A stretch of DNA of 64,000 bases. Source: Gemmatimonadota bacterium (GTDB taxonomy: Bacteria; Gemmatimonadota; Gemmatimonadetes; Gemmatimonadales; Gemmatimonadaceae). A program made the translations under genes and the position numbers. The notes beneath the pieces are model-generated. The model searched no databases. It was not told where the DNA came from and saw only the letters and a list, made by a program, of their open reading frames with translations. The DNA is taken from positions 124,001 to 188,000 of the forward strand of contig JAPLKS010000009.1 in assembly GCA_026387915.1 (NCBI GenBank), read 5' to 3'. Positions 1 through 64,000 of the stretch are shown piece after piece (the stretch's first letter is position 1; every line of letters starts with the position of its first letter).

Positions 1-183
1 ATTTGCGAACGTCCGAAGATCGGCCCGCACCGCGATGCTATGCGTCAGGTCCTCGCGGACGCGCTGGGCATTGCGGTGAGTGAGGTGATGGTGAAGGGAA
101 AGACCAACGAAGGGATGGGGTGGATCGGCCGTGAAGAGGGCGTCGCCGTGATTGCGGTCGCCCAGCTCGAGGAGATTCCATAA
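1..183 (+). CDS. ispF: 2-C-methyl-D-erythritol 2,4-cyclodiphosphate synthase, C-terminal part
   Basis: Only the last 60 residues are in the window; the start lies upstream. The visible part carries the IspF C-terminal pattern: RPKIGPHRDAMR, then a K-x-K-T-x-E-x-M-G stretch and G-R-x-E-G-V-A-V. In the family this is where the cyclodiphosphate synthase binds CDP-ME 2-phosphate and where the trimer closes. The enzyme acts in the cytosolic MEP route to isopentenyl diphosphate. The TAA stop shares its last base with the ATG of the downstream DedA gene, so the two are probably co-transcribed. The identification rests on motif recognition in a fragment. Confidence 0.85.
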   Translation: MCERPKIGPHRDAMRQVLADALGIAVSEVMVKGKTNEGMGWIGREEGVAVIAVAQLEEIP

Positions 184-860
184 TGGCCGACCTGCTCAAT
201 ACGATGACCGCGTGGCTCAGCGGCGTGCCCCTCTGGCAGCTGTATGCGATGTTGGGAGCGGTCGCGTTCATCGAAGGGATCTTTCCGCCGGTGCCGGCCG
301 ACTTGGTCGTGGCGCTCGGCAGTTTTCTTGCCGCCCGGAACGGCGCGGACTTCTACGCCACGGCGGGGGCGATCGTCATTGGCAGCGTCGCGGGGACGAT
401 GGTCGTGTACGCCGTTGCGCGGAAGTTTGGCGCCAACTGGTTGCATGCCCGCCTCAAGAAGGCGGGCATCGACAACCTCGAGCAGCGCCTGGAGCTGATG
501 TACTCGAAGTACGGAATGACCGCGTTGTTTGTGAGCCGCTTTCTTCCGGGGCTCCGCGCGATCACCCCACCGATGGCTGGCGCCACGCGCGTCCCACCGG
601 TACGCACCGCCGCGGTATTTCTCCTCGCCTCCGGCATTTGGTACGGCGCGATTGCGTGGATTGCCTTCCGCGTGGGTGACGATTGGGTGGCCATGCAGCG
701 CGCGCTCCGTCAGTTCTCCAGGCAGGTTGGGATTGTCGCCTTCGTCGCCGCTGGCTTGATGGCCGCGATCATCATCGTTGTTGTGCGTCGGCGAGCATCC
801 GCTCGTATTCAGCAGGCGATCGACGACGCCACTAACGGGGCCGGCACGCCCGAGGATTGA
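183..860 (+). CDS. DedA family integral membrane protein
   Basis: A 225-residue DedA/SNARE-associated membrane protein. Hydrophobic segments lie near residues 20-60, 140-165 and 175-205. The family signature is visible: a re-entrant-like G-x-F-P-P-x-P stretch near residue 35 and F-x-x-R-F-L-P-G-x-R near residue 115, whose Arg residues are known to matter in DedA transporters. The family is linked to undecaprenyl phosphate or phospholipid recycling and to membrane-potential maintenance; the substrate here is unknown. The start codon overlaps the ispF stop by one base, and the stop overlaps the start of the downstream recombinase (TGATG). The last 20 residues are polar and basic, so the tail is probably cytosolic. 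Confidence 0.9.
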   Translation: MADLLNTMTAWLSGVPLWQLYAMLGAVAFIEGIFPPVPADLVVALGSFLAARNGADFYATAGAIVIGSVAGTMVVYAVARKFGANWLHARLKKAGIDNLEQRLELMYSKYGMTALFVSRFLPGLRAITPPMAGATRVPPVRTAAVFLLASGIWYGAIAWIAFRVGDDWVAMQRALRQFSRQVGIVAFVAAGLMAAIIIVVVRRRASARIQQAIDDATNGAGTPED

Positions 861-1768
861 TGCCGTCAGACGGGACGGCACGCGCCTTTCAGCTCGAGCG
901 CTTTGGGGAGTATCTGGCGCTGGAGGACGGTGCCTCGCCCCGTACGATCGAAGCATACGGCCGAGACCTCAACCGATTTGTCGAGTGGGCGTCGGTCCGC
1001 TCGTTGGCCAATCCTGAGGCGGTTGAGTCCGCGCATCTGCGCGACTTCATCTACCACTTGAAGGACATGGGGCTCGCCCCGTCGAGCATTCGGCGGTCGG
1101 TATCGGCGCTCCGCACCTGGTTCAAGTTCCTTCAAGCCGAAGGACAACTGGCGCGCGACCCCAGTGAGCGGCTGGAAACGCCCAAGAAATGGCGGACGCT
1201 CCCGGAAGTCCTGACGGTGGACGAGGTAATTCGCATCATCAATGCCGTGTCGCTCGACGACCCATTGGCCTTTCGTGACCGCGCGATGCTGGAACTCGCG
1301 TACGGAGCTGGCCTGCGTGTGAGCGAATGGATCGGGCTCGACGTCAAGGACGTCATGCTTGAAGACGCCTTGGTGCGCGTATTCGGCAAAGGCTCCAAGG
1401 AACGGCTCGTGCCCATTGGCCGGTCCGCCATCGGCGCGGTGGGGATGTACCTGCGCGAACTGCGTCCGACGCTGGAACGAGGCGCGGGCAAGGGGAAACT
1501 CTTTCTCAACGCCCGCGGGAACCCACTCTCTCGTATGGGGGCGTGGCAGATCCTCCGGAAGTATGTGGAGCGGGCGGGTATTGAAAAACACGTAAGTCCC
1601 CACACGCTTCGCCACTCCTTTGCGACGCACCTGCTGGAGGGCGGGGCCGATCTACGGGCCGTGCAGGAAATGCTTGGGCACGTGGATATCTCCACGACAC
1701 AGATCTACACGCACGTCGACCGCGAGTATCTGCGCTCGGTTCACAAGCAGTTTCACCCGCGCGGCTGA
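860..1768 (+). CDS. xerC: Tyrosine recombinase XerC/XerD
   Basis: A 302-residue site-specific tyrosine recombinase of normal Xer length. An N-terminal SAM-like core-binding domain (about residues 10-95) precedes the catalytic domain. All catalytic residues can be read: Arg in GLRVSEW (near 152), Lys in the beta-hairpin GKGSKER, H-x-x-R in HTLRHSFATHL (near 248), His in LGHVD (near 275) and the nucleophilic Tyr in QIYTHV (near 282). Family role: resolves chromosome dimers at dif together with FtsK. A TTG lies one codon upstream, but ATG at 860 overlaps the DedA stop (TGATG) and is preferred. XerC and XerD cannot be told apart here. A dif-like site lies 21 kb away in this window. The 3' end overlaps the convergent gene by 16 bp. 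Confidence 0.93.
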   Translation: MPSDGTARAFQLERFGEYLALEDGASPRTIEAYGRDLNRFVEWASVRSLANPEAVESAHLRDFIYHLKDMGLAPSSIRRSVSALRTWFKFLQAEGQLARDPSERLETPKKWRTLPEVLTVDEVIRIINAVSLDDPLAFRDRAMLELAYGAGLRVSEWIGLDVKDVMLEDALVRVFGKGSKERLVPIGRSAIGAVGMYLRELRPTLERGAGKGKLFLNARGNPLSRMGAWQILRKYVERAGIEKHVSPHTLRHSFATHLLEGGADLRAVQEMLGHVDISTTQIYTHVDREYLRSVHKQFHPRG

Positions 1769-3405
1769 GTCAGCGGCTTCACCTCGGTCGCGCGCCCGAG
1801 CGCGGCCAGCGCCAGTATCACCCTCGGATACTGCTGCGCCAGCAGCACGAACATCCGCTCCTGCGGGGCCCCCTTGGCACGCATGATCAGCACCGCCCGG
1901 TTCCGGTCGCGCGCCGCCCATCGCGGCAGGTCGGAAAGCAGAGCCATGAGCGGGGCGAGGCGGGTGAACGACGCCCGTTCATCCGCCGGCCAGCGTCCGG
2001 GCGATTGGCCAAGCGCCGCCGCGGCCTGCGCGACGAGCCGCGCCACGGCGGTGGCGCGATCCGCATCCGGCTCCGCGCCCACGCGCCTCGTCAGCGCGAG
2101 CGAGACCCCCGTCAGCCAGCGCTCGTCGAAGAACGAAGCGCGTTCGTATCCCGGAAGCGTCAGGTGCAGGTCGCCGCGCGCCAGCGCGCGCAGCCGCGAC
2201 GGTGGCGTGCGATACGAGCGGTCGGCCGCGATGCGGCGGCGCTCCTCGTCCGCGATGCGGCCCGCCGCGGGATGGCTCGGACGAAAGCCGAGCCGATCAT
2301 AGAACCAATACGCGCCGCTCGCGATCGCCTCCTCGTTGTCCTCACCGAACTGTACGGCGTTCACCACAAAACGCCGCACGCCGAACAGCGAGTGGAATGC
2401 ACGCAGCATTTGCACCCAGAGGAACGCCGCCTCGCTGCGACGGAACTCCGCAAAGATGTTGATTCCCGTGTTGGCCTGCGCGAGCAGCGGCGTCACGCCG
2501 CCGTAGCCGATCGGCACTCCGTTCGACAGCAGGAGATACCCATAGTTGGACTCGAGGCTGAGGCGCGCCTCTGGGCGCGCGCCGATGACGGCGAGCACCG
2601 CTCCTTCGCCGAGGTCGGCGAGCCAGACCTCGTGGCGATTCGCGTTGGAGATCGCATAGACCTCGCGACAGCGGGCCGCGAGCGCCGCGCGCGCCACGTC
2701 GATCACCCGATCGGCTTCCGCGGGGCGCGCCAGCCGGATGTCCGCCAGCGTCTGCTGTATGGCACGCGCGATGTTGGCCGGCGGGCGACGCATCGCCGGA
2801 CGGGCGACGACCGCCGCGCCCGCCAGGAAGTTGCCCGAGGAGCCGGACGTTGCCCCAGCGCGGAGCGTCCACGACACCGGGATCTCCGCGCTGTCGTAGG
2901 CGCGGGCAAAACCGGCGCGGTCGGCACCCGCTGCCGCCGACCGCAGCATCCACTCGACGCGCGTGCCGCCAAAGCCGGCTGCCGCCGCGTCCAGCCATTC
3001 GCGCGTACTCACCAACCCGGCGTCGAAGGCGTCTTCTTCGCCGCGGGCGAGCAACGGGCGCATCACGGCATCGAGGCGACCCGTGTCCGGCAGGCTCGGC
3101 CAGTCGAACTCGGCCTCGCCCTCGTGTCGAACGCCGATCCATTCCGCGATCGCATGTTCGAACGTATGCCGGCTCGTTGTGCCGCCGCGGCCGCTGTCGT
3201 CGAGCCGCCGCCGTTCGCGGGCGGGCAGACGGCCGATGGCGGCGGCCACGCGAGCCAGCGCCCGCTCGGCACGCGGGACAAATGACGCCTCACGCGGAAA
3301 GGCGCGGATGAACAGCAGTTCGTCGTGCAAGCGCTCGAGCGCGCGGGCGCCAAGGCGCAGGGCGCGCGCTTCCGCGCGCTGCAGGGTGCGTTCGGGGGGA
3401 AGCAT
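1753..3405 (-). CDS. Unrecognised 550-residue protein with acetyltransferase-like segment
   Basis: The only - strand gene left of 23 kb. The start is the ATG at 3405, preceded by a GGAGGG Shine-Dalgarno 12 bases upstream; longer in-frame versions run into the divergent pabA region. No signal peptide or membrane segment is seen. The N-terminal 200 residues are Arg/Ala-rich and helical. The middle (about 230-400) has a pattern resembling a GNAT fold: a strand with a neutral N-x-Y-G-Y-L-L-L-S-N-G-V-P-I-G-Y-G-G segment, a helix, and ending in a W-F-Y-D-R-L-G-F-R-P motif like the C-terminal strand-helix of N-acetyltransferases. The C-terminal 120 residues are helical. No catalytic assignment is made. 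The stop overlaps xerC by 16 bp tail to tail. Confidence 0.75.
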   Translation of the reverse strand: MLPPERTLQRAEARALRLGARALERLHDELLFIRAFPREASFVPRAERALARVAAAIGRLPARERRRLDDSGRGGTTSRHTFEHAIAEWIGVRHEGEAEFDWPSLPDTGRLDAVMRPLLARGEEDAFDAGLVSTREWLDAAAAGFGGTRVEWMLRSAAAGADRAGFARAYDSAEIPVSWTLRAGATSGSSGNFLAGAAVVARPAMRRPPANIARAIQQTLADIRLARPAEADRVIDVARAALAARCREVYAISNANRHEVWLADLGEGAVLAVIGARPEARLSLESNYGYLLLSNGVPIGYGGVTPLLAQANTGINIFAEFRRSEAAFLWVQMLRAFHSLFGVRRFVVNAVQFGEDNEEAIASGAYWFYDRLGFRPSHPAAGRIADEERRRIAADRSYRTPPSRLRALARGDLHLTLPGYERASFFDERWLTGVSLALTRRVGAEPDADRATAVARLVAQAAAALGQSPGRWPADERASFTRLAPLMALLSDLPRWAARDRNRAVLIMRAKGAPQERMFVLLAQQYPRVILALAALGRATEVKPLTQPRG

Positions 3406-3532
3406 GGGCCAACATCGCCCTCCGCACGCGTACGCGGAGTAGGGCACCGCCTGACATCGTGTCCACAATTGCCCCCAGTGCCTTGCCCAGGCGCTGGCGA
3501 GCCGCGACGTTTCGTTTACACCGCATCCCAAC

Positions 3533-4135
3533 ATGCTGCTCATTCTCGACAACTACGACTCCTTCACCTACAACCTCGTGCAGTACTTTGGCGAGCTCGG
3601 CGAACAGCCGCATGTCGTGCGCAACGACGCGCTGTCCGTGGAGGAGGTGCGTGATCTCCATCCCGACGCCATCGTCCTGAGCCCTGGGCCGGGCACCCCG
3701 GCGGACGCGGGCATCTGCATTCCCGTCATTCAGCGCTACGGCGATCAGATTCCGATTCTGGGCGTATGCCTCGGACATCAGGCCATTGGCGAGGCGTATG
3801 GAGGGCGGGTGATTCGCGCCCCGCGCGGCGTGATGCACGGCAAAACGTCCCGCATTCGCCATGACGCGCAGGGGCTCTTTGCGTCATTGCCGGATCCGCT
3901 CGAGGTGATGCGCTATCATTCGCTGGTCGTGGAGGCGCCGTCGCTCCCATCGGCGCTCGAGGTGATTGCCTGCGCAGACGATGATCCCACGGAAATCCAT
4001 GCGCTTCGCCACCGATCGTTTCCGGTGTGGGGCGTGCAGTTCCACCCCGAGTCGATTCTGACGCAGGGTGGCAAGCAGTTGCTGCGCAATTTTCTCACGC
4101 TCGCCGCCGCGCACCGCGGCGCGGCCACGCACTGA
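3533..4135 (+). CDS. pabA: Anthranilate / aminodeoxychorismate synthase component II (glutamine amidotransferase)
   Basis: A 200-residue class I glutamine amidotransferase. It opens with the family signature LLILDNYDSFTYNL. The nucleophilic Cys is in GVCLGHQ (C79) and the His-Glu pair of the triad is in FHPES near residue 172. The enzyme supplies ammonia from glutamine to a chorismate-binding partner for tryptophan (TrpE) or folate (PabB) synthesis. No chorismate-binding subunit is adjacent, so TrpG and PabA cannot be separated from context; many bacteria use one protein for both. No clear promoter was found in the 127-base gap to the divergent gene. Seven bases separate its stop from the dipeptidase start. 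Confidence 0.92.
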   Translation: MLLILDNYDSFTYNLVQYFGELGEQPHVVRNDALSVEEVRDLHPDAIVLSPGPGTPADAGICIPVIQRYGDQIPILGVCLGHQAIGEAYGGRVIRAPRGVMHGKTSRIRHDAQGLFASLPDPLEVMRYHSLVVEAPSLPSALEVIACADDDPTEIHALRHRSFPVWGVQFHPESILTQGGKQLLRNFLTLAAAHRGAATH

Positions 4136-4142
4136 GCGCGCC

Positions 4143-5315
4143 ATGATCAGACGCCTGTTCAGCATCCTCACGCTGCTGGTACTCCTCGCCGGCGTCCTCT
4201 TCTTTTGGCAGGGCGCCAACTTCGTGGACGGCCGTATGAACACGGTGCTACGAAAGCCGCCGTATCAGGTGAGCCCGGCCGCCGCCGCGCTGCACTCGTC
4301 GCTCCGTGTGGTGGACATGCACGACGACCTCCTGCTCTGGCCACGCGATCCGGTGGAGCGCAGCACCACCGGGAGCACCGACATTCCGCGATTGATTGCG
4401 GGGAATGTGGCGATTCAGATTTTCTCCACCGTCTCCAAGACACCGCGCGGCCAGAACTACGCGGCGAACGGCAGCAATACCGATAACATTACGCTGCTCG
4501 CAGTCGCCGAGCATCGCCCGATCAGCAACTGGACGAGCCTCCTTGAGCGCGCTCGGTGGACGAGCCTCAAAGCGCACGACGCGGCCGAACGGTCGAACGG
4601 CGCGCTCGTACTCGTATCCAATGCCTCGGAGCTCCAACGAGAGCTCGCTGGACGAGAGGTCAAGAGGAACGTCGTCATCGGCATCCTGTCCATTGAAGGG
4701 ATGCAGGTGCTCGAGGGGAAACTCGCAAATCTGAAAACGCTGTATTCCCTTGGCTTCCGCATGGCTGGTCTCGCGCACTTCTTCGATAACGAAGTGGCGG
4801 GTTCGGCGCACGGGCTCGACAAAGGCGGGCTTACGCCGCTCGGTGTGTCGGTCGTGAAGAAGATGGAAGAGAAGGGGATCATCGTCGATCTCGCGCACGT
4901 GTCGGCCAAGGCGGTGGACGAGGTGCTGGCGATGGCCACGCGCCCGCTGGTGGTCTCGCACGGCGGTGTGGCGGCGGTCTGCCCCGGTCCACGGAACTGG
5001 ACTGACGACCAGCTACGACGGCTGGCGGTGAATGGCGGGGTGATCGGCATCGGATTCTGGGATGCGGCCATTTGCGACCCCACCCCAAATGGCGTTGCGA
5101 AGGCCATCCGGCACGCCGTAGATGTGGCGGGGATTGACCATGTGGGGCTTGGGTCCGACTGGGACGGCGCCATTGCGTCTGCCTTTGATGCCACGGGTAT
5201 GCCGCTCGTGACCGAGGCGTTGCTGAAGCAGGGCTTTAGCGAGGCTGATATTGCGAAGATCATGGGTGAGAACGTCATCCGACTGCTCTTGCAGGGATTG
5301 CCCAAAGGCGGTTGA
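4143..5315 (+). CDS. Membrane dipeptidase (peptidase family M19)
   Basis: 390 residues from ATG 4143. In-frame sequence upstream overlaps pabA and is not part of the family. Residues 3-22 form one hydrophobic segment (signal anchor or uncleaved signal peptide), so the enzyme is extracytoplasmic. Zinc-binding motifs of renal-type dipeptidases are present in order: V-D-M-H-D-D near residue 58, the bridging Glu in S-I-E-G near 182, V-D-L-A-H-V-S near 250, V-S-H-G-G (canonically S-H-S) near 275, and G-L-G-S-D-W-D-G near 340. The family hydrolyses dipeptides, including D-residue substrates, and may take part in peptidoglycan peptide recycling. It follows pabA by seven bases but has no obvious functional link to it. 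Confidence 0.9.
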   Translation: MIRRLFSILTLLVLLAGVLFFWQGANFVDGRMNTVLRKPPYQVSPAAAALHSSLRVVDMHDDLLLWPRDPVERSTTGSTDIPRLIAGNVAIQIFSTVSKTPRGQNYAANGSNTDNITLLAVAEHRPISNWTSLLERARWTSLKAHDAAERSNGALVLVSNASELQRELAGREVKRNVVIGILSIEGMQVLEGKLANLKTLYSLGFRMAGLAHFFDNEVAGSAHGLDKGGLTPLGVSVVKKMEEKGIIVDLAHVSAKAVDEVLAMATRPLVVSHGGVAAVCPGPRNWTDDQLRRLAVNGGVIGIGFWDAAICDPTPNGVAKAIRHAVDVAGIDHVGLGSDWDGAIASAFDATGMPLVTEALLKQGFSEADIAKIMGENVIRLLLQGLPKGG

Positions 5316-5486
5316 TTCTGCTCCGGCTCGCTCTGCTGGAATGCTGGGTACCGTGTGCGCCTTACTCGTACGAGGCAACAGTTTGAGTAGGGGAATTACG
5401 GATACCTCTGCCGTTCGCCCGTTGCTACGATTCGTTGTTGGCTCCCCACGTTCTCTTGCTCATTCTTCATACTTCCAGAGCGTATT

Positions 5487-6119
5487 GTGTCCCTACATCT
5501 CGGCGACATCGCACCGAATTTCACCGCAGAAACCACCCAAGGAACCATCGATTTTCATGCCTGGAAGGGTGATGCGTGGGCCGTCCTGTTCTCTCACCCC
5601 AAGGACTTCACCCCGGTCTGCACCACCGAACTTGGCATGGTGGCCAAGCTGATGCCGGAGTTCAAGAAGCGCGGCACCAAGGTGATTGGGCTCTCGGTGG
5701 ACCGGATTGCGTCGCACCACACGTGGGAAAAGGACATTGAGGAAGTCACTGGGAATGCGGTGAATTTCCCGATGATCGCCGACCCCGATCGTGCCGTGTC
5801 GAACCTGTACGACATGATCCATCCGAACGCGAGCGAAACGCTGACCGTGCGCTCGGTGTTCATTATTGGGCCGGACAACAAGGTCAAGCTCACGCTGACC
5901 TACCCCGCGAGCACGGGACGCAACTTCGACGAGATTTTGCGGGTGATTGATGGCCTGCAGCTCTCCGCCAAGTTCCCGGTGTCCACCCCAGCGAACTGGG
6001 CCAAGGGCGAGGACGTCATTGTGGCCACCTCAATGCCCACGGCCGATGCCCGCGCTGCGTTCCCGAAAGGGGTTACGGAGCTGAAGCCTTACCTGCGTAC
6101 GACGCCCAGCCCCGAGTAA
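5487..6119 (+). CDS. 1-Cys peroxiredoxin (Prx6 subfamily)
   Basis: A 210-residue AhpC/TSA-family peroxidase. The peroxidatic Cys lies in the PVCTTELG motif near residue 46, preceded by the helix-capping FSHPKDFTPVC segment. No resolving Cys is present in the C-terminal half, and the long C-terminal arm (PxTPANW then K-x-x-x-P-Y-L-R) is typical of the Prx6/1-Cys subfamily. It reduces H2O2 and organic hydroperoxides in the cytosol. The start is GTG at 5487. No Shine-Dalgarno precedes it, so translation may start from a short leader. The gene stands alone between 171 bases upstream and a stem-loop downstream. Confidence 0.93.
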   Translation: MSLHLGDIAPNFTAETTQGTIDFHAWKGDAWAVLFSHPKDFTPVCTTELGMVAKLMPEFKKRGTKVIGLSVDRIASHHTWEKDIEEVTGNAVNFPMIADPDRAVSNLYDMIHPNASETLTVRSVFIIGPDNKVKLTLTYPASTGRNFDEILRVIDGLQLSAKFPVSTPANWAKGEDVIVATSMPTADARAAFPKGVTELKPYLRTTPSPE

Positions 6120-6139
6120 GGCGGCAGGGAGCGTTTTGG

Positions 6140-6180
6140 GCGGGGATTCGGCTTCGAGGCTGGATCCCCGCTTTCGTTTG
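6140..6180 (+). terminator. Possible intrinsic terminator after the peroxiredoxin gene
   Basis: A perfect 8-bp inverted repeat, GCGGGGAT (6140-6147) and ATCCCCGC (6164-6171), encloses a 16-base loop and is followed by the T-rich TTTCGTTT. It lies 20 bases after the peroxiredoxin stop. The T tract is broken, so termination efficiency is uncertain. Confidence 0.5.
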
Positions 6181-6251
6181 GAACGGTGAGCTGCCGGGAA
6201 GCGGTAACCACCGGCTTGGGGGGAGGGCTCGGAGCCCCCAAACACCTTGAT

Positions 6252-6280
6252 TTGCAGTGTGTTGCGCAGGCTTCTATATT
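6252..6280 (+). promoter_or_regulatory. Putative sigma-70-type promoter for the kdsB operon
   Basis: TTGCAG (6252-6257) and TATATT (6275-6280) are separated by 17 bases. They lie in the only sizeable gap before the 17-kb run of overlapping + strand genes from kdsB to dapF. The -10 matches consensus at 5 of 6 positions and the -35 at 3 of 6. The predicted transcript would start near 6287 and leave a leader of about 40 bases. This is sequence inference only. Confidence 0.4.
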
Positions 6281-6328
6281 CTTTGGTGTGCTTCTTGCAT
6301 CCGTGTCCAGTCGTTTGGAGTTGCTGAC

Positions 6329-8774
<2,446 letters not shown>

Positions 8775-8775
<1 letters not shown>

Positions 8776-9593
8776 TGACTCCTTTGCACGCGTTCTTTCC
8801 GGCTGACCGGCTCTTTTTGATTGCCGGCCCATGCGTCGTCGAAGGAGACGACTTGATGTTCCGCATCGGCGATCATCTCGCCGCGCTCGCGGAGCGCGTG
8901 CCCGGTGGGATCATTTTCAAAGCCAGCTTCGACAAAGCCAATCGTTCGAATGATGGCGCCTTTCGCGGCCCCGGGATCGACGAAGGGCTCGCCGCACTCG
9001 ATCGTGTGCGCGCACGCACGGGGTTGCCCATCCTCACGGATGTGCATCTCCCCGAGCACTGTGCGGCGGCCGCGCAGGTCGCAGATGTGTTGCAGATTCC
9101 CGCTTTTCTCTGCCGGCAAACTGATTTGCTCATTGCGGCAGGGAAAACAGGGAAGCCTGTGAATGTGAAGAAGGGGCAGTGGATGCATCCGGAAGGGGTT
9201 GCGGGCGCCGTCGCAAAGGTGCGCCACGCCGCTCCCAAGGGGACGCCTGTGGCGGTGACCGAGCGCGGGACTTTCTTCGGATACGGCGATCTCGTGGTGG
9301 ACATGCGTGCCTTCCCGCGAATGCGCGCGGCGTGCAACGCCCCCGTGATTTTTGACGCCACGCATTCGGTGCAGCAGCCGGGCCGAGGCGAAGGTGGCGC
9401 GAGCGGGGGACTGCGGGAGTTCATTCGCCCGCTCACACTCGCGGCCATGGCGGCGGGCGCGGACGGGCTGTTCATGGAAACGCACCCCGATCCGGATCAT
9501 GCGCCGAGCGACGGACCGAATATGATGCCGCTCGATCAGCTGGACGCGCTCATTCAACGCGCGGTCGATATCTGGCAAGGAGCCCGCGCATGA
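8775..9593 (+). CDS. kdsA: 3-deoxy-8-phosphooctulonate synthase (Kdo-8-P synthase)
   Basis: 272 residues. FLIAGPCVVEG at residues 14-24, F-K-A-S-F-D-K-A-N-R-S, and T-D-V-H-L-P-E near residue 95 are class signatures. The Cys at position 20 (GPC) is the metal ligand of the metal-dependent class typified by Aquifex; the metal-independent E. coli type has Asn there. The enzyme condenses arabinose 5-phosphate with phosphoenolpyruvate to Kdo-8-phosphate. The substrate maker KdsD and the following phosphatase KdsC are encoded immediately downstream. The start overlaps the pyrG TAA by one base and the stop overlaps kdsC by four. Confidence 0.96.
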
Positions 9594-10150
9594 TCGCGCC
9601 GGCTGCTGCCGCGAAGATCAAGCTCGTGGTCCTCGACGTGGACGGCGTGCTCACCGACGCTGGCTATTACCTCGGCGACGTAGAGGGAAAACCCGCGTCG
9701 CTGTTGCGCTACAACATTCAGGACGGCGTCGGCACGGTGCTGCTCCGGATGGCAGGCCTCAAAATCGCGATCATTACGGGGCGTGAGTCCGAGAGCGTGC
9801 GCTTGCGCGGTGCGCAACTGAAAATGGACGCCGTCATTCAGGACAAGCACGCGCGCAAAGCTCCAGCGTTGCGCCGCTTGGTGGCGCAACTCGGCGTGAC
9901 ACTCGACGAAGTGGCGTTTCTTGGCGATGACCTGCCAGACCTCGGTGCGCTCCGGCTGGTGGGGATGCCGGTTGCCGTAGGGAATGCGGTCGCGGAGGTA
10001 CGCGACGCTGCGCAGGTACACCTGACCAAAGCGGGCGGGCATGGTGCCATTCGGGAGTTTGCCGAGGCCTTGCTCATGGCGCGCGGCGAATGGGCGGCGC
10101 TGGTGGAGCGGTATGTGGAAGAGCGTTCACGCGAGGATGTGACGCCATGA
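9590..10150 (+). CDS. kdsC: 3-deoxy-D-manno-octulosonate-8-phosphate phosphatase (HAD family)
   Basis: 186 residues. HAD motif I is L-D-V-D-G-V-L-T-D with the Asp pair at residues 16 and 18; motif II is I-I-T-G-R-E-S; the Lys of motif III is in D-K-H-A-R-K; motif IV is F-L-G-D-D-L-P-D-L-G. The C0-type HAD length without a cap domain fits tetrameric KdsC. It removes phosphate from Kdo-8-P to give Kdo. It lies between kdsA and kdsD with four-base overlaps on both sides. Confidence 0.94.
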   Translation: MIAPAAAAKIKLVVLDVDGVLTDAGYYLGDVEGKPASLLRYNIQDGVGTVLLRMAGLKIAIITGRESESVRLRGAQLKMDAVIQDKHARKAPALRRLVAQLGVTLDEVAFLGDDLPDLGALRLVGMPVAVGNAVAEVRDAAQVHLTKAGGHGAIREFAEALLMARGEWAALVERYVEERSREDVTP

Positions 10151-11115
10151 TGAACGACTCCGACATCATTGCGAGTGGACTGCGCGTGATGCGCATGGAA
10201 GGCGAGGCACTCGCTGAGGCTTCATCGCGCCTGGGCGCCACCTTCGCGCAGGCCGTTCAGGTGATTGCGGCGGCGAGTGGACGCGTGATTATCGCTGGAG
10301 TCGGAAAGTCGGGACTCATCGGACGCAAGATTGCCGCGACGATGACCTCCACCGGAACCCCCGCGATGTTCCTGCATCCCACCGAAAGCGTGCACGGCGA
10401 CCTCGGGATCGTGTCGGCGCAGGATGTGGCGATTCTCATTTCCAAGAGCGGCGAGACCGACGAGTTGCTGCCGTTACTGGAGCAGCTGAAACGACTCGGC
10501 GTGAAGACCATCGCGATCAGTGGCGAAGAGAACTCCACCCTCAGTCGGAACGCGGATGTGTGGCTCGACGCGTCGGTACGCGAAGAAGCCTGTCCGCACG
10601 ACTTAGCGCCCACAACGAGCACGACCGTCACGCTTGCATTGGGTGATGCGCTCGCGGTGGCGTTGCTGGAAGTCAAAGGTTTTGGTCGCGAGGATTTTGC
10701 GCGACTCCATCCTGGTGGCGCACTGGGCAAGAAACTCTTGCTCACCGTGGCCGACGTGATGCTCAAAGAGAATCTGCCGACGTTGCCCGCCACGGCCACG
10801 ATGTACGACGCCATCGTTCAGCTGGCGGACCGTCGTGGCATAGCGGTGGTGGTGGATGGTTCGTCCACGCTGTTGGGCGTCATTACCACGGGCGATTTTA
10901 TGCGGCTTATGGAGCGCACGCGTGACGTCTTTACGGTGCCGGTGGAATCGGTCATGACGCGCACGCCAAAAACCACGCGCCCCGACGAACTGGGGAGTGC
11001 CGTGGTGTATCGCATGGAGCAAAGCGGCATCATCTCCATGCCGGTGGTGGACGCTCAGTCGCGGCTGGTGGGCGTGGTGCACCTCCACGACCTGATGCGC
11101 GCGGGGGCCGCATGA
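10147..11115 (+). CDS. kdsD: Arabinose-5-phosphate isomerase (SIS + CBS pair)
   Basis: 322 residues from ATG 10147, which overlaps the kdsC stop by four bases. The N-terminal SIS domain (about 40-180) shows G-V-G-K-S-G and S-K-S-G-E-T sugar-phosphate binding motifs and HPTESVHGDLG. Two CBS repeats follow (about 205-260 and 270-320). KdsD converts ribulose 5-phosphate to arabinose 5-phosphate, the KdsA substrate. The GutQ-type paralogue shares the same architecture, but the position between kdsC and lptC supports KdsD. Confidence 0.95.
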   Translation: MMNDSDIIASGLRVMRMEGEALAEASSRLGATFAQAVQVIAAASGRVIIAGVGKSGLIGRKIAATMTSTGTPAMFLHPTESVHGDLGIVSAQDVAILISKSGETDELLPLLEQLKRLGVKTIAISGEENSTLSRNADVWLDASVREEACPHDLAPTTSTTVTLALGDALAVALLEVKGFGREDFARLHPGGALGKKLLLTVADVMLKENLPTLPATATMYDAIVQLADRRGIAVVVDGSSTLLGVITTGDFMRLMERTRDVFTVPVESVMTRTPKTTRPDELGSAVVYRMEQSGIISMPVVDAQSRLVGVVHLHDLMRAGAA

Positions 11116-11699
11116 CGCGCGAACGCCGTGCGAACTACGGAACCCGTGTTGCAATGCTTGTGGTCGCGACGACCTCCGCCATTGCGGTGCTTGGGTGTGC
11201 CAGTCAGGAGGGCACGGCCATCGCGTCACGCAAGAAGACGCTGGCCGATTCTGCCGATCAGATTGCCTTCAATGGTCGCTGGCTCATTACGGACCGAGGC
11301 ATGCAGCGCGGCCAGATCACAAGCGACACGGCCTTCTTCTTTGACGACAACACGCGTATCGAGATGCGCGGCACGGTCCGTGGCCTGTTTTACGGCTCCA
11401 CCGGAGCGCTCGACGCGGTCCTCACGGCCCGCGCGGCCACGTACAACATGCGCACGCAGAGTCTTGAGGCGCGTGGCGATGTGGTCATGAACTCGGTTGA
11501 TGGGCGCAGGCTCACGACGCCGTTGCTCAAGTACGACCAGCGCACCAATCAGATCTCCAGCGACAGCGCCTTCACCGCCACCGAGCCCGGGCGTGAGATG
11601 AAAGGCGTGGGGTTCCGGTCGGACCCGGACATGCTCAACGTCAACGTCACCAAGATGAAGCGCACGAAGGCTGGTGCGGTTGACCTCCCGTCCAAGTGA
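11112..11699 (+). CDS. lptC: LPS export periplasmic protein LptC
   Basis: 195 residues. Residues 13-28 form a hydrophobic export segment ending in V-L-G-C; Cys29 could be lipidated, although Leu at -2 is not ideal for a lipobox. The rest is beta-rich with the LptC/OstA pattern (ITSDTAFFFDDNTRIEMRG, then repeated A-R-x-A-T-Y-N and L-x-x-R-G-D-V strands) forming the beta-jellyroll that relays LPS between LptFG and LptA. It overlaps kdsD and lptA by four bases each. Sequence similarity in this family is weak, so the name relies partly on gene order. Confidence 0.82.
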   Translation: MTRERRANYGTRVAMLVVATTSAIAVLGCASQEGTAIASRKKTLADSADQIAFNGRWLITDRGMQRGQITSDTAFFFDDNTRIEMRGTVRGLFYGSTGALDAVLTARAATYNMRTQSLEARGDVVMNSVDGRRLTTPLLKYDQRTNQISSDSAFTATEPGREMKGVGFRSDPDMLNVNVTKMKRTKAGAVDLPSK

Positions 11700-13123
11700 C
11701 CGTTCGACCGTTCATCCTCCTGCTCGCACTCGCGAGCCTTCGTCCTGTTGCAGCAGGAGCGCAGGGGCGCGCCCCGAAGCCGTGCCAGATGGTGGCGACC
11801 GAGGTGGTGAGGAACGGCGTTTCGACCAGCGTGCAGGCGTACAAGATGCCGTCGGGCCAATACATGACGTACTTCGGCGCTGGCGTCGACGCGATTTGCG
11901 AAGGGACCGACCAAAAACTCCTCGCGGACAGCGCCGAGAGTTTGGGTGATCAAAAGGTGATCAACCTGTACGGGCATGTGCGCTACCGCGAAGCCCGTAT
12001 GCGCGTCACGGCAGACAAGATGGTGTATTGGACGGCCGAAGAACGGATTGTACTCGAGGGGAATGTGGACGGCGTGACCAGCACCGGCACGCACTTCAAG
12101 GCTCCCACCGCCGTGTATTGGCGCGCGATTCCTGCGCAGCGCCGCACCGCAAAGCTCGACGCCACCGGACGCCCCGATATCTGGATCAGCCCCAAGGACG
12201 CTGGCACCAAGGAGCCCAAGGACAGCGTCAACATTAAGGCCGACCGTGTGATCAGTGAGAATGATTCGCTGGTGTGGGCCACGGGCCGCGTAGAGATCAA
12301 CCGGCCGGACATGCTCGCCACCGGCGACTCCGCCTACCTCGACAACGGAAAGGAAACGCTCGATCTCCTGATCCATCCCAAGGTCGAGGGGCGCGGCGAG
12401 AGCAAGTTCAGTCTTGTGGGCGACCGCATTTTCGTGCAGTCCAATCAGCGGCAGGTTCAGCGCGTCAAGAGTTCGGGATCGGCAGTGGCAACGAGTGACG
12501 AAGTGAAACTCAAGGCCGACACCATCGATATGCGCGTCGCGGACCAAAAGCTCCAGCGCGCGTTTGCGTGGGGCCCCAAGCGCGCCGTCGCCGATGCGCA
12601 AAACCGTCAGATTACCGCCGATTCGATTGATGTGGTGATGCCGGGGCAGGTCATTCGCGAGATGCGCGCGATCCGCGATGCGATGGCCGACAGTCACCCA
12701 GACACCACCAAAATCATTTCCAAGGAAATGGACTGGCTCCGCGGCGACACCGTGGTGGCGACCTTCGAGCAGGCGGCGGCGAGCGACACGAGCAACGCAC
12801 CGGCCATCAAGCAGATCGTCGCGCGCGGAAAGGCACGGTCGTTCTATCAAATGGCGCCGAGCGGTGCCACTGAGAAAACAGATAAGCCAAACATCAACTA
12901 CGTCACGGGCCGCTTGATCACGGTGGATTTTGTTCAGAAGGAAATCCAAACGGTCACGGTCATCGATCGCGCGGCGGGGTTTTATCTCGAGGCGTTGGCC
13001 GATTCCACGAAGCTGAAGGCCAAAGCCGCTTCGGATTCTGCCAAGGCTAAAGCCACGACGGATTCCGCAAAAACAAAAGCTGGTAAGCCAGGCGCGGCCC
13101 CCGCGCAGAGGAAGATTCCGTGA
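11696..13123 (+). CDS. lptA: LptA/OstA-like periplasmic LPS transport protein
   Basis: 475 residues, much longer than the about 185 of E. coli LptA. The start is GTG 11696 overlapping the lptC stop. A signal peptide covers residues 1-20 (cleavage near A-G-A-Q). Repeated OstA-type strands ([54 protein letters not shown]) continue to about residue 330, which predicts a long beta-jellyroll bridge across the periplasm. The last 40 residues are a Lys/Ala/Ser tail. It precedes lptB with a four-base overlap. The extra length could be a fusion of two or more OstA modules; an LptD N-terminal-like role cannot be excluded. Confidence 0.8.
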
Positions 13124-14349
13124 GCGGATTCGAAAACAACTCGGCGCAGGAACAGGTACGAGCAACCGTTGAGCGCTACAGTGCTGGGGATCGCTCTGCG
13201 ACGCTGGCGATGTTGGCGCTCATCGGGGTCGCCAACGAGGAAGGCGTCGCGGTGTTTCACGACGTCGCCGTGCAGATGCGCACCGACTACATCTCGGCGT
13301 TGCGGGCTGAGGGGCGTGACGCAGACGCCGAGGCCGGACGACTCAGCCTCGACGAGGTGCGCGCGCATCTCGCGAACGTGGTCGTGCCGCGCTTAGTGAG
13401 TGCGGGCGCCTTGGAGACGATCCCTGGTGGGAGCGACGGCACCGGGCTCAAGCTGCGCCTCAGCGCCGATGCGTGGGCCGCTGTCCGTGGCGCGCGCAGC
13501 CAAGTCGCAGCCGTGTTGCGGCACACGGGCGAACATTCGACCATGCACCGGGTGTCGTCCGGTGAACGCGTCACCGGCTCCAGTGAGCTGCGCGCGGAGG
13601 GACTGGTCAAGACGTATCGGCGCCGCAACGTGGTAAACAATGTGGCACTCGACCTTCGCCAAGGAGAAATCGTTGGGCTGCTGGGCCCCAACGGCGCTGG
13701 CAAAACGACCACGTTCTACATGATCGTTGGGCTCATTCCGCCGGTGCAGGGGCGCATTCTGTTCGACGGCCAAGACATTACGAACATGCCGATGTATCAG
13801 CGCGCACGGCGTGGTATTGGCTATCTCTCGCAGGAACCGTCGGTGTTTCGCAAGCTCTCGGTGGAAGAGAACATCCTCGCGATTCTCGAGACGCTGCCGA
13901 TCAGCCGCGCGGAACGCGAGGCGCGTCTGGAAGGATTGCTCGACGAGCTGAACATCAAGCACTTACGCACCAGCAAGGCCTACGCGCTTTCGGGCGGCGA
14001 ACGTCGCCGGCTTGAGATCACGCGTGCGCTGGTGACGCAGCCCAAGTTCATGATGCTCGATGAGCCGTTTGCCGGGGTAGACCCGATTGCGGTGCACGAC
14101 ATCCAGCAGATTGTCGCGAGCCTCAAGCATCGCGGCATCGGCGTGCTGATCTCTGACCATAACGTCGAACAGACGCTCGACATTGTCGATCGGGCGTACA
14201 TCATGTTTGACGGTCAGGTGAAGGTGTCTGGTACGGTTCGTGAGTTGGTGTTTGATGACACCGTGGCGGACATCTACCTCGGGCCCACGCTCACCGCGCG
14301 CCTGCGAAGTCGATTCAAAGAAGCACCCGTCTCGGACCCCACGGGATGA
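13120..14349 (+). CDS. lptB: LPS export ABC transporter ATP-binding protein LptB with N-terminal extension
   Basis: 409 residues. The C-terminal 250 residues are a complete LptB ATPase: Walker [10 protein letters not shown] near 190, the LptB-type Q-loop [13 protein letters not shown], signature L-S-G-G-E-R-R-R, Walker [14 protein letters not shown] and H-switch S-D-H-N-V-E-Q-T. It drives LPS extraction with LptFG. The first 140-160 residues are not part of canonical LptB (about 240 aa); they look like a helix-turn-helix/winged-helix fold. The GTG start at 13120 forms the usual GTGA overlap with lptA, which supports the long form. An internal ATG at 13543 could start a short form. Confidence 0.9.
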
Positions 14350-15950
14350 GGACGGGCCTTAACCAGTCCGTTCGCCTTGGGCAGGAGCTCAAGATCAATC
14401 CTCGCCTCTATCAGGCGATGGATATGCTCTACATGCCCCTGCTCGATCTCCAACAGCACCTCAAGCAGGAGTTGCTCGTCAACCCGTTCCTCGAACTGAG
14501 CGAGGACGAGGAGGAGGAGCTCTCCGAAGAGCAATCAATTGAGGCGACGCAGGAAGAGGACGAAGACCGGGAGTCGGCCGACGCTGACGAGCGGGACGAG
14601 CGCGATGAACGGGACGAGCACGATCCGTCCGACGACATAGGCGATTCCGGCGAGCTGGAACTGAACTCGCTCGGGGAAGAGTCGCTCATCGAAGAGCCGG
14701 TAGACCCGCGCGCCGAGGACGAGACCGACTGGGAGAACATTCTCCTCGACGGTTTCGATTCGCCCGGCGGCATGCATGAACAACAGGAACAGCAGGAGCA
14801 TTTCGAGGCGGTTCCGGTTTCAAGCACCAATTTGGAGGAGCATCTCCGCGAGCAGATTCGGATGCTCAACCTGAATCCACGGCAGCTCCTGCTGGCGGAC
14901 GAGTTTATTGGCAACATCGGTGATGACGGATATCTGTCGGCGTCCATTGAGCAGATTCTCATGAGCATTAACCAGACCATCGAGCGCGCCGCCGAAGCCG
15001 TGGATCGTGATATCGATGATCTGCCGTATTACACGTTTCCCGAGGCGGAGGAGATGCTCGAGATTGTTCAGCATCTCGACCCCCCGGGCGTCGGCGCCCG
15101 CGATCTGCGCGAGTGCCTCCTGCTTCAGCTGCGCGAGAGGGGACAGGCGGGCTCGATGGCCGACCGGCTGGTCCGAGACTTCTTCGAGGAGCTTATAGCC
15201 CACCGCTGGAGTGACGTCGCCAAGCGGACGGGGGTTTCTCCCCTAGAGGTGCAGCACGCCGCCGACGAAATCGCCAAGCTGAGCCCCAAGCCTGGCCTCT
15301 CGGTGACGAGCGGGCAAGAGAATTACGTGATGCCGGATTTGATCGTCGAGAAAGTGGACGGCGCCTATTTGGTGTTCACCAACGACGGCAATCTGCCGCG
15401 CCTCAAGCTGAGTCGCGTGTATCAGGACATTGCGCGTGACAAAAAGAAGTTTGACGCAGAGAACAAAGAGTTCATCACCAACAAGCTCAATGCGGCGCAG
15501 TGGCTCATTCAGGCCATTGAGCAACGCCGGCAGACGATGCTCAAGGTGATGCATTTCATTGTGGACCGGCAACGGGAGTTCTTTGAGAAAGGCGTGCAGT
15601 ACCTGAAGCCGCTCACGCTGCGTGAAGTGGCCGATGTCATTGGGATGCACGAATCCACGGTCAGCCGCGTCACGAACGAGAAATACGCGCAAACGCCGCG
15701 CGGGGTGCTGCCGCTCAAGTTCTTCTTTTCGAGCGGTCTTGCCACGACCGATGGCGAAGACGTGTCCGCTCGTGGCATCAAGGCGACCATCGAAAAGTTG
15801 GTGACGGACGAGGACCCCAAATCGCCACTCACCGATCAGGCGATTGTCGAGATCCTCGAAAAGGACGGCATTCAGATTGCCCGCCGCACGGTGGCCAAGT
15901 ATCGCGACCAACTCGGCGTTCTTTCGGCCCGGATGCGTAAGCGTGTCTGA
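14346..15950 (+). CDS. rpoN: RNA polymerase sigma-54 factor
   Basis: 534 residues. The N-terminal region I ([19 protein letters not shown]) binds activators. An unusually long acidic, Asp/Glu/Arg-rich region II covers about residues 46-110. The core-binding domain (about 165-330) is followed by the DNA-binding domain with [13 protein letters not shown] and the RpoN box A-R-R-T-V-A-K-Y-R near residue 510. It directs polymerase to -24/-12 promoters with AAA+ activators. Its location after lptB is conserved in many diderms. ATG 14346 overlaps the lptB stop. Confidence 0.97.
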
Positions 15951-16935
15951 TTCTATCTCTCACGACGAGACCCAGCGAGTGACCCCTTCACGCGAAGCCG
16001 TCGATGTCTCCGTGCTCGTGCCCGCAAAGGACGAGGCCGAGAATCTCCCGCTCTTTCTCCAGCTGTGCGACGAGACGTTCCGCAGCCGAGCGGAACGCTA
16101 TGAAGTGATCGTCATTGACGACGGATCATCCGACGGGACCGCCGCGGTGATGGCCGACATGCAAGCGCGCTATCCGTGGGTGCGCACGGTGCGTCACCGC
16201 ACTCAGCGGGGCATTGCCGACGCGCTCCGCAGCGGATTTCTTGCGGCGCGCTCAGATATTCTCGTCTTCTATCCCGCCGACCTCCAGTTCAAGCCCGAAG
16301 ACATTCCTCGCCTCGTCGCGCCGATTCTGGCTGGCGAAAGCGATATGGTCACCGGCTATAAGCAGGGACAGTACAACAAGGCGTTCGTGTCTAAGATCTA
16401 CAACGGGCTGTCGCGCGCGCTGTTCAAGGTGCCCGTGCGCGACCTGAACAACGTGAAAGCGTACCGGCGCGCCGTGATGGATGATCAACCGGTGCGCCCG
16501 GATTGGCATCGCTACATGATTGTGCTCGCGGTAGCCCGCGGGTACACGGTCACGGAGATCCCCGTGCCACTCTATGCGCGGCACGCGGGGAAGTCTAAGT
16601 TCGGCTGGTCGCGCATACCGGTGGGCGTGCTCGACATGCTGGCCGTCTGGTTTGAGCTCCGGTTCGGCCAGAAGCCGCTCCTCGCCTTTGGCATGCTCGG
16701 CGCCGGGCTGTTTGCTATTGGCTTGGCAAGCGGGCTGTTTGCGCTTGGCGTGCTGCTCGTCAAGGGACAGGGCGTTCGCGCCGTCTGGACCGTGATCCAA
16801 ACGTGCTTGCTCCTCGGCTCCATCTTTTTTGCCACCGGTTTGCTCGGCGAGCAGATTGCCGTGTTGCGCGCGGAACAGCGCGAGATGCGCAGGCGGCTCG
16901 ACGAATCGCGAACACCCCGCGCCAGCGACGGCTAA
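15943..16935 (+). CDS. GT2 family glycosyltransferase with C-terminal membrane segments (polyprenyl-phosphate sugar transferase type)
   Basis: 330 residues from GTG 15943, eight bases before the end of rpoN. Residues 20-240 form a GT2/DPM1-like catalytic domain: V-S-V-L-V-P-A-K-D-E-A-E-N, V-I-D-D-G-S-S-D-G-T and Y-P-A-D-L-Q where the family normally has D-A-D. Two hydrophobic segments follow (about 245-268 and 280-305), as in CsbB/ArnC-like enzymes that load a sugar onto undecaprenyl phosphate. The Pro in place of the first Asp of the DxD motif is notable but does occur in GT2 subgroups. The sugar donor is unknown. It opens the glycosylation cluster that runs to 22.2 kb. Confidence 0.85.
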   Translation: MSDSISHDETQRVTPSREAVDVSVLVPAKDEAENLPLFLQLCDETFRSRAERYEVIVIDDGSSDGTAAVMADMQARYPWVRTVRHRTQRGIADALRSGFLAARSDILVFYPADLQFKPEDIPRLVAPILAGESDMVTGYKQGQYNKAFVSKIYNGLSRALFKVPVRDLNNVKAYRRAVMDDQPVRPDWHRYMIVLAVARGYTVTEIPVPLYARHAGKSKFGWSRIPVGVLDMLAVWFELRFGQKPLLAFGMLGAGLFAIGLASGLFALGVLLVKGQGVRAVWTVIQTCLLLGSIFFATGLLGEQIAVLRAEQREMRRRLDESRTPRASDG

Positions 16936-16937
16936 CC

Positions 16938-18104
16938 GTGACTCCGACCCGCGTCCTGTTCGTTTCGCATTCGTACCCGCGCGCCGACGGCGACATCGCG
17001 GGTTCGTTTGTGCATCGACTGGCCGTCTCGCTGACGGCACGCGGCGATATCGTACGCGTGCTCGCGCCCGCTACGGCGGGCCTCGAGCCAACGTCGGTGC
17101 TCGATGGCATCCGCGTGGACCGATACGGGTATGCGCCCGCCGCGTGGCAGACGCTGGCGTATGAAGGCAATATGGCGCAGCAGGTGAATGGATCGTGGCG
17201 CGGGAAAGCCGCATTCGGTGGACTGTTGTTGGGTGGCGCGTTGGCGGTGCGGCGAACGGTGGCGTCATGGCGTCCAGATATTGTACATGCGCACTGGTGG
17301 CTTCCCGGCGCGCTCCAGTCGGCATGGAGCATCGGTCGCACGCCACTCATGACCACGCTGCACGGATCCGATATTCGGCTCGCCATTGGAGTCCCTCGCG
17401 CGCACGGTGCGTTTCGCGCGGTGATGCGACGGTCCCAGCGCGTCACGGCGGTCAGCCGGTGGCTCCGCGACGAAGCGCTCGCCATGGCGCCGGGCACGAA
17501 CATCGACGTGGAACCGATGCCGGTGGACATCACCCTCTTTACTCCGAGCACTGGATCAAAGGAGAACAAACTGTTGTTCGTGGGTCGACTCAACGCGCAG
17601 AAAGGAGCCGGCCTACTGCTGGAGGCCCTCGCGGCGAGCGGCAGCAACTGTGCGCTCGATGTCATTGGAGAGGGTGACGATCGCGCCGCCCTTGCAGCTC
17701 GCGCAGCAACGTTGGGCTTGGCGTCTCGCGTCACCTTTCATGGCGCGTTGGCCCAATCGCAAGTCGTACCGTTTTATCAGCGAGCCCGCGCGGTGGTCGT
17801 GCCCAGCCAGCAAGAGGGGCTGGGGCTGGTGGCTGTGGAATCGCAGCTCTGCGAAACGCCCGTCATTGCCTTTCGCTCAGGGGGACTCACGGACGTCGTC
17901 ATCGACGGCGATACGGGGTATCTCGTGCCGAGCGGAGACGTCCGGGCCATGAGTCTCGCGATCGACGCCGTTGACACGAATCCGAGTAACGCGCTCGCGC
18001 GCGGTCGGGTGGGACGCGCGCGCATGTTGCTCGAGTTCAATCCTGCGTCCGTAGCCGAGAACTATCACCGTCTTTATCAGGACGCATTGCGTGCGACGCC
18101 GTAA
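16938..18104 (+). CDS. GT4 family glycosyltransferase
   Basis: 388 residues from GTG 16938, two bases after the previous stop; in-frame sequence upstream overlaps the GT2 gene. GT-B architecture: the N-terminal domain begins R-V-L-F-V-S-H-S-Y-P-R and has a H-A-H-W-W-L-P-G loop and T-L-H-G-S-D. The C-terminal domain (from about residue 210) has L-F-V-G-R-L-N-A-Q-K-G and the donor-binding E-x7-E pattern in P-S-Q-Q-E-G-L-G-L-V-A-V-E. No signal peptide or membrane segment. It transfers a sugar from an activated donor to an unknown acceptor, probably a lipid-linked or envelope glycan given its neighbours. Confidence 0.88.
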   Translation: MTPTRVLFVSHSYPRADGDIAGSFVHRLAVSLTARGDIVRVLAPATAGLEPTSVLDGIRVDRYGYAPAAWQTLAYEGNMAQQVNGSWRGKAAFGGLLLGGALAVRRTVASWRPDIVHAHWWLPGALQSAWSIGRTPLMTTLHGSDIRLAIGVPRAHGAFRAVMRRSQRVTAVSRWLRDEALAMAPGTNIDVEPMPVDITLFTPSTGSKENKLLFVGRLNAQKGAGLLLEALAASGSNCALDVIGEGDDRAALAARAATLGLASRVTFHGALAQSQVVPFYQRARAVVVPSQQEGLGLVAVESQLCETPVIAFRSGGLTDVVIDGDTGYLVPSGDVRAMSLAIDAVDTNPSNALARGRVGRARMLLEFNPASVAENYHRLYQDALRATP

Positions 18105-19044
18105 GACGTTCTTTCAACGCCTCTCCATTCTGCTCGCCGTGGTGGCCATCGTCTTCTATGGCAATACGGTCTCGAGTCAGTGGACGGAGGTGCGCGCCAC
18201 GTCCGCACGGCTGCACATCGACGGGCTGATGCTAGCGGCCAGCGGAGTCATTGTGCTGGTGAGCTACGCGGTGCTCATCGAGACCTGGCGTCGCACCGTC
18301 ACCGCGTGGGGCGAGCAGCTCAGTTGGAAGGAAGCGGCACGCATTTGGTTTGTGTCGAATCTCGGCAAATATCTTCCGGGCAAGGTCTGGCAGATTGGTG
18401 CCATGGGAGCACTCGCGCAGGAGGCGGGCGTCTCACCCGTGGCGGCAATTGGGTCGTCGCTCGTCGTGAACCTCGTGAACATTGTCGCCGCGTGCCTCGT
18501 GGTGGCGTTCGCGAGTGCTCGAGCCGTGACGTTTGCCGGTGCGTGGTTTGTGCCATTGGTCGCACTCGCCTCCGTAGCGGCGCTTGCCACACCGTGGTTG
18601 CTCCCGCTCTTGGTGCGGGTCGCCGCCCGTCTCACGCGCCGCGACCTGCCCGCGCCGCGCGTGCCGCCCAGTGCGATTCTTGTGGCACTCGCTGGGTGCA
18701 CGGTAGGGTGGGTGCTGTATGGCGTGGCCTTCCGGACTCTCGCCATCGCGCTGTTTGGGGTGGCCGCTGGCACCAGTGCCTCCTACGTCGCAGTTTTCAC
18801 ATTCTCGTATTTGATCGGCTATCTCTACCTGTTTTCACCCGGCGGACTTGGCGCTCGCGAATACGTGCTCACGGGGGCGCTCGCGGCGCTCTCGCTCGAA
18901 AGCGGGGCCTCCGCCACGCTGCTGGTACTGACCTCCCGTCTCTGGCTCACCGTTCTCGAGGCACTGCCGGGACTGACCTTGCTCGCTCTTGGCCGCGCAC
19001 GACCGCACCACACTCCAAAACCTGACCATGGCACGCACGCCTGA
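18091..19044 (+). CDS. Flippase-like integral membrane protein (LPG_synthase_TM / UPF0104 type)
   Basis: 317 residues with about eight hydrophobic segments and no soluble domain. Features of the lysylphosphatidylglycerol-synthase transmembrane family are visible: W-F-V-S-N-L-G-K-Y-L-P-G-K-V-W-Q near residue 90, a central charged pair, and Y-L-F-S-P-G-G-L-G-A-R-E near 250. The family includes the flippase half of MprF and AglD/UPF0104 proteins found with glycosyltransferases. Here the synthetase domain is absent, so lipid or lipid-linked sugar translocation is the likely role (inference). GTG 18091 overlaps the GT4 stop by 14 bases; the 3' end overlaps the YfhO gene by 17. Confidence 0.8.
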   Translation: MRRRKTFFQRLSILLAVVAIVFYGNTVSSQWTEVRATSARLHIDGLMLAASGVIVLVSYAVLIETWRRTVTAWGEQLSWKEAARIWFVSNLGKYLPGKVWQIGAMGALAQEAGVSPVAAIGSSLVVNLVNIVAACLVVAFASARAVTFAGAWFVPLVALASVAALATPWLLPLLVRVAARLTRRDLPAPRVPPSAILVALAGCTVGWVLYGVAFRTLAIALFGVAAGTSASYVAVFTFSYLIGYLYLFSPGGLGAREYVLTGALAALSLESGASATLLVLTSRLWLTVLEALPGLTLLALGRARPHHTPKPDHGTHA

Positions 19045-21469
19045 CCATCCTGCGACCTCCGCCGCACCCGAGGCGCCTCGTTTTGCTACGGCGTGGGCTG
19101 CGCTCGTGTATGCGCTCTGCGCGTTCTCGCTCGCCTGGCCGGCCCTCGCGGGCAAGTTCCTCGCGAATCCGCTGAGCGATCAATACAAAGCGGGCTATGC
19201 GTTCCGCGAGTTCGCCGCGGCGTATATGAAATCGCACGGCACCTTTCCGCAGTGGAACCCGTATCTCTTTGGCGGCATGCCGTTCGTGGCGGCCATGCAC
19301 GGCGACATTTTTTATCCGACGTTCCTGCTGCGACTCGTGATGCCGGTGGATGTCGCGATGACGTGGGGAATGATTCTCCACTTCTTTCTCTGCGGACTCG
19401 CCACGTACTGGTTCCTGCGGCAGGCGCCGCGGCTGTCGTTCCACGCGTCGCTTGTCGGTGGCGTGGCGTATATGATGGCGGGGTTTGTCTCATCGCTCCC
19501 CTCAGCTGGACACGACGGTAAACTATTTGTGTCGGCGCTCCTCCCGCTCACGCTCTTGGTGATTACGTGGGGCGTTCGCGACGGTAAGCGGTTCGCGTGG
19601 GGGTTTCTGGCGCTCGTCGTTGGCCTTGGCGTGCTCTCGCCGCACCCGCAACTGTTGCAGTATCTGCTGCTTGCCTCGGGCGCCTGGGCGCTGATGCTCG
19701 CGTTCGGTGGCGTCGATAAAGAAAAACTCGCGAGCAACGTGGCCATACAGCGCCTTGCCCTCGCCTTCGGCGCGGTCGTCGTTGGTGCCGCGATCGGCGC
19801 CATTCAGTATTTGCCGGTCAGCGAGTATGTGGCGTGGTCACCACGCTCCACGGCGCGCGGCTACGATTTTGCCACGAGCTATTCATTCCCTATTGAAGAG
19901 CTCATCAACACCTGGCTGCCGCAGTTCTCCGGTATTCTGCAGAACTACTGGGGCCGCAACGGCATTCATTTCCATAGTGAGTACATCGGCGTTGCCGTCA
20001 TCATTCTCGCGAGCGCCGCATTTGGGGCGGGGAACCCCCTCGCGCGCCGCCGCTTTCTCTGGTTCTGGACTGGCACCGCCGTCGTCTCGCTGTTCTGGGC
20101 CTTCGGTGGCAACACGCCGTTCTTCCAGATCATCTACAACATTGTTCCTGGCACCAAGTTCTTCCGCGCGCCGAGCACCATTTTCTACCTCACCACGTTC
20201 TCTGTGGCGGTGATGGCTGCGATTGGCACCGAACGGATTCTGCAGGGCAAAACGAGCGCCCGCTTCGCCTATGGATGGCTCGCGGCCGCAGTAGCGATCA
20301 CCTTGCTCGCCGTGGCTGGCGGGCTTACCGGAATCGGCGCGACGATTGTGAGCGGTTCCGGCTTTCCGCAGTTCGGTCCGGTCACGGCCATGGCCGAGCG
20401 CGTGGAAGCCAATGCCGACGCGGTGCGCTCCGGTGCATTCCGGGCACTCTTCTTTGCCGCACTCGCCTGCGGCGCACTGCTCCTCTTGCTGCGACGCACC
20501 ATTGCGCCTCGCGTCGCGGGATGGTTGCTCGTGGCGCTTTGCGCGATTGACCTCTGGAGCATTGAGCGGCTCTACTGGCAGTTCAATGAGCCCGCGTGGA
20601 AGATCTACAGCACCGACGCCACCACCGAATATCTCAAGCGTCTCACGCAGCCAGCGCGCACCATCGCCATTGGGTTCCCCAACCTGCCGATGTCGCCCTC
20701 CGACCCATTCCTCAAGTACGACGCCCTCATGGGGCATCGCGTGCGCATCTCGGCGGTGGGCTACCACGGCAACGAGCTCGGCCGCTATCAGCAGCTCAAT
20801 GGCGAAGAGCGCGGCTACGACCAGATTGGTAACCCAAGTTTCTGGGCGCTCACCAATACTGATTACATCCTCGTCAATACCGACACGCTCCCCATTGCCG
20901 GCGCCACTCGGGTGATTGGCCCCGTGATGAACGCCGCCGGCACCAACGTCACGTTGTTCAAACTCCCGGGCGAACATCCGTTCGCGTGGGTGGCACCGGT
21001 GATTACTAAATACGGTGACAATGCCGTGATCGAGGCCGCGCGCGCTACGAATTTTCCGGTGCGCAGCATCGCCATTTTCGACACCACATCCAAGGTGTCC
21101 GCCGAAACGGTAAGCAAGCTGCCGGAACCGCTGGCGATCACGACCCACGTGACCGCCTACGAGGCCGGTCACATCGCGCTGACGCTGAGCGCGCCAGCAC
21201 CCAAGGGCTCGGCGCTCGTCGTTTCCGAAAACTTTTATCCTGGCTGGAAGGTGAAGGTAGACGGCAAACCCGCCACCGCCGAACGCGCGGATTTGGTGTT
21301 GATTGGCGTGGCGCTCCCGGAAGGCGCGAAGCAGGTGGAACTCACCTTTGACAGTGACGTGTACCAGCGCGGCAAATCGATCACCGTGGTGGCGCTCTTG
21401 ATCGCGCTGCTCGCAATGGGCGGCGGCGCGGTACTCGACCGCCGAGCGATGGTGGGAGGAGCGGCCTAA
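19028..21469 (+). CDS. YfhO-type GT-C membrane glycosyltransferase
   Basis: 813 residues with about 12 hydrophobic segments and a long periplasmic C-terminal domain (about residues 520-780). The first extracytoplasmic loop has the YfhO pattern L-S-D-Q-Y-K-A-G-Y followed by F-P-Q-W-N-P-Y-L-F-G-G-M-P-F, where the acidic residue is expected to be catalytic in GT-C enzymes. YfhO of Bacillus transfers a sugar from undecaprenyl-phosphate-sugar, made by the GT2 enzyme CsbB, to a surface polymer. Here two GT2 enzymes flank the gene, but a diderm has no lipoteichoic acid, so the acceptor is unknown. ATG 19028 was chosen because upstream in-frame sequence lies inside the previous gene. The stop overlaps the next ATG by one base. 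Confidence 0.85.
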   Translation: MARTPDHPATSAAPEAPRFATAWAALVYALCAFSLAWPALAGKFLANPLSDQYKAGYAFREFAAAYMKSHGTFPQWNPYLFGGMPFVAAMHGDIFYPTFLLRLVMPVDVAMTWGMILHFFLCGLATYWFLRQAPRLSFHASLVGGVAYMMAGFVSSLPSAGHDGKLFVSALLPLTLLVITWGVRDGKRFAWGFLALVVGLGVLSPHPQLLQYLLLASGAWALMLAFGGVDKEKLASNVAIQRLALAFGAVVVGAAIGAIQYLPVSEYVAWSPRSTARGYDFATSYSFPIEELINTWLPQFSGILQNYWGRNGIHFHSEYIGVAVIILASAAFGAGNPLARRRFLWFWTGTAVVSLFWAFGGNTPFFQIIYNIVPGTKFFRAPSTIFYLTTFSVAVMAAIGTERILQGKTSARFAYGWLAAAVAITLLAVAGGLTGIGATIVSGSGFPQFGPVTAMAERVEANADAVRSGAFRALFFAALACGALLLLLRRTIAPRVAGWLLVALCAIDLWSIERLYWQFNEPAWKIYSTDATTEYLKRLTQPARTIAIGFPNLPMSPSDPFLKYDALMGHRVRISAVGYHGNELGRYQQLNGEERGYDQIGNPSFWALTNTDYILVNTDTLPIAGATRVIGPVMNAAGTNVTLFKLPGEHPFAWVAPVITKYGDNAVIEAARATNFPVRSIAIFDTTSKVSAETVSKLPEPLAITTHVTAYEAGHIALTLSAPAPKGSALVVSENFYPGWKVKVDGKPATAERADLVLIGVALPEGAKQVELTFDSDVYQRGKSITVVALLIALLAMGGGAVLDRRAMVGGAA

Positions 21470-22194
21470 TGTCAGAGAAAGCGTTAGTGATTGTTCCGAC
21501 GTACAACGAAAAAGAAAACATCGCCAAGATCATTGGCGTGGTGCTGGTGCAGGACCCTCGCATTGACGTGCTGGTGGTGGACGACAACTCGCCCGACGGC
21601 ACCGGCGACATTGTGGCCGCCCTTGGCGCTTCGGACCCCCGGGTGCACTTGCTCCGCCGCGCCGGCAAAATGGGGCTCGGCACCGCGTACCGCGACGGCT
21701 TTGGCTGGGCGCTCAAGAACCCCGAGTACGAGTACATCTTTGAGATGGACGCCGACTTCTCGCACGACCCGGCGCACCTTCCCAAGTTCCTTGAGGCCGC
21801 CCAGGGGGCGGACTTTGTACTCGGGAGCCGCTATCTGGACGGAAACGTTACGGTGGTGGACTGGCCCATGAAGCGATTGCTGCTGAGCTACTTCGCCAAC
21901 GTGTATGCCCGTTGGGTGACCGGCCTCAAGCTTTGGGACGCCACCGGTGGCTACAAATGCTTTCACCGGCGGGTGCTGGAGGCCATCGACCTCTCGGACG
22001 TGCGGTCCAACGGCTACGCCTTTCAAATTGAGATGAGCTTCCGGGCTATCCGCAAAGGATTCAAGCCAAAGGAAATCGCCATCACCTTTACCGACCGCAC
22101 ACACGGCACGAGCAAGATGAGCAAGAACATCGTGCGCGAGGCCATCTGGATGGTGTGGCGGCTCCGGTGGTGGGCGATCATAGGCCGGGTATGA
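21469..22194 (+). CDS. Polyprenol monophosphomannose synthase-like GT2 enzyme
   Basis: 241 residues, single-domain DPM1 type. Motifs: V-I-V-P-T-Y-N-E-K-E-N-I at residues 6-17, V-V-D-D-N-S-P-D-G-T, F-E-M-D-A-D-F-S-H-D-P with the metal-binding D-A-D, and D-A-T-G-G-Y-K-C-F near 160. It lacks C-terminal membrane segments, like archaeal/eukaryal short forms and the mycobacterial Ppm1 catalytic domain. It probably transfers a hexose (mannose in characterised members) from a nucleotide sugar to a polyprenyl phosphate, feeding the adjacent YfhO-type transferase. ATG 21469 overlaps the preceding TAA. Confidence 0.9.
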   Translation: MSEKALVIVPTYNEKENIAKIIGVVLVQDPRIDVLVVDDNSPDGTGDIVAALGASDPRVHLLRRAGKMGLGTAYRDGFGWALKNPEYEYIFEMDADFSHDPAHLPKFLEAAQGADFVLGSRYLDGNVTVVDWPMKRLLLSYFANVYARWVTGLKLWDATGGYKCFHRRVLEAIDLSDVRSNGYAFQIEMSFRAIRKGFKPKEIAITFTDRTHGTSKMSKNIVREAIWMVWRLRWWAIIGRV

Positions 22195-22225
22195 GGAGCG
22201 TCGTGACCGACACGGACCGGGTACC

Positions 22226-23059
22226 ATGACCCAGACCAACATCCCAGCGGCGGGCCGCCGATTTTGGAAGATGAGCGGGTCGGGGAACGACTTTGTGTTC
22301 TTTGACGCGAGGTCGGAGCCAGCCGGTGCGCTGGCCGAACCAGGGGCGATTGGCCGTATGTGCGCCCGGGCCACCGGCATAGGTGCTGATGGAGTTGTGT
22401 TCCTTCAACCTGATGCCACAGAAGCATTTAGGATACGTTACTTCAACCGAGATGGGAGCCTTGGCGAGCTCTGCGGCAACGCCTCGCTCTGTACCACGCG
22501 GCTCGCGCGGGAGCTCGGGATTGTGCAGGCCGAGAGCTTCCGCTTTGCCACGGACGCTGGCGCTATCAGCGCTCGGTTTGTGGGATCGGAGCCTGAAATC
22601 GACCTGCAGCCCGTCTCAGAGCTCAGGTTGGAGGCCGGGATTGAGCTTGCCTCGGGCGAAAAAAGGATGGGATTCGCCAATACCGGCGTGCCGCATCTCG
22701 TTGTGCTGGTTGGCGATACATCGTCTGTAGACGTAGTCGGCCGCGGTCAGCCGCTCCGATGGCACCCGAGCCTCGCAGCCGGGGCCAATGTCAACTTTGT
22801 AGCTGCTAACCCCGGTGGTCCGTGGAAGATGCGGACCTACGAACGAGGTGTTGAGGGCGAGACGCTGGCTTGCGGAACTGGGGCTGTGGCGACCGCCGTT
22901 CTGCTACGCGCCTGGCGGCTGAGTGGGGCAGAGACCGCCCTCGAAACTAGATCAGGTCGGGTGCTGACGGTCACGTTGCGGGACGCTGACGGCGCCATCA
23001 AGCCGTCACTGCGCGGCGAAGGGCGGATCGTGTTCACCGGAGCGCTCGGCGAGAGCTAG
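22226..23059 (+). CDS. dapF: Diaminopimelate epimerase
   Basis: 277 residues. It interconverts LL- and meso-diaminopimelate for lysine and peptidoglycan synthesis. Both catalytic Cys residues are present: the first in E-L-C-G-N-A-S-L-C near residue 80 and the second in L-A-C-G-T-G-A-V-A-T near 215. The first motif departs from the usual C-G-N-G-x-R-C. K-M-S-G-S-G-N-D-F-V-F at the N-terminus is typical. The ATG is 31 bases after the previous stop. It is the last + strand gene; beyond it lies the dif-like site and the switch to - strand genes. Confidence 0.92.
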   Translation: MTQTNIPAAGRRFWKMSGSGNDFVFFDARSEPAGALAEPGAIGRMCARATGIGADGVVFLQPDATEAFRIRYFNRDGSLGELCGNASLCTTRLARELGIVQAESFRFATDAGAISARFVGSEPEIDLQPVSELRLEAGIELASGEKRMGFANTGVPHLVVLVGDTSSVDVVGRGQPLRWHPSLAAGANVNFVAANPGGPWKMRTYERGVEGETLACGTGAVATAVLLRAWRLSGAETALETRSGRVLTVTLRDADGAIKPSLRGEGRIVFTGALGES

Positions 23060-23181
23060 CTCCACCAGCCGCCATTGGGCCCGCTGAGCCGTCCAAGAGG
23101 GTCCAGCCAAGGGAAGGTAGCCTAACTGCTTATGGTTGAAGGGAGTTATGAACTCACTTTCCCACATGAATCCTGTAGTTT

Positions 23182-23209
23182 AGTTTACATAATACATATT
23201 ATACGTAGT
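23182..23209 (-). other. dif: Probable dif site (chromosome dimer resolution, XerC/XerD target)
   Basis: On the - strand this 28-bp site reads as an 11-bp arm ACTACGTATAA, a 6-bp centre TATGTA and an 11-bp arm TTATGTAAACT. The last arm is identical, as I recall it, to the XerD-binding arm of Bacillus subtilis dif, and differs from the E. coli arm (TTATGTTAAAT) at two positions. The other arm keeps the A-x-x-x-C-G-x-A-T-A-A core of XerC-binding arms. The arms are partly palindromic around the 6-bp spacer, as required. It lies in an AT-rich patch between convergent genes, at the exact point where gene direction changes from + to - across the window. Confidence 0.85.
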
Positions 23210-23221
23210 TCAAGGGACTGG

Positions 23222-23262
23222 CAAAAGAAAGGGGCGGTCCGGCGAATAGCTGGACCGCCCCC
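23222..23262 (-). terminator. Intrinsic terminator of the TPR gene
   Basis: A perfect 10-bp inverted repeat (23231-23240 and 23252-23261, GGGGCGGTCC with GGACCGCCCC) encloses an 11-base loop. On the - strand it is followed by TTTCTTTT. It lies 48 bases past the stop of the TPR gene. On the + strand the trailing CACTTTG is poor, so it mainly serves the - strand, although it may also slow dapF read-through. Confidence 0.8.
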
Positions 23263-23309
23263 ACTTTGTAGCGCCAGCTCGGCGCCAGTTGTCGAGCTAT
23301 TCGCCCTAC

Positions 23310-23972
23310 TTACTTGGCAGCAACGGCCGTCAGCTCACCCACTCGCACCTTGGCTTCGGCCATCACCGGCGAGTCCGGGTTGCTTGCAATCGACTGCCAG
23401 ATCTTGAGAGCGTCGTCCTTCTTGCCAGCAGCCATCAGCGTCCGAGCGGCGTCGGCCAGGTACAGATCCTTGTCGGCTGGGAACGCGGCCCGATCGGCGG
23501 CGGCGCGGTAATGCTTGGCGGCCTCGTCGAGCTTGTTGTTGTCGGCATAGCCGGCGCCCATCAGCGCTTCAATCGACGCCTGGAAGCTCGAGGCCCCCGA
23601 CGCGCCCTGAGCGGCCTGGAGCACCTTGAGCCCTTCGTCGAACTTGCCAGCTTTGTAGTAGGTCTGCGCCAACAGCATCGACCCCTGAACACCGGCGGCC
23701 GTGCTGCCGTAACCCTGCACCAGCTTCTGCAGGTCGGTCTGCGCCAGCGCCATGTTCCCGCCGTAGAACGAGTTCTCGGCTTGGTTCAACGCGATCTCCG
23801 CGCGGGCCTGCTTCTTCTGGTTGGACTGATCCACGAGCACGTAGATCACGCCAAGGGCCGCCAGCGCAATCACGCCAATGGTGATTTCACGGCTGCGAGC
23901 ACGAATCGTGTCCATCAACGAGTCGGCGTCCAAATCCATCGGCGGCAGCGCCGCATCTCCGGTCTTCGTCAT
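23310..23972 (-). CDS. Membrane-anchored tetratricopeptide-repeat protein (YfgM-like)
   Basis: 220 residues from ATG 23972. A short acidic N-terminus precedes one membrane segment (about residues 30-50, G-V-I-A-L-A-A-L-G-V-I-Y-V-L-V). The rest, outside the cytoplasm, is helical with TPR-like repeats: N-Q-A-E-N-S-F-Y-G-G-N, T-Y-Y-K-A-G-K-F-D-E-G, A-G-Y-A-D-N-N-K-L-D-E-A-A-K-H-Y and T-L-M-A-A-G-K-K-D-D-A. The layout (N-in anchor plus TPR_21-type repeats) matches YfgM/ancillary SecYEG-associated chaperones, but no partner gene is adjacent. No Shine-Dalgarno precedes the ATG; instead the leader carries a sequence equal to the 16S rRNA tail (see findings). Residues beyond the ATG upstream look non-coding. 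Confidence 0.78.
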   Translation of the reverse strand: MTKTGDAALPPMDLDADSLMDTIRARSREITIGVIALAALGVIYVLVDQSNQKKQARAEIALNQAENSFYGGNMALAQTDLQKLVQGYGSTAAGVQGSMLLAQTYYKAGKFDEGLKVLQAAQGASGASSFQASIEALMGAGYADNNKLDEAAKHYRAAADRAAFPADKDLYLADAARTLMAAGKKDDALKIWQSIASNPDSPVMAEAKVRVGELTAVAAK

Positions 23973-24227
23973 TTCTGTGCGCAAAAAGGAGGTGATGCCG
24001 CCGGGAATCCCGGCGCCGTCGCGGGCCTGATGGCCTGCTCCGGTGGAACCTGAGAAAGCTAATGCCCCTCTGCCTGTGGCGGGAGCCGTCCGCAAGGATT
24101 CGGCGCTAGTCTGCGATAGCCGGCTCCAGCCGGCGCCGACAGGCGCCAACAGGCGCCAACAGGCTCGCCCCGCCCAGCCCGAGGCCACGCCCTGCAGGGG
24201 CTGGCCCCATCCTCCTCGGCGACGCCC
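23973..24227. other. Intergenic region between csoR and the TPR gene
   Basis: A GC-rich 255-base gap. It holds a 10-bp direct repeat AGGCGCCAAC (about two and a half copies near 24141-24166), several GCCGGC-type inverted repeats without T tracts, and AAAGGAGGTGAT on the + strand at 23985-23996. No open frame with family similarity and no convincing promoter was recognised. Confidence 0.5.
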
Positions 24228-24539
24228 CTACCGGGCGTGCTGATACATCAGCGCCAACAGCTCGTCGTGCATCGCCTCGGCCTGCGCGGGGGTTCCCTTC
24301 ATCGCGGCCGTGGCGCAGTGCCGCAGATGGTGCCGCATCAGCTCCTTGCCCACACCGCGGAGCGCCTCGTGCACGGCCGATACCTGCGTCAGCACATCGG
24401 CACAGTAGCGGTCCTCCTCCACCATCTTCTGCAGGCCGCGCACCTGCCCCTCGATTTTGCTGAGCCGAGCGAGGGTGCGGGTTTTGGAGTCTCGTGCGAC
24501 GGTGCGAGGCTTGGAGTCTCGGACAGCGGCGCGCTTCAT
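24228..24539 (-). CDS. csoR: CsoR-type copper-sensing transcriptional repressor
   Basis: 103 residues, all-helical CsoR/RcnR family. The copper ligand set C-x24-H-x3-C is present as Cys46, His71 and Cys75, with the helix [15 protein letters not shown] characteristic of the DNA-binding face. The 20-residue basic N-terminal extension (RDSKPRT/RDSKTRT, an internal near-repeat) is unusual. Cu(I) binding releases the repressor from G/C-tract operators. The start overlaps the copA stop by four bases, and an operator-like sequence lies at the head of the operon, so autoregulation is likely. Confidence 0.93.
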
Positions 24540-26872
24540 CGAGCACCTCCATGCGGCGCAAAGCGCCTGAGCCTCAGACTATTCGTGACCACACTCACAC
24601 TGCTCAAGGCCATCGCGGCGCTGGCCAGCACCGGACTCAGCACCACGCCGAAGGCGGGATACAACACCCCCGCCGCAACAGGAATGCCGACCATGTTATA
24701 GATGAAAGCCCAGAACAAGTTCTGGCGCATCGTGCGCATCGTCGCGCGGGAGAGTGCAATGGCATCCGCGGCAGCGCGAAGATCGCCGCGCATCAGAGTG
24801 AGATCGCTCGCTTCAATGGCAATGTCGGAACCACTGCCAATAGCAATCCCGACATCGGCCTGCGCGAGCGCCGGGGCGTCGTTGATGCCGTCCCCTACCA
24901 TCGCGACCACCTTTCCCTGCGCTTGCAGTTCGCGAATCACATCGCGCTTGCCGCCGGGGAGCACTCCGGCGCGCACGGTGGGAATCCCTGCTTCGCGTGC
25001 GATGGCATTCGCGGCATTCGCGGAATCGCCTGTGAGCATCACCACATCAAAGCCCATCGCGACAAAGCGGCGCACTGCTTCTGGTGACGTGGGCTTGATG
25101 GGATCAGCCACCGCGAGCAATCCGGCGAGCGCGCCATCGACCCCTACATACACGACGGTGCGCGCGGCAGCGGCGAGTAACTCAGCCTCTGTGGCGAGCG
25201 GTGCAATGTTGATGGCCCAGTCGCGCATCAGGCCTTCGTTGCCAATGGCTACCGCGCGGCCATTCACCACGCCAATCGCGCCTTGACCGCCGACGGCTTC
25301 AAACGACGATGCGGTGAGCGCCGTTGCACTCGCGCTGTGCTGTGCATGCGCCACGATCGCTGCCGCAAGCGGATGTTCGGATTGCCGCTCCAGTGCCGCT
25401 GCGAACGCCAGCATCGTATCGGCATCGACTTTGGCGTTCGGCGCGAGGCGTACATCGGTCACCACCGGTTTACCCTGCGTGACGGTACCGGTTTTATCGA
25501 GCACAATCGTCGTGATCTGATCGGCGCGTTCGAGCACTGCCCCGCCCTTTACCAGCACGCCGAACTCGGCGCCGCGCCCCGTTGCTACCATCACGGCGGT
25601 AGGTACCGCGAGCCCCATGGCGCAAGGACAGGCAATAATCAGCACGGCGACCGCCGCGGCAATGGCGCGCACAAGTCCGCCGCCGCCTAGTGCGATGTAC
25701 CAGGTAATGAAGGTGGCAATGGCAATGGAAAGCACGACGGGCACAAACACACTGCTGATTTTGTCGGCAATACGTTGAATGGGCGCGCGTGTGCCTTGGG
25801 CGTCCTGCATCATGCGCACGATGCGCGCGAGGGTGCTGTCGGCGCCGAGTGTGGTGGCGGTGAGTTCAAAGGCACCCGTGCCGTTGATGGTGCCGCCGGT
25901 GACGTGGTCGCCTGCGCTCTTGGACACCGGCATGGACTCGCCGGTGAGCATCGATTCGTCGACGGCACTGGTGCCGCTGGCCACGTCGCCGTCTACGGGG
26001 ATGCGTTCACCCGGGCGCACGACGATGCGATCGTCGCGCACCACCTGCTCCACCGGGATGTCGTGATCACCGTCGGCGCGGCGTACGCGTGCGGTTTTGG
26101 GTTGGAGATCGAGCAAGCGTCGCACGGCACCAGCGGTCTGCCCCTTCGCGCGCGCTTCGAGCGCGTTGCCCACGAGGATGAGCGCAATGATAATAACAAC
26201 GGCTTCGTAGTAGAGATCGGGCGCGACGCCATTCGCGGTAAAGAGCGAGGGGCGTACGGTGGCGGCCAATGAATAGAGATAGGCCGCGCCGGTACCCACG
26301 GAAATGAGCGTGTTCATATCCGCGGAGTGGTGGCGGAAGGCCATCCAGGCGCGGGTGTAGAAGTGGCGGCCCGCCCAAGCCATCACGGCGGTGGTGATGG
26401 CGAGCAAGAGCCAAGGCAGCCACGCATAGATCATGGTGGCGTGCATCGGGATGGCCATCATGGCGGCGCCAACGGCGAGACTCGCACCACCTTTGGTGAG
26501 GTACTCGTGATATTCGGCGCGGCGGGTGGCGTCTTGACGTTCTTGCTCGTCGGCGACGGATTCGCCGACGACGGGGAGTTCGGCGCCGTAGCCGGTGGTG
26601 CGCACGCGTTCCACGAGCACGTTCGGTTGAACGGCCTTGGGGTCAAAGGAGACGGTGGCCGTATTGGTCATCAAGTTGACGACGGCGCTTTTGACCCCCG
26701 GCTCTTCTTCGAGCGCCCGTTGCACGCGGCCCACGCAGGCGGCGCAGTGCATGCCGGTAACGGCGAGGTTGAGCGTATGGTCGGTAGGCGCGGCGGCGGG
26801 GCGCGGAGCGGCAGGAGGAGCCGGAGGCGTGGCGGGCGGGTTGCCCATCACGGGAAGCATGGCGCGAGCCAT
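24536..26872 (-). CDS. copA: Copper-exporting P1B-type ATPase
   Basis: 778 residues from ATG 26872 (purine-rich GGAGAG upstream); a second ATG four codons on is possible. A Pro/Ala-rich linker (residues 11-30) precedes one heavy-metal-associated domain with M-H-C-A-A-C (Cys43, Cys46). The membrane CPC motif I-A-C-P-C-A-M-G, phosphorylation site D-K-T-G-T-V-T, the H-P locus S-E-H-P-L-A-A and the G-D-G-I-N-D-A-P hinge are all present, defining the Cu(I) (P1B-1) subgroup. It exports Cu(I) from the cytoplasm. Operon order is promoter, small membrane peptide, copA, csoR. Confidence 0.96.
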
Positions 26873-26874
26873 GG

Positions 26875-26985
26875 CTACTTCTCTCCGTCGCGCTTGCCGC
26901 GCTTCATGGTGCGGAAGAAGTGCCAGTTGAGCCAGGCGATGGCGCCTACGCCGGCGATGAGCACCAGCCACTTGTCGTACGTCAT
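26875..26985 (-). CDS. 36-residue single-span membrane peptide of the copper operon
   Basis: A small frame with ATG at 26985 and TAG at 26875-26877, two bases before the copA ATG. GGAGGCTCG lies just upstream as a ribosome site. The peptide has a hydrophobic span (residues 6-24, [19 protein letters not shown]) followed by a basic tail [12 protein letters not shown], predicting an N-out, C-in helix. It is the first gene after the CsoR-like operator. Similar short segments occur as N-terminal anchors of cupredoxin-like proteins next to copper ATPases, so this could be an accessory subunit or a remnant anchor. No metal-binding Cys, and only one His, is present. Confidence 0.7.
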
Positions 26986-27017
26986 GGTCGAGCCTCCGTT
27001 GTCTACTCGAAGGCTAG

Positions 27018-27038
27018 TACCCCCGGGGGGTATGTCAA
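27018..27038 (-). promoter_or_regulatory. Copper operon promoter -35 with CsoR-like operator
   Basis: TACCCCCGGGGGGTA (27018-27032) is a near-perfect inverted repeat of the G/C-tract kind bound by CsoR and RcnR repressors. It sits directly downstream of a consensus -35 TTGACA (27038-27033 on the - strand), so it occupies the promoter spacer. No good -10 hexamer is visible at 17 bases. The arrangement predicts repression of the small-peptide-copA-csoR operon until Cu(I) binds CsoR. Confidence 0.75.
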
Positions 27039-27063
27039 GTCGGGGATTATCTGAGAGGCGCGG

Positions 27064-27453
27064 CTACTTCTTCGGACAGAGGTAGTCGAGCGCGATGCCC
27101 GAGAAGTTGCTCGAGAACGCGGGCCCGAAGCCGGGGATTCCTGGCTTGCTGAACAGCGCCACCTTCCCCGCCTTTTCGTCGATGTAGCTGGTCGACTCCT
27201 TCACGGCCACGGTGCGCGCGTCGCACTTGAACATGCCGATGGCACGGACGACGGTGACTTTTCCCTTCGGATAATCGACCGGCGTCGCATAGGGAACGCG
27301 GAACGAGGCGGTAATGATGCCGTCCTTGGTCTTCACGCTCTTCGGGTCGATCTGCACCGTATTGCCAGTGGAGGTTTTTCCGATGTCTTTCCAGCGCGAG
27401 GACTGCGCGCTGAGGAGCGCGGTGACGACGAGCAGCAGGCGCGGGAGAAACAT
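27064..27453 (-). CDS. Small secreted protein (surface-adhesin E-like)
   Basis: 129 residues. A signal peptide covers residues 1-16 (L-P-R-L-L-L-V-V-T-A-L-L-S-A). The mature part is beta-rich: W-K-D-I-G-K-T-S-T-G-N-T-V-Q-I-D-P-K-S-V, then I-T-A-S-F-R-V-P-Y, F-K-C-D near residue 78 and a closing Y-L-C-P-K-K, so one disulfide is plausible. The pattern (opening W-x-x-I/V-G, D-x-x-S-V, and a C-x-x-R-T strand) resembles the surface-adhesin protein E-like family found in many diderms; function unknown. CGGAG precedes the ATG. It starts 25 bases after the tRNA-Arg 3' end, so the two may share a transcript. Confidence 0.7.
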   Translation of the reverse strand: MFLPRLLLVVTALLSAQSSRWKDIGKTSTGNTVQIDPKSVKTKDGIITASFRVPYATPVDYPKGKVTVVRAIGMFKCDARTVAVKESTSYIDEKAGKVALFSKPGIPGFGPAFSSNFSGIALDYLCPKK

Positions 27454-27478
27454 GGGCGCGGCTCCGAAAGTGAGAAGT

Positions 27479-27551
<73 letters not shown>

Positions 27552-27630
27552 AGACGTGTGTACACAGTATTCAGCTTCTGACCTCACCTACCTTCGATCG
27601 CCATCAACGACACGAATCCTCTAAACCAAA

Positions 27631-27658
27631 GTTTTATGGCGAGAAAGCACGCTGTCAA
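27631..27658 (-). promoter_or_regulatory. Putative promoter of tRNA-Arg
   Basis: A consensus TTGACA (27658-27653 on the - strand) and TAAAAC (27636-27631) are separated by 16 bases, placing a start near 27624, about 73 bases ahead of the tRNA. The -35 overlaps the stop codon of apt. The -10 matches consensus at 4 of 6 positions. Confidence 0.5.
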
Positions 27659-28209
27659 TACTGCACGACCGATTCAATCTTCCTTCCCGAGAGCGGCTCG
27701 CGTCCATTCAGAAACGTGAGTTCAATCAAAAACGCACACCCCTCCACCTGCCCCGCCGCACGCTCCACCAATCGGCAAGTCGCCGCTGCGGTACCGCCGG
27801 TGGCCAGCACATCATCCACAATCAACACGCGAGCGCCAGCGCCGAGGGCGTCGGCGTGCATCTCCAGCGTGTCGGTACCGTACTCCAAATCATACGTCTC
27901 GCGAATCGTGCGACTCGGCAGTTTGCCTGGCTTACGAACCGGCACAAACGCAACGCCGAGCGCCTGCGCGACCGGTGCACCAAAGATGAAGCCGCGGCTC
28001 TCAACCGCCACAACGTGCGTGATACCACTCGCCCGATACGGCGCGGCGAGCGCGGTAATCACCCGCGCAAAAAGCGGCGCGTCAGCCAGCAGCGGCGTGA
28101 TATCCTTGAAGGTGATCCCCGCCTTTGGAAAATCGGGGACGTCACGCACAGACGCGCGCACGGCTTCGGCGAGGGCGCGACTATCGCTCGTCTGGGCGGT
28201 GCGAGTCAC
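27655..28209 (-). CDS. apt: Adenine phosphoribosyltransferase
   Basis: 184 residues. The opening P-D-F-P-K-A-G-I-T-F-K-D-I-T-P-L-L and the PRPP-binding V-L-I-V-D-D-V-L-A-T-G-G-T are diagnostic, with E-S-R-G-F-I-F-G between. It salvages adenine to AMP with PRPP in the cytosol. It ends a tightly packed set with pcm and surE (four-base overlap with pcm). Typical length for the family. Confidence 0.96.
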   Translation of the reverse strand: MTRTAQTSDSRALAEAVRASVRDVPDFPKAGITFKDITPLLADAPLFARVITALAAPYRASGITHVVAVESRGFIFGAPVAQALGVAFVPVRKPGKLPSRTIRETYDLEYGTDTLEMHADALGAGARVLIVDDVLATGGTAAATCRLVERAAGQVEGCAFLIELTFLNGREPLSGRKIESVVQY

Positions 28210-28874
28210 GCGCCGTTCTCCGCCCAGCCGTGCTCCCCAACCAACGGCACAAACCGCACCGTACTGAGCACTTCACGGTCAAACCGCACGCCGCGCTTGG
28301 TGACCAACACCAGTTGCTGCTCCTCACGCCCACCTACCGGCACGAGCATCCGGCCGCCCTCGGCGAGTTGCTCCACGAGAGGCATCGGCACATCCGGACT
28401 CGCCGCGCTCACTAATATGGCATCGTACGGAGCGTAGGCTTTCCAGCCCAGCGTTCCGTCGCCGAGCAAGAGCGACACCTTGGTAACGCCACATTGCGCA
28501 ATCACATCACGCGCGCGGTCGAGGAGTGGCGCAATGCGTTCCACGCTGAACACCTGCGCGGCCAAATGCGCGAGCAACACAGTCTGATACCCAGAACCGG
28601 TGCCAATCTCCAACACCTTCTCCGTGCCTTTGAGTGCGAGGGTCTGCAGATACTTGGCGTGCACCGACGGCTGACTGATAGTCTGCCCGCTGCCAATGGG
28701 GAGCGGCGCATCGTCGTAGGCGCGGTGCTGAACGCCCGTAGGCACAAATAAGTGGCGCGGGGTCAGGTCAAAGGCGCGCACGACGCTGATGTCGTGGATC
28801 CCTTTCCCTTGCAACTCCTCGATGAGGCGGCGGCGCGCGCCACCAAACTGTCGGGCTACGGGGCCTGCCACCAC
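28206..28874 (-). CDS. pcm: Protein-L-isoaspartate O-methyltransferase
   Basis: 222 residues. The SAM-binding V-L-E-I-G-T-G-S-G-Y-Q-T is preceded by the family hallmark I-G-S-G-Q-T-I-S-Q-P. It methylates isoaspartyl residues in aged proteins so they can be repaired. The start shown is GTG 28874, overlapping surE by 19 bases; a GTG one codon on cannot be excluded. The apt-pcm-surE order links to stress survival, as pcm and surE are neighbours in many genomes. Confidence 0.94.
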   Translation of the reverse strand: MVAGPVARQFGGARRRLIEELQGKGIHDISVVRAFDLTPRHLFVPTGVQHRAYDDAPLPIGSGQTISQPSVHAKYLQTLALKGTEKVLEIGTGSGYQTVLLAHLAAQVFSVERIAPLLDRARDVIAQCGVTKVSLLLGDGTLGWKAYAPYDAILVSAASPDVPMPLVEQLAEGGRMLVPVGGREEQQLVLVTKRGVRFDREVLSTVRFVPLVGEHGWAENGA

Positions 28875-29617
28875 TGCTCCGCATCGTCCAGGCGTGCCTG
28901 GTGGGTGATGTCGAGGTGCAACGGCGTCACGGAAATATATCCTTCACGCACGGCGTGAATGTCCGTCCCCTCGCCTGGCGTCCACGTCACAGAGCCGCCG
29001 CCAATCCAGTAGATGGGGCGCCCCCACGGATCCTGCATCTTGGCAATCGAATCGCTGAACACGCGCTGCCCAAGCCGGGTGAGCTTTACGCCTTTAATCT
29101 CCGCTGCGGCGACCGGCGGAATGTTCACGTTGAGCAAAGTGCCCGCAGGAAACTTCGCCATCGCGGTGAGATGCTTGAGCAACGCGGCGAGCGGCGCCGC
29201 GAGTTGCTCGAGCGGCGAGTTGTCGGCCCGCATCAGGCGGCCAGCATAACTCAACGCAATCGAGGGAATGCCGAGCGCGAGCCCCTCCATCGCGGCGGCC
29301 ACCGTGCCGGAGTAGAGCACGTCTTCGCCCATGTTCGGGCCATGATTGATTCCGCTCAACACAAAATCCGGCGGCTCGGGCATCAACGCCTGAATCGCGA
29401 GCATCACGCAATCCGTGGGCGTGCCATCCACCTGCCAACGGCGGTCGGCGAGTTGTACCGGGCGCAACGGATGATGCAACGTCAGCGCATGACTCGTCGC
29501 ACTCTGCTCACGGTCAGGTGCCACGACCCACACTTCACCGAGTCCCGCTGCGGCCTGCTCAAGGCAGCTCAGCCCTTTGGCGAGAATGCCGTCGTCGTTA
29601 CTGCACAGGATGCGCAT
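28856..29617 (-). CDS. surE: 5'/3'-nucleotidase SurE
   Basis: 253 residues. It begins M-R-I-L-C-S-N-D-D-G-I with the metal-binding Asp pair. Further ligands lie in P-D-R-E-Q-S-A near residue 38 and V-L-S-G-I-N-H-G-P-N-M-G near 90. SurE dephosphorylates nucleoside 5'- and 3'-monophosphates and polyphosphate in stationary phase. The ATG overlaps the stop of the upstream MerR gene by one base, so translation is likely coupled. Confidence 0.95.
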   Translation of the reverse strand: MRILCSNDDGILAKGLSCLEQAAAGLGEVWVVAPDREQSATSHALTLHHPLRPVQLADRRWQVDGTPTDCVMLAIQALMPEPPDFVLSGINHGPNMGEDVLYSGTVAAAMEGLALGIPSIALSYAGRLMRADNSPLEQLAAPLAALLKHLTAMAKFPAGTLLNVNIPPVAAAEIKGVKLTRLGQRVFSDSIAKMQDPWGRPIYWIGGGSVTWTPGEGTDIHAVREGYISVTPLHLDITHQARLDDAEQWWQAP

Positions 29618-29988
29618 CAGCCCGCATCTCCTTCGAGAATGGCGAGGATGTCGCGCAGATCCTGCTCCATATGCTGCACCGTTTCGAGTTCGAGTCCCTG
29701 GCGAGCGGCGGGCTTGAGCCCCCCGCTCTTCCGAAACTCATCGAGCTTCTGGCGCGCGCCGTCGATGGTGTACTTCTCGGAATACAACAGATGCTTCACC
29801 AACTGCACCATTTCGATCTCGCGCCGCTGATACACGCGGTTGCCCGATCGATTCTTGGCAGGACTCAGAAACTTGAACTGACTTTCCCAATAGCGCAGCA
29901 CATGCGGCTTGAGCTCCGTCATCTCGCACACGTCGCCAATGGAGAAAAACTCCTGCACGGGCTCCGGACGTTCGGCGGGGCGATGCAT
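29617..29988 (-). CDS. MerR family transcriptional regulator
   Basis: 123 residues. An N-terminal MerR winged helix is visible: F-F-S-I-G-D-V-C-E-M-T-E-L, H-V-L-R-Y-W-E, then the wing N-R-S-G-N-R-V-Y-Q-R-R-E-I. A helix I-D-G-A-R-Q-K-L-D-E-F and a short C-terminal coiled coil follow. There is no effector domain and no Cys pattern, so it is not a metal sensor; it resembles the short MlrA/CarA-like class that precedes or follows gpsA and surE in related genomes. Target unknown. It overlaps gpsA and surE by a few bases. Confidence 0.88.
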   Translation of the reverse strand: MHRPAERPEPVQEFFSIGDVCEMTELKPHVLRYWESQFKFLSPAKNRSGNRVYQRREIEMVQLVKHLLYSEKYTIDGARQKLDEFRKSGGLKPAARQGLELETVQHMEQDLRDILAILEGDAG

Positions 29989-30983
29989 TAGCGGTCCTCC
30001 TCGCCACGGAGGTCACGCGTCATCAGTTCCACGAGCGCACAGCGGGCGGGTTGCTTCTCAAACAGGACGCGGTGCACCGCCGAGACAATCGGCATCTCCA
30101 CTCCTTCACGCTCGGCGAGTGCCTTGGCGCTTTCGGTGGTCACGACGCCTTCGGCCACCGTCTCACGTCCGGAGAGCACGTCGGCGAGTGTCGCACCGCG
30201 ACCAATCTCAACGCCCACGCTCCGGTTGCGGCTGAGGGCGCCGGTGCAGGTCAGTACGAGGTCGCCCACGCCCGCCAACCCCGCGAACGTCGTGGGGCGC
30301 GCGCCAAGTTTGACGCCGAGTCGCACCATCTCCGCGAGGCCGCGCGTAATAAGCGCGGCGCGTGCATTGAGGCCCAGGTCGAGTCCGTCGGCAATGCCGG
30401 TGGCAACAGCCATCACGTTCTTGAGCGCGCCGCCTAACTCCACTCCGACGACGTCGTCCGTGGTGTACACCCGAAAACTTTGTGTACTGCACGCCTGCTG
30501 CACGCGCATCGCGGCCTGTTGGTCGAGACTCGCGGCCACGATAGCGGTGGGTTGCCGCCGTGCGACTTCAAACGCAAAGCTCGGCCCGGAGAGCGCCACG
30601 ACCGAACGACCCGGCAGTTGCTCCGCCACCACGTCGGTCATCAGCGAGAGCCGTTCGCGCTCAATGCCCTTCGTTGCCACCACGAGCGTCGCGTCTTGCG
30701 ACGTCCACGCCGCCATAGAGGAAGCCACGTCGCGCAGCACATGACTCGGCGTGGCGTAAATCACACACTCCGCTCCGTGCACCGCTTCGGCACGGTCGGT
30801 GGTGGCACGGAGCGCCTCATGCAGTTCAATCCCGTGCAGAAAGCGCGGATTCTCGTGCCCGTCGGTGATCGCTTCCGCCACGTCAGGCTCAAAGGCCCAG
30901 AGCATGGTGCGATGGCCGTTCTCGCTAAGCAGATTCGCGAGCGCGGTGCCCCACGCGCCCGCACCAATCACGGCACACTTCAC
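29988..30983 (-). CDS. gpsA: Glycerol-3-phosphate dehydrogenase (NAD(P)+)
   Basis: 331 residues from GTG 30983, which overlaps the plsY stop; longer in-frame sequence lies inside plsY. The Rossmann motif C-A-V-I-G-A-G-A-W-G-T-A-L is at residues 3-15. Catalytic Lys lies in G-G-A-L-K-N-V-M-A and substrate contact in G-L-N-A-R-A-A-L-I-T-R-G. It reduces dihydroxyacetone phosphate to sn-glycerol 3-phosphate for phospholipids. It is directly followed by its pathway partner, since PlsY acylates the product. Confidence 0.96.
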   Translation of the reverse strand: MKCAVIGAGAWGTALANLLSENGHRTMLWAFEPDVAEAITDGHENPRFLHGIELHEALRATTDRAEAVHGAECVIYATPSHVLRDVASSMAAWTSQDATLVVATKGIERERLSLMTDVVAEQLPGRSVVALSGPSFAFEVARRQPTAIVAASLDQQAAMRVQQACSTQSFRVYTTDDVVGVELGGALKNVMAVATGIADGLDLGLNARAALITRGLAEMVRLGVKLGARPTTFAGLAGVGDLVLTCTGALSRNRSVGVEIGRGATLADVLSGRETVAEGVVTTESAKALAEREGVEMPIVSAVHRVLFEKQPARCALVELMTRDLRGEEDR

Positions 30984-31612
30984 GGCGTGGCTCCCGGCGT
31001 GCGTGTTTTGCGAATGCTGGACTCTGTCCCTGCCCGCAGCCGACCAATGTTCGCGCGATGAGACCAGTAGATGAACACGGCGAGTGCGACGCTCACCCAG
31101 AAAACAGGACCGACGCCCAGATATACCGCGACCACTACGCACAGCACCGGGGCTGCGACCAACGAGCCGAGGGAGACATACCCACTCACGAGCGTCACAA
31201 TCGTGAAGACGGTGAGCGCCAGCGCGAGCGGCACGGGGGCCGCGGCCGCAAACACACCAGCCGCCGTGGACACCCCCTTGCCGCCTCCCTTCCACAACAG
31301 GAAGATCGGCTTCGCGTGCCCCCCAATGGAAAACACCCCGTAGGCAAGTGCCCAGACGGTGACTTCCATTGTCGTGGACGCACCAAGCGCACGCGGCAAA
31401 AATGCCACGGGGAGAAAACCTTTGGCCGCGTCAATCGCGAACACGGCCACCGCCGGACCCAAGCCCAGCGCGCGGTACACATTGGTGGCGCCGAGGTTTC
31501 CGGAGCCCACCGTACGCAAGTCGATGCCCTTCAATACACGCCCCATCAGGTACGCCGTCGGGAACGATCCCGCGACGTACGCGATGACGAGTCCGAGCAC
31601 GAGCAAAGACAT
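30980..31612 (-). CDS. plsY: Acyl-phosphate:glycerol-3-phosphate acyltransferase PlsY
   Basis: 210 residues, five or six hydrophobic segments. Family motifs can be read: S-F-P-T-A-Y-L-M-G, G-S-G-N-L-G-A-T-N-V near residue 38, and W-K-G-G-G-K-G-V-S-T with the catalytic/phosphate loop near 108. It transfers the acyl group from acyl phosphate to sn-glycerol 3-phosphate in the inner membrane. The start overlaps the der stop by one base. The tail is Arg/Thr-rich. Confidence 0.95.
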   Translation of the reverse strand: MSLLVLGLVIAYVAGSFPTAYLMGRVLKGIDLRTVGSGNLGATNVYRALGLGPAVAVFAIDAAKGFLPVAFLPRALGASTTMEVTVWALAYGVFSIGGHAKPIFLLWKGGGKGVSTAAGVFAAAAPVPLALALTVFTIVTLVSGYVSLGSLVAAPVLCVVVAVYLGVGPVFWVSVALAVFIYWSHRANIGRLRAGTESSIRKTRTPGATP

Positions 31613-32925
31613 TACGCCGATTTGCGCCGCATGAGAATGCGCAGCGGATTGCCGGAGAAGCCCCAGAACTCACGGAAGCCGTTATGCAAATAGCGGATAT
31701 AGTGCTCCGCCACCAGTTCGGGGTGATTGCCAAACACCGCAATCGTTGGCGGGCTGGTTTCCACCTGCGTTGCGTAGTTGAGCTTCACTTCGTTGCCGGC
31801 GGCCTGCGGCGGCTGCAAACGGGCCAAGAGCTGCTGCAGCGCGTCGTTCACCTGCGAAGTGGAAATGCGCTTCACACGCTCCTCTTCTACCAAGCGAATG
31901 ATGTCAAGAATCTTCGTCACGCGTTGTCCCGTGAGCGCGGACGTAAACAAGAACGGCACAAACTTGAAGAACGGCGCCTTCTCGGCGCACTCTTTCTCGA
32001 ACTTCGCCGCCGACTTGTCGGTCTTTTCTTCTTTGACGTCCCACTTATTGACCACCACAATCAACCCGCGCCCAGCTTCCCAGGCGAGTGCCGCGATCTT
32101 GAGATCCTGATTGTGCAGCCCTTCGAGGGCGTCGATCATCAGAATGCAGATGTCGGAGCGATCAATGGCGCGCCGCGTACGCAGCGCCGAGTAGAACTCC
32201 ACACCGTCGTCCACCTTGGACTGGCGGCGCAAGCCGGCGGTATCGACAAAAATCATCTGGCGGCCGTGATACAAGAACGGCGTGTCGATGGCGTCGCGCG
32301 TGGTACCGGCAACATCCGACACCACGAGGCGGTTTTCACCGAGCAAGCGGTTGATGAACGACGACTTGCCCACGTTCGGACGGCCCACGACGGCCACGCG
32401 CACATCGGCGGCATTTTCGTCGCTCGCCACCGGCGGCAGGCGCTTGATCAGTTCGTCGAGCAGGTCGCCCGAGTTCTTGCCGTTGATGGCGGACACCGGA
32501 ATCGGTTCGCCAGCACCCAGTGAGTAGAACTCGTAGTAATCCGTGCTCCGCGGATCGTCGACCTTGTTGGCGACCGCCATCCACGGCTTACCAGAGGCGC
32601 GCACCAAGTCGGCCACGCGGGCATCGCTCGGGTGCACGCCCACCTTGGCGTCGAGCACGAGCAGCATCACGTCGGCTTCGGCAATGGCCTGCTTCACCTG
32701 ACGGCGGATTTCAACGTCCATCGGCACATCGGAATCTTCGCGCAGACCGCCGGTATCGACGAGCCAGAAGGAGCGCCCATTCCACTCGGCGCGCGTGAAG
32801 TGACGGTCGCGCGTGGTGCCCGCCTCGTCGCTCACAATGGCGTGGTCGGTGCCCACAATACGGTTGAACAGCGAGGACTTGCCGACATTCGGCCGTCCAA
32901 TGAGTGCTACGACGGGAAGACTCAT
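31612..32925 (-). CDS. der: Ribosome biogenesis GTPase Der
   Basis: 437 residues with two tandem GTPase domains and a C-terminal KH-like domain, the Der hallmark. G1 motifs G-R-P-N-V-G-K-S-S-L (residue about 8) and G-R-P-N-V-G-K-S-S-F (about 183), G3 D-T-G-G-L and D-T-A-G-L, and G4 N-K-V-D and N-K-W-D are present. It acts in 50S subunit assembly. The start overlaps the DUF512 gene by four bases. Confidence 0.97.
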   Translation of the reverse strand: MSLPVVALIGRPNVGKSSLFNRIVGTDHAIVSDEAGTTRDRHFTRAEWNGRSFWLVDTGGLREDSDVPMDVEIRRQVKQAIAEADVMLLVLDAKVGVHPSDARVADLVRASGKPWMAVANKVDDPRSTDYYEFYSLGAGEPIPVSAINGKNSGDLLDELIKRLPPVASDENAADVRVAVVGRPNVGKSSFINRLLGENRLVVSDVAGTTRDAIDTPFLYHGRQMIFVDTAGLRRQSKVDDGVEFYSALRTRRAIDRSDICILMIDALEGLHNQDLKIAALAWEAGRGLIVVVNKWDVKEEKTDKSAAKFEKECAEKAPFFKFVPFLFTSALTGQRVTKILDIIRLVEEERVKRISTSQVNDALQQLLARLQPPQAAGNEVKLNYATQVETSPPTIAVFGNHPELVAEHYIRYLHNGFREFWGFSGNPLRILMRRKSA

Positions 32926-34217
32926 CGAGCCCCCGCAGTGGTTGGCGACGACTCGTGCTCGAGTACGTCAATGAAGTCGTACGACGGATAGACTGGCATA
33001 GGAAAAGACTCACGCACCGCAGCGAACGATTCTTCGTCGAGGAAGAGACCGTTCTCGTTAATGGACTCGGCGGGGATGAGCGCCAGATCGAGGTCAGCGC
33101 GCCCTGCGAGTGCGCGGCGAATATCCGCGCCCACGAGCAATCCCGCTGTCGTAGTAGTAGGTCCGAACAACGAGTTGGTTGTTGGGATTAATTCAAAGAT
33201 GGCGCCCGTGGCGCCGTGCAGTTGGTCAAGCAACGCCGGCATGAGCGGCGCCATGGAAACGCCGGTCACCACGCCAATGCGCAGCCCGTCGAGACGCGGC
33301 AGACGCTCCAAGCCGTCGGCCACACGTTCACGCAGCGCGGTGACCGCGCCCACGCCATTTTCGATCTGCGAGTAGTCACCGTAAAACGACGGCGGCGGCA
33401 GTTCGGCGCCGGCCAGCAGATACAGTTCGTCGGAACCTGTGACCCACGTTTCGCCCCGCTCACGCCGCGCCCGCTCGCCCCACCGCTCCGCCACTTCCAG
33501 CAGACGGCCGGCGTTCTCCAGGTTCATGGACTCCCCAGAGTACAGGTGCGAGAACTGCGTGAGCCCCACCGGCACTAGCGCCACCGAGAGGCACGACTCG
33601 CCGAAGTTGTAGAGATCGGTGAGCGATTGCTCGAGCACCGCCCCGTCATTTAGTTCGGGCACAATCACCATCTGGCCATGAAACTGAATGCCACCGTCCA
33701 CCAGGCGCTGGAGCTGCGCCATGATGTCGGGCACTCGCGGGTTGTTGAGCAGCTTCTTGCGCGCCTCCCACGGCGTGGCGTGCACCGACACATACAGCGG
33801 CGATAACCGGTACTCAAGAATGCGTTCGAAATCACGCTCCTTGAGATTGGAGAGCGTCGCGAAGTTGCCGTACGCAAAGGAGAGGCGGTAATCGTCGTCG
33901 CGAATGTAGAGCGGACGGCGCAACCCCTTGGGGAGTCCCTCCACAAAACAGAACTCGCAGCGATTGGCGCAACGGCGAACCGTGGGCGGTTCGAGTTCGA
34001 CGCCAAGTGATTCCATGTCGGGGCGTTCAATGTCGAACACCACCAACTCACCGTTCGGGAGTTTGGCTTCGATTTCGAGCGCGGTTTCGGCGGTCAGAAA
34101 CTCCCAATCGAGGAAGTCTTCAAGCGCACGACCGTTGACCGACACCAGTTCGGTGCCGACCTCGATCCCCAGTTCCGAAGCGATGCTTTCGGGCTGTATA
34201 TGTGCGACTTTGACCAT
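32922..34217 (-). CDS. DUF512 family radical-SAM-like iron-sulfur protein with PDZ domain
   Basis: 431 residues. An N-terminal PDZ-like domain (residues 1-75: I-Q-P-E-S-I-A-S-E-L-G and L-V-S-V-N-G-R) leads into a C-x3-C-x2-C cluster, C-A-N-R-C-E-F-C-F at about residues 83-91, the spacing of radical-SAM 4Fe-4S sites, with R-D-D-D-Y-R-L-S-F and a barrel-like middle. The C-terminal 200 residues are the DUF512 domain, including V-P-V-G-L-T-Q-F. No reaction is known for the family, but it is repeatedly next to der, and a role in ribosome or RNA modification has been guessed. The promoter-like element just upstream suggests this is the first gene of the run to gpsA. Confidence 0.85.
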   Translation of the reverse strand: MVKVAHIQPESIASELGIEVGTELVSVNGRALEDFLDWEFLTAETALEIEAKLPNGELVVFDIERPDMESLGVELEPPTVRRCANRCEFCFVEGLPKGLRRPLYIRDDDYRLSFAYGNFATLSNLKERDFERILEYRLSPLYVSVHATPWEARKKLLNNPRVPDIMAQLQRLVDGGIQFHGQMVIVPELNDGAVLEQSLTDLYNFGESCLSVALVPVGLTQFSHLYSGESMNLENAGRLLEVAERWGERARRERGETWVTGSDELYLLAGAELPPPSFYGDYSQIENGVGAVTALRERVADGLERLPRLDGLRIGVVTGVSMAPLMPALLDQLHGATGAIFELIPTTNSLFGPTTTTAGLLVGADIRRALAGRADLDLALIPAESINENGLFLDEESFAAVRESFPMPVYPSYDFIDVLEHESSPTTAGAR

Positions 34218-34223
34218 TCACGC

Positions 34224-34252
34224 AATTTATCAGATCCAGAGGCCGAAAACAA
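34224..34252 (-). promoter_or_regulatory. Putative extended -10 promoter of the DUF512-der-plsY-gpsA operon
   Basis: TTGTTT (34252-34247) and TAAATT (34229-34224) are separated by 17 bases, and TGA directly ahead of the -10 gives an extended TGn motif. Only six bases lie between the -10 and the ATG at 34217, so the transcript would start at or next to the start codon. No Shine-Dalgarno is present, consistent with a leaderless mRNA. Confidence 0.55.
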
Positions 34253-34286
34253 TGATTTTTCAGCACTTCCGGCACTTGACAGAGGC

Positions 34287-35450
34287 CTAAGAAGCCTTTG
34301 TTACCGCCTCGAGAATCTCGGCCGTGGAACGCCCCGTTGCGGCGGCCACTCGGCGGATGTCTTCGAACTCGGCTTTCTCCCGTTCGCCGCCCCCTGGGAG
34401 CTGCACGGTCTTGAGGGTAACGGGGTGGCCAAACACATCCACCGTGCGCGTTTCGCGTGCCAGCGCTCGGCGCTGCACGAGGCTCCGCCTGACCCCAATG
34501 GAGCTACTTTCGCGGAGAAGTAGGTCTTCGAGGCGCTCGGCGTCCGATACGGCACAGAGCACTTCCAGACGGATGCCTGGACGCCCCTTTTTCATCATGG
34601 TGTGCATCAAAGTGACATCCAACGCACCAGCCGCGCGCAACGCGTCAGCAGCGGCGGCGACATACTCTCCGGTCATGTCGTCGAGGTCAGCCGCGAGCAC
34701 CGCCAGCGTCTCCGTGGTGGCACTTGGCACGTCCACGTCGGCGAGGATGATGCGCAACACGTTCGCGCGTCCTTTTGGGTCCTTAGTGCCGGCGCCGTAG
34801 CCACTGCGCACCGGTCGGTACGCGGCAGGCGGCGCACCACTCGACAGCACTTTCAGCAACACCGCACCGGTGGGCGTGGTGAGTTCCCCGCTCTCCGGCG
34901 GCCCTTGGCGCACGTCCAGCCCTTCGAGCAGCCGCAGCGTGGCCGGCGCCGGCACGGCAAGGCGACCGTGGGCGGCATCTACAAAGCCGTCGCCCAAGGC
35001 GATGGAGTTGTGATAGACCTGTGTGACGCCGAGTTGCTCGAGGCCCCAGATGGCGCCCATGATGTCGAGAATCGCATCCACTGCGCCGACTTCATGAAGA
35101 TGGACGCGCTCCACGGTGGTGCCGTGAATAGCCGCTTCGATATTGGCGACGGCTTCGAAGGCGGCCCGCGCCTTGGCCTTCACACCCTCCGGCGCGGGCG
35201 ATGCATCGACGATCGCGTGCAAATGCTTGAGGTGACGCCCGTGCGGTTGCGGCGGAATGTCGAAATCCACCTTCCAGCTGGCAATCTCCCCGCGCGTCAC
35301 CCGCTCTGCACGTACGGTGACACCCTCAAGACCGAGGACGCGCGGCAAGTCCTTGAGCCATTCAACACTAAGGCCAAGGTCGAGCAGCGCGCCCAACGTC
35401 ATGTCTCCGGCTACGCCGGAGAACGGATCAAAAATCGCGATCTGGTTCAT
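34287..35450 (-). CDS. larC: Nickel-pincer cofactor biosynthesis protein LarC
   Basis: 387 residues from ATG 35450 (an in-frame TTG three codons up, TTGGAG, more likely acts as a ribosome site). It opens with I-A-I-F-D-P-F-S-G-V-A-G-D-M, the LarC signature. H-L-H-E-V-G-A-V-D-A-I-L-D near residue 120 and a C-terminal E-A-N-L/D-D-M-x-G-E-like segment (D-D-M-T-G-E) follow. LarC is the CTP-dependent cyclometallase that inserts nickel into the pincer nucleotide cofactor of lactate racemase and relatives. Here larC is one continuous frame, whereas some lactobacilli split it by frameshift. larB, larE and larA are not in the window. Confidence 0.92.
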   Translation of the reverse strand: MNQIAIFDPFSGVAGDMTLGALLDLGLSVEWLKDLPRVLGLEGVTVRAERVTRGEIASWKVDFDIPPQPHGRHLKHLHAIVDASPAPEGVKAKARAAFEAVANIEAAIHGTTVERVHLHEVGAVDAILDIMGAIWGLEQLGVTQVYHNSIALGDGFVDAAHGRLAVPAPATLRLLEGLDVRQGPPESGELTTPTGAVLLKVLSSGAPPAAYRPVRSGYGAGTKDPKGRANVLRIILADVDVPSATTETLAVLAADLDDMTGEYVAAAADALRAAGALDVTLMHTMMKKGRPGIRLEVLCAVSDAERLEDLLLRESSSIGVRRSLVQRRALARETRTVDVFGHPVTLKTVQLPGGGEREKAEFEDIRRVAAATGRSTAEILEAVTKAS

Positions 35451-35466
35451 GCACTCCAATCTACCG

Positions 35467-36612
35467 CTACCAGCGGTAGGATGCGCCTGACCCCGTATTG
35501 AACACCACCACCTCGGCGTCGGGGCTCACGAGGCCCGCCTGCACCATCTTTCGCGCCACGTTGAGGCCGCAACCGCCCTCTGGGGCAGCGTCGATGCCGG
35601 TGGTAGAGGCAATCAAGAAGGTATCAGCGCGAATTTCTTCTTCGGTGGAGGCCCATGCCCCGCCGGCACTTTCGCGCAGCACCCGCAACGTCATGCGATC
35701 ACCAAAGGGCCCAGGCACGCGCAGTCCGCTCGCGTGCGTGGAGGGGTTCTCCCACGGCGTGGCTCGGTCTTCACCGGCGGCAAACGCGCGCACGAGGGGC
35801 GCGCAGCCCGCAGCCTGGGCCACGACCATCTTGGGTTTCTTGGTGTCGGCGGGGAGCCATCCCCACTCGATCATTTCGGCGAAGGCTTTCCAAATGCCGA
35901 TCGTCCCTTCGCCGCCGCCGGTGGGATACACGATGGCGTCGGGCAGACGCCAGCCGAGTTGTTCGGCGATTTCGTACCCCATCGTTTTCATCCCTTCCAC
36001 GCGATATGGCTCGCGCACCGTGGCCACGTTGAAGTAGCCGCTCTCCTTGGCGAAGGCCATCGTGGCTTTGCCTGCGTCACCGATGTGTCCGTCAACGAGC
36101 TCGAGTTGCGCGCCGAAGGCGCGAATCGAACCGAGAATCGGCGGCGGTGTGGTGGCCGGAGCATAGACGCGCACCGGCACGCCGGCCGCGGCTGCGTAGG
36201 CGGCGAGCGCGATACCAGCATTTCCGGCGGTGGGCACGCAGACCCCCGGAAGCCCCAGCGCCTTCGCACGATTGACTGCCATGCACAGTCCGCGCGCCTT
36301 GAAGCTCGCGGTTGGGTTCTGTCCTTCGTCCTTGATGTGCAGCCTGCGCACGCCCACGGCCAACGCGAGATGGGGATGCTCACTGAGTGGCGTCATTCCT
36401 TCGCCGAGCGTGACGCGAGTCTCGCCTGGCATCAGCGGCAGCGCGGCGTGGTAGCGCCACATAGAGGCATCGGCGGTGATGCGACTCCGCTCGACGGGCG
36501 CCATGCGCACCATCAGCGGCTGACTGCAATCGGGGCACACGGAAGCAAGACGCTCGCCCGGCGCGGTATAGGTGCAAGCGGAGCAATACAGGGACCACAT
36601 GGTGTCTGTCAT
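35467..36612 (-). CDS. thrC: Threonine synthase (PLP-dependent)
   Basis: 381 residues. An N-terminal zinc-ribbon-like segment (Cys at about 10 and 13, then C-P-D-C near 29-32) resembles that of plant-like and archaeal threonine synthases. The PLP lysine is in N-P-T-A-S-F-K-A-R-G near residue 102. The phosphate loop P-T-G-G-G-E-G-T is near 220 and the C-terminal S-T-T-G-I-D-A-A-P-E-G-G segment is typical. It converts O-phosphohomoserine to threonine. Cysteate or diaminopropionate-type lyases share the fold, but the ribbon and loops favour ThrC. It overlaps uvrC by four bases. Confidence 0.88.
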   Translation of the reverse strand: MTDTMWSLYCSACTYTAPGERLASVCPDCSQPLMVRMAPVERSRITADASMWRYHAALPLMPGETRVTLGEGMTPLSEHPHLALAVGVRRLHIKDEGQNPTASFKARGLCMAVNRAKALGLPGVCVPTAGNAGIALAAYAAAAGVPVRVYAPATTPPPILGSIRAFGAQLELVDGHIGDAGKATMAFAKESGYFNVATVREPYRVEGMKTMGYEIAEQLGWRLPDAIVYPTGGGEGTIGIWKAFAEMIEWGWLPADTKKPKMVVAQAAGCAPLVRAFAAGEDRATPWENPSTHASGLRVPGPFGDRMTLRVLRESAGGAWASTEEEIRADTFLIASTTGIDAAPEGGCGLNVARKMVQAGLVSPDAEVVVFNTGSGASYRW

Positions 36613-38492
36613 TCGGGGCTCGAGGGTGAATCAGGAGTCTGTGGCGGAGCCGTCGTCGGTGAAGACGGAACGGCCGTAGGATCGTTCTGCTTCAAAGTTT
36701 CCAGTACTTTCTCTGCCGCTTTACTCGACCAGCCAGGCAACGCCGCAATCGCTTCCACGCTCGCCGAGCGCACCCCCTGAATACTGCCGAACGCCGTGAG
36801 TAAGGCGCGACGTTTGACCGGCCCTACGCCAGGGATCTTGAGCAACTCCGACGTGACGGTACGCATCGTCCTGCGTTTTCGATTGTACGTAACCGCCGTC
36901 CGATGCGCTTCGTCGCGCGCCTGCTGCAGAAGCCGGAGCGCTGGTGACCGACGCGACAGCCGCAGCGATTCCGCCTTACCTACCATAAAGACTTCTTCAT
37001 CTCGTTTGGCCAGCGACACGAGCGGCAACTTCTCGAGCCCGAGTGCAGCCAGCGCTTCGGCCGCGGAACTCAACTGCCCTTTGCCACCGTCCACGACCAC
37101 TAGGTCAGGGAGCGGCTTCTTTTCGTCGAGTCGCCGGCGGAAATAGCGCCCCACCACCTCACGCATCGAGGCAAAGTCATCTGGGCCGAGCGCTTCATCC
37201 ACACTCAGTACGCGCATCGTGCGGTACTCGCTGCGACGCGGTCTACCGTTCTCGAACCAGACGACCGACCCCACGGAGTCTTTGCCCTGCGCCGTGGAGT
37301 TGTCAAAGCAGACCAGCGAGCGCGGTATCTTCTGCAGCCCCAGCTCCCGCCCGAGTTCGTACACAGGGTCCGCGGCGCGCTCGTCGGCTTCGAGACCGGC
37401 AAGCTTGAACTCCTCGAGCAAGTGGCGTGCGTTCTGTTCGGCGAGGTCGAGGAGCTCGCGCCGAGGGCCGCGCTGAGGCAGCACCACGTTCGTCCCGGGG
37501 AGCGACGCGGCAAAGAGCTCGCGATCTGGAAACTCAAACGGGAGCAGCAGTTCGGTGGCCCGCTCGGAAGCCGCGAGATAACTGGCCACGAGATAGGCGC
37601 CGAGCACACGGGTGTCGGGCTCCTCCTCAATGTGTTCAAGAAAGCGATGCTCGCGCCCGAGCAGCCGTCCGCCGCGAATGCGCAGGAGCGCCACGCAGGC
37701 GTCCTCGCCGTCGCGCGCGTATCCCACCACGTCGCGATCGCCCCCTTCTACATTGAGCATCACCGTGGGCTCTTCCATCTGCGTGAGATGGGTGAGCGCA
37801 TCTCGCATCTCGGCGGCGCGCTCATAATCCATGGCGTCCGATGCTTCGGCCATGCGCGCGCGCACGCGACGCACCACTTCGTCGGTGCGCCCTTCCAGGA
37901 AGCACACCACCTCGTCAATCATCGCGCCGTAATCGGCCTGCGACTGGGCGCCAACGCAGGGCCCTTTGCACCGCTTGATATAGAAATCGAGACAGGCGCG
38001 CTCGGGCATTTCGCGCGGCATATCAAAGCGACACGACCGTACCGTAAAGATTCGCTTCACGACATTGAGCGCTTTGCGCATCGCGCCCACATCCGTGTAC
38101 GGCCCAAAGTAGCGCGCGCCATCGTCGACGAGGCGTCGCGTTACAAAGACTCGCGGATACGGTTCCTGCAACGTGACCTTCACGTACGGGTATGACTTAT
38201 CGTCGCGCAGCACAATGTTGTACTGCGGACGGTGTTCCTTAATCAGATTGTATTCGAGAATCAGCGCGTGCGTCTCGCTCGGCACCACGATGGTGTCGAG
38301 GTCGGTCACGCGCTGCATCAGCATACGCGTTTTGGGACTCATGCCGGCATCGTCAGCCAAATACGACCGCACGCGTTGGCGCAGCTTGTTCGCCTTCCCC
38401 ACATACAGCACGGTGCCGTCGTCGCTCTTCCAGAGATAGACGCCGGGCGTCTCCGGCAGTTGCGCAACCTTCGCGTGCAGGAGTTCGCTCAT
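36609..38492 (-). CDS. uvrC: Excinuclease ABC subunit C
   Basis: 627 residues from ATG 38492, chosen because homologues start a few residues before P-G-V-Y; a GTG at 38549 would overlap murJ. The GIY-YIG nuclease domain (G-V-Y-L-W...V-L-Y-V-G-K-A) makes the 3' incision. A central UVR motif near residue 215 contacts UvrB. The RNase H-like 5' nuclease domain has C-F-D-N-S and V-V-D-G-G-K-G-Q-L near 470. Two helix-hairpin-helix motifs (I-P-G-V-G-P-V-K-R-R) end the fold, followed by a Pro/Thr/Ser tail. It acts in nucleotide excision repair. Confidence 0.96.
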   Translation of the reverse strand: MSELLHAKVAQLPETPGVYLWKSDDGTVLYVGKANKLRQRVRSYLADDAGMSPKTRMLMQRVTDLDTIVVPSETHALILEYNLIKEHRPQYNIVLRDDKSYPYVKVTLQEPYPRVFVTRRLVDDGARYFGPYTDVGAMRKALNVVKRIFTVRSCRFDMPREMPERACLDFYIKRCKGPCVGAQSQADYGAMIDEVVCFLEGRTDEVVRRVRARMAEASDAMDYERAAEMRDALTHLTQMEEPTVMLNVEGGDRDVVGYARDGEDACVALLRIRGGRLLGREHRFLEHIEEEPDTRVLGAYLVASYLAASERATELLLPFEFPDRELFAASLPGTNVVLPQRGPRRELLDLAEQNARHLLEEFKLAGLEADERAADPVYELGRELGLQKIPRSLVCFDNSTAQGKDSVGSVVWFENGRPRRSEYRTMRVLSVDEALGPDDFASMREVVGRYFRRRLDEKKPLPDLVVVDGGKGQLSSAAEALAALGLEKLPLVSLAKRDEEVFMVGKAESLRLSRRSPALRLLQQARDEAHRTAVTYNRKRRTMRTVTSELLKIPGVGPVKRRALLTAFGSIQGVRSASVEAIAALPGWSSKAAEKVLETLKQNDPTAVPSSPTTAPPQTPDSPSSPE

Positions 38493-38541
38493 CTGGCGCG
38501 TCGGCGTGTCGAGATGGCGATCCACAGGCGCGTCGTTCTGC

Positions 38542-40146
38542 TCAGGCACGACCCAGCAACCGGCGAAGGCGTCCGGCGAAGGCACGCGCCTCCTCAATCC
38601 CGATCATCGCCGTGGCACCGAAGTACACGGCGCCGTACAGCGGGAGCGCAACGACGCCCAGCACCACGGGACGCTCGGTGCCGAGCCAGAGCTTTACGCC
38701 AAACGCGAAGAGTGCGGCCAGAGCCGCAGCAGCCCAGAGGCGCGCGATGTACGCAGCGTCTACTCCAGTGGCCCCAATGCGCCGCGAGAGCGATCGACGG
38801 AGCAGAAAGAACTCGACCCACGCCGCCACGCCCGCAGAGGCGGTGAGCCCGGCCACGCCCCACTTTGCGTCGATGCCAAGCCAGCCAGGCAGACGCAGTG
38901 CCGCGATCACGCCGAGCACCACCGTGATGGCCACGCGCAATGTGGCGTACCGCAGCGGCGTTCGCGTATCGCGCAACGCATACCACGTGGAGGCATAGAG
39001 TCGCCCGAGCGTTCCCGCGAGCAATCCCACAGCGGAGCCGGCGAGTCCGCTCCACAACCAGACCGTTTCGGTGCGCCCAAGCTTGCCCGTTTGATAGATC
39101 GCGCCGCCCACAATGTCACCAAGCGCAAGGAATGCCACCGCGCTCGGCACCACATAAAAGGCAATGCGATGCAGGCCGTCGTGCAGCCGTTGCCGCAGCA
39201 CGCGCGACACCTCGGCGTCATCCCCGAGCGTGCCGGACATCGCGGGTAACTCCGCGGCCGACACGGACATCCCGAACAACGACACGGGCAGAATGGCGAT
39301 CACCTGCACGTAGCCGAGCATCGCCACTGCGCCGACGCCAAGGAACGACGCGATGATCTGATCGGCGTACGACGAGATCTGCACGACGCCTCGACCCAAA
39401 AACACGGGCCAGAAATTGCGCAACACCGTGCGCACCTGCGGGTCACCGGTGGCGAGGCCTACACGGAGCCGACGCTCCACGCGCAACACCGTAGGCATTT
39501 GCACCGCCACTTGCAGCGCGCTACCCGCGACCGAAGCCCACGCCAACCAGGTGGCGAGTTGGGCTGGGCCCGCGAGAGTGGCGGAGAGCGCAGGACCACG
39601 CCAGAGCAGCACGCCAATCATCACTAGATTCATTGCCACCGGCGACGCGTACGACAAGAAGAAGCGTCGATGCGAATTCAAAATGCCGAGCGCCCAGGCC
39701 GACAGCACGAGCAGCCCAACGCCTGGGAACGCAATCTGCACGAGCGTGATGGTGAGCTCGCGTTGTTCGCCCGTAAAGCCGGGCGCGATCAACGGAATCA
39801 GGGCATACGGCGTGAGCACGATGCCCACGAGCACAAGGACGGCGCTCGTCAGTACAAGCAAAGATCCAATGGCGCCGGCGACACGCCCACTCTCGCGTTC
39901 GTCCCCCTCTGCCAGCAGTCGCGCGTACACGGGGATAAACGACGCCGACAACACCCCTTCGCCAAACAAGTTTTGCAGAAAGTTTGGCACACGGAAGGCG
40001 GCGGTGAGCGCGTCAGCAGCGAGGCCCACGCCGAGATAGTGTCCCATCAGCCGATTGCGCACCAAACCAAAGATGCGGCTGAGCAGAATTCCCGCGGCAA
40101 CGAGCGCCGCGCCACCGCCACGTTGCCGTGGCGCTGGATGGCTCAC
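38542..40146 (-). CDS. murJ: Lipid II flippase MurJ
   Basis: 534 residues with about 14 hydrophobic segments (MOP superfamily). The N-terminal G-I-L-L-S-R-I-F-G-L-V-R-N-R and D-A-L-T-A-A-F-R-V-P-N-F-L-Q-N-L-F-G-E-G signature is diagnostic, including the conserved Arg residues of the central cavity. MurJ flips lipid II across the inner membrane for peptidoglycan synthesis. It overlaps bshC by four bases and is followed by uvrC; no regulatory tie to either is obvious. Confidence 0.96.
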   Translation of the reverse strand: MSHPAPRQRGGGAALVAAGILLSRIFGLVRNRLMGHYLGVGLAADALTAAFRVPNFLQNLFGEGVLSASFIPVYARLLAEGDERESGRVAGAIGSLLVLTSAVLVLVGIVLTPYALIPLIAPGFTGEQRELTITLVQIAFPGVGLLVLSAWALGILNSHRRFFLSYASPVAMNLVMIGVLLWRGPALSATLAGPAQLATWLAWASVAGSALQVAVQMPTVLRVERRLRVGLATGDPQVRTVLRNFWPVFLGRGVVQISSYADQIIASFLGVGAVAMLGYVQVIAILPVSLFGMSVSAAELPAMSGTLGDDAEVSRVLRQRLHDGLHRIAFYVVPSAVAFLALGDIVGGAIYQTGKLGRTETVWLWSGLAGSAVGLLAGTLGRLYASTWYALRDTRTPLRYATLRVAITVVLGVIAALRLPGWLGIDAKWGVAGLTASAGVAAWVEFFLLRRSLSRRIGATGVDAAYIARLWAAAALAALFAFGVKLWLGTERPVVLGVVALPLYGAVYFGATAMIGIEEARAFAGRLRRLLGRA

Positions 40147-41690
40147 TTGACTCCGAAAATGGCGTTCGCGTGCTGCGCGGCGCCCGCCTTGAGTTGCGCG
40201 AGAAGCGAATCCCCGTGCCGCGCCAGCAATGGCACAAAGTTGAGCCGCCGTTCCTGCCGTTCGCCGTCGGGCACTAACGCCGCGCGCACCGAGGCGAGGT
40301 CGCGTACCGCTTCCGCTTCCTGCCGCGTGGCAGCGGAGCGGAGCCGACGCTCAATACGCTCGATGCGATGGCGGAACTGTTTGCGCGAGCCCTCGAGCAC
40401 TTCGTCCGGCACGAGTCGGCGGCCCTGCTGCGAAGCCATGAGTGCATCCATGCGCACCTCAAGCGTATCGCGCAGTTCGGCCAATGAATCGCGAATCGCG
40501 GCGGGCATCGCGCGTTCCCCAATGCGTCGTTCGGCCTCGTGCGGCGCCCGCACGTCATCGTACACCATCCCAAGCCGCCCGAGCATTCGATCCACCGACG
40601 GCTCAATGACCGTCGCAGACCACCGCGGCACGACGAGCGGCATTGGGGTCCCCATCGCCTCGGCCACGGCTCCGACCTGCGCGAAATACGCGACTTCGCC
40701 GGGGCCACCAACATACGCGATGCTCGGCATCAAACATCGCTCGACGACGGGCCGGAGCAACACGGTCGGCGAGAGCACGAGCTCGTCACGCAACGCGGCA
40801 TCACCCGCCTGCGAGAGTGGCACGCGCTCTTTGATCCCGATGGTGCTGCGAAACACCGCTGAAAGTTTTGGCACGCGCGCCACTTGCGCGCGATACCCCG
40901 CGCGCTCAATCGACACCATGCGGAGCGCCACGGCTTCGTCAATCGCGGATGCCCGATTGAGAGCGAGCCCCAACGTACTGCGCGCCGCCGAGCGTACCGC
41001 TGGGTGCCACGCGTCGAGCACGGCGATCCCCAGCGGCTCAAGAACCGATCGCATGAACGACACGTACGCACCGCCAATCGTGGCGTCTGGGTGATAGGCG
41101 CGCTGCAGCGCCGCCAATACCGAACCCTGCGGAGACGACCCGGTCGCGTCGAGGAGCGCCGCGAGTTGCTCATGCACGGCGCCGAGCGGCATTTGCGACA
41201 TCACCAAACCATCCGGCCCCTCGCGAGGGATCGCGATGCGTCGACACTCGGTGCCAATATTCACATGCGTAAAGCTTGCTTCTTGAAAATCGGCATCGTC
41301 CGTAGCGGCCCAAAACAACGGCGCAGCCGGGATGCCGATTTCACGTTCAATCTTGTCGGCCAACGCAAGAGCGGAGAGCGCCTTGAGCCAGGTGTAGCCG
41401 GGACCGCCGAACAATCCCGGCTGCTGCCCCGTGGTCACGAGCACGCCATGCCCCGACGCGACTCGCTCCAGTCGTTCCGCTGCCGCACCGCTCGGCGTAA
41501 TGGCCGGCCGCAGCGAATCCATCCAGCGTGCCCCCGGAAACGCACTGCGCACGACTTCCGCGTGACTCCGCCATCCATCAGCGCCACGCGGACGCGGCAG
41601 GAACCACCCTGGCGGCGTCGTACCGTCCACAGCAGCGCGCGCGAGCGCGCTTCCGCCTATGGGCTCGGCAAGAATTCGAGGATTACTCAC
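40143..41690 (-). CDS. bshC: Bacillithiol biosynthesis cysteine-adding enzyme BshC
   Basis: 515 residues from GTG 41690 (upstream in-frame sequence runs into rlmH). BshC features: G-V-L-V-T-T-G-Q-Q-P-G-L-F-G-G-P near residue 95, F-W-A-A-T-D-D-A-D-F-Q-E-A near 140 (canonically W-x-A-x-E-D-H-D-F-x-E), a Rossmann-like core with Y-V-G-G-P-G-E-V-A-Y near 315, and a C-terminal coiled coil (about 400-480). In Firmicutes the enzyme adds cysteine to glucosaminyl malate in the last step of bacillithiol synthesis. bshA and bshB are not in the window. The T-D-D-A-D version of the E-D-H-D motif is a departure from the Bacillus protein. Confidence 0.9.
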   Translation of the reverse strand: MSNPRILAEPIGGSALARAAVDGTTPPGWFLPRPRGADGWRSHAEVVRSAFPGARWMDSLRPAITPSGAAAERLERVASGHGVLVTTGQQPGLFGGPGYTWLKALSALALADKIEREIGIPAAPLFWAATDDADFQEASFTHVNIGTECRRIAIPREGPDGLVMSQMPLGAVHEQLAALLDATGSSPQGSVLAALQRAYHPDATIGGAYVSFMRSVLEPLGIAVLDAWHPAVRSAARSTLGLALNRASAIDEAVALRMVSIERAGYRAQVARVPKLSAVFRSTIGIKERVPLSQAGDAALRDELVLSPTVLLRPVVERCLMPSIAYVGGPGEVAYFAQVGAVAEAMGTPMPLVVPRWSATVIEPSVDRMLGRLGMVYDDVRAPHEAERRIGERAMPAAIRDSLAELRDTLEVRMDALMASQQGRRLVPDEVLEGSRKQFRHRIERIERRLRSAATRQEAEAVRDLASVRAALVPDGERQERRLNFVPLLARHGDSLLAQLKAGAAQHANAIFGVK

Positions 41691-41727
41691 GACCGAGACT
41701 CCACCGGCATCCGTCTGGCCTCTCCAA

Positions 41728-42192
41728 TCATTTGTGGTACGGTTCGCGCCGCACGATGGTGCCGGCCCGATAGAGTTGTTCCGCCAACACCAACCGCGCC
41801 AGCTCGTGCGGCAACGTCCAGGGCGCCAAAAGGAGACGACTCTGTGCGCGACTGAGCACAGCACTCGAGAGTCCGTATGCGCCGCCAATTACAAACGCCA
41901 CATCCCGCCCCAACTCGCGCTCCGATTGTAACCACGTACTGAACAGTTCGGACGACTGCCCGGTGCCACCGGGGTCACACGCCACCACGCGCGCGACGGA
42001 CGGAATCACCTTGAGCAACCGCTCCCCTTCCCGCTCACGCACAAGGTCCGCAGAAACCGATTTGGCCGGCTCCTCACGGACCTCATGCCACTCGAGCGGC
42101 CAATAGCGGGCCGCCCGTTCCTCGTAGTCACTGATCGCCGCGGCCAGCGCCGGGTTGCGCGGTTTACCGACCGCGGCGACCAGAACCTTCAT
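41728..42192 (-). CDS. rlmH: 23S rRNA (pseudouridine-1915-N3)-methyltransferase
   Basis: 154 residues, SPOUT fold. It begins M-K-V-L-V-A-A-V-G-K-P, has the SAM-knot segment F-V-I-G-G-A-Y-G-L-S near residue 100 and ends L-Y-R-A-G-T-I-V-R-R-E-P-Y-H-K, the near-invariant RlmH C-terminus. It methylates pseudouridine 1915 in helix 69 on the assembled 70S ribosome. Sixteen bases separate it from gdhA upstream. Confidence 0.96.
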   Translation of the reverse strand: MKVLVAAVGKPRNPALAAAISDYEERAARYWPLEWHEVREEPAKSVSADLVREREGERLLKVIPSVARVVACDPGGTGQSSELFSTWLQSERELGRDVAFVIGGAYGLSSAVLSRAQSRLLLAPWTLPHELARLVLAEQLYRAGTIVRREPYHK

Positions 42193-42207
42193 CGACAGCC
42201 GCGCATG

Positions 42208-43515
42208 TTACGCGTAGATCCCGCGCAGACGATGCACGGTGGCCACGCGGCTAATCGACAGCATATACGCGGCCGTCCGCATGTTCACCTTGTGTTGCTT
42301 CGACAGGTTGAGCACCGCGGCGAACGAGTTCACCATGATGTCCTCAAGGCGCTCGTTGACGACCTTCTCCGTCCAGAAGTAGCCGCCACGATCCTGCACC
42401 CACTCAAAATACGAGACCGTCACACCACCCGCGTTCGCGAGAATGTCGGGAATCACGAAGATCCCCTTCTCATCAAGGATGGAATCGGCCGCGGCCGTCG
42501 TCGGCCCGTTGGCGCCTTCGCAAATCACCTTGGCGCGAATCTGCGCGGCATTCTTGGTCGTGATCACGTTCTCGAGGGCCGCCGGGAGCAGCACATCCAC
42601 TTCAAGGGTCAGGATCTCTTCGTTGGTGACCGCGGTGCCCTTGTTGTAGCCCACAAGCGTCTTGTTCTTTTTGACATACTCGATGGCTCCATCCACATCG
42701 ATGCCCTTGGGATCGTGCCAGCCACCGGTGCGATCGCTGATCGCCACAATCTTGCACCCTTCGCGCTGCAACAGCTGTGCGCCCACGGAGCCCACATTGC
42801 CAAACCCCTGCACGGCAACCGTGGCGCCCTTCACGTCCATACCAAGGTGCTTGAGCGCGTCACGAGTCACGAGCATGCAGCCGCGTCCTGTGGCCTCGCG
42901 ACGTCCCAACGAGCCGCCCATCTCCACGGGCTTGCCCGTGACGACGGCGGTGACCGTGTGGCCAACGCGCATCGAGTACGTGTCCATGATCCACGCCATC
43001 ACGCGTTCGTTCGTGTTCACGTCCGGCGCGGGCACGTCGGAATCGGGACCAAGGGTGGCGATGATGCTGGCGGTATAGCGACGCGTCAGACGCTCGAGCT
43101 CACCGACGCTCATCTTGAGCGGGTCGCAAACCACGCCGCCCTTGGCGCCACCGAAGGGAATGTTCACCACGGCGCACTTCCACGTCATCCACGCGGCCAG
43201 CGCGGTCACTTCGTCGAGCGTGACGTTCAGGTCAAAGCGGATGCCGCCCTTGGCGGGACCGCGGGACGTGTTGTACAACACGCGAATGCCCTGAAACACT
43301 TCGACTTCCCCGTTGTCCATCATCACGGGGATCGAGGTAATGATCTGCTTTTCGGGGTGCCGGAGCACCTTGTAGAGGCCGGGCTCAAGATCAAGGAGTT
43401 CCGCAGCTCGGTCGAAGCGCGACATCATCCCTTCAAAGGGATTCACTTCGTTGAGGAAGGTGTCCTTGTCCGGGCGGACAATGCTATTGGTCGGCAGTAG
43501 AAAGTCGGGTGCCAT
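42208..43515 (-). CDS. gdhA: Glu/Leu/Phe/Val dehydrogenase (glutamate dehydrogenase)
   Basis: 435 residues, size of the hexameric glutamate dehydrogenase subfamily without N-terminal extension. The substrate-binding G-P-A-K-G-G-I-R-F segment carries the conserved Lys near residue 93, the catalytic Lys is in [10 protein letters not shown] near 124, and the NAD(P)-binding G-F-G-N-V-G-S is near 230. It interconverts glutamate with 2-oxoglutarate and ammonia. Cofactor preference cannot be decided by eye. No regulator is adjacent, and a GCCGGC-type stem-loop lies between it and lpxK. Confidence 0.95.
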
Positions 43516-43566
43516 AATACCAGTCGTTGGGCCGGCGCCTGGCCGGCGTGGTCGTGCCTGCGCGCA

Positions 43567-44580
43567 TCATCGGGAGGCAAACCGGGAAAACAGTGCGTCG
43601 AACGCCTCACCCCCGGCCTCCACGACGACACGCTGAGAAAGATACCACAGGGACGGCGCGTGGCGAGGCCAGATTCGGCCAATTTTCACGGCGTCTTTCA
43701 GCGTGCAAATTACCCTCGTCGCCCCCTCAGCCCGGCTGAGGATGGCGACGACATCCTCAGCCGTAAAACGATGATGGTCCGCATACGACAAACTGGTTAC
43801 GAGCGCCCCTGCGGTCCGTAATTGCGATTCAAACGCCCGTGGGTCGCCAATGGCCGACACCGCGACGACGCTGGTATTCCGAATGCTCTCCACCGGGGCC
43901 CGCTGGCTCCCGTCGGCCGCGACCAGGGCATCGGGTGCCAGATAGACGATGGCTCCCGCCGCCTTGGGCGCAAATCGTAAGGCGTGCGCCAAGAGCTCCT
44001 TGGCACGAAGCCGCGAGGCGCTTTTCCGCGTGACCACCACATACTGCGCTCGGCTCAGCGCGGTCAACGGCTCGCGCCACGGGCCCGCTGGCAACGGCCG
44101 TACCGGCCCGAACCGATCGGCGGACAGCAGCACGATGTCGGCCTCGCGCTGCGCCCGGCGATGCTGAAACGCGTCGTCCAGTACCGCCACCGTCGCCCCG
44201 CCCTTCGCCGCTTGATTGACCCCCGCCACACGATCTGGACTCACGACCACGGGCACTCCACCATTCAGCCGCTCGTGGACCAAGGGCTCGTCGCCACCGT
44301 ACCCGCGCATCACAATCGCGGGCTTGGCGCCACGCGAGCGCAACTCGGCCACCACCCACGCCGAGACCGGCGTCTTCCCAGTGCCCCCGACCGTGAGGTT
44401 ACCAATTGAGATGGTCGGAAGCGCCACGGGGTAGCTGCGGAGCCACTGTTTGTCGAACGCGAGGTTGCGGAGCGCGACCACGCCCCCAAAGAGCCATCCA
44501 ACGGGCGTCAGCACCGCACGCGCGAGCCGCGCCGGCACTGCACCGGAACTCCAGATGTGATCGGCCACCGCTTCAAGCAC
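43567..44580 (-). CDS. lpxK: Tetraacyldisaccharide 4'-kinase
   Basis: 337 residues from GTG 44580, six bases inside the previous gene; the longer frame is out of family. The P-loop is I-S-I-G-N-L-T-V-G-G-T-G-K-T-P near residue 60 and the catalytic-site L-D-D-A-F-Q-H-R near 150. A hydrophobic N-terminal helix anchors it on the inner face of the inner membrane. It phosphorylates the lipid A disaccharide to lipid IVA. Being last in the lpx operon agrees with the pathway order LpxB then LpxK. Confidence 0.95.
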   Translation of the reverse strand: MLEAVADHIWSSGAVPARLARAVLTPVGWLFGGVVALRNLAFDKQWLRSYPVALPTISIGNLTVGGTGKTPVSAWVVAELRSRGAKPAIVMRGYGGDEPLVHERLNGGVPVVVSPDRVAGVNQAAKGGATVAVLDDAFQHRRAQREADIVLLSADRFGPVRPLPAGPWREPLTALSRAQYVVVTRKSASRLRAKELLAHALRFAPKAAGAIVYLAPDALVAADGSQRAPVESIRNTSVVAVSAIGDPRAFESQLRTAGALVTSLSYADHHRFTAEDVVAILSRAEGATRVICTLKDAVKIGRIWPRHAPSLWYLSQRVVVEAGGEAFDALFSRFASR

Positions 44581-45271
44581 GCGCCTGATCCTCAGTCGTG
44601 CGGAGCAGCGCTGCAAACCGCTCGGTTTCTTCGGCGGCCGCACGGGCAGAATCACCGAACACCTCGGTGGGTTCGCCGAACGCCACAGACAACCGCGCAA
44701 AGGGCTTGGGGACAATGAACCGGTCCCAACTGTTCAGCCGCCAGGCGCGGTCCACCTGCACCGCCATCGTGACCACCGGAACGCCAGCCCGCTGTGCGGC
44801 CACGAGTGCACCCGCCTGAAACACACCGGCAGGGCCACGCGGGCCATCGGGCGTCAATACAACGGTACGCCCCTCCTTCAACTCACTGATCAGCCCCAAC
44901 AGCGCCCGTCCGCCACCACGCGTGGTGGAGCCACGCACCGAGGCGTATCCCATCGAGCGCAAAATGCGCGCAATCACTTCCCCGTCGCGATGTTCGCTAA
45001 TGAGCACCGAAATACCGGTACGGCGGAGCACGTGCGCCAACGGCAAGAGTTGTCCGTGCCAGAGCACAAACACGAATGGCTTCTTGGCGGCGAACCGCGC
45101 CTTCCACGGCGCGTCACCACGCGCGCGCACGCGCCAGGTGAGCGACAACAACCGCAGAAACACAATCCCAAGCGGCACGCCAATGCTCACCTTCCAACCA
45201 AACTTCGGGTTGGGAGCTTTCGCACGTGGCCGCCCCGCACCGAGGGTTCCGTCTTCTGCGTTCGCGCTCAC
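44573..45271 (-). CDS. LPLAT/DUF374 lysophospholipid acyltransferase-like protein
   Basis: 232 residues with one N-terminal hydrophobic stretch (about 27-45). LPLAT features: V-L-W-H-G-Q-L-L-P-L near residue 78, I-S-E-H-R-D-G-E near 98, and D-G-P-R-G-P-A-G near 145, the DUF374 arrangement. Members lie in lipid A operons and may be late acyltransferases or Kdo-related enzymes. Sitting between lpxB and lpxK it probably acylates a lipid A precursor (inference). No waaA, lpxL or lpxM is next to it. It overlaps lpxB by four bases and lpxK by eight. Confidence 0.85.
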   Translation of the reverse strand: MSANAEDGTLGAGRPRAKAPNPKFGWKVSIGVPLGIVFLRLLSLTWRVRARGDAPWKARFAAKKPFVFVLWHGQLLPLAHVLRRTGISVLISEHRDGEVIARILRSMGYASVRGSTTRGGGRALLGLISELKEGRTVVLTPDGPRGPAGVFQAGALVAAQRAGVPVVTMAVQVDRAWRLNSWDRFIVPKPFARLSVAFGEPTEVFGDSARAAAEETERFAALLRTTEDQARA

Positions 45272-46392
45272 GGCACCATCTCCGCCGCCATCTGCGCCAC
45301 ACGCGCCGATGCGCCGGGAGCGCCCAATGACGCGCGCACCGCATCGAGGCCCGCGAGCATGGCGACTCGCTCCGGCGACGCCGCCTCAAACAACGGTGAC
45401 AATGCGGCGGCCACACGCGACGGCTCAAAGGCATCCTGCACAAACTCCGGCGCCACTTCTCTGCCGGCGACAATATTGAGCAGGCCGATGTGTTTGATCT
45501 TCACCAGACGTTTGGCAATCGCGTAACTCACCGCGCTCGTGCGGTACACAATCGCACACGGACAGCCAGCCACGGCGGCCTCGAGTGTCGTCGTCCCACT
45601 CTTGCACAGCGCCACATCGGCAGCGCGGAGTACATCAAACGACGCCGACGCCACCATCGGGTACGGAATGCGCGACGCATCGAGGGTGATGGTCGGCGCG
45701 ACACTCACCACCACCTTCAACCCAGGCCGCAGCGCCTCAAGTGCGCGCGCCACCGAGAGAAAATCGTCGAGATGTCGAAGAATCTCCTGCGGACGGCTTC
45801 CTGGGAACAGCGCCAGCAGTTCACCCTCAGGCGAGAGACCAAGCTTCGCTCGCGCGGCCGCACGATCCGGAAGATTCCCGCTGCGGTCTAATAGCGGATG
45901 TCCCACAAACGTCGCATCCACACCGTGGCGACGGAGCAACGCCTCCTCAAACGGCAAGATGACGGCGGCCTTGGTGATCACGCGCGCCATCGTGGCGAGT
46001 CGCCCCTCGCGCCACGCCCACACCTGCGGCGTGATGTAATACAGCACAGGAACGCCCGCGTCACGCGCCGCCGCCGCGACACGCATGTTGAAGCCCGGAT
46101 AATCAATCAGAATCACGAGCGCAACATGACCCGCTCGGAGGCGCTCTTTTATCCTCTGGAGCAACCGATAATGAGCGGGAATGTGCCGGAGCACCTCCAC
46201 AAAGCCCACCACCCCCTCTACCTGCTCGAGCAGTTCCACACCGGCCGCGGCCATGCGCGTGCCACCGGTGCCGGTGAGCGTCAGCTCTGGCCGCAATACG
46301 CGCAACTGTTCCGCGAGCTTCGCGCCGTGCAGGTCGCCCGACGCTTCCCCCGCGAGAATCAGGATTTCACGCACGGGCGGGTCCGCCCGCAC
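45268..46392 (-). CDS. lpxB: Lipid-A-disaccharide synthase
   Basis: 374 residues, GT19 family. E-I-L-I-L-A-G-E-A-S-G-D-L-H-G-A opens the protein, D-Y-P-G-F-N-M-R-V-A lies near residue 95, and L-F-P-G-S-R-P-Q-E-I near 195 followed by C-K-S-G-T-T-T-L-E-A near 265 forms the UDP-sugar site. It condenses UDP-diacyl-glucosamine with lipid X. The start shown is GTG 46392 (26-base overlap with the upstream gene); GTG 46374 is an equally reasonable choice. Confidence 0.95.
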   Translation of the reverse strand: MRADPPVREILILAGEASGDLHGAKLAEQLRVLRPELTLTGTGGTRMAAAGVELLEQVEGVVGFVEVLRHIPAHYRLLQRIKERLRAGHVALVILIDYPGFNMRVAAAARDAGVPVLYYITPQVWAWREGRLATMARVITKAAVILPFEEALLRRHGVDATFVGHPLLDRSGNLPDRAAARAKLGLSPEGELLALFPGSRPQEILRHLDDFLSVARALEALRPGLKVVVSVAPTITLDASRIPYPMVASASFDVLRAADVALCKSGTTTLEAAVAGCPCAIVYRTSAVSYAIAKRLVKIKHIGLLNIVAGREVAPEFVQDAFEPSRVAAALSPLFEAASPERVAMLAGLDAVRASLGAPGASARVAQMAAEMVP

Positions 46393-47377
46393 GCAACGCG
46401 GCGGCGGCAGGGAGCGACAGTTCGATGTCGCGCATGATGCGCAGCGCCACGGCCAACGCTTCGCGCCCGGCCTCGCCCGTCACCGCTACCGGCGCCTCGC
46501 CGCGCAGTGCCGCCGCGAAGCTCTCCAGCTCGAGTCGAAGGGGCTCGCCCTCTGGCGCTTCAAGGGGCACCCGCTCGACAAACGCTTCCAACGGCTGCGC
46601 GGTGCGCGCGAGCTCAACCAAATCCACATCCGACCGCAACCGATACAACTCACCGGTCCCAGCGCCAAGATCCAACGAGAGATAGCCGTTCCGCTGGAAG
46701 ATGCGCAGCTTGCGCATGCGATCCTTCGACACGCGACTCGCCGTAATCGTCGCCACGGCCCCGTTCTCAAACGTGAGGCGCGCGTTCGCAATGTCCGGGA
46801 AGGGCGTCAGTACGGGAATTCCCGTGGCCGACATGTCCTTCACCTTCGCACCGGTCAGCGTCAGGAGCAGATCGATGTCGTGAATCATCAGATCGAGCAC
46901 CACCGCCACGTCCGATCCGCGCGGGCTAAACGGCGCCAAACGATCACTGTCGAGAAACATCGGCTGATCGACGTACGGCAACGCGGCGCGGATCGCGCGG
47001 TTGAACCGCTCAATGTGCCCGATCTGCACCAGCACTCCATGCTGCTTGGCGAGCGCCACGAGTTCGTCCGCCTGCTCGAGCGTGGTCGTGATCGGCTTCT
47101 CAATCAGCACGTGCTTGCCGGCCAAGATCGCCGCTTTCGCCACCGCATGATGCGCCGGCGTCGGGACGACCACGGAAACCGCGTCAACCTCCGCGAGCAT
47201 CGCGTCGAGCGTTGGGTACGCCGTGAGTCCGAGTTCCTCTGCCACCTTCGCCGCTCGCTCGGCGTTCGCATCGTAAAAGCCCTTCATCACCATACCGGGC
47301 ACGTCCCGCAGGATACGCGCGTGATGAAACCCCAGGCTTCCCGTGCCGGCCACGCCCACGGCGAAGGTCTTGGTCAT
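46367..47377 (-). CDS. Gfo/Idh/MocA family oxidoreductase in the lpx operon
   Basis: 336 residues. An N-terminal NAD(P)-binding fold has V-G-V-A-G-T-G-S-L-G-F-H-H-A and the family E-K-P-I-T-T-T-L-E-Q-A near residue 95; the C-terminal beta domain follows from about 125. Lying between lpxA and lpxB with four-base overlap to lpxA, it recalls GnnA, which oxidises C3 of UDP-GlcNAc before GnnB adds an amine to make amide-linked lipid A. No GnnB-type aminotransferase is present here, so the substrate is open. Confidence 0.88.
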   Translation of the reverse strand: MTKTFAVGVAGTGSLGFHHARILRDVPGMVMKGFYDANAERAAKVAEELGLTAYPTLDAMLAEVDAVSVVVPTPAHHAVAKAAILAGKHVLIEKPITTTLEQADELVALAKQHGVLVQIGHIERFNRAIRAALPYVDQPMFLDSDRLAPFSPRGSDVAVVLDLMIHDIDLLLTLTGAKVKDMSATGIPVLTPFPDIANARLTFENGAVATITASRVSKDRMRKLRIFQRNGYLSLDLGAGTGELYRLRSDVDLVELARTAQPLEAFVERVPLEAPEGEPLRLELESFAAALRGEAPVAVTGEAGREALAVALRIMRDIELSLPAAAALRAGGPARA

Positions 47378-48150
47378 ACCGTGGTGCCTCGGCCGCTCGT
47401 CTCAATAAAGCTGATGAGGTCCTGCACTTCGGGAGACGGCTTGAGTTCCTGGCGCGCCTGCTCCAGCGCCTGACTCACATTGAGGTCAGACCGGAAAAAC
47501 ATCCGATAGGCCTTTTTGAGTTCGGACACCGTCTCGTCGCTGAACCCGCGACGTTGCAGCCCGACGCTGTTCAAGCCATACAGTTTGATCGGATTGCCCA
47601 CGGCCTTCACGAACGGCGGCACATCCTTCGCGACGCGTGAACAACCACCAATGAAAGAATGGCGTCCAACTTTGGCAAACTGGTGAATCGCGCACAATCC
47701 AGAAATGATCGCCCAATCGTCAATGGTCACGTGTCCGGCCAACTGCGTACCGTTGGACATGATCACGTGATTCCCCACGTGACAGTCGTGCGCGAGATGC
47801 ACATACGACATGATGTAGCAATGCTCGCCCACCGTGGTCTTCCACGACTGCGACGTGGCCCGGTTGATGGTCGAATATTCGCGGATCGTCGTGTGATTGC
47901 CGATCTCAACAAACGTTTCCTCGCCCTGCCACTTGAGATCCTGCGGCTTGCCGCCGAGCACGGTGCCGATTCCCACAGTCACGTGCTGGCCGATCGTGAC
48001 GTTCTCTTCAAGCACGGAGTGCGGCTGCAGCACGCTGCCGCTGCCTACGGTGCAGTTCGGGCCCACAATAACCCACGGGCCAACCACGGCATCGTCCGCG
48101 ATCGTCGCGCTCGCATCCACGAGCGCCGTCGGATGAATGTTCGCGCTCAC
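47374..48150 (-). CDS. lpxA: UDP-N-acetylglucosamine acyltransferase
   Basis: 258 residues, left-handed beta-helix of hexapeptide repeats ([16 protein letters not shown]...). The catalytic His is in Y-V-H-L-A-H-D-C near residue 122. It transfers an R-3-hydroxyacyl chain from ACP to UDP-GlcNAc as the first step of lipid A synthesis. The C-terminal region [10 protein letters not shown] differs from the E. coli G-N-H. It overlaps lpxC/fabZ by four bases, tying it to the ACP dehydratase that competes for the same substrate. Confidence 0.95.
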
Positions 48151-49418
48151 TTGTCGCGCACCATGGCGGCCATTTCGGCCTCGCAGACGACGACGCCATC
48201 TACTTTCGCCACCCCGGCAATCCGGCAGACCTTCCCGCGCGATTGCACCATCTCCACCTCGAACCGAAGCTGATCGCCAGGACGCACAGGACGGCGGAAC
48301 CGCACATTGTCGAGCGACATAAAGTACACCACCTTGCTGTCGGGATCTTCAACGGTGCCCATCAGCAACATCCCGCCGACCTGCGCCATCGCTTCCACAA
48401 TCAGCACGCCTGGCATAATGGGATGGCCAGGAAAGTGCCCCTGAAAGAACGGCTCATTGATGGTGACATTTTTGATCCCCACGATCCGCTTGTTCGCTTC
48501 GACCTCGAGAATCCGGTCGACCAGCAAAAACGGATAGCGATGGGGCAGGATCTTCATGATTTCTTCAATGCCGATCACCTGCGCCTCCCGTTGAGCGTGC
48601 GCGAGGAGCTCGCGCACAAGGGTAACAGTACCGCGATGACTGGGTTTGGTCGCAACAATGCGCGCCAGCACCCGCTTGCCGGCCAGCGCGAGGTCGCCCA
48701 CACAGTCGAGTGCTTTGTGACGCACAAACTCGTCCGGCCAGCGTAACGACGTGCCCACCACGCCGTGGTCGTCGAGCACCACGGCATTGTCCGTGGACGC
48801 ACCTTGAATCAGCCCGCGCGAGCGTAGCATCTCAACTTCACGCATAAAGCCGAAGGTACGGGCCGCCGCCAATTCGTTCGCGAACGAATCCGCGGTAACC
48901 ACCCACCGTCCGCGCTGAGCGCCAACAAGGGCATGGGGAAATTCGATACTGACGTCGAGTTCCAGTTGCTCGGCAGGATGCGCCACGTACACGGAGTCGC
49001 CATCCACCACGCGAATCGTTTCGCGCAGCCGCAGGACCTCCACCGTGCCACCATGCTCTACGATCTCAGCGCGCGTGAGCGCCTCAAAAAATGGCAGCGC
49101 GCTGCCGTCGAGAATCGGCGGTTCGGCGGCATCCATTTCGATGATGATATCGTCGATGCCCAACCCAGCCACCGCCGCCAACGCGTGCTCCACCGTGTGG
49201 AGCCCCTCATCGCCCTCACCGAGCTGCGTGCGCCGCTCACTCAGAATGGCGCGCGACACGTGCGCGGGAGTTTCCGGTGCACCAGCGAGATCGGTGCGAC
49301 GAAACACAATGCCACGCCCCGTCTCTGCTGGCACGAAGGTCAAGCGACAGGGACGCCCTAAATGCAGACCGACGCCCTCGAGCGTCACGGCGTGCCGGAT
49401 CGTCCGACGCGCGGTCAC
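48147..49418 (-). CDS. lpxC/fabZ: Bifunctional LpxC deacetylase / FabZ dehydratase fusion
   Basis: 423 residues. Residues 1-275 are LpxC: zinc ligands in L-H-T-V-E-H (near 78) and [10 protein letters not shown] (near 235) and the catalytic His in S-H-R-G-T-V. Residues about 280-423 are Fab[10 protein letters not shown], then [12 protein letters not shown] with the catalytic His, and the Glu-containing helix E-A-M-A-Q-V-G. LpxC commits lipid A synthesis; FabZ dehydrates 3-hydroxyacyl-ACP. Such fusions are known in Bacteroidetes and Chlorobi. The overall length is slightly shorter than the sum of the separate enzymes. Confidence 0.94.
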
Positions 49419-50452
49419 TCGCGCTCCTTGCCGAGGAGGCGTTCCAGCGGCTTGATCATCGCCGCGAGTCGCCCCAGTGCGGCCTGCGCTCGCAGGAACT
49501 CGCGATGCGGACGCGCCGGGAATCCGCTGAGCGTCTCACCGGCCGGCACATCACGAATCGCGCCAGCTTGCGCCGCAAGGCGCGCGCCCGACCCAACCTT
49601 CAAATGCCCGCCGACACCAGACTGACCAGCAAAGATGACGCCGTCCCCAATATGCGTGCTTCCCGCCACGCCCACCTGCCCCATGATCAAACACAAACGT
49701 CCAATCCGGACGTTATGCGCAATGTGCACCAGATTATCGAACTTCGTCCCGTCGCCAATGACCGTGTCGTCGATGCTGCCGCGATCGATCGAACAGTTCG
49801 CCCCAATCTCGACGTCATTCCCAATCACGCAGCGGCCGACGTGCGGAATTTTCTGGTGCACGCCTTCGCGATACACATAGCCGAACCCGTCGCTGCCGAG
49901 TCGCGTGCCGCTGTGAATGGCCGAGCGGTCGCCAATGATCGTGCGGTCGTAGACCGTCACGTGCGGATACAGATGGGTGTCTGCACCGATGCGAGCGCCG
50001 TTCCCCACCACCACGAGCGACCCAATCCACGCGCGGTCGCCGAGCACGACATCGTCCCCAATCACGGCATAGGCGTCCACACGCACATCCGTCCCCAACC
50101 GTGCCGACGGCGAAATCACCGCCGTGGCATGCACGCCCGGCGCATGCTCCGCCACGGCATACAGACGTGGCAACATGGCAAGCATCGCCTCATGCGGATT
50201 GGCCACGATCACGCGCGCCGCACACTGCCCGGGGAGTTCCGCGAGTTCGGGCGATACCAGCACCACCCCGGCATTCGACGCCGCAAACGACGGCGCATAC
50301 TTGGCCGCCGCAAAGAAACTCAGGTCGTTCGAGGTCGCACGGTCCAGCGATGCCACCGCATGAATTTCCGCCCGCGCGTCACCCACCAACGTGCCACTGA
50401 CCGCCTCGGCGATTGCCGCGGCGGTCAGCACAGGAGGTGACCCGGTGGTCAT
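49415..50452 (-). CDS. lpxD: UDP-3-O-(3-hydroxyacyl)glucosamine N-acyltransferase
   Basis: 345 residues. An N-terminal uridine-binding domain (about 1-100) is followed by a left-handed beta-helix of about eight turns with [11 protein letters not shown] and the catalytic-His segment [12 protein letters not shown] near 240. A C-terminal helix with [10 protein letters not shown] closes the trimer. It adds the second hydroxyacyl chain in lipid A synthesis. It overlaps lpxC/fabZ by four bases. Confidence 0.95.
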
Positions 50453-50493
50453 ACGGTGGGGGACCGCGTCGAGACCGGAGCGATCCGGGCGGC

Positions 50494-51156
50494 TTACTCG
50501 CCGGCCGGCTTCTTCGGCGGCGCGCCAGCGGCCGGCGGCTTCACGCCCGTCGGCGCAGACATCGGAGCGCCAACGGTCGGCTTCTTGTCGGCCGGCTTGC
50601 TACCGTCTCCCTTCGCCATCGTCGGAATCGGCAGCGTGCGCAACTTGGCGCTCACCCGATCGGAGATGTCGAGGTTCTTGTCCGCGGCCACAATACCGGC
50701 TCCACCCGACGCCACGTCAAAGATGAACGTGTAGCCACCCTCCACGCGCAGATCTTCGAGCACGAGCTTGATCTGGTCGAGCAGCGGCTGCACGAGCTCC
50801 GACTGACGGCGCTGCATGCGCTCCTCAAACTCCTGCTGCTTGGTCTGCATCGCGGCCTGGCCGTCCTGCAGTTCCTTGACCTTCACTTCCTTCTGCTTGT
50901 CGGTCAGCGTCGGCCCCGACTTCTGGAACGCGGCGTACTTGGCCATGAGCTCATCGTTCATCTTCTTGACCGAGTCCTGCAGCACCGTGACTTCTTTCTG
51001 CAGCTGCGAATCAATCGGCGCACGCCCAGGAGCGGTCGCCATGATCTGCGAACTGTTCACGTAGGCGAACTTGGGCGCGGCGCTCTGAGCGGCCAACGGC
51101 GCAGCAACAAGGGTAAGTAACGAGACGGCGCCGAGCGCCCGGACGAACAAAGACAT
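50494..51156 (-). CDS. skp: OmpH/Skp-like periplasmic chaperone
   Basis: 220 residues. Signal peptide at residues 1-24 (V-S-L-L-T-L-V-A-A-P-L-A-A-Q-S-A-A). After F-A-Y-V-N-S-S-Q-I-M-A, two long helices rich in Lys/Gln/Glu (residues 50-120) form the coiled-coil tentacles typical of Skp. The last 45 residues are a Pro/Ala/Lys/Gly tail not found in E. coli Skp. It escorts unfolded outer-membrane proteins to BamA, encoded immediately upstream. Twelve bases separate it from bamA. Confidence 0.88.
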   Translation of the reverse strand: MSLFVRALGAVSLLTLVAAPLAAQSAAPKFAYVNSSQIMATAPGRAPIDSQLQKEVTVLQDSVKKMNDELMAKYAAFQKSGPTLTDKQKEVKVKELQDGQAAMQTKQQEFEERMQRRQSELVQPLLDQIKLVLEDLRVEGGYTFIFDVASGGAGIVAADKNLDISDRVSAKLRTLPIPTMAKGDGSKPADKKPTVGAPMSAPTGVKPPAAGAPPKKPAGE

Positions 51157-51168
51157 TGATGCTCCGGT

Positions 51169-53592
51169 TTAGTAGAAGAACTGGCCGAGACGGAAATGCA
51201 ACTGCCACTTGGGATCGGGTTTGCCACTCGCGTCAACGCGGTCGAAGCCATACGCCCAGTCGAGTCCCAGCGGACCCAGGGGCGAGATGACCGACGCGCC
51301 GATGCCTGCACCCCGGAAGAGCCGCGTGGGATTGAAGTCCCGCGGACGCAGCCAGAGGTTGCCGGCGTCATAGAAGAAGCTGGCGTAGAACTGTTCGCTG
51401 AACCGCAAACCCACTTCGGCATTCGCCGAGAAGAAGGTGTTGCCGAACGACAATCGCGTCGCGGATGTCGTACTCGTCCCGCCGTTGAATCCGTACGGGG
51501 TAATCGAGAACTCGGGATATCCACGCAACGGCTCGCCGTACTGCACGCCGCCAAGCGAGAACGACTGCGACGAGAAGAACGGTCCGGGATTTCCAAACAC
51601 AAAGCCGGCCCGCTGCGAAATGCCCGCCACCAGCTTGATCGGCTGCGTGCCAGGTTTGTCACCGCCGAACCGCGCGAGCGTGGTGTAGGTCTTGAACTCC
51701 GTGGTGTAGCGCTGGAACGACGCAGTGCCGCCGAGCGGGCCGCCGTTGAACTGCGCGTTAAAGCTCTGCAGCATGCCGTCGGTGGGGAACGGAATTTCAA
51801 TGCGCGTATCGCGCGAAATGTCCACGCCGACCGTCGAGCGAATACACCCAGCGCACTGGTTGGTCGTCACCGACCCAAGAAGGCCATCGGTGCCATAGCG
51901 AATGGCCTCAGCGCCGTACGACACGCCAACGCGGGCGTAGCGGGACTTCATAAAGGGGAACGCGAAGCGCAACGAACCGCCGGTCCGCGTGGTTTGCCCG
52001 AGGTCCGCAATGGTGTAGCGCGACTGCGAGCGATACGCCGAGAGCGTGCCCGAGATCAGCGACTGCTTGATGGCCGGATCGGTGTACGACAGCTGGAAAT
52101 CATTGATGTACCGGCCGTACTGCCAGTTCAGCGATCCACGCTTGCACTTGCCGAACAGATTGGGCTGATCAAGACCAATGAACCCACCGAGCCCCGTGCC
52201 CTGCCCCATCGAGGCGCCGAAGTTCACGTTACCGGTGCGCTTCTCTTTGACCTTAAAAATGACATCCACGTCGCCCTGATCATTGGCTTGGCGCGTCTCG
52301 GGAGGCGGCAGCGTCTCAAAAAATCCGAGATTCTGAATGCTGCGCCAGCTCCGAATGAGCGCGTCCTGATTGAACACGCCGCCGGGGATAATCACCATTT
52401 GATCGCGAATGCAGTTTTCGTGCGTGTAATCGTTGCCGATGATTTCGATGCGGTTCACGATCGCCGGCGAACCTTCTTGCACGTCCCATCGGAGGTTGAC
52501 CACGTCGCCCGTCGCCGAGTGCTGACGGTCGACAATCGGGCGCACCTGCGCGTAGATGTAGCCCTCGGTGCCGTACGCCTGGCGCACCTTGGAGGTCGCG
52601 TCTTCCCACACCGATTGGTCAAACACGTTCATCACGGCCGACTTACGCGCCACCAGCGCCTTCACGCGTTCCTGCAGCGTGGGCGCCGTGTTGTTGAACG
52701 GGAAAAACCGGCCAATTTCCTGGCTCGAGAACCGCTTACTACCGGTCACCTCGAACGAGCCAACCTTGTACTGCTTGCCTTCCGTCAACGTGAGATCGAC
52801 GAGCCCCTTTCCGCGCTCGCGGTCCACAATGATGGTGTCCTTGAGGAGCTGAAAATCGATGTAGCCTTTGTTGAAATACAGCGACGGAATGGTGTCGCCC
52901 ACATCTCGCGCATAGGCTTCCTGATCGAAGCGACCACCCTGCCAGAAAAAGAAACCTTCGGGCTTGGTTTTCATCGACTTGGCGATGGTCTTGGCCGGCA
53001 CTGCCGAGTTGCCGTGCACCTGAATGCCGGAAATCGCGAGGCGTCGGCCTTCGTCCACTTTGAACATCACCGTCGCGTGATTGTCCGCGACGAACGTGGT
53101 CTCGGGCCGGATACGCACCAGCGTAAAACCGGCGCCCTGGTAAATCGAGTCAATGCGCTGCACGGAGCGCGCAACCTGCGAAGGATCGATGGCGCGGCCA
53201 ATGAGGAGATCCACCACACCGCGCACATCACCGATCGACACGGCCTTCGGGCCCGTCACGTCGACAAAGTCGAGGATCGGGCGCTCGTTGACTTGGATCG
53301 TATACACTGCCATTCCAGTCGCACCAGGCGTCACCGCACAGGAAATGGCGATGTTCGCCTCGAACTGGCCACCGGCAAAAAGATTCTTGATCGCACGCTG
53401 CACCGCCGGTGCGTTCAACGGCACCTTGGGGCTCAGCCCGGCGTCCAACAAAATCGTCGTGGCGGGGATGCGCTTATTCCCAGACACGGCAATCGAGTCT
53501 GGGGTGGCACATCGACCCACAACGTCTTCTTGGGCAACGAGCGGTGTAACCACCATCGCCATGGCGAGGGCAGCCAGCGTGAGTTTCTGCAT
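51169..53592 (-). CDS. bamA: Outer-membrane protein assembly factor BamA
   Basis: 807 residues from ATG 53592. Signal peptide at 1-20 (ending V-T-P-L-V-A-Q). Five POTRA domains cover about residues 25-420: starts are seen in D-S-I-A-V-S-G-N-K, F-V-D-V-T-G-P-K, L-A-I-S-G-I-Q-V-H-G-N-S, Y-K-V-G-S-F-E-V-T-G and I-V-N-R-I-E-I-I-G-N. The C-terminal beta-barrel has the L-R-G-Y loop-6 motif (P-L-R-G-Y-P-E) near 690 and ends with an aromatic residue. It inserts beta-barrel proteins into the outer membrane. Two extra Cys pairs lie in the barrel (C-A-G-C). No Shine-Dalgarno precedes the start. Confidence 0.95.
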   Translation of the reverse strand: MQKLTLAALAMAMVVTPLVAQEDVVGRCATPDSIAVSGNKRIPATTILLDAGLSPKVPLNAPAVQRAIKNLFAGGQFEANIAISCAVTPGATGMAVYTIQVNERPILDFVDVTGPKAVSIGDVRGVVDLLIGRAIDPSQVARSVQRIDSIYQGAGFTLVRIRPETTFVADNHATVMFKVDEGRRLAISGIQVHGNSAVPAKTIAKSMKTKPEGFFFWQGGRFDQEAYARDVGDTIPSLYFNKGYIDFQLLKDTIIVDRERGKGLVDLTLTEGKQYKVGSFEVTGSKRFSSQEIGRFFPFNNTAPTLQERVKALVARKSAVMNVFDQSVWEDATSKVRQAYGTEGYIYAQVRPIVDRQHSATGDVVNLRWDVQEGSPAIVNRIEIIGNDYTHENCIRDQMVIIPGGVFNQDALIRSWRSIQNLGFFETLPPPETRQANDQGDVDVIFKVKEKRTGNVNFGASMGQGTGLGGFIGLDQPNLFGKCKRGSLNWQYGRYINDFQLSYTDPAIKQSLISGTLSAYRSQSRYTIADLGQTTRTGGSLRFAFPFMKSRYARVGVSYGAEAIRYGTDGLLGSVTTNQCAGCIRSTVGVDISRDTRIEIPFPTDGMLQSFNAQFNGGPLGGTASFQRYTTEFKTYTTLARFGGDKPGTQPIKLVAGISQRAGFVFGNPGPFFSSQSFSLGGVQYGEPLRGYPEFSITPYGFNGGTSTTSATRLSFGNTFFSANAEVGLRFSEQFYASFFYDAGNLWLRPRDFNPTRLFRGAGIGASVISPLGPLGLDWAYGFDRVDASGKPDPKWQLHFRLGQFFY

Positions 53593-53600
53593 AGCTTGAA

Positions 53601-53606
53601 AATATA
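53601..53606 (-). promoter_or_regulatory. Possible -10 element of the bamA-lpxK operon
   Basis: TATATT (5 of 6 consensus bases) on the - strand ends eight bases before the bamA ATG, in a spot without a Shine-Dalgarno. A good -35 is not visible 17 bases upstream (CCCCTT). If used, transcription would begin within a base or two of the ATG. Confidence 0.35.
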
Positions 53607-53609
53607 ACA

Positions 53610-53649
53610 CGGAAGAGGGCCGAAAGGGGATGTAACCCCTTCCGGCCCC
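53610..53649 (-). terminator. Stem-loop after clpC, probable terminator
   Basis: Arms 53636-53648 and 53617-53629 pair (GGCCGGAAGGGG with CCCCTTTCGGCC, one mismatch) around a six-base TTACAT loop, followed by TCTTCC rather than a clean T tract. It lies between the clpC stop and the bamA start and would separate the two operons. Confidence 0.55.
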
Positions 53650-53672
53650 GTAAGTTCCGGCCCCCCAGTGCC

Positions 53673-56174
<2,502 letters not shown>

Positions 56175-56205
56175 CGTGTCCCCGGTCGGTGAGATAGGCG
56201 CGGCG

Positions 56206-57291
56206 TCAGCCGGCCAACCCCGCTTCGTTGGCGAGCACCTCTCGCACGTACTTGGCCCGTGCCAGACTGGTCTCGCTTTCCGTCAGCGCACGCCCCGCCT
56301 CGTGGGCTAAATGCGCCGACTGGCTCAAAATCAGGAGCTTGTTGAGGGTGTATACACTGAGGCCCGTCATCAGTTGCAGCCCCACCGCCAACCGTAACCC
56401 ACTCAACAGGTTCATAGCTTCGTCCGACGGCAGACTGCGGGCATGCCGCAGCGTCCCGAACGCGCGCCAGAGCTTGTCCTCTATAATATAACCAGCATCT
56501 CGCAGGAGAACACGCCGTGCCTCCATCTCCTGCTCGATCACACGCTTCACCACGTGGGAGAGGTGCTCGGTGAGCTCATCTTCCGCCCGCCCGAGCGTCG
56601 TCTGGTTTGAGATCTGGAAGAAATTCCCCACCACCTCGCTCCCTTCCCCGTACAACCCTCGGTACGTCAGCCCCATCTGCTGGAGCCCCTGGAGCACCTT
56701 CGCAATCTCCTGCGTCAGCACCAAACCCGGTAAGTGGATTAATACCGACGCCCGCATTCCGGTTCCCGTATTCGTCGGGCACGACGTCAAAAACCCGAAC
56801 TCGGCATGAAACGCATACGGGACCTGCTCGCCGAGCTCACGGTCCAAGCGCTGCGCCGCCGTAAAGGCGCCGCCGAGGTCAAAACCAGACCGAAATACTT
56901 GCAACCGCAGATGGTCTTCTTCGTTGACCATCACCCCGGCTTCGTCGGACACCAGGACGGCCGCGCCGCTCCGCGGCTCTCCAGATGCGTCCAACCCGGC
57001 CAGCTCCTTGCTCACCAGGTGCCGCTCGTGCAACACCTGACGTTCCGTGAGCGTCAGTTCATCGACCCGCACGAGGACGCTGTGCGCGAGACTGCTCACC
57101 TTCGGCACGGCATCGCGCACCTGCTGCAGCACGCGCAACCGCTCGCCGTCGCGCGACCGCGGCGAGAACGCATAGCCTGCCACATTGCGCGCCAGCCGGA
57201 TGCGCGACGACAACACGATGTCCGCATGCTCCCCACTCGCGGCGAGCCACGGGATACCGCCCTCAGGCAACAGCGAAAGATCGAGCGTCAT
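56206..57291 (-). CDS. mcsB: Protein arginine kinase McsB
   Basis: 361 residues, phosphagen-kinase fold. Features: V-L-S-S-R-I-R-L-A-R-N near residue 30, the catalytic Glu in V-S-D-E-A-G-V-M-V-N-E-E-D-H-L-R near 120, F-L-T-S-C-P-T-N-T-G-T-G-M-R-A near 175, with the active-site Cys, and S-N-Q-T-T-L-G-R near 240. It phosphorylates Arg on damaged proteins, marking them for ClpC-ClpP. It is flanked by its activator McsA (four-base overlap) and by clpC. Confidence 0.95.
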   Translation of the reverse strand: MTLDLSLLPEGGIPWLAASGEHADIVLSSRIRLARNVAGYAFSPRSRDGERLRVLQQVRDAVPKVSSLAHSVLVRVDELTLTERQVLHERHLVSKELAGLDASGEPRSGAAVLVSDEAGVMVNEEDHLRLQVFRSGFDLGGAFTAAQRLDRELGEQVPYAFHAEFGFLTSCPTNTGTGMRASVLIHLPGLVLTQEIAKVLQGLQQMGLTYRGLYGEGSEVVGNFFQISNQTTLGRAEDELTEHLSHVVKRVIEQEMEARRVLLRDAGYIIEDKLWRAFGTLRHARSLPSDEAMNLLSGLRLAVGLQLMTGLSVYTLNKLLILSQSAHLAHEAGRALTESETSLARAKYVREVLANEAGLAG

Positions 57292-57773
57292 TCGAGCGTC
57301 CGGATTTGATCGCGCAAGGTCGCCGCGGTTTCAAACTCTTCCTGCCGAATCGCATGCTGGAGCTGCGTGCGGAGATCCGTCAACGTGGTATTCCGGTCCA
57401 CGGCTTCGTCCGACGGCGCGCGGTACTGCCGGCCGACATGTTTCGAACTGCCATGCACCCGCCGCAACAAATCGCGCAGGCTGTGCTCGAACGCGCCATA
57501 ACACTGGGCGCACCCCAGCCGCCCGCTCGCGCGGAAGTCGCGGAGTGACGTGCCGCAGTACGAGCACCGCGCCGCATCTCCCGCCATCTGCGCCGCTTGC
57601 TGTTGCGCGGCCTGCAGGAACTCGCCGAGCGGCGTCGTCGGCGCCGTAACGGTCGTTTCGATTCCACGTTCAGCCGCACACTTCTCACACAGGTGGAGCT
57701 GCGTCACCGCATTCTCCACGATCTGCGTGAGATTCAACACGGCATCGCGTTCCTTGCATTGATCGCAAAGCAT
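57288..57773 (-). CDS. mcsA: McsA, activator of the arginine kinase (UVR-motif protein)
   Basis: 161 residues. Two zinc-binding clusters are visible: C3-x2-C6 with C-E-K-C near residue 28, and C-S-Y-C near 72 with G-C-A-Q-C near 92. A C-terminal UVR motif (L-R-T-Q-L-Q-H-A-I-R-Q-E-E-F-E-T-A-A-T-L-R-D-Q-I) ends the protein. McsA binds and activates McsB. Downstream of lolD by one codon, it shares the operon with ClpC and McsB. Confidence 0.93.
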   Translation of the reverse strand: MLCDQCKERDAVLNLTQIVENAVTQLHLCEKCAAERGIETTVTAPTTPLGEFLQAAQQQAAQMAGDAARCSYCGTSLRDFRASGRLGCAQCYGAFEHSLRDLLRRVHGSSKHVGRQYRAPSDEAVDRNTTLTDLRTQLQHAIRQEEFETAATLRDQIRTLE

Positions 57774-58538
57774 TCAGACGGCACCCTGGTTGCTTGAATT
57801 ATCGGCTAGGTGACCGCTTTCCAATAGCAGGACACGGTCGGCTCGCGCCGCCAGCGCCCGGTTATGTGTGACCACCACCAGCCCGAGCGAGAGCTCCCGA
57901 GCCAGTTCGGCAAACAGGTCGTGCAGCGACTCGGCGTGCATATGGTCCAAGTTGCCCGACGGCTCGTCGGCGAGGAGCAACCCCGGTTGCATCGCCAGCG
58001 CCCGCGCCACGGCCGTGCGCTGCTGTTCACCGCCCGACAGTTCGGACGGCCGATGATGGCGCCGATGCGACAACCCGACCCGCTCGAGTAACTGCTCCGC
58101 ACGCGCCCGCGACGCCGCATCAGGCCGCCCCGCGATGCGCAGCGGCATCATCACATTCTCCAGGGCCGAAAACTCCTTGAGCAGATGATGGAACTGAAAC
58201 ACAAATCCCACCCCGCGATTCCGCCGCTCCGCGAGCACTTCGTCCGAGAGTGCGGCCACAGGCTCGCCATTGAGCAACACCTCACCGCTCGTCGGCCGCT
58301 CGAGCGCACCGAGCACGTGGAGCAACGTGCTCTTACCCGCACCGCTCGCGCCGATAATAGCGACCATCTCGCCACGACGCACGGTAATGCTGGCGCCTTC
58401 CAGCACCCGCACCGCGGCACCGTCGCCGCCGTGGAACGTCTTGAATACGTTGCGCGCCTCGAGCACGGGCACCGCCGGAGCGTCCACGACGTGATCGTTC
58501 GCGGCGCGTGCGGGCGGGAGCGTCATCTCGTCGCTCAT
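57774..58538 (-). CDS. lolD: Lipoprotein-releasing ABC transporter ATPase LolD
   Basis: 254 residues. A 25-residue polar N-terminal extension precedes the ABC core: Walker A G-A-S-G-A-G-K-S-T near 64, Q-loop V-F-Q-F-H-H-L-L, signature L-S-G-G-E-Q-Q-R, Walker B L-L-L-A-D-E-P-S-G-N-L-D, all in MacB/LolD-type spacing. It energises extraction of outer-membrane lipoproteins with the LolE-type partner encoded just upstream (four-base overlap). Confidence 0.94.
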   Translation of the reverse strand: MSDEMTLPPARAANDHVVDAPAVPVLEARNVFKTFHGGDGAAVRVLEGASITVRRGEMVAIIGASGAGKSTLLHVLGALERPTSGEVLLNGEPVAALSDEVLAERRNRGVGFVFQFHHLLKEFSALENVMMPLRIAGRPDAASRARAEQLLERVGLSHRRHHRPSELSGGEQQRTAVARALAMQPGLLLADEPSGNLDHMHAESLHDLFAELARELSLGLVVVTHNRALAARADRVLLLESGHLADNSSNQGAV

Positions 58539-59784
58539 TCGCTGCGGATCGCCTCAATCGGGTAGAGCCGCGAGGCCTGCACCGCCGGATACAACGTGGC
58601 GAGCCCCGCGACCAGAACGCCGAGCATCCCAATCAGCGCCGTGTCGAACAGCTGCAAATGCACTGGAAGGTGATCAATGAAGTAGATGGTCGGGTCCAGC
58701 GCGATCAGGCGATACCGATCAATCACCACACTCGTCACCACGCCGATCAACAGCCCAAGCCCCGTCCCGACCATGCCAATCACGAGTCCCTGCACAAGGA
58801 ATATCCGTCGCACCGAGAGCGACGGCAGCCCCATCGTTTTCAAAATGCCGATCTCGCGCGTTTTGTCTCGCACCACCATCGTGAGTGTACTCACGACGTT
58901 GAACGCCGCCACCATAATGATGAGCGAAAGAATGACGCTCATCCCCAGTTTCTCAAGGCGCAACGCACTAAACAGCGCGCTGTTTTGTTCTCGCCAGGTG
59001 ACGGTGTGGTACGGGAAGCCGAGCACGGCGGCAATCGTGTCGCCCACGGCCGTCGCGGCCTCGCGATTAGCAGTGCGCACTTCGAGTCCCGTCACCGCGG
59101 TGTCGAGTCCGGCTATTTGTTGGGCAATCGCCATATCAAGGTAGATGTATGAATTGTCGTACTCATACATCCCTGTCTCGAACACGCCCGTCACTTCCAC
59201 CTCGTAATACGCCGGCACAAAGCCGCCGGTGACGGCATTCGGCTGGAGATTGGCCGCCGAGAGCAACGTCAGCTTGGTCCCAGGAAACGCGTTCAGGCGA
59301 TTCGCGAGTAGTTTCCCCACCACCGCGCCGCGGCGCTTGCCGTCTTTCGTCTCGAATCGAAAGTCGCCCATGATGGCGTGCTCGCGGATGGTCGTCACAT
59401 CCTGCGACCGCGTGCCGGATGGTTCAATGCCTCCGATCGACGCGCCCTCCTGATAGCTGCTCGCGCCGCGCACCAACGCCTGCGTGGACACAAACGGGGC
59501 GACCGCCACGACACCCGGTTGCTGCGCGACGGTGGCGAGCGCTTTCCGCCAGCCGGGCACGCGCAGTTCGTCGCCAAAAGTGAGCACCCGCACATCGGGG
59601 CTCCCCACGAGAATCTTGTCGCGCAAATCCGTCTGCAGGCCATTCATCACGCCAATAATCACCACCAACGCACTCACGCCCACAACAATACCGCCAATTG
59701 CAATGACACTAATAAACGACAACAACCGCGAGCCGCGCCGGCTGCGCAGATAGCGCCACGCAATGGCCAGCTCGAGCGAAAGCA

Positions 59785-59785
<1 letters not shown>
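58535..59785 (-). CDS. lolE: Lipoprotein-releasing ABC transporter permease LolC/LolE
   Basis: 416 residues, one N-terminal membrane helix, a large periplasmic domain (about 45-260) and three C-terminal helices, the FtsX/LolE topology. It begins L-E-L-A-I-A-W-R-Y-L-R-S-R-R and has the conserved I-G-I-L-K-T-M-G (near residue 310) and Y-P-A-V-Q-A-S-R-L-Y-P-I-E-A-I-R near the end. Only one permease is encoded with LolD, so it may act as a homodimer like LolF-type proteins, or its partner lies elsewhere. Confidence 0.92.
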
Positions 59786-61377
<1,592 letters not shown>

Positions 61378-61390
61378 GCCGCGGTCCTCA

Positions 61391-62492
61391 TCACGAACCC
61401 TGCTGTTTGAGGTAAGCCTCAATGAACGGATCGATCGCCCCGTCCATCACTTTTTGTACGTCGGTGATTTTGAGTTCCGTGCGATGGTCGTTGACCATCG
61501 TGTACGGCTGAAAAACGTAACTCCGAATCTGACTACCAAAACTCACGTCCTGCTTATTGGCGTCGAGCTTTGCTTTGACGGCCGCCTGCTTTTCCACTTC
61601 TTGTTGGTAGAGGCGGTTCTTGAGCTGCTTCATAGCGGTCGCGCGATTCTTACCCTGGCTCCGCTCCTGCTGGCAGGTCACCACGATGCCAGACGGGATA
61701 TGCGTCAAGCGCACGGCCGAACTGGTTTTATTCACGTGCTGCCCACCCGCACCCGACGCGCGGAACACATCCATCTTCACGTCTTCGTCGCGAATTTCAA
61801 TGTTGATTTCGTTATCCACCACCGGATACACGAAGATCGACGCAAAGCTCGTGTGACGGCGCGCCTGCGAGTCAAACGGTGAGATGCGCACGAGACGATG
61901 CACGCCCGCTTCGGGGTGCAAAAATCCGTACGCGTACAGCCCCTTGATCTCAAGCACGGCGCCTTTGATGCCCGCTTCTTCGCCGTCGCTCATGTCGAGA
62001 ATTTCCACCGTCATACCGCGACGCTCCGCCCAGCGCGTGTACATGCGCATCAGCATTTGGGCCCAATCCTGCGCCTCGGTGCCACCGGCACCGGCAGAAA
62101 TTTCGACCTGGGCATCGCGGTAGTCGTCGGCCCCTTGCAGGAGCGACTTCAGTTTGAATGCGTCCGCCTCGTCCCGAATCGCCACGACTTCGCTCTCGAC
62201 TTCGGCGATCATATCGGGGTCCGGATCCGCATCGAGCAACGCGTCCATCTCGAGCGCTGCTTGCGAACGGCCCCAGAGTTTGTCGAATGGGTCCACCCAC
62301 ACCTTCAGGGCTTTGACCTTCGACACCACTTCCTTCGCGTGCTCCTGATTCCCCCAGAAGCCGCCATCGGCCATCTCCGCCTCAAGACGGGTCAGCGCGT
62401 CGCGCTTGCCGTCGAGGTCAAAGGAACCTCCGTAACTCCGCGAGTCTCGACTGGTCGAGCTTCAGCGATTTCGTGCGATCAGATTCAGCCAT
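61391..62492 (-). CDS. prfB: Peptide chain release factor 2 (programmed +1 frameshift)
   Basis: 366 residues when the frameshift is applied. The first frame (ATG 62492, 24 codons) ends at TGA 62418-62420 after C-T-T; decoding continues +1 at 62419. The second frame holds the acidic-helical N-domain, G-A-G-G-T-E-A-Q-D-W, the stop-recognition tripeptide in I-S-P-F-D-S (SPF type = RF2, reads UGA and UAA), and the catalytic G-G-Q in G-A-G-G-Q-H-V-N-K near residue 250. Length and motifs match E. coli RF2 (365 aa). It is upstream of lysS with a 13-base gap. Confidence 0.96.
62417..62432 (-). promoter_or_regulatory. prfB programmed +1 frameshift site
   Basis: On the - strand CGGAGG (62432-62427), three bases TTC, then CTT TGA C (62423-62417). 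This is the conserved layout: an internal Shine-Dalgarno three bases before the CTT slip codon and an in-frame UGA. When RF2 is scarce the ribosome slips from CTT to TTT and reads GAC, giving full-length RF2 (autoregulation). Confidence 0.93.
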
Positions 62493-62511
62493 CGGGGTCG
62501 GTCGAGGAGGT

Positions 62512-62551
62512 GCAAAACGAGCCGCTCTCCGCCAATCGGAGAAACGGCTCG
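62512..62551 (-). terminator. Intrinsic terminator after the zinc-ribbon gene
   Basis: CGAGCCG and CGGCTCG (62545-62551 with 62518-62524) close a stem that continues with CTCCG/CGGAG across an asymmetric bulge, followed on the - strand by TTTTGC. It lies about 70 bases past the zinc-ribbon gene stop and ahead of prfB. Confidence 0.7.
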
Positions 62552-62617
62552 CGGACACAGAGAAAGCTAACGGCGTGGCGCACCCGACTCTAGTGCAATC
62601 CCGCGTCAGCGGCGGGG

Positions 62618-63823
62618 TTAGAACATCTTTTTCCCGCCCGCCAACACGTCGTTCAAGGCATCCTGAAAGTGGGTCGTCGTGTCGGCGAACTCCTTGCCGA
62701 CCTGATCCACATATTCCTCGTAGCTCTTCTTGATTTCCTCGCGGAAGAGCTGCTTCAGCGTTCCGTTCCGAATGCCCTCCTCCCGCTTCTGCGGCAGGTA
62801 GGTCACCATATCGCTCACCAGAGCCCTCGCGAGCCGCTTGGCCCGCTGATTCGGGTCGTTGGCAAGGAACGGGTTGATCACACGCTTCCCCGTCCCCTCC
62901 TCCGTGATCGCGCCCGAAGGACGCGGCGGCACTGGAGTCACCGGCGGCACCGGCGGCACCGGCGGCACCGGCGGCACCGGCGGCACCGGCGGCACCGGCG
63001 CCATCGACTGCGGCGGCGTGGGTGCCTCAGAGGCGCGAACCGAAGGCACAACTGACGGCGCAGCTGGTGCGGCCGGCGGTGTCATCGGGGGCACCAACGG
63101 AGCCGCCATCGCCGGCATCATTGGCGGCCTCACCGGCGGGGCCATCGGCGGGGCCATCGGCGGGGCCATCGGGGGCACCATCGGCCCACGAGCGGGCGGC
63201 GCGAAGGCCGGACGAGGCGCGGCGGGCATCCCTGGTACCGTCGTCGGACGCGGCGAAGCCGTCGGCCCCGATGGCGGGCTCATGGGCCTCGGGGGCGTGG
63301 CGCCCCCCAAAGGCGAAATAGGACGCGGACCGGTCGCTGCCCCAGGCATCGGCGGCGGCATCGGCGGCGGAACCGGAGCCCGGGGCGGTATGACCGGCGC
63401 ACTCGGAGGAGGCGGGGCCATCGCCGCACGTGCGACTGGAGGAGCAAACGACGGTGCCGGCGGTGACGCTGGAGCGGTCAGATTGGGAAGCGAGGCCTCC
63501 TCAAACACCTCAGTAGCCGCCTCACTCTCGTCGGCGGTCGAACCGAAGGCCGAGGCCAAAAGGGTCGCACTCGAGCGCGCGCCCCCACCCACTGCCGCCG
63601 GCGGAGCCGAAGAAATCGCAGAAACCGCAGGAGCGGCCGGAGCCGCGACACGCGAATAGTCCGAACCCGACAGCGCGCCACTCGCACCAGCCAGCGCCGC
63701 GTCGGGCTCATGCACCGGAATCACCCCACCACACACCGAGCAACGCGCGCGAACGCCGCCGATCGGCACCTTGGCCGGGTCAACCCGAAAGACAGAACGA
63801 CAATCCGGACAGGTGACGTTCAC
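62618..63823 (-). CDS. MJ0042-type zinc-ribbon protein with long Pro-rich linker
   Basis: 401 residues from GTG 63823, overlapping the upstream stop. An N-terminal zinc ribbon (Cys5, Cys8, Cys28, Cys31 in M-N-V-T-C-P-D-C and C-S-V-C) is followed by about 230 residues of Ala/Pro/Val sequence (about 50-310) made of P-P-V, M-A-P-P and similar repeats. A helical C-terminal domain (about 310-401) has R-A-K-R-L-A-R-A-L-V-S-D-M-V and E-V/Y-V-D-Q-V-G-K-E-F-A-D-T-T. No membrane segment is seen. Zinc ribbons of this type occur in deltaproteobacterial and Gemmatimonadota proteins of unknown function. Domain order is certain, function is not. Confidence 0.8.
   Translation of the reverse strand: MNVTCPDCRSVFRVDPAKVPIGGVRARCSVCGGVIPVHEPDAALAGASGALSGSDYSRVAAPAAPAVSAISSAPPAAVGGGARSSATLLASAFGSTADESEAATEVFEEASLPNLTAPASPPAPSFAPPVARAAMAPPPPSAPVIPPRAPVPPPMPPPMPGAATGPRPISPLGGATPPRPMSPPSGPTASPRPTTVPGMPAAPRPAFAPPARGPMVPPMAPPMAPPMAPPVRPPMMPAMAAPLVPPMTPPAAPAAPSVVPSVRASEAPTPPQSMAPVPPVPPVPPVPPVPPVPPVTPVPPRPSGAITEEGTGKRVINPFLANDPNQRAKRLARALVSDMVTYLPQKREEGIRNGTLKQLFREEIKKSYEEYVDQVGKEFADTTTHFQDALNDVLAGGKKMF
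62941..63000 (-). repeat. 9-bp tandem repeat in the Pro-rich linker
   Basis: About six and a half units of CCGGCGGCA on the + strand encode repeating P-V-P on the - strand. It lies in the proline-rich part of the zinc-ribbon protein, so copy-number change would not shift the frame. Confidence 0.9.
63137..63173 (-). repeat. 12-bp tandem repeat in the Pro-rich linker
   Basis: Three units close to GGGGCCATCGGC encode M-A-P-P repeats. It is separate from the 9-bp array and also keeps frame. Confidence 0.8.
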
Positions 63824-64000
63824 AAGCCATCCCCCGCACGCTGCTCAGCCGACGTATGCACCGTCGGAAGTTCGTTGTCGTGGTTATCGCTGCGTCGATC
63901 AATCGTAAAGACCGACCCGGGCAGCGTCTTCGCGTAACTCTTCATTTCTGTCGCCAACTCGCTGACTTGCGCCGCATGAGTGAACTTCCGCCGCTCGTTG
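63820..64000 (-). CDS. Hypothetical protein, C-terminal part
   Basis: The last 60 residues of a gene that enters from the right edge; its TGA overlaps the GTG of the zinc-ribbon gene. The visible part is polar (R-R-K-F-T-H-A-A-Q-V-S-E-L-A-T-E-M, then F-T-I-D-R-R, and an acidic D-N-H-D-N-E). It is predicted helical, with no recognised motif. It is probably co-transcribed with the zinc-ribbon gene. No function is claimed. Confidence 0.6.
   Translation of the reverse strand, partial: NERRKFTHAAQVSELATEMKSYAKTLPGSVFTIDRRSDNHDNELPTVHTSAEQRAGDGL

Follow-up and report, generated by a model that had tools for sequence, protein, structure and literature searches.

The stretch of DNA analysed here (the window) comprises 64,000 nucleotides and corresponds to positions 124001-188000 of contig C9 (307,536 bp) of genome G000. 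It contains a 28-bp dif site on the minus strand at 23182-23209 (147,182 of C9), situated between two genes that converge on it. On the XerD side lies dapF (22226-23059, plus strand), which encodes diaminopimelate epimerase (TIGR00652, 184.5 bits; cut-off, 114.65) and is preceded by a glycosyltransferase family 2 gene (21469-22194, plus strand) belonging to the conserved terminus neighbourhood. The neighbour on the XerC side is a TPR protein gene (23310-23972, minus strand), which is conserved beside dif. Between this gene and dif, a GC-rich inverted repeat on the minus strand at 23231-23261 (GGGGCGGTCC..GGACCGCCCC), followed by a T-rich stretch, is the probable terminator of the TPR gene. An additional element was observed in the interval between dapF and dif, namely a DnaA-box-like 9-mer, TTTCCCACA, at 23158-23166 on the plus strand (TGTGGGAAA on the dif strand). 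This 9-mer lies 15 nt beyond the XerD arm and reads toward dif.

On the minus strand, the dif site reads ACTACGTATAA-TATGTA-TTATGTAAACT and consists of an XerC arm (23199-23209), a centre (23193-23198) and an XerD arm (23182-23192); the plus strand reads AGTTTACATAA-TACATA-TTATACGTAGT. Both the position and the 11-6-11 layout given in the original prediction were borne out, and the inner ends of the arms are the ATAA/TTAT of dif sites. One arm is identical to what we take to be an arm of the Bacillus subtilis dif. With up to three mismatches allowed, the 28-mer is its own sole match in the window and in the whole genome (3,584,444 bp in 23 contigs), whereas no match to it was obtained at the same threshold in 100 shuffles of the window. 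The single-copy check that had been proposed for the 28-mer thus returned one match in 3.58 Mb, as expected of a site present once per chromosome. The proteins that act at a chromosomal dif, XerC, XerD and an FtsK with a gamma domain, are all encoded. A gene in the window that had been described as XerC/D (860-1768, plus strand) could be identified as xerD (TIGR02225, 363.5 bits; cut-off, 329.6), XerC is encoded on contig C7 (TIGR02224, 337.2 bits; cut-off, 335.15), and the genome has one FtsK with a gamma domain. Three tyrosine recombinases score above the Pfam cut-off in this genome, the third being an integron-type integrase (TIGR02249, 417 bits) on the small contig C16 (L098:1324-2541, minus strand of the locus).

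The genes called in the window with a codon model switch strand at dif, with 20 on the plus strand and one on the minus strand to its left, and 36 on the minus strand and none on the plus strand to its right. This is the same picture as that drawn originally, in which 21 of 22 genes to the left were plus and all 39 to the right were minus. Outside the window, nearly all genes of C9 are on the plus strand from ∼60 to 147 kb and most are on the minus strand from 147 to 300 kb. The cumulative GC skew of C9 (307,536 bp) reaches its maximum at 151,560, only 4.4 kb from dif and in keeping with the extreme that was predicted near the site; the skew of the left replichore on this contig is weak, and the maximum by itself is not decisive. 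The KOPS-like sequence GGGNAGGG also shows the polarity anticipated for a terminus (19 versus 3 occurrences), although this count is confounded with the coding strand because the genes run in the same direction.

Complete genomes of relatives were used to relate dif to the position of dnaA, and dif was found near the dnaA antipode in two of four and within the GC-skew flip in a third. In G033 (5,311,527-bp chromosome), dif at 3,765,239 is 100 kb from the antipode of dnaA (∼3,865,425), and the GC skew sampled across the chromosome shows no clear switch. In G105, with the main contig taken as the chromosome, this distance is ∼67 kb. In G071 (4,636,964 bp), dif at 1.930 Mb falls within the interval over which the sampled GC skew changes sign, being positive as far as 1.82 Mb and negative from 2.10 Mb onward. 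The exception is G220, where dif lies 1.44 Mb from dnaA on a chromosome of 5.51 Mb. The assignment of the site to the chromosome terminus is supported by the strand switch and skew maximum on C9, and by its position in complete relatives, from which the distances to the dnaA antipode are taken.

Both dif arms, with up to three mismatches, were detected in 39 of 61 genomes (that of the window and 60 relatives), with no control matches. Of 298 genomes sampled from the phylum, 253 (85%) contained a broader dif pattern, as against about a dozen with control matches. Comparison with the dif of other Gemmatimonadota, as had been suggested, recovered the same site across the phylum. In most Gemmatimonadales loci, a TPR gene and dapF flank dif and converge on it (two clusters, with 78 and 77 members, in 96 loci), and conservation at the same locus in related species is thus what would be expected of a chromosomal dif. 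The order glycosyltransferase-dapF-dif-TPR (21469-23972 in the window) is kept over the order, and in the majority of the loci examined one and the same gene pair marks the terminus. In other families, the TPR gene or the glycosyltransferase gene still adjoins dif in many genomes; a conserved 102-residue match considered as a TPR protein was rejected, as it is really the glycosyltransferase. At L010, L011, L014 and L015, no more than ∼250 nt separate dif from the end of a contig, as though assemblies were interrupted at or near the site, and such breaks in several relatives could reflect repeated copies or inserted elements. Taken as a whole, the 28-mer is a real chromosomal dif, at which linked sister chromosomes separate. 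The presence of dif in Gemmatimonadota is in itself ordinary and was already predicted for the phylum, in the single Gemmatimonadetes genome of one then available (Kono 2011; PMC3025954).

A motif beyond the XerD arm first became visible in the aligned flanks of 30 relatives. Its consensus is TGTGGnnAA, or TTnTCCACA or TTTCCCACA when read on the other strand. Box occurrence was counted in 31-nt XerD-side flanks of 143 sites of families f1 and f2, taken from the phylum-wide search with evident chance matches left out. TGTGGnnAA was present in 108 of these 143 Gemmatimonadales flanks, at no offset other than 5/6 or 15/16 nt beyond the 28-mer, compared with a mean of 0.5 and a maximum of 3 of 143 in shuffled flanks. 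The looser GTGGnnA was found in 139 of the 143, and approximately one-quarter of the Gemmatimonadales sites have no more than a degenerate box. At the dif of relatives, the most abundant types were TTCTCCACA (53) and TTTCCCACA (27). The columns surrounding the main box carry little information, except for the second slot 10 bp nearer dif, and shared ancestry of the flanks therefore does not explain the box. Among 30 loci that were not selected for the box, 23 strict outward boxes occupied these same offsets on the XerD side (in 22 loci), and no strict box was found within 300 nt on the XerC side of the same loci.

The spacing between dif and the dapF stop codon ranges from 25 to >500 nt, whereas the offset of the box from dif is constant. 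In families f4 and f6, GTGG[AG]nAA occurs at the same two offsets in nine of ten loci; in four of these, an inverted partner follows after a further 17-27 nt. The 5 kb retrieved for f4/f6 loci contained no match to dapF. On these sequence comparisons, the box belongs to dif and not to the neighbouring gene. A DnaA-box-like partner is thus present at a fixed distance from dif in well over a hundred related species.

The resemblance of this element to DnaA boxes was assessed by comparison with the region of dnaA. In all 10 genomes tested, TTnTCCACA or TTTCCCACA lies immediately upstream of dnaA, compared with 16 occurrences in 1.36 Mb of background. The commonest types at the start of dnaA are TTATCCACA and TTTTCCACA, and those at dif are TTCTCCACA and TTTCCCACA, a difference in subtype mix that may point to another affinity or to another protein. 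Of the five dif-side types, four, the two commonest among them, nevertheless also occur near dnaA in one genome or more. In G033, both TTCTCCACA and TTTCCCACA are near dnaA; the copy in the window, which differs from TTATCCACA at two positions, is therefore of a type found upstream of dnaA. An invariant TCCAC/CCCAC core with a variable third base fits the DnaA boxes of high-GC bacteria, and the canonical DnaA domain IV motif GGRDHSTV was present in all four genomes checked. Given that the dif-side element is a 9-mer close to TTATNCACA that also occurs at dnaA/oriC of the same genomes, it is assigned to the DnaA-box type, and we infer from its sequence that DnaA would bind it.

A separate observation concerns a 635-residue protein with two tandem DnaA-type AAA+ domains (TIGR00362 in two stretches) and no obvious DNA-binding domain IV, encoded at ∼94.4-96.3 kb of contig C13 of G000 (L080:1150-3057, minus strand of the locus). 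Similar double-domain frames occur in G030, G071, G105, G220 and G055. The dif-side box is present in G072 and G073 without such a protein.

Boxes beside dif were also sought in other lineages. Within 300 nt of dif, a strict 9-mer was carried by six of 30 loci of families f5, f8 and f10. All six belong to f5, where the element recurs in some genera, and in each the box lies on the XerC side, directed outward, 9-11 nt from dif. The XerD-side box is absent from most f5 genomes and from the sampled genomes of f7, f8, f10 and f11. A composite pattern of dif plus box was scanned over a collection of 84,980 species, and among the matches listed most were from Gemmatimonadota, with others from Peregrinibacteria/Peribacteria (CPR). 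The 15 Peregrinibacteria/Peribacteria genomes examined each have one site, with the box ∼8-11 nt beyond the arm, and some Peribacteria have boxes on both sides of dif, each directed outward. In a class-wide sample that was not selected for the box, it was found in four of eight newly met genomes with this dif core. In the Gemmatimonadales, f5 and Peribacteria arrangements alike, the TTnTCCACA strand of the box points toward dif. Matches to the composite pattern in Clostridia, at offset 4, were dismissed as chance, being a small number of recurrent, homologous stretches with the appearance of coding sequence, and a match in Bacillus looks like the DnaA-box cluster of an origin. The flanks of the Escherichia coli dif contain no box. 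Given its absence from E. coli, most f5 and the sampled f7, f8, f10 and f11 genomes, the box is not a general requirement of dif function. As a side observation, the four genomes of the class-wide sample that carry the box also share another conserved element, TGTCAATTGA, on the XerC side; this Peribacteria element was noted at L166, L167, L178, L186, L187, L206 and L232.

These data can be accommodated in a model that extends the established pathway, in which, according to PMC5357621 and PMC13220808, XerCD acting at dif and activated by FtsK resolves chromosome dimers. In the model, XerC and XerD would bind the two arms of dif, FtsK moving DNA at the division septum would activate XerD, and recombination between two copies of dif would convert a chromosome dimer into two monomers. 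DnaA occupying the box, the near edge of which is 5 to 16 nt from the XerD arm, could touch or sterically affect the complex of XerD with FtsK-gamma. Bound there, it might hold dif inactive until late in the cycle, help synapsis or act on fork fusion. A direct physical role is favoured over simple titration of DnaA because the two slots are separated by 10 bp, which places them on one face of the helix, and the polarity is fixed. It is considered probable that the chromosomal dif has a fixed-distance DnaA-box companion at which DnaA is bound as an accessory regulator of dimer resolution or terminus events. A more far-reaching version, in which the initiator DnaA binds beside dif and controls dimer resolution or fork fusion, and in which the arrangement arose or switched sides several times (XerD side in Gemmatimonadales, XerC side in a subgroup of f5, and Peribacteria), is put forward tentatively, as a possibility falling somewhat short of an even chance.

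The dif may be genuine and the 9-mer bound by some other protein, such as a terminus or Xer accessory factor, or used as an extra recombinase contact, its likeness to a DnaA box being coincidental. Such an explanation appears unlikely, though it carries appreciable weight: the commonest 9-mers at dif (TTCTCCACA, TTTCCCACA) differ from those at dnaA (TTATCCACA, TTTTCCACA), but four of the five dif-side types recur near dnaA in one genome or more, the conserved core and variable third base are those of high-GC DnaA boxes, and no other candidate factor was found. Were the 9-mer instead a 3'-untranslated, terminator or promoter element of dapF, it would lie beside dif merely through the conserved dapF-dif-TPR order. 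The flanking of dif by dapF and the TPR gene in most loci would agree with this, as would the inverted partner copy in some families, with which a hairpin might form. The distance to the dapF stop codon, however, varies from 25 to >500 nt against a fixed box offset, f4/f6 retain the box at the same offsets with no adjoining dapF, and f5 and Peribacteria differ either in the side of dif that bears the box or in gene context. A dapF 3'-untranslated origin is largely refuted by the first two of these observations, and the reading as a whole is very improbable.

The location of the 9-mer on the XerD side, where FtsK-gamma acts, and its fixed polarity would also suit an FtsK-orienting or FtsK-loading sequence of the KOPS kind. 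KOPS are frequent along chromosome arms, whereas TTnTCCACA/TTTCCCACA occurs only five times in the 307 kb of C9, and the expected polarity is already displayed by GGGNAGGG (19 versus 3); a KOPS function was rejected on account of this rarity and is regarded as highly unlikely. The notion that the 28-mer is itself a chance match, or the Xer attachment site of an integrated mobile element, draws on the use of dif-like sites by mobile elements elsewhere and on the location of the site at a contig end in some relatives. With one copy at the terminus, next to dapF and the TPR gene as in the same neighbourhood over the order, and a counterpart in 85% of the sampled genomes of the phylum, the site contradicts such a reading by its position and conservation, and the probability of this is considered negligible.

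The favoured reading, that of a dif accompanied by a DnaA box, would have consequences beyond this locus. Descriptions of dif usually present it as a 28-bp site that is sufficient in itself and has FtsK as its sole regulator, and a literature search with limited coverage of subscription journals yielded no report linking a DnaA box to dif. The new part of the present analysis is the conserved DnaA-box-like element next to dif, which was overlooked in the original prediction. A DnaA-box partner in fixed register suggests that control of initiation and processing of the terminus may be physically linked in some bacteria; if so, a single protein, DnaA, would act in the replication cycle both when it begins and when it ends. 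In addition, dif plus box provides a sharper search pattern for the terminus in fragmented genomes of the phylum.

Comparison with known systems places the site among those of the E. coli/B. subtilis type, with which it shares the 28-bp 11-6-11 layout, single copy, location at the terminus and strand switch, and a genome encoding XerC, XerD and FtsK-gamma. The chromosomal dif is described in two reviews (PMC5357621, PMC13220808) as acting with XerCD and FtsK. Unlike the site described here, that of E. coli has no adjoining 9-mer of the DnaA-box type. The plasmid sites cer (ArgR/PepA) and psi (ArcA/PepA) are similar in combining a Xer core with an adjacent site for a regulator whose main job lies elsewhere, and the fixed register and polarity of the box would fit an accessory sequence of this kind. 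However, the accessory DNA of cer is ∼180 bp and binds PepA/ArgR (PMC5357621), whereas the present element is one 9-mer, or two within 25 bp, on the XerD side of a chromosomal site. The boxes of oriC and the dnaA promoter, datA and DARS belong to the same 9-mer class, members of which lie immediately upstream of dnaA in the genomes tested. By contrast with these, the element described here is located at the terminus and consists of no more than a single box or a pair, with distance and polarity fixed relative to dif.
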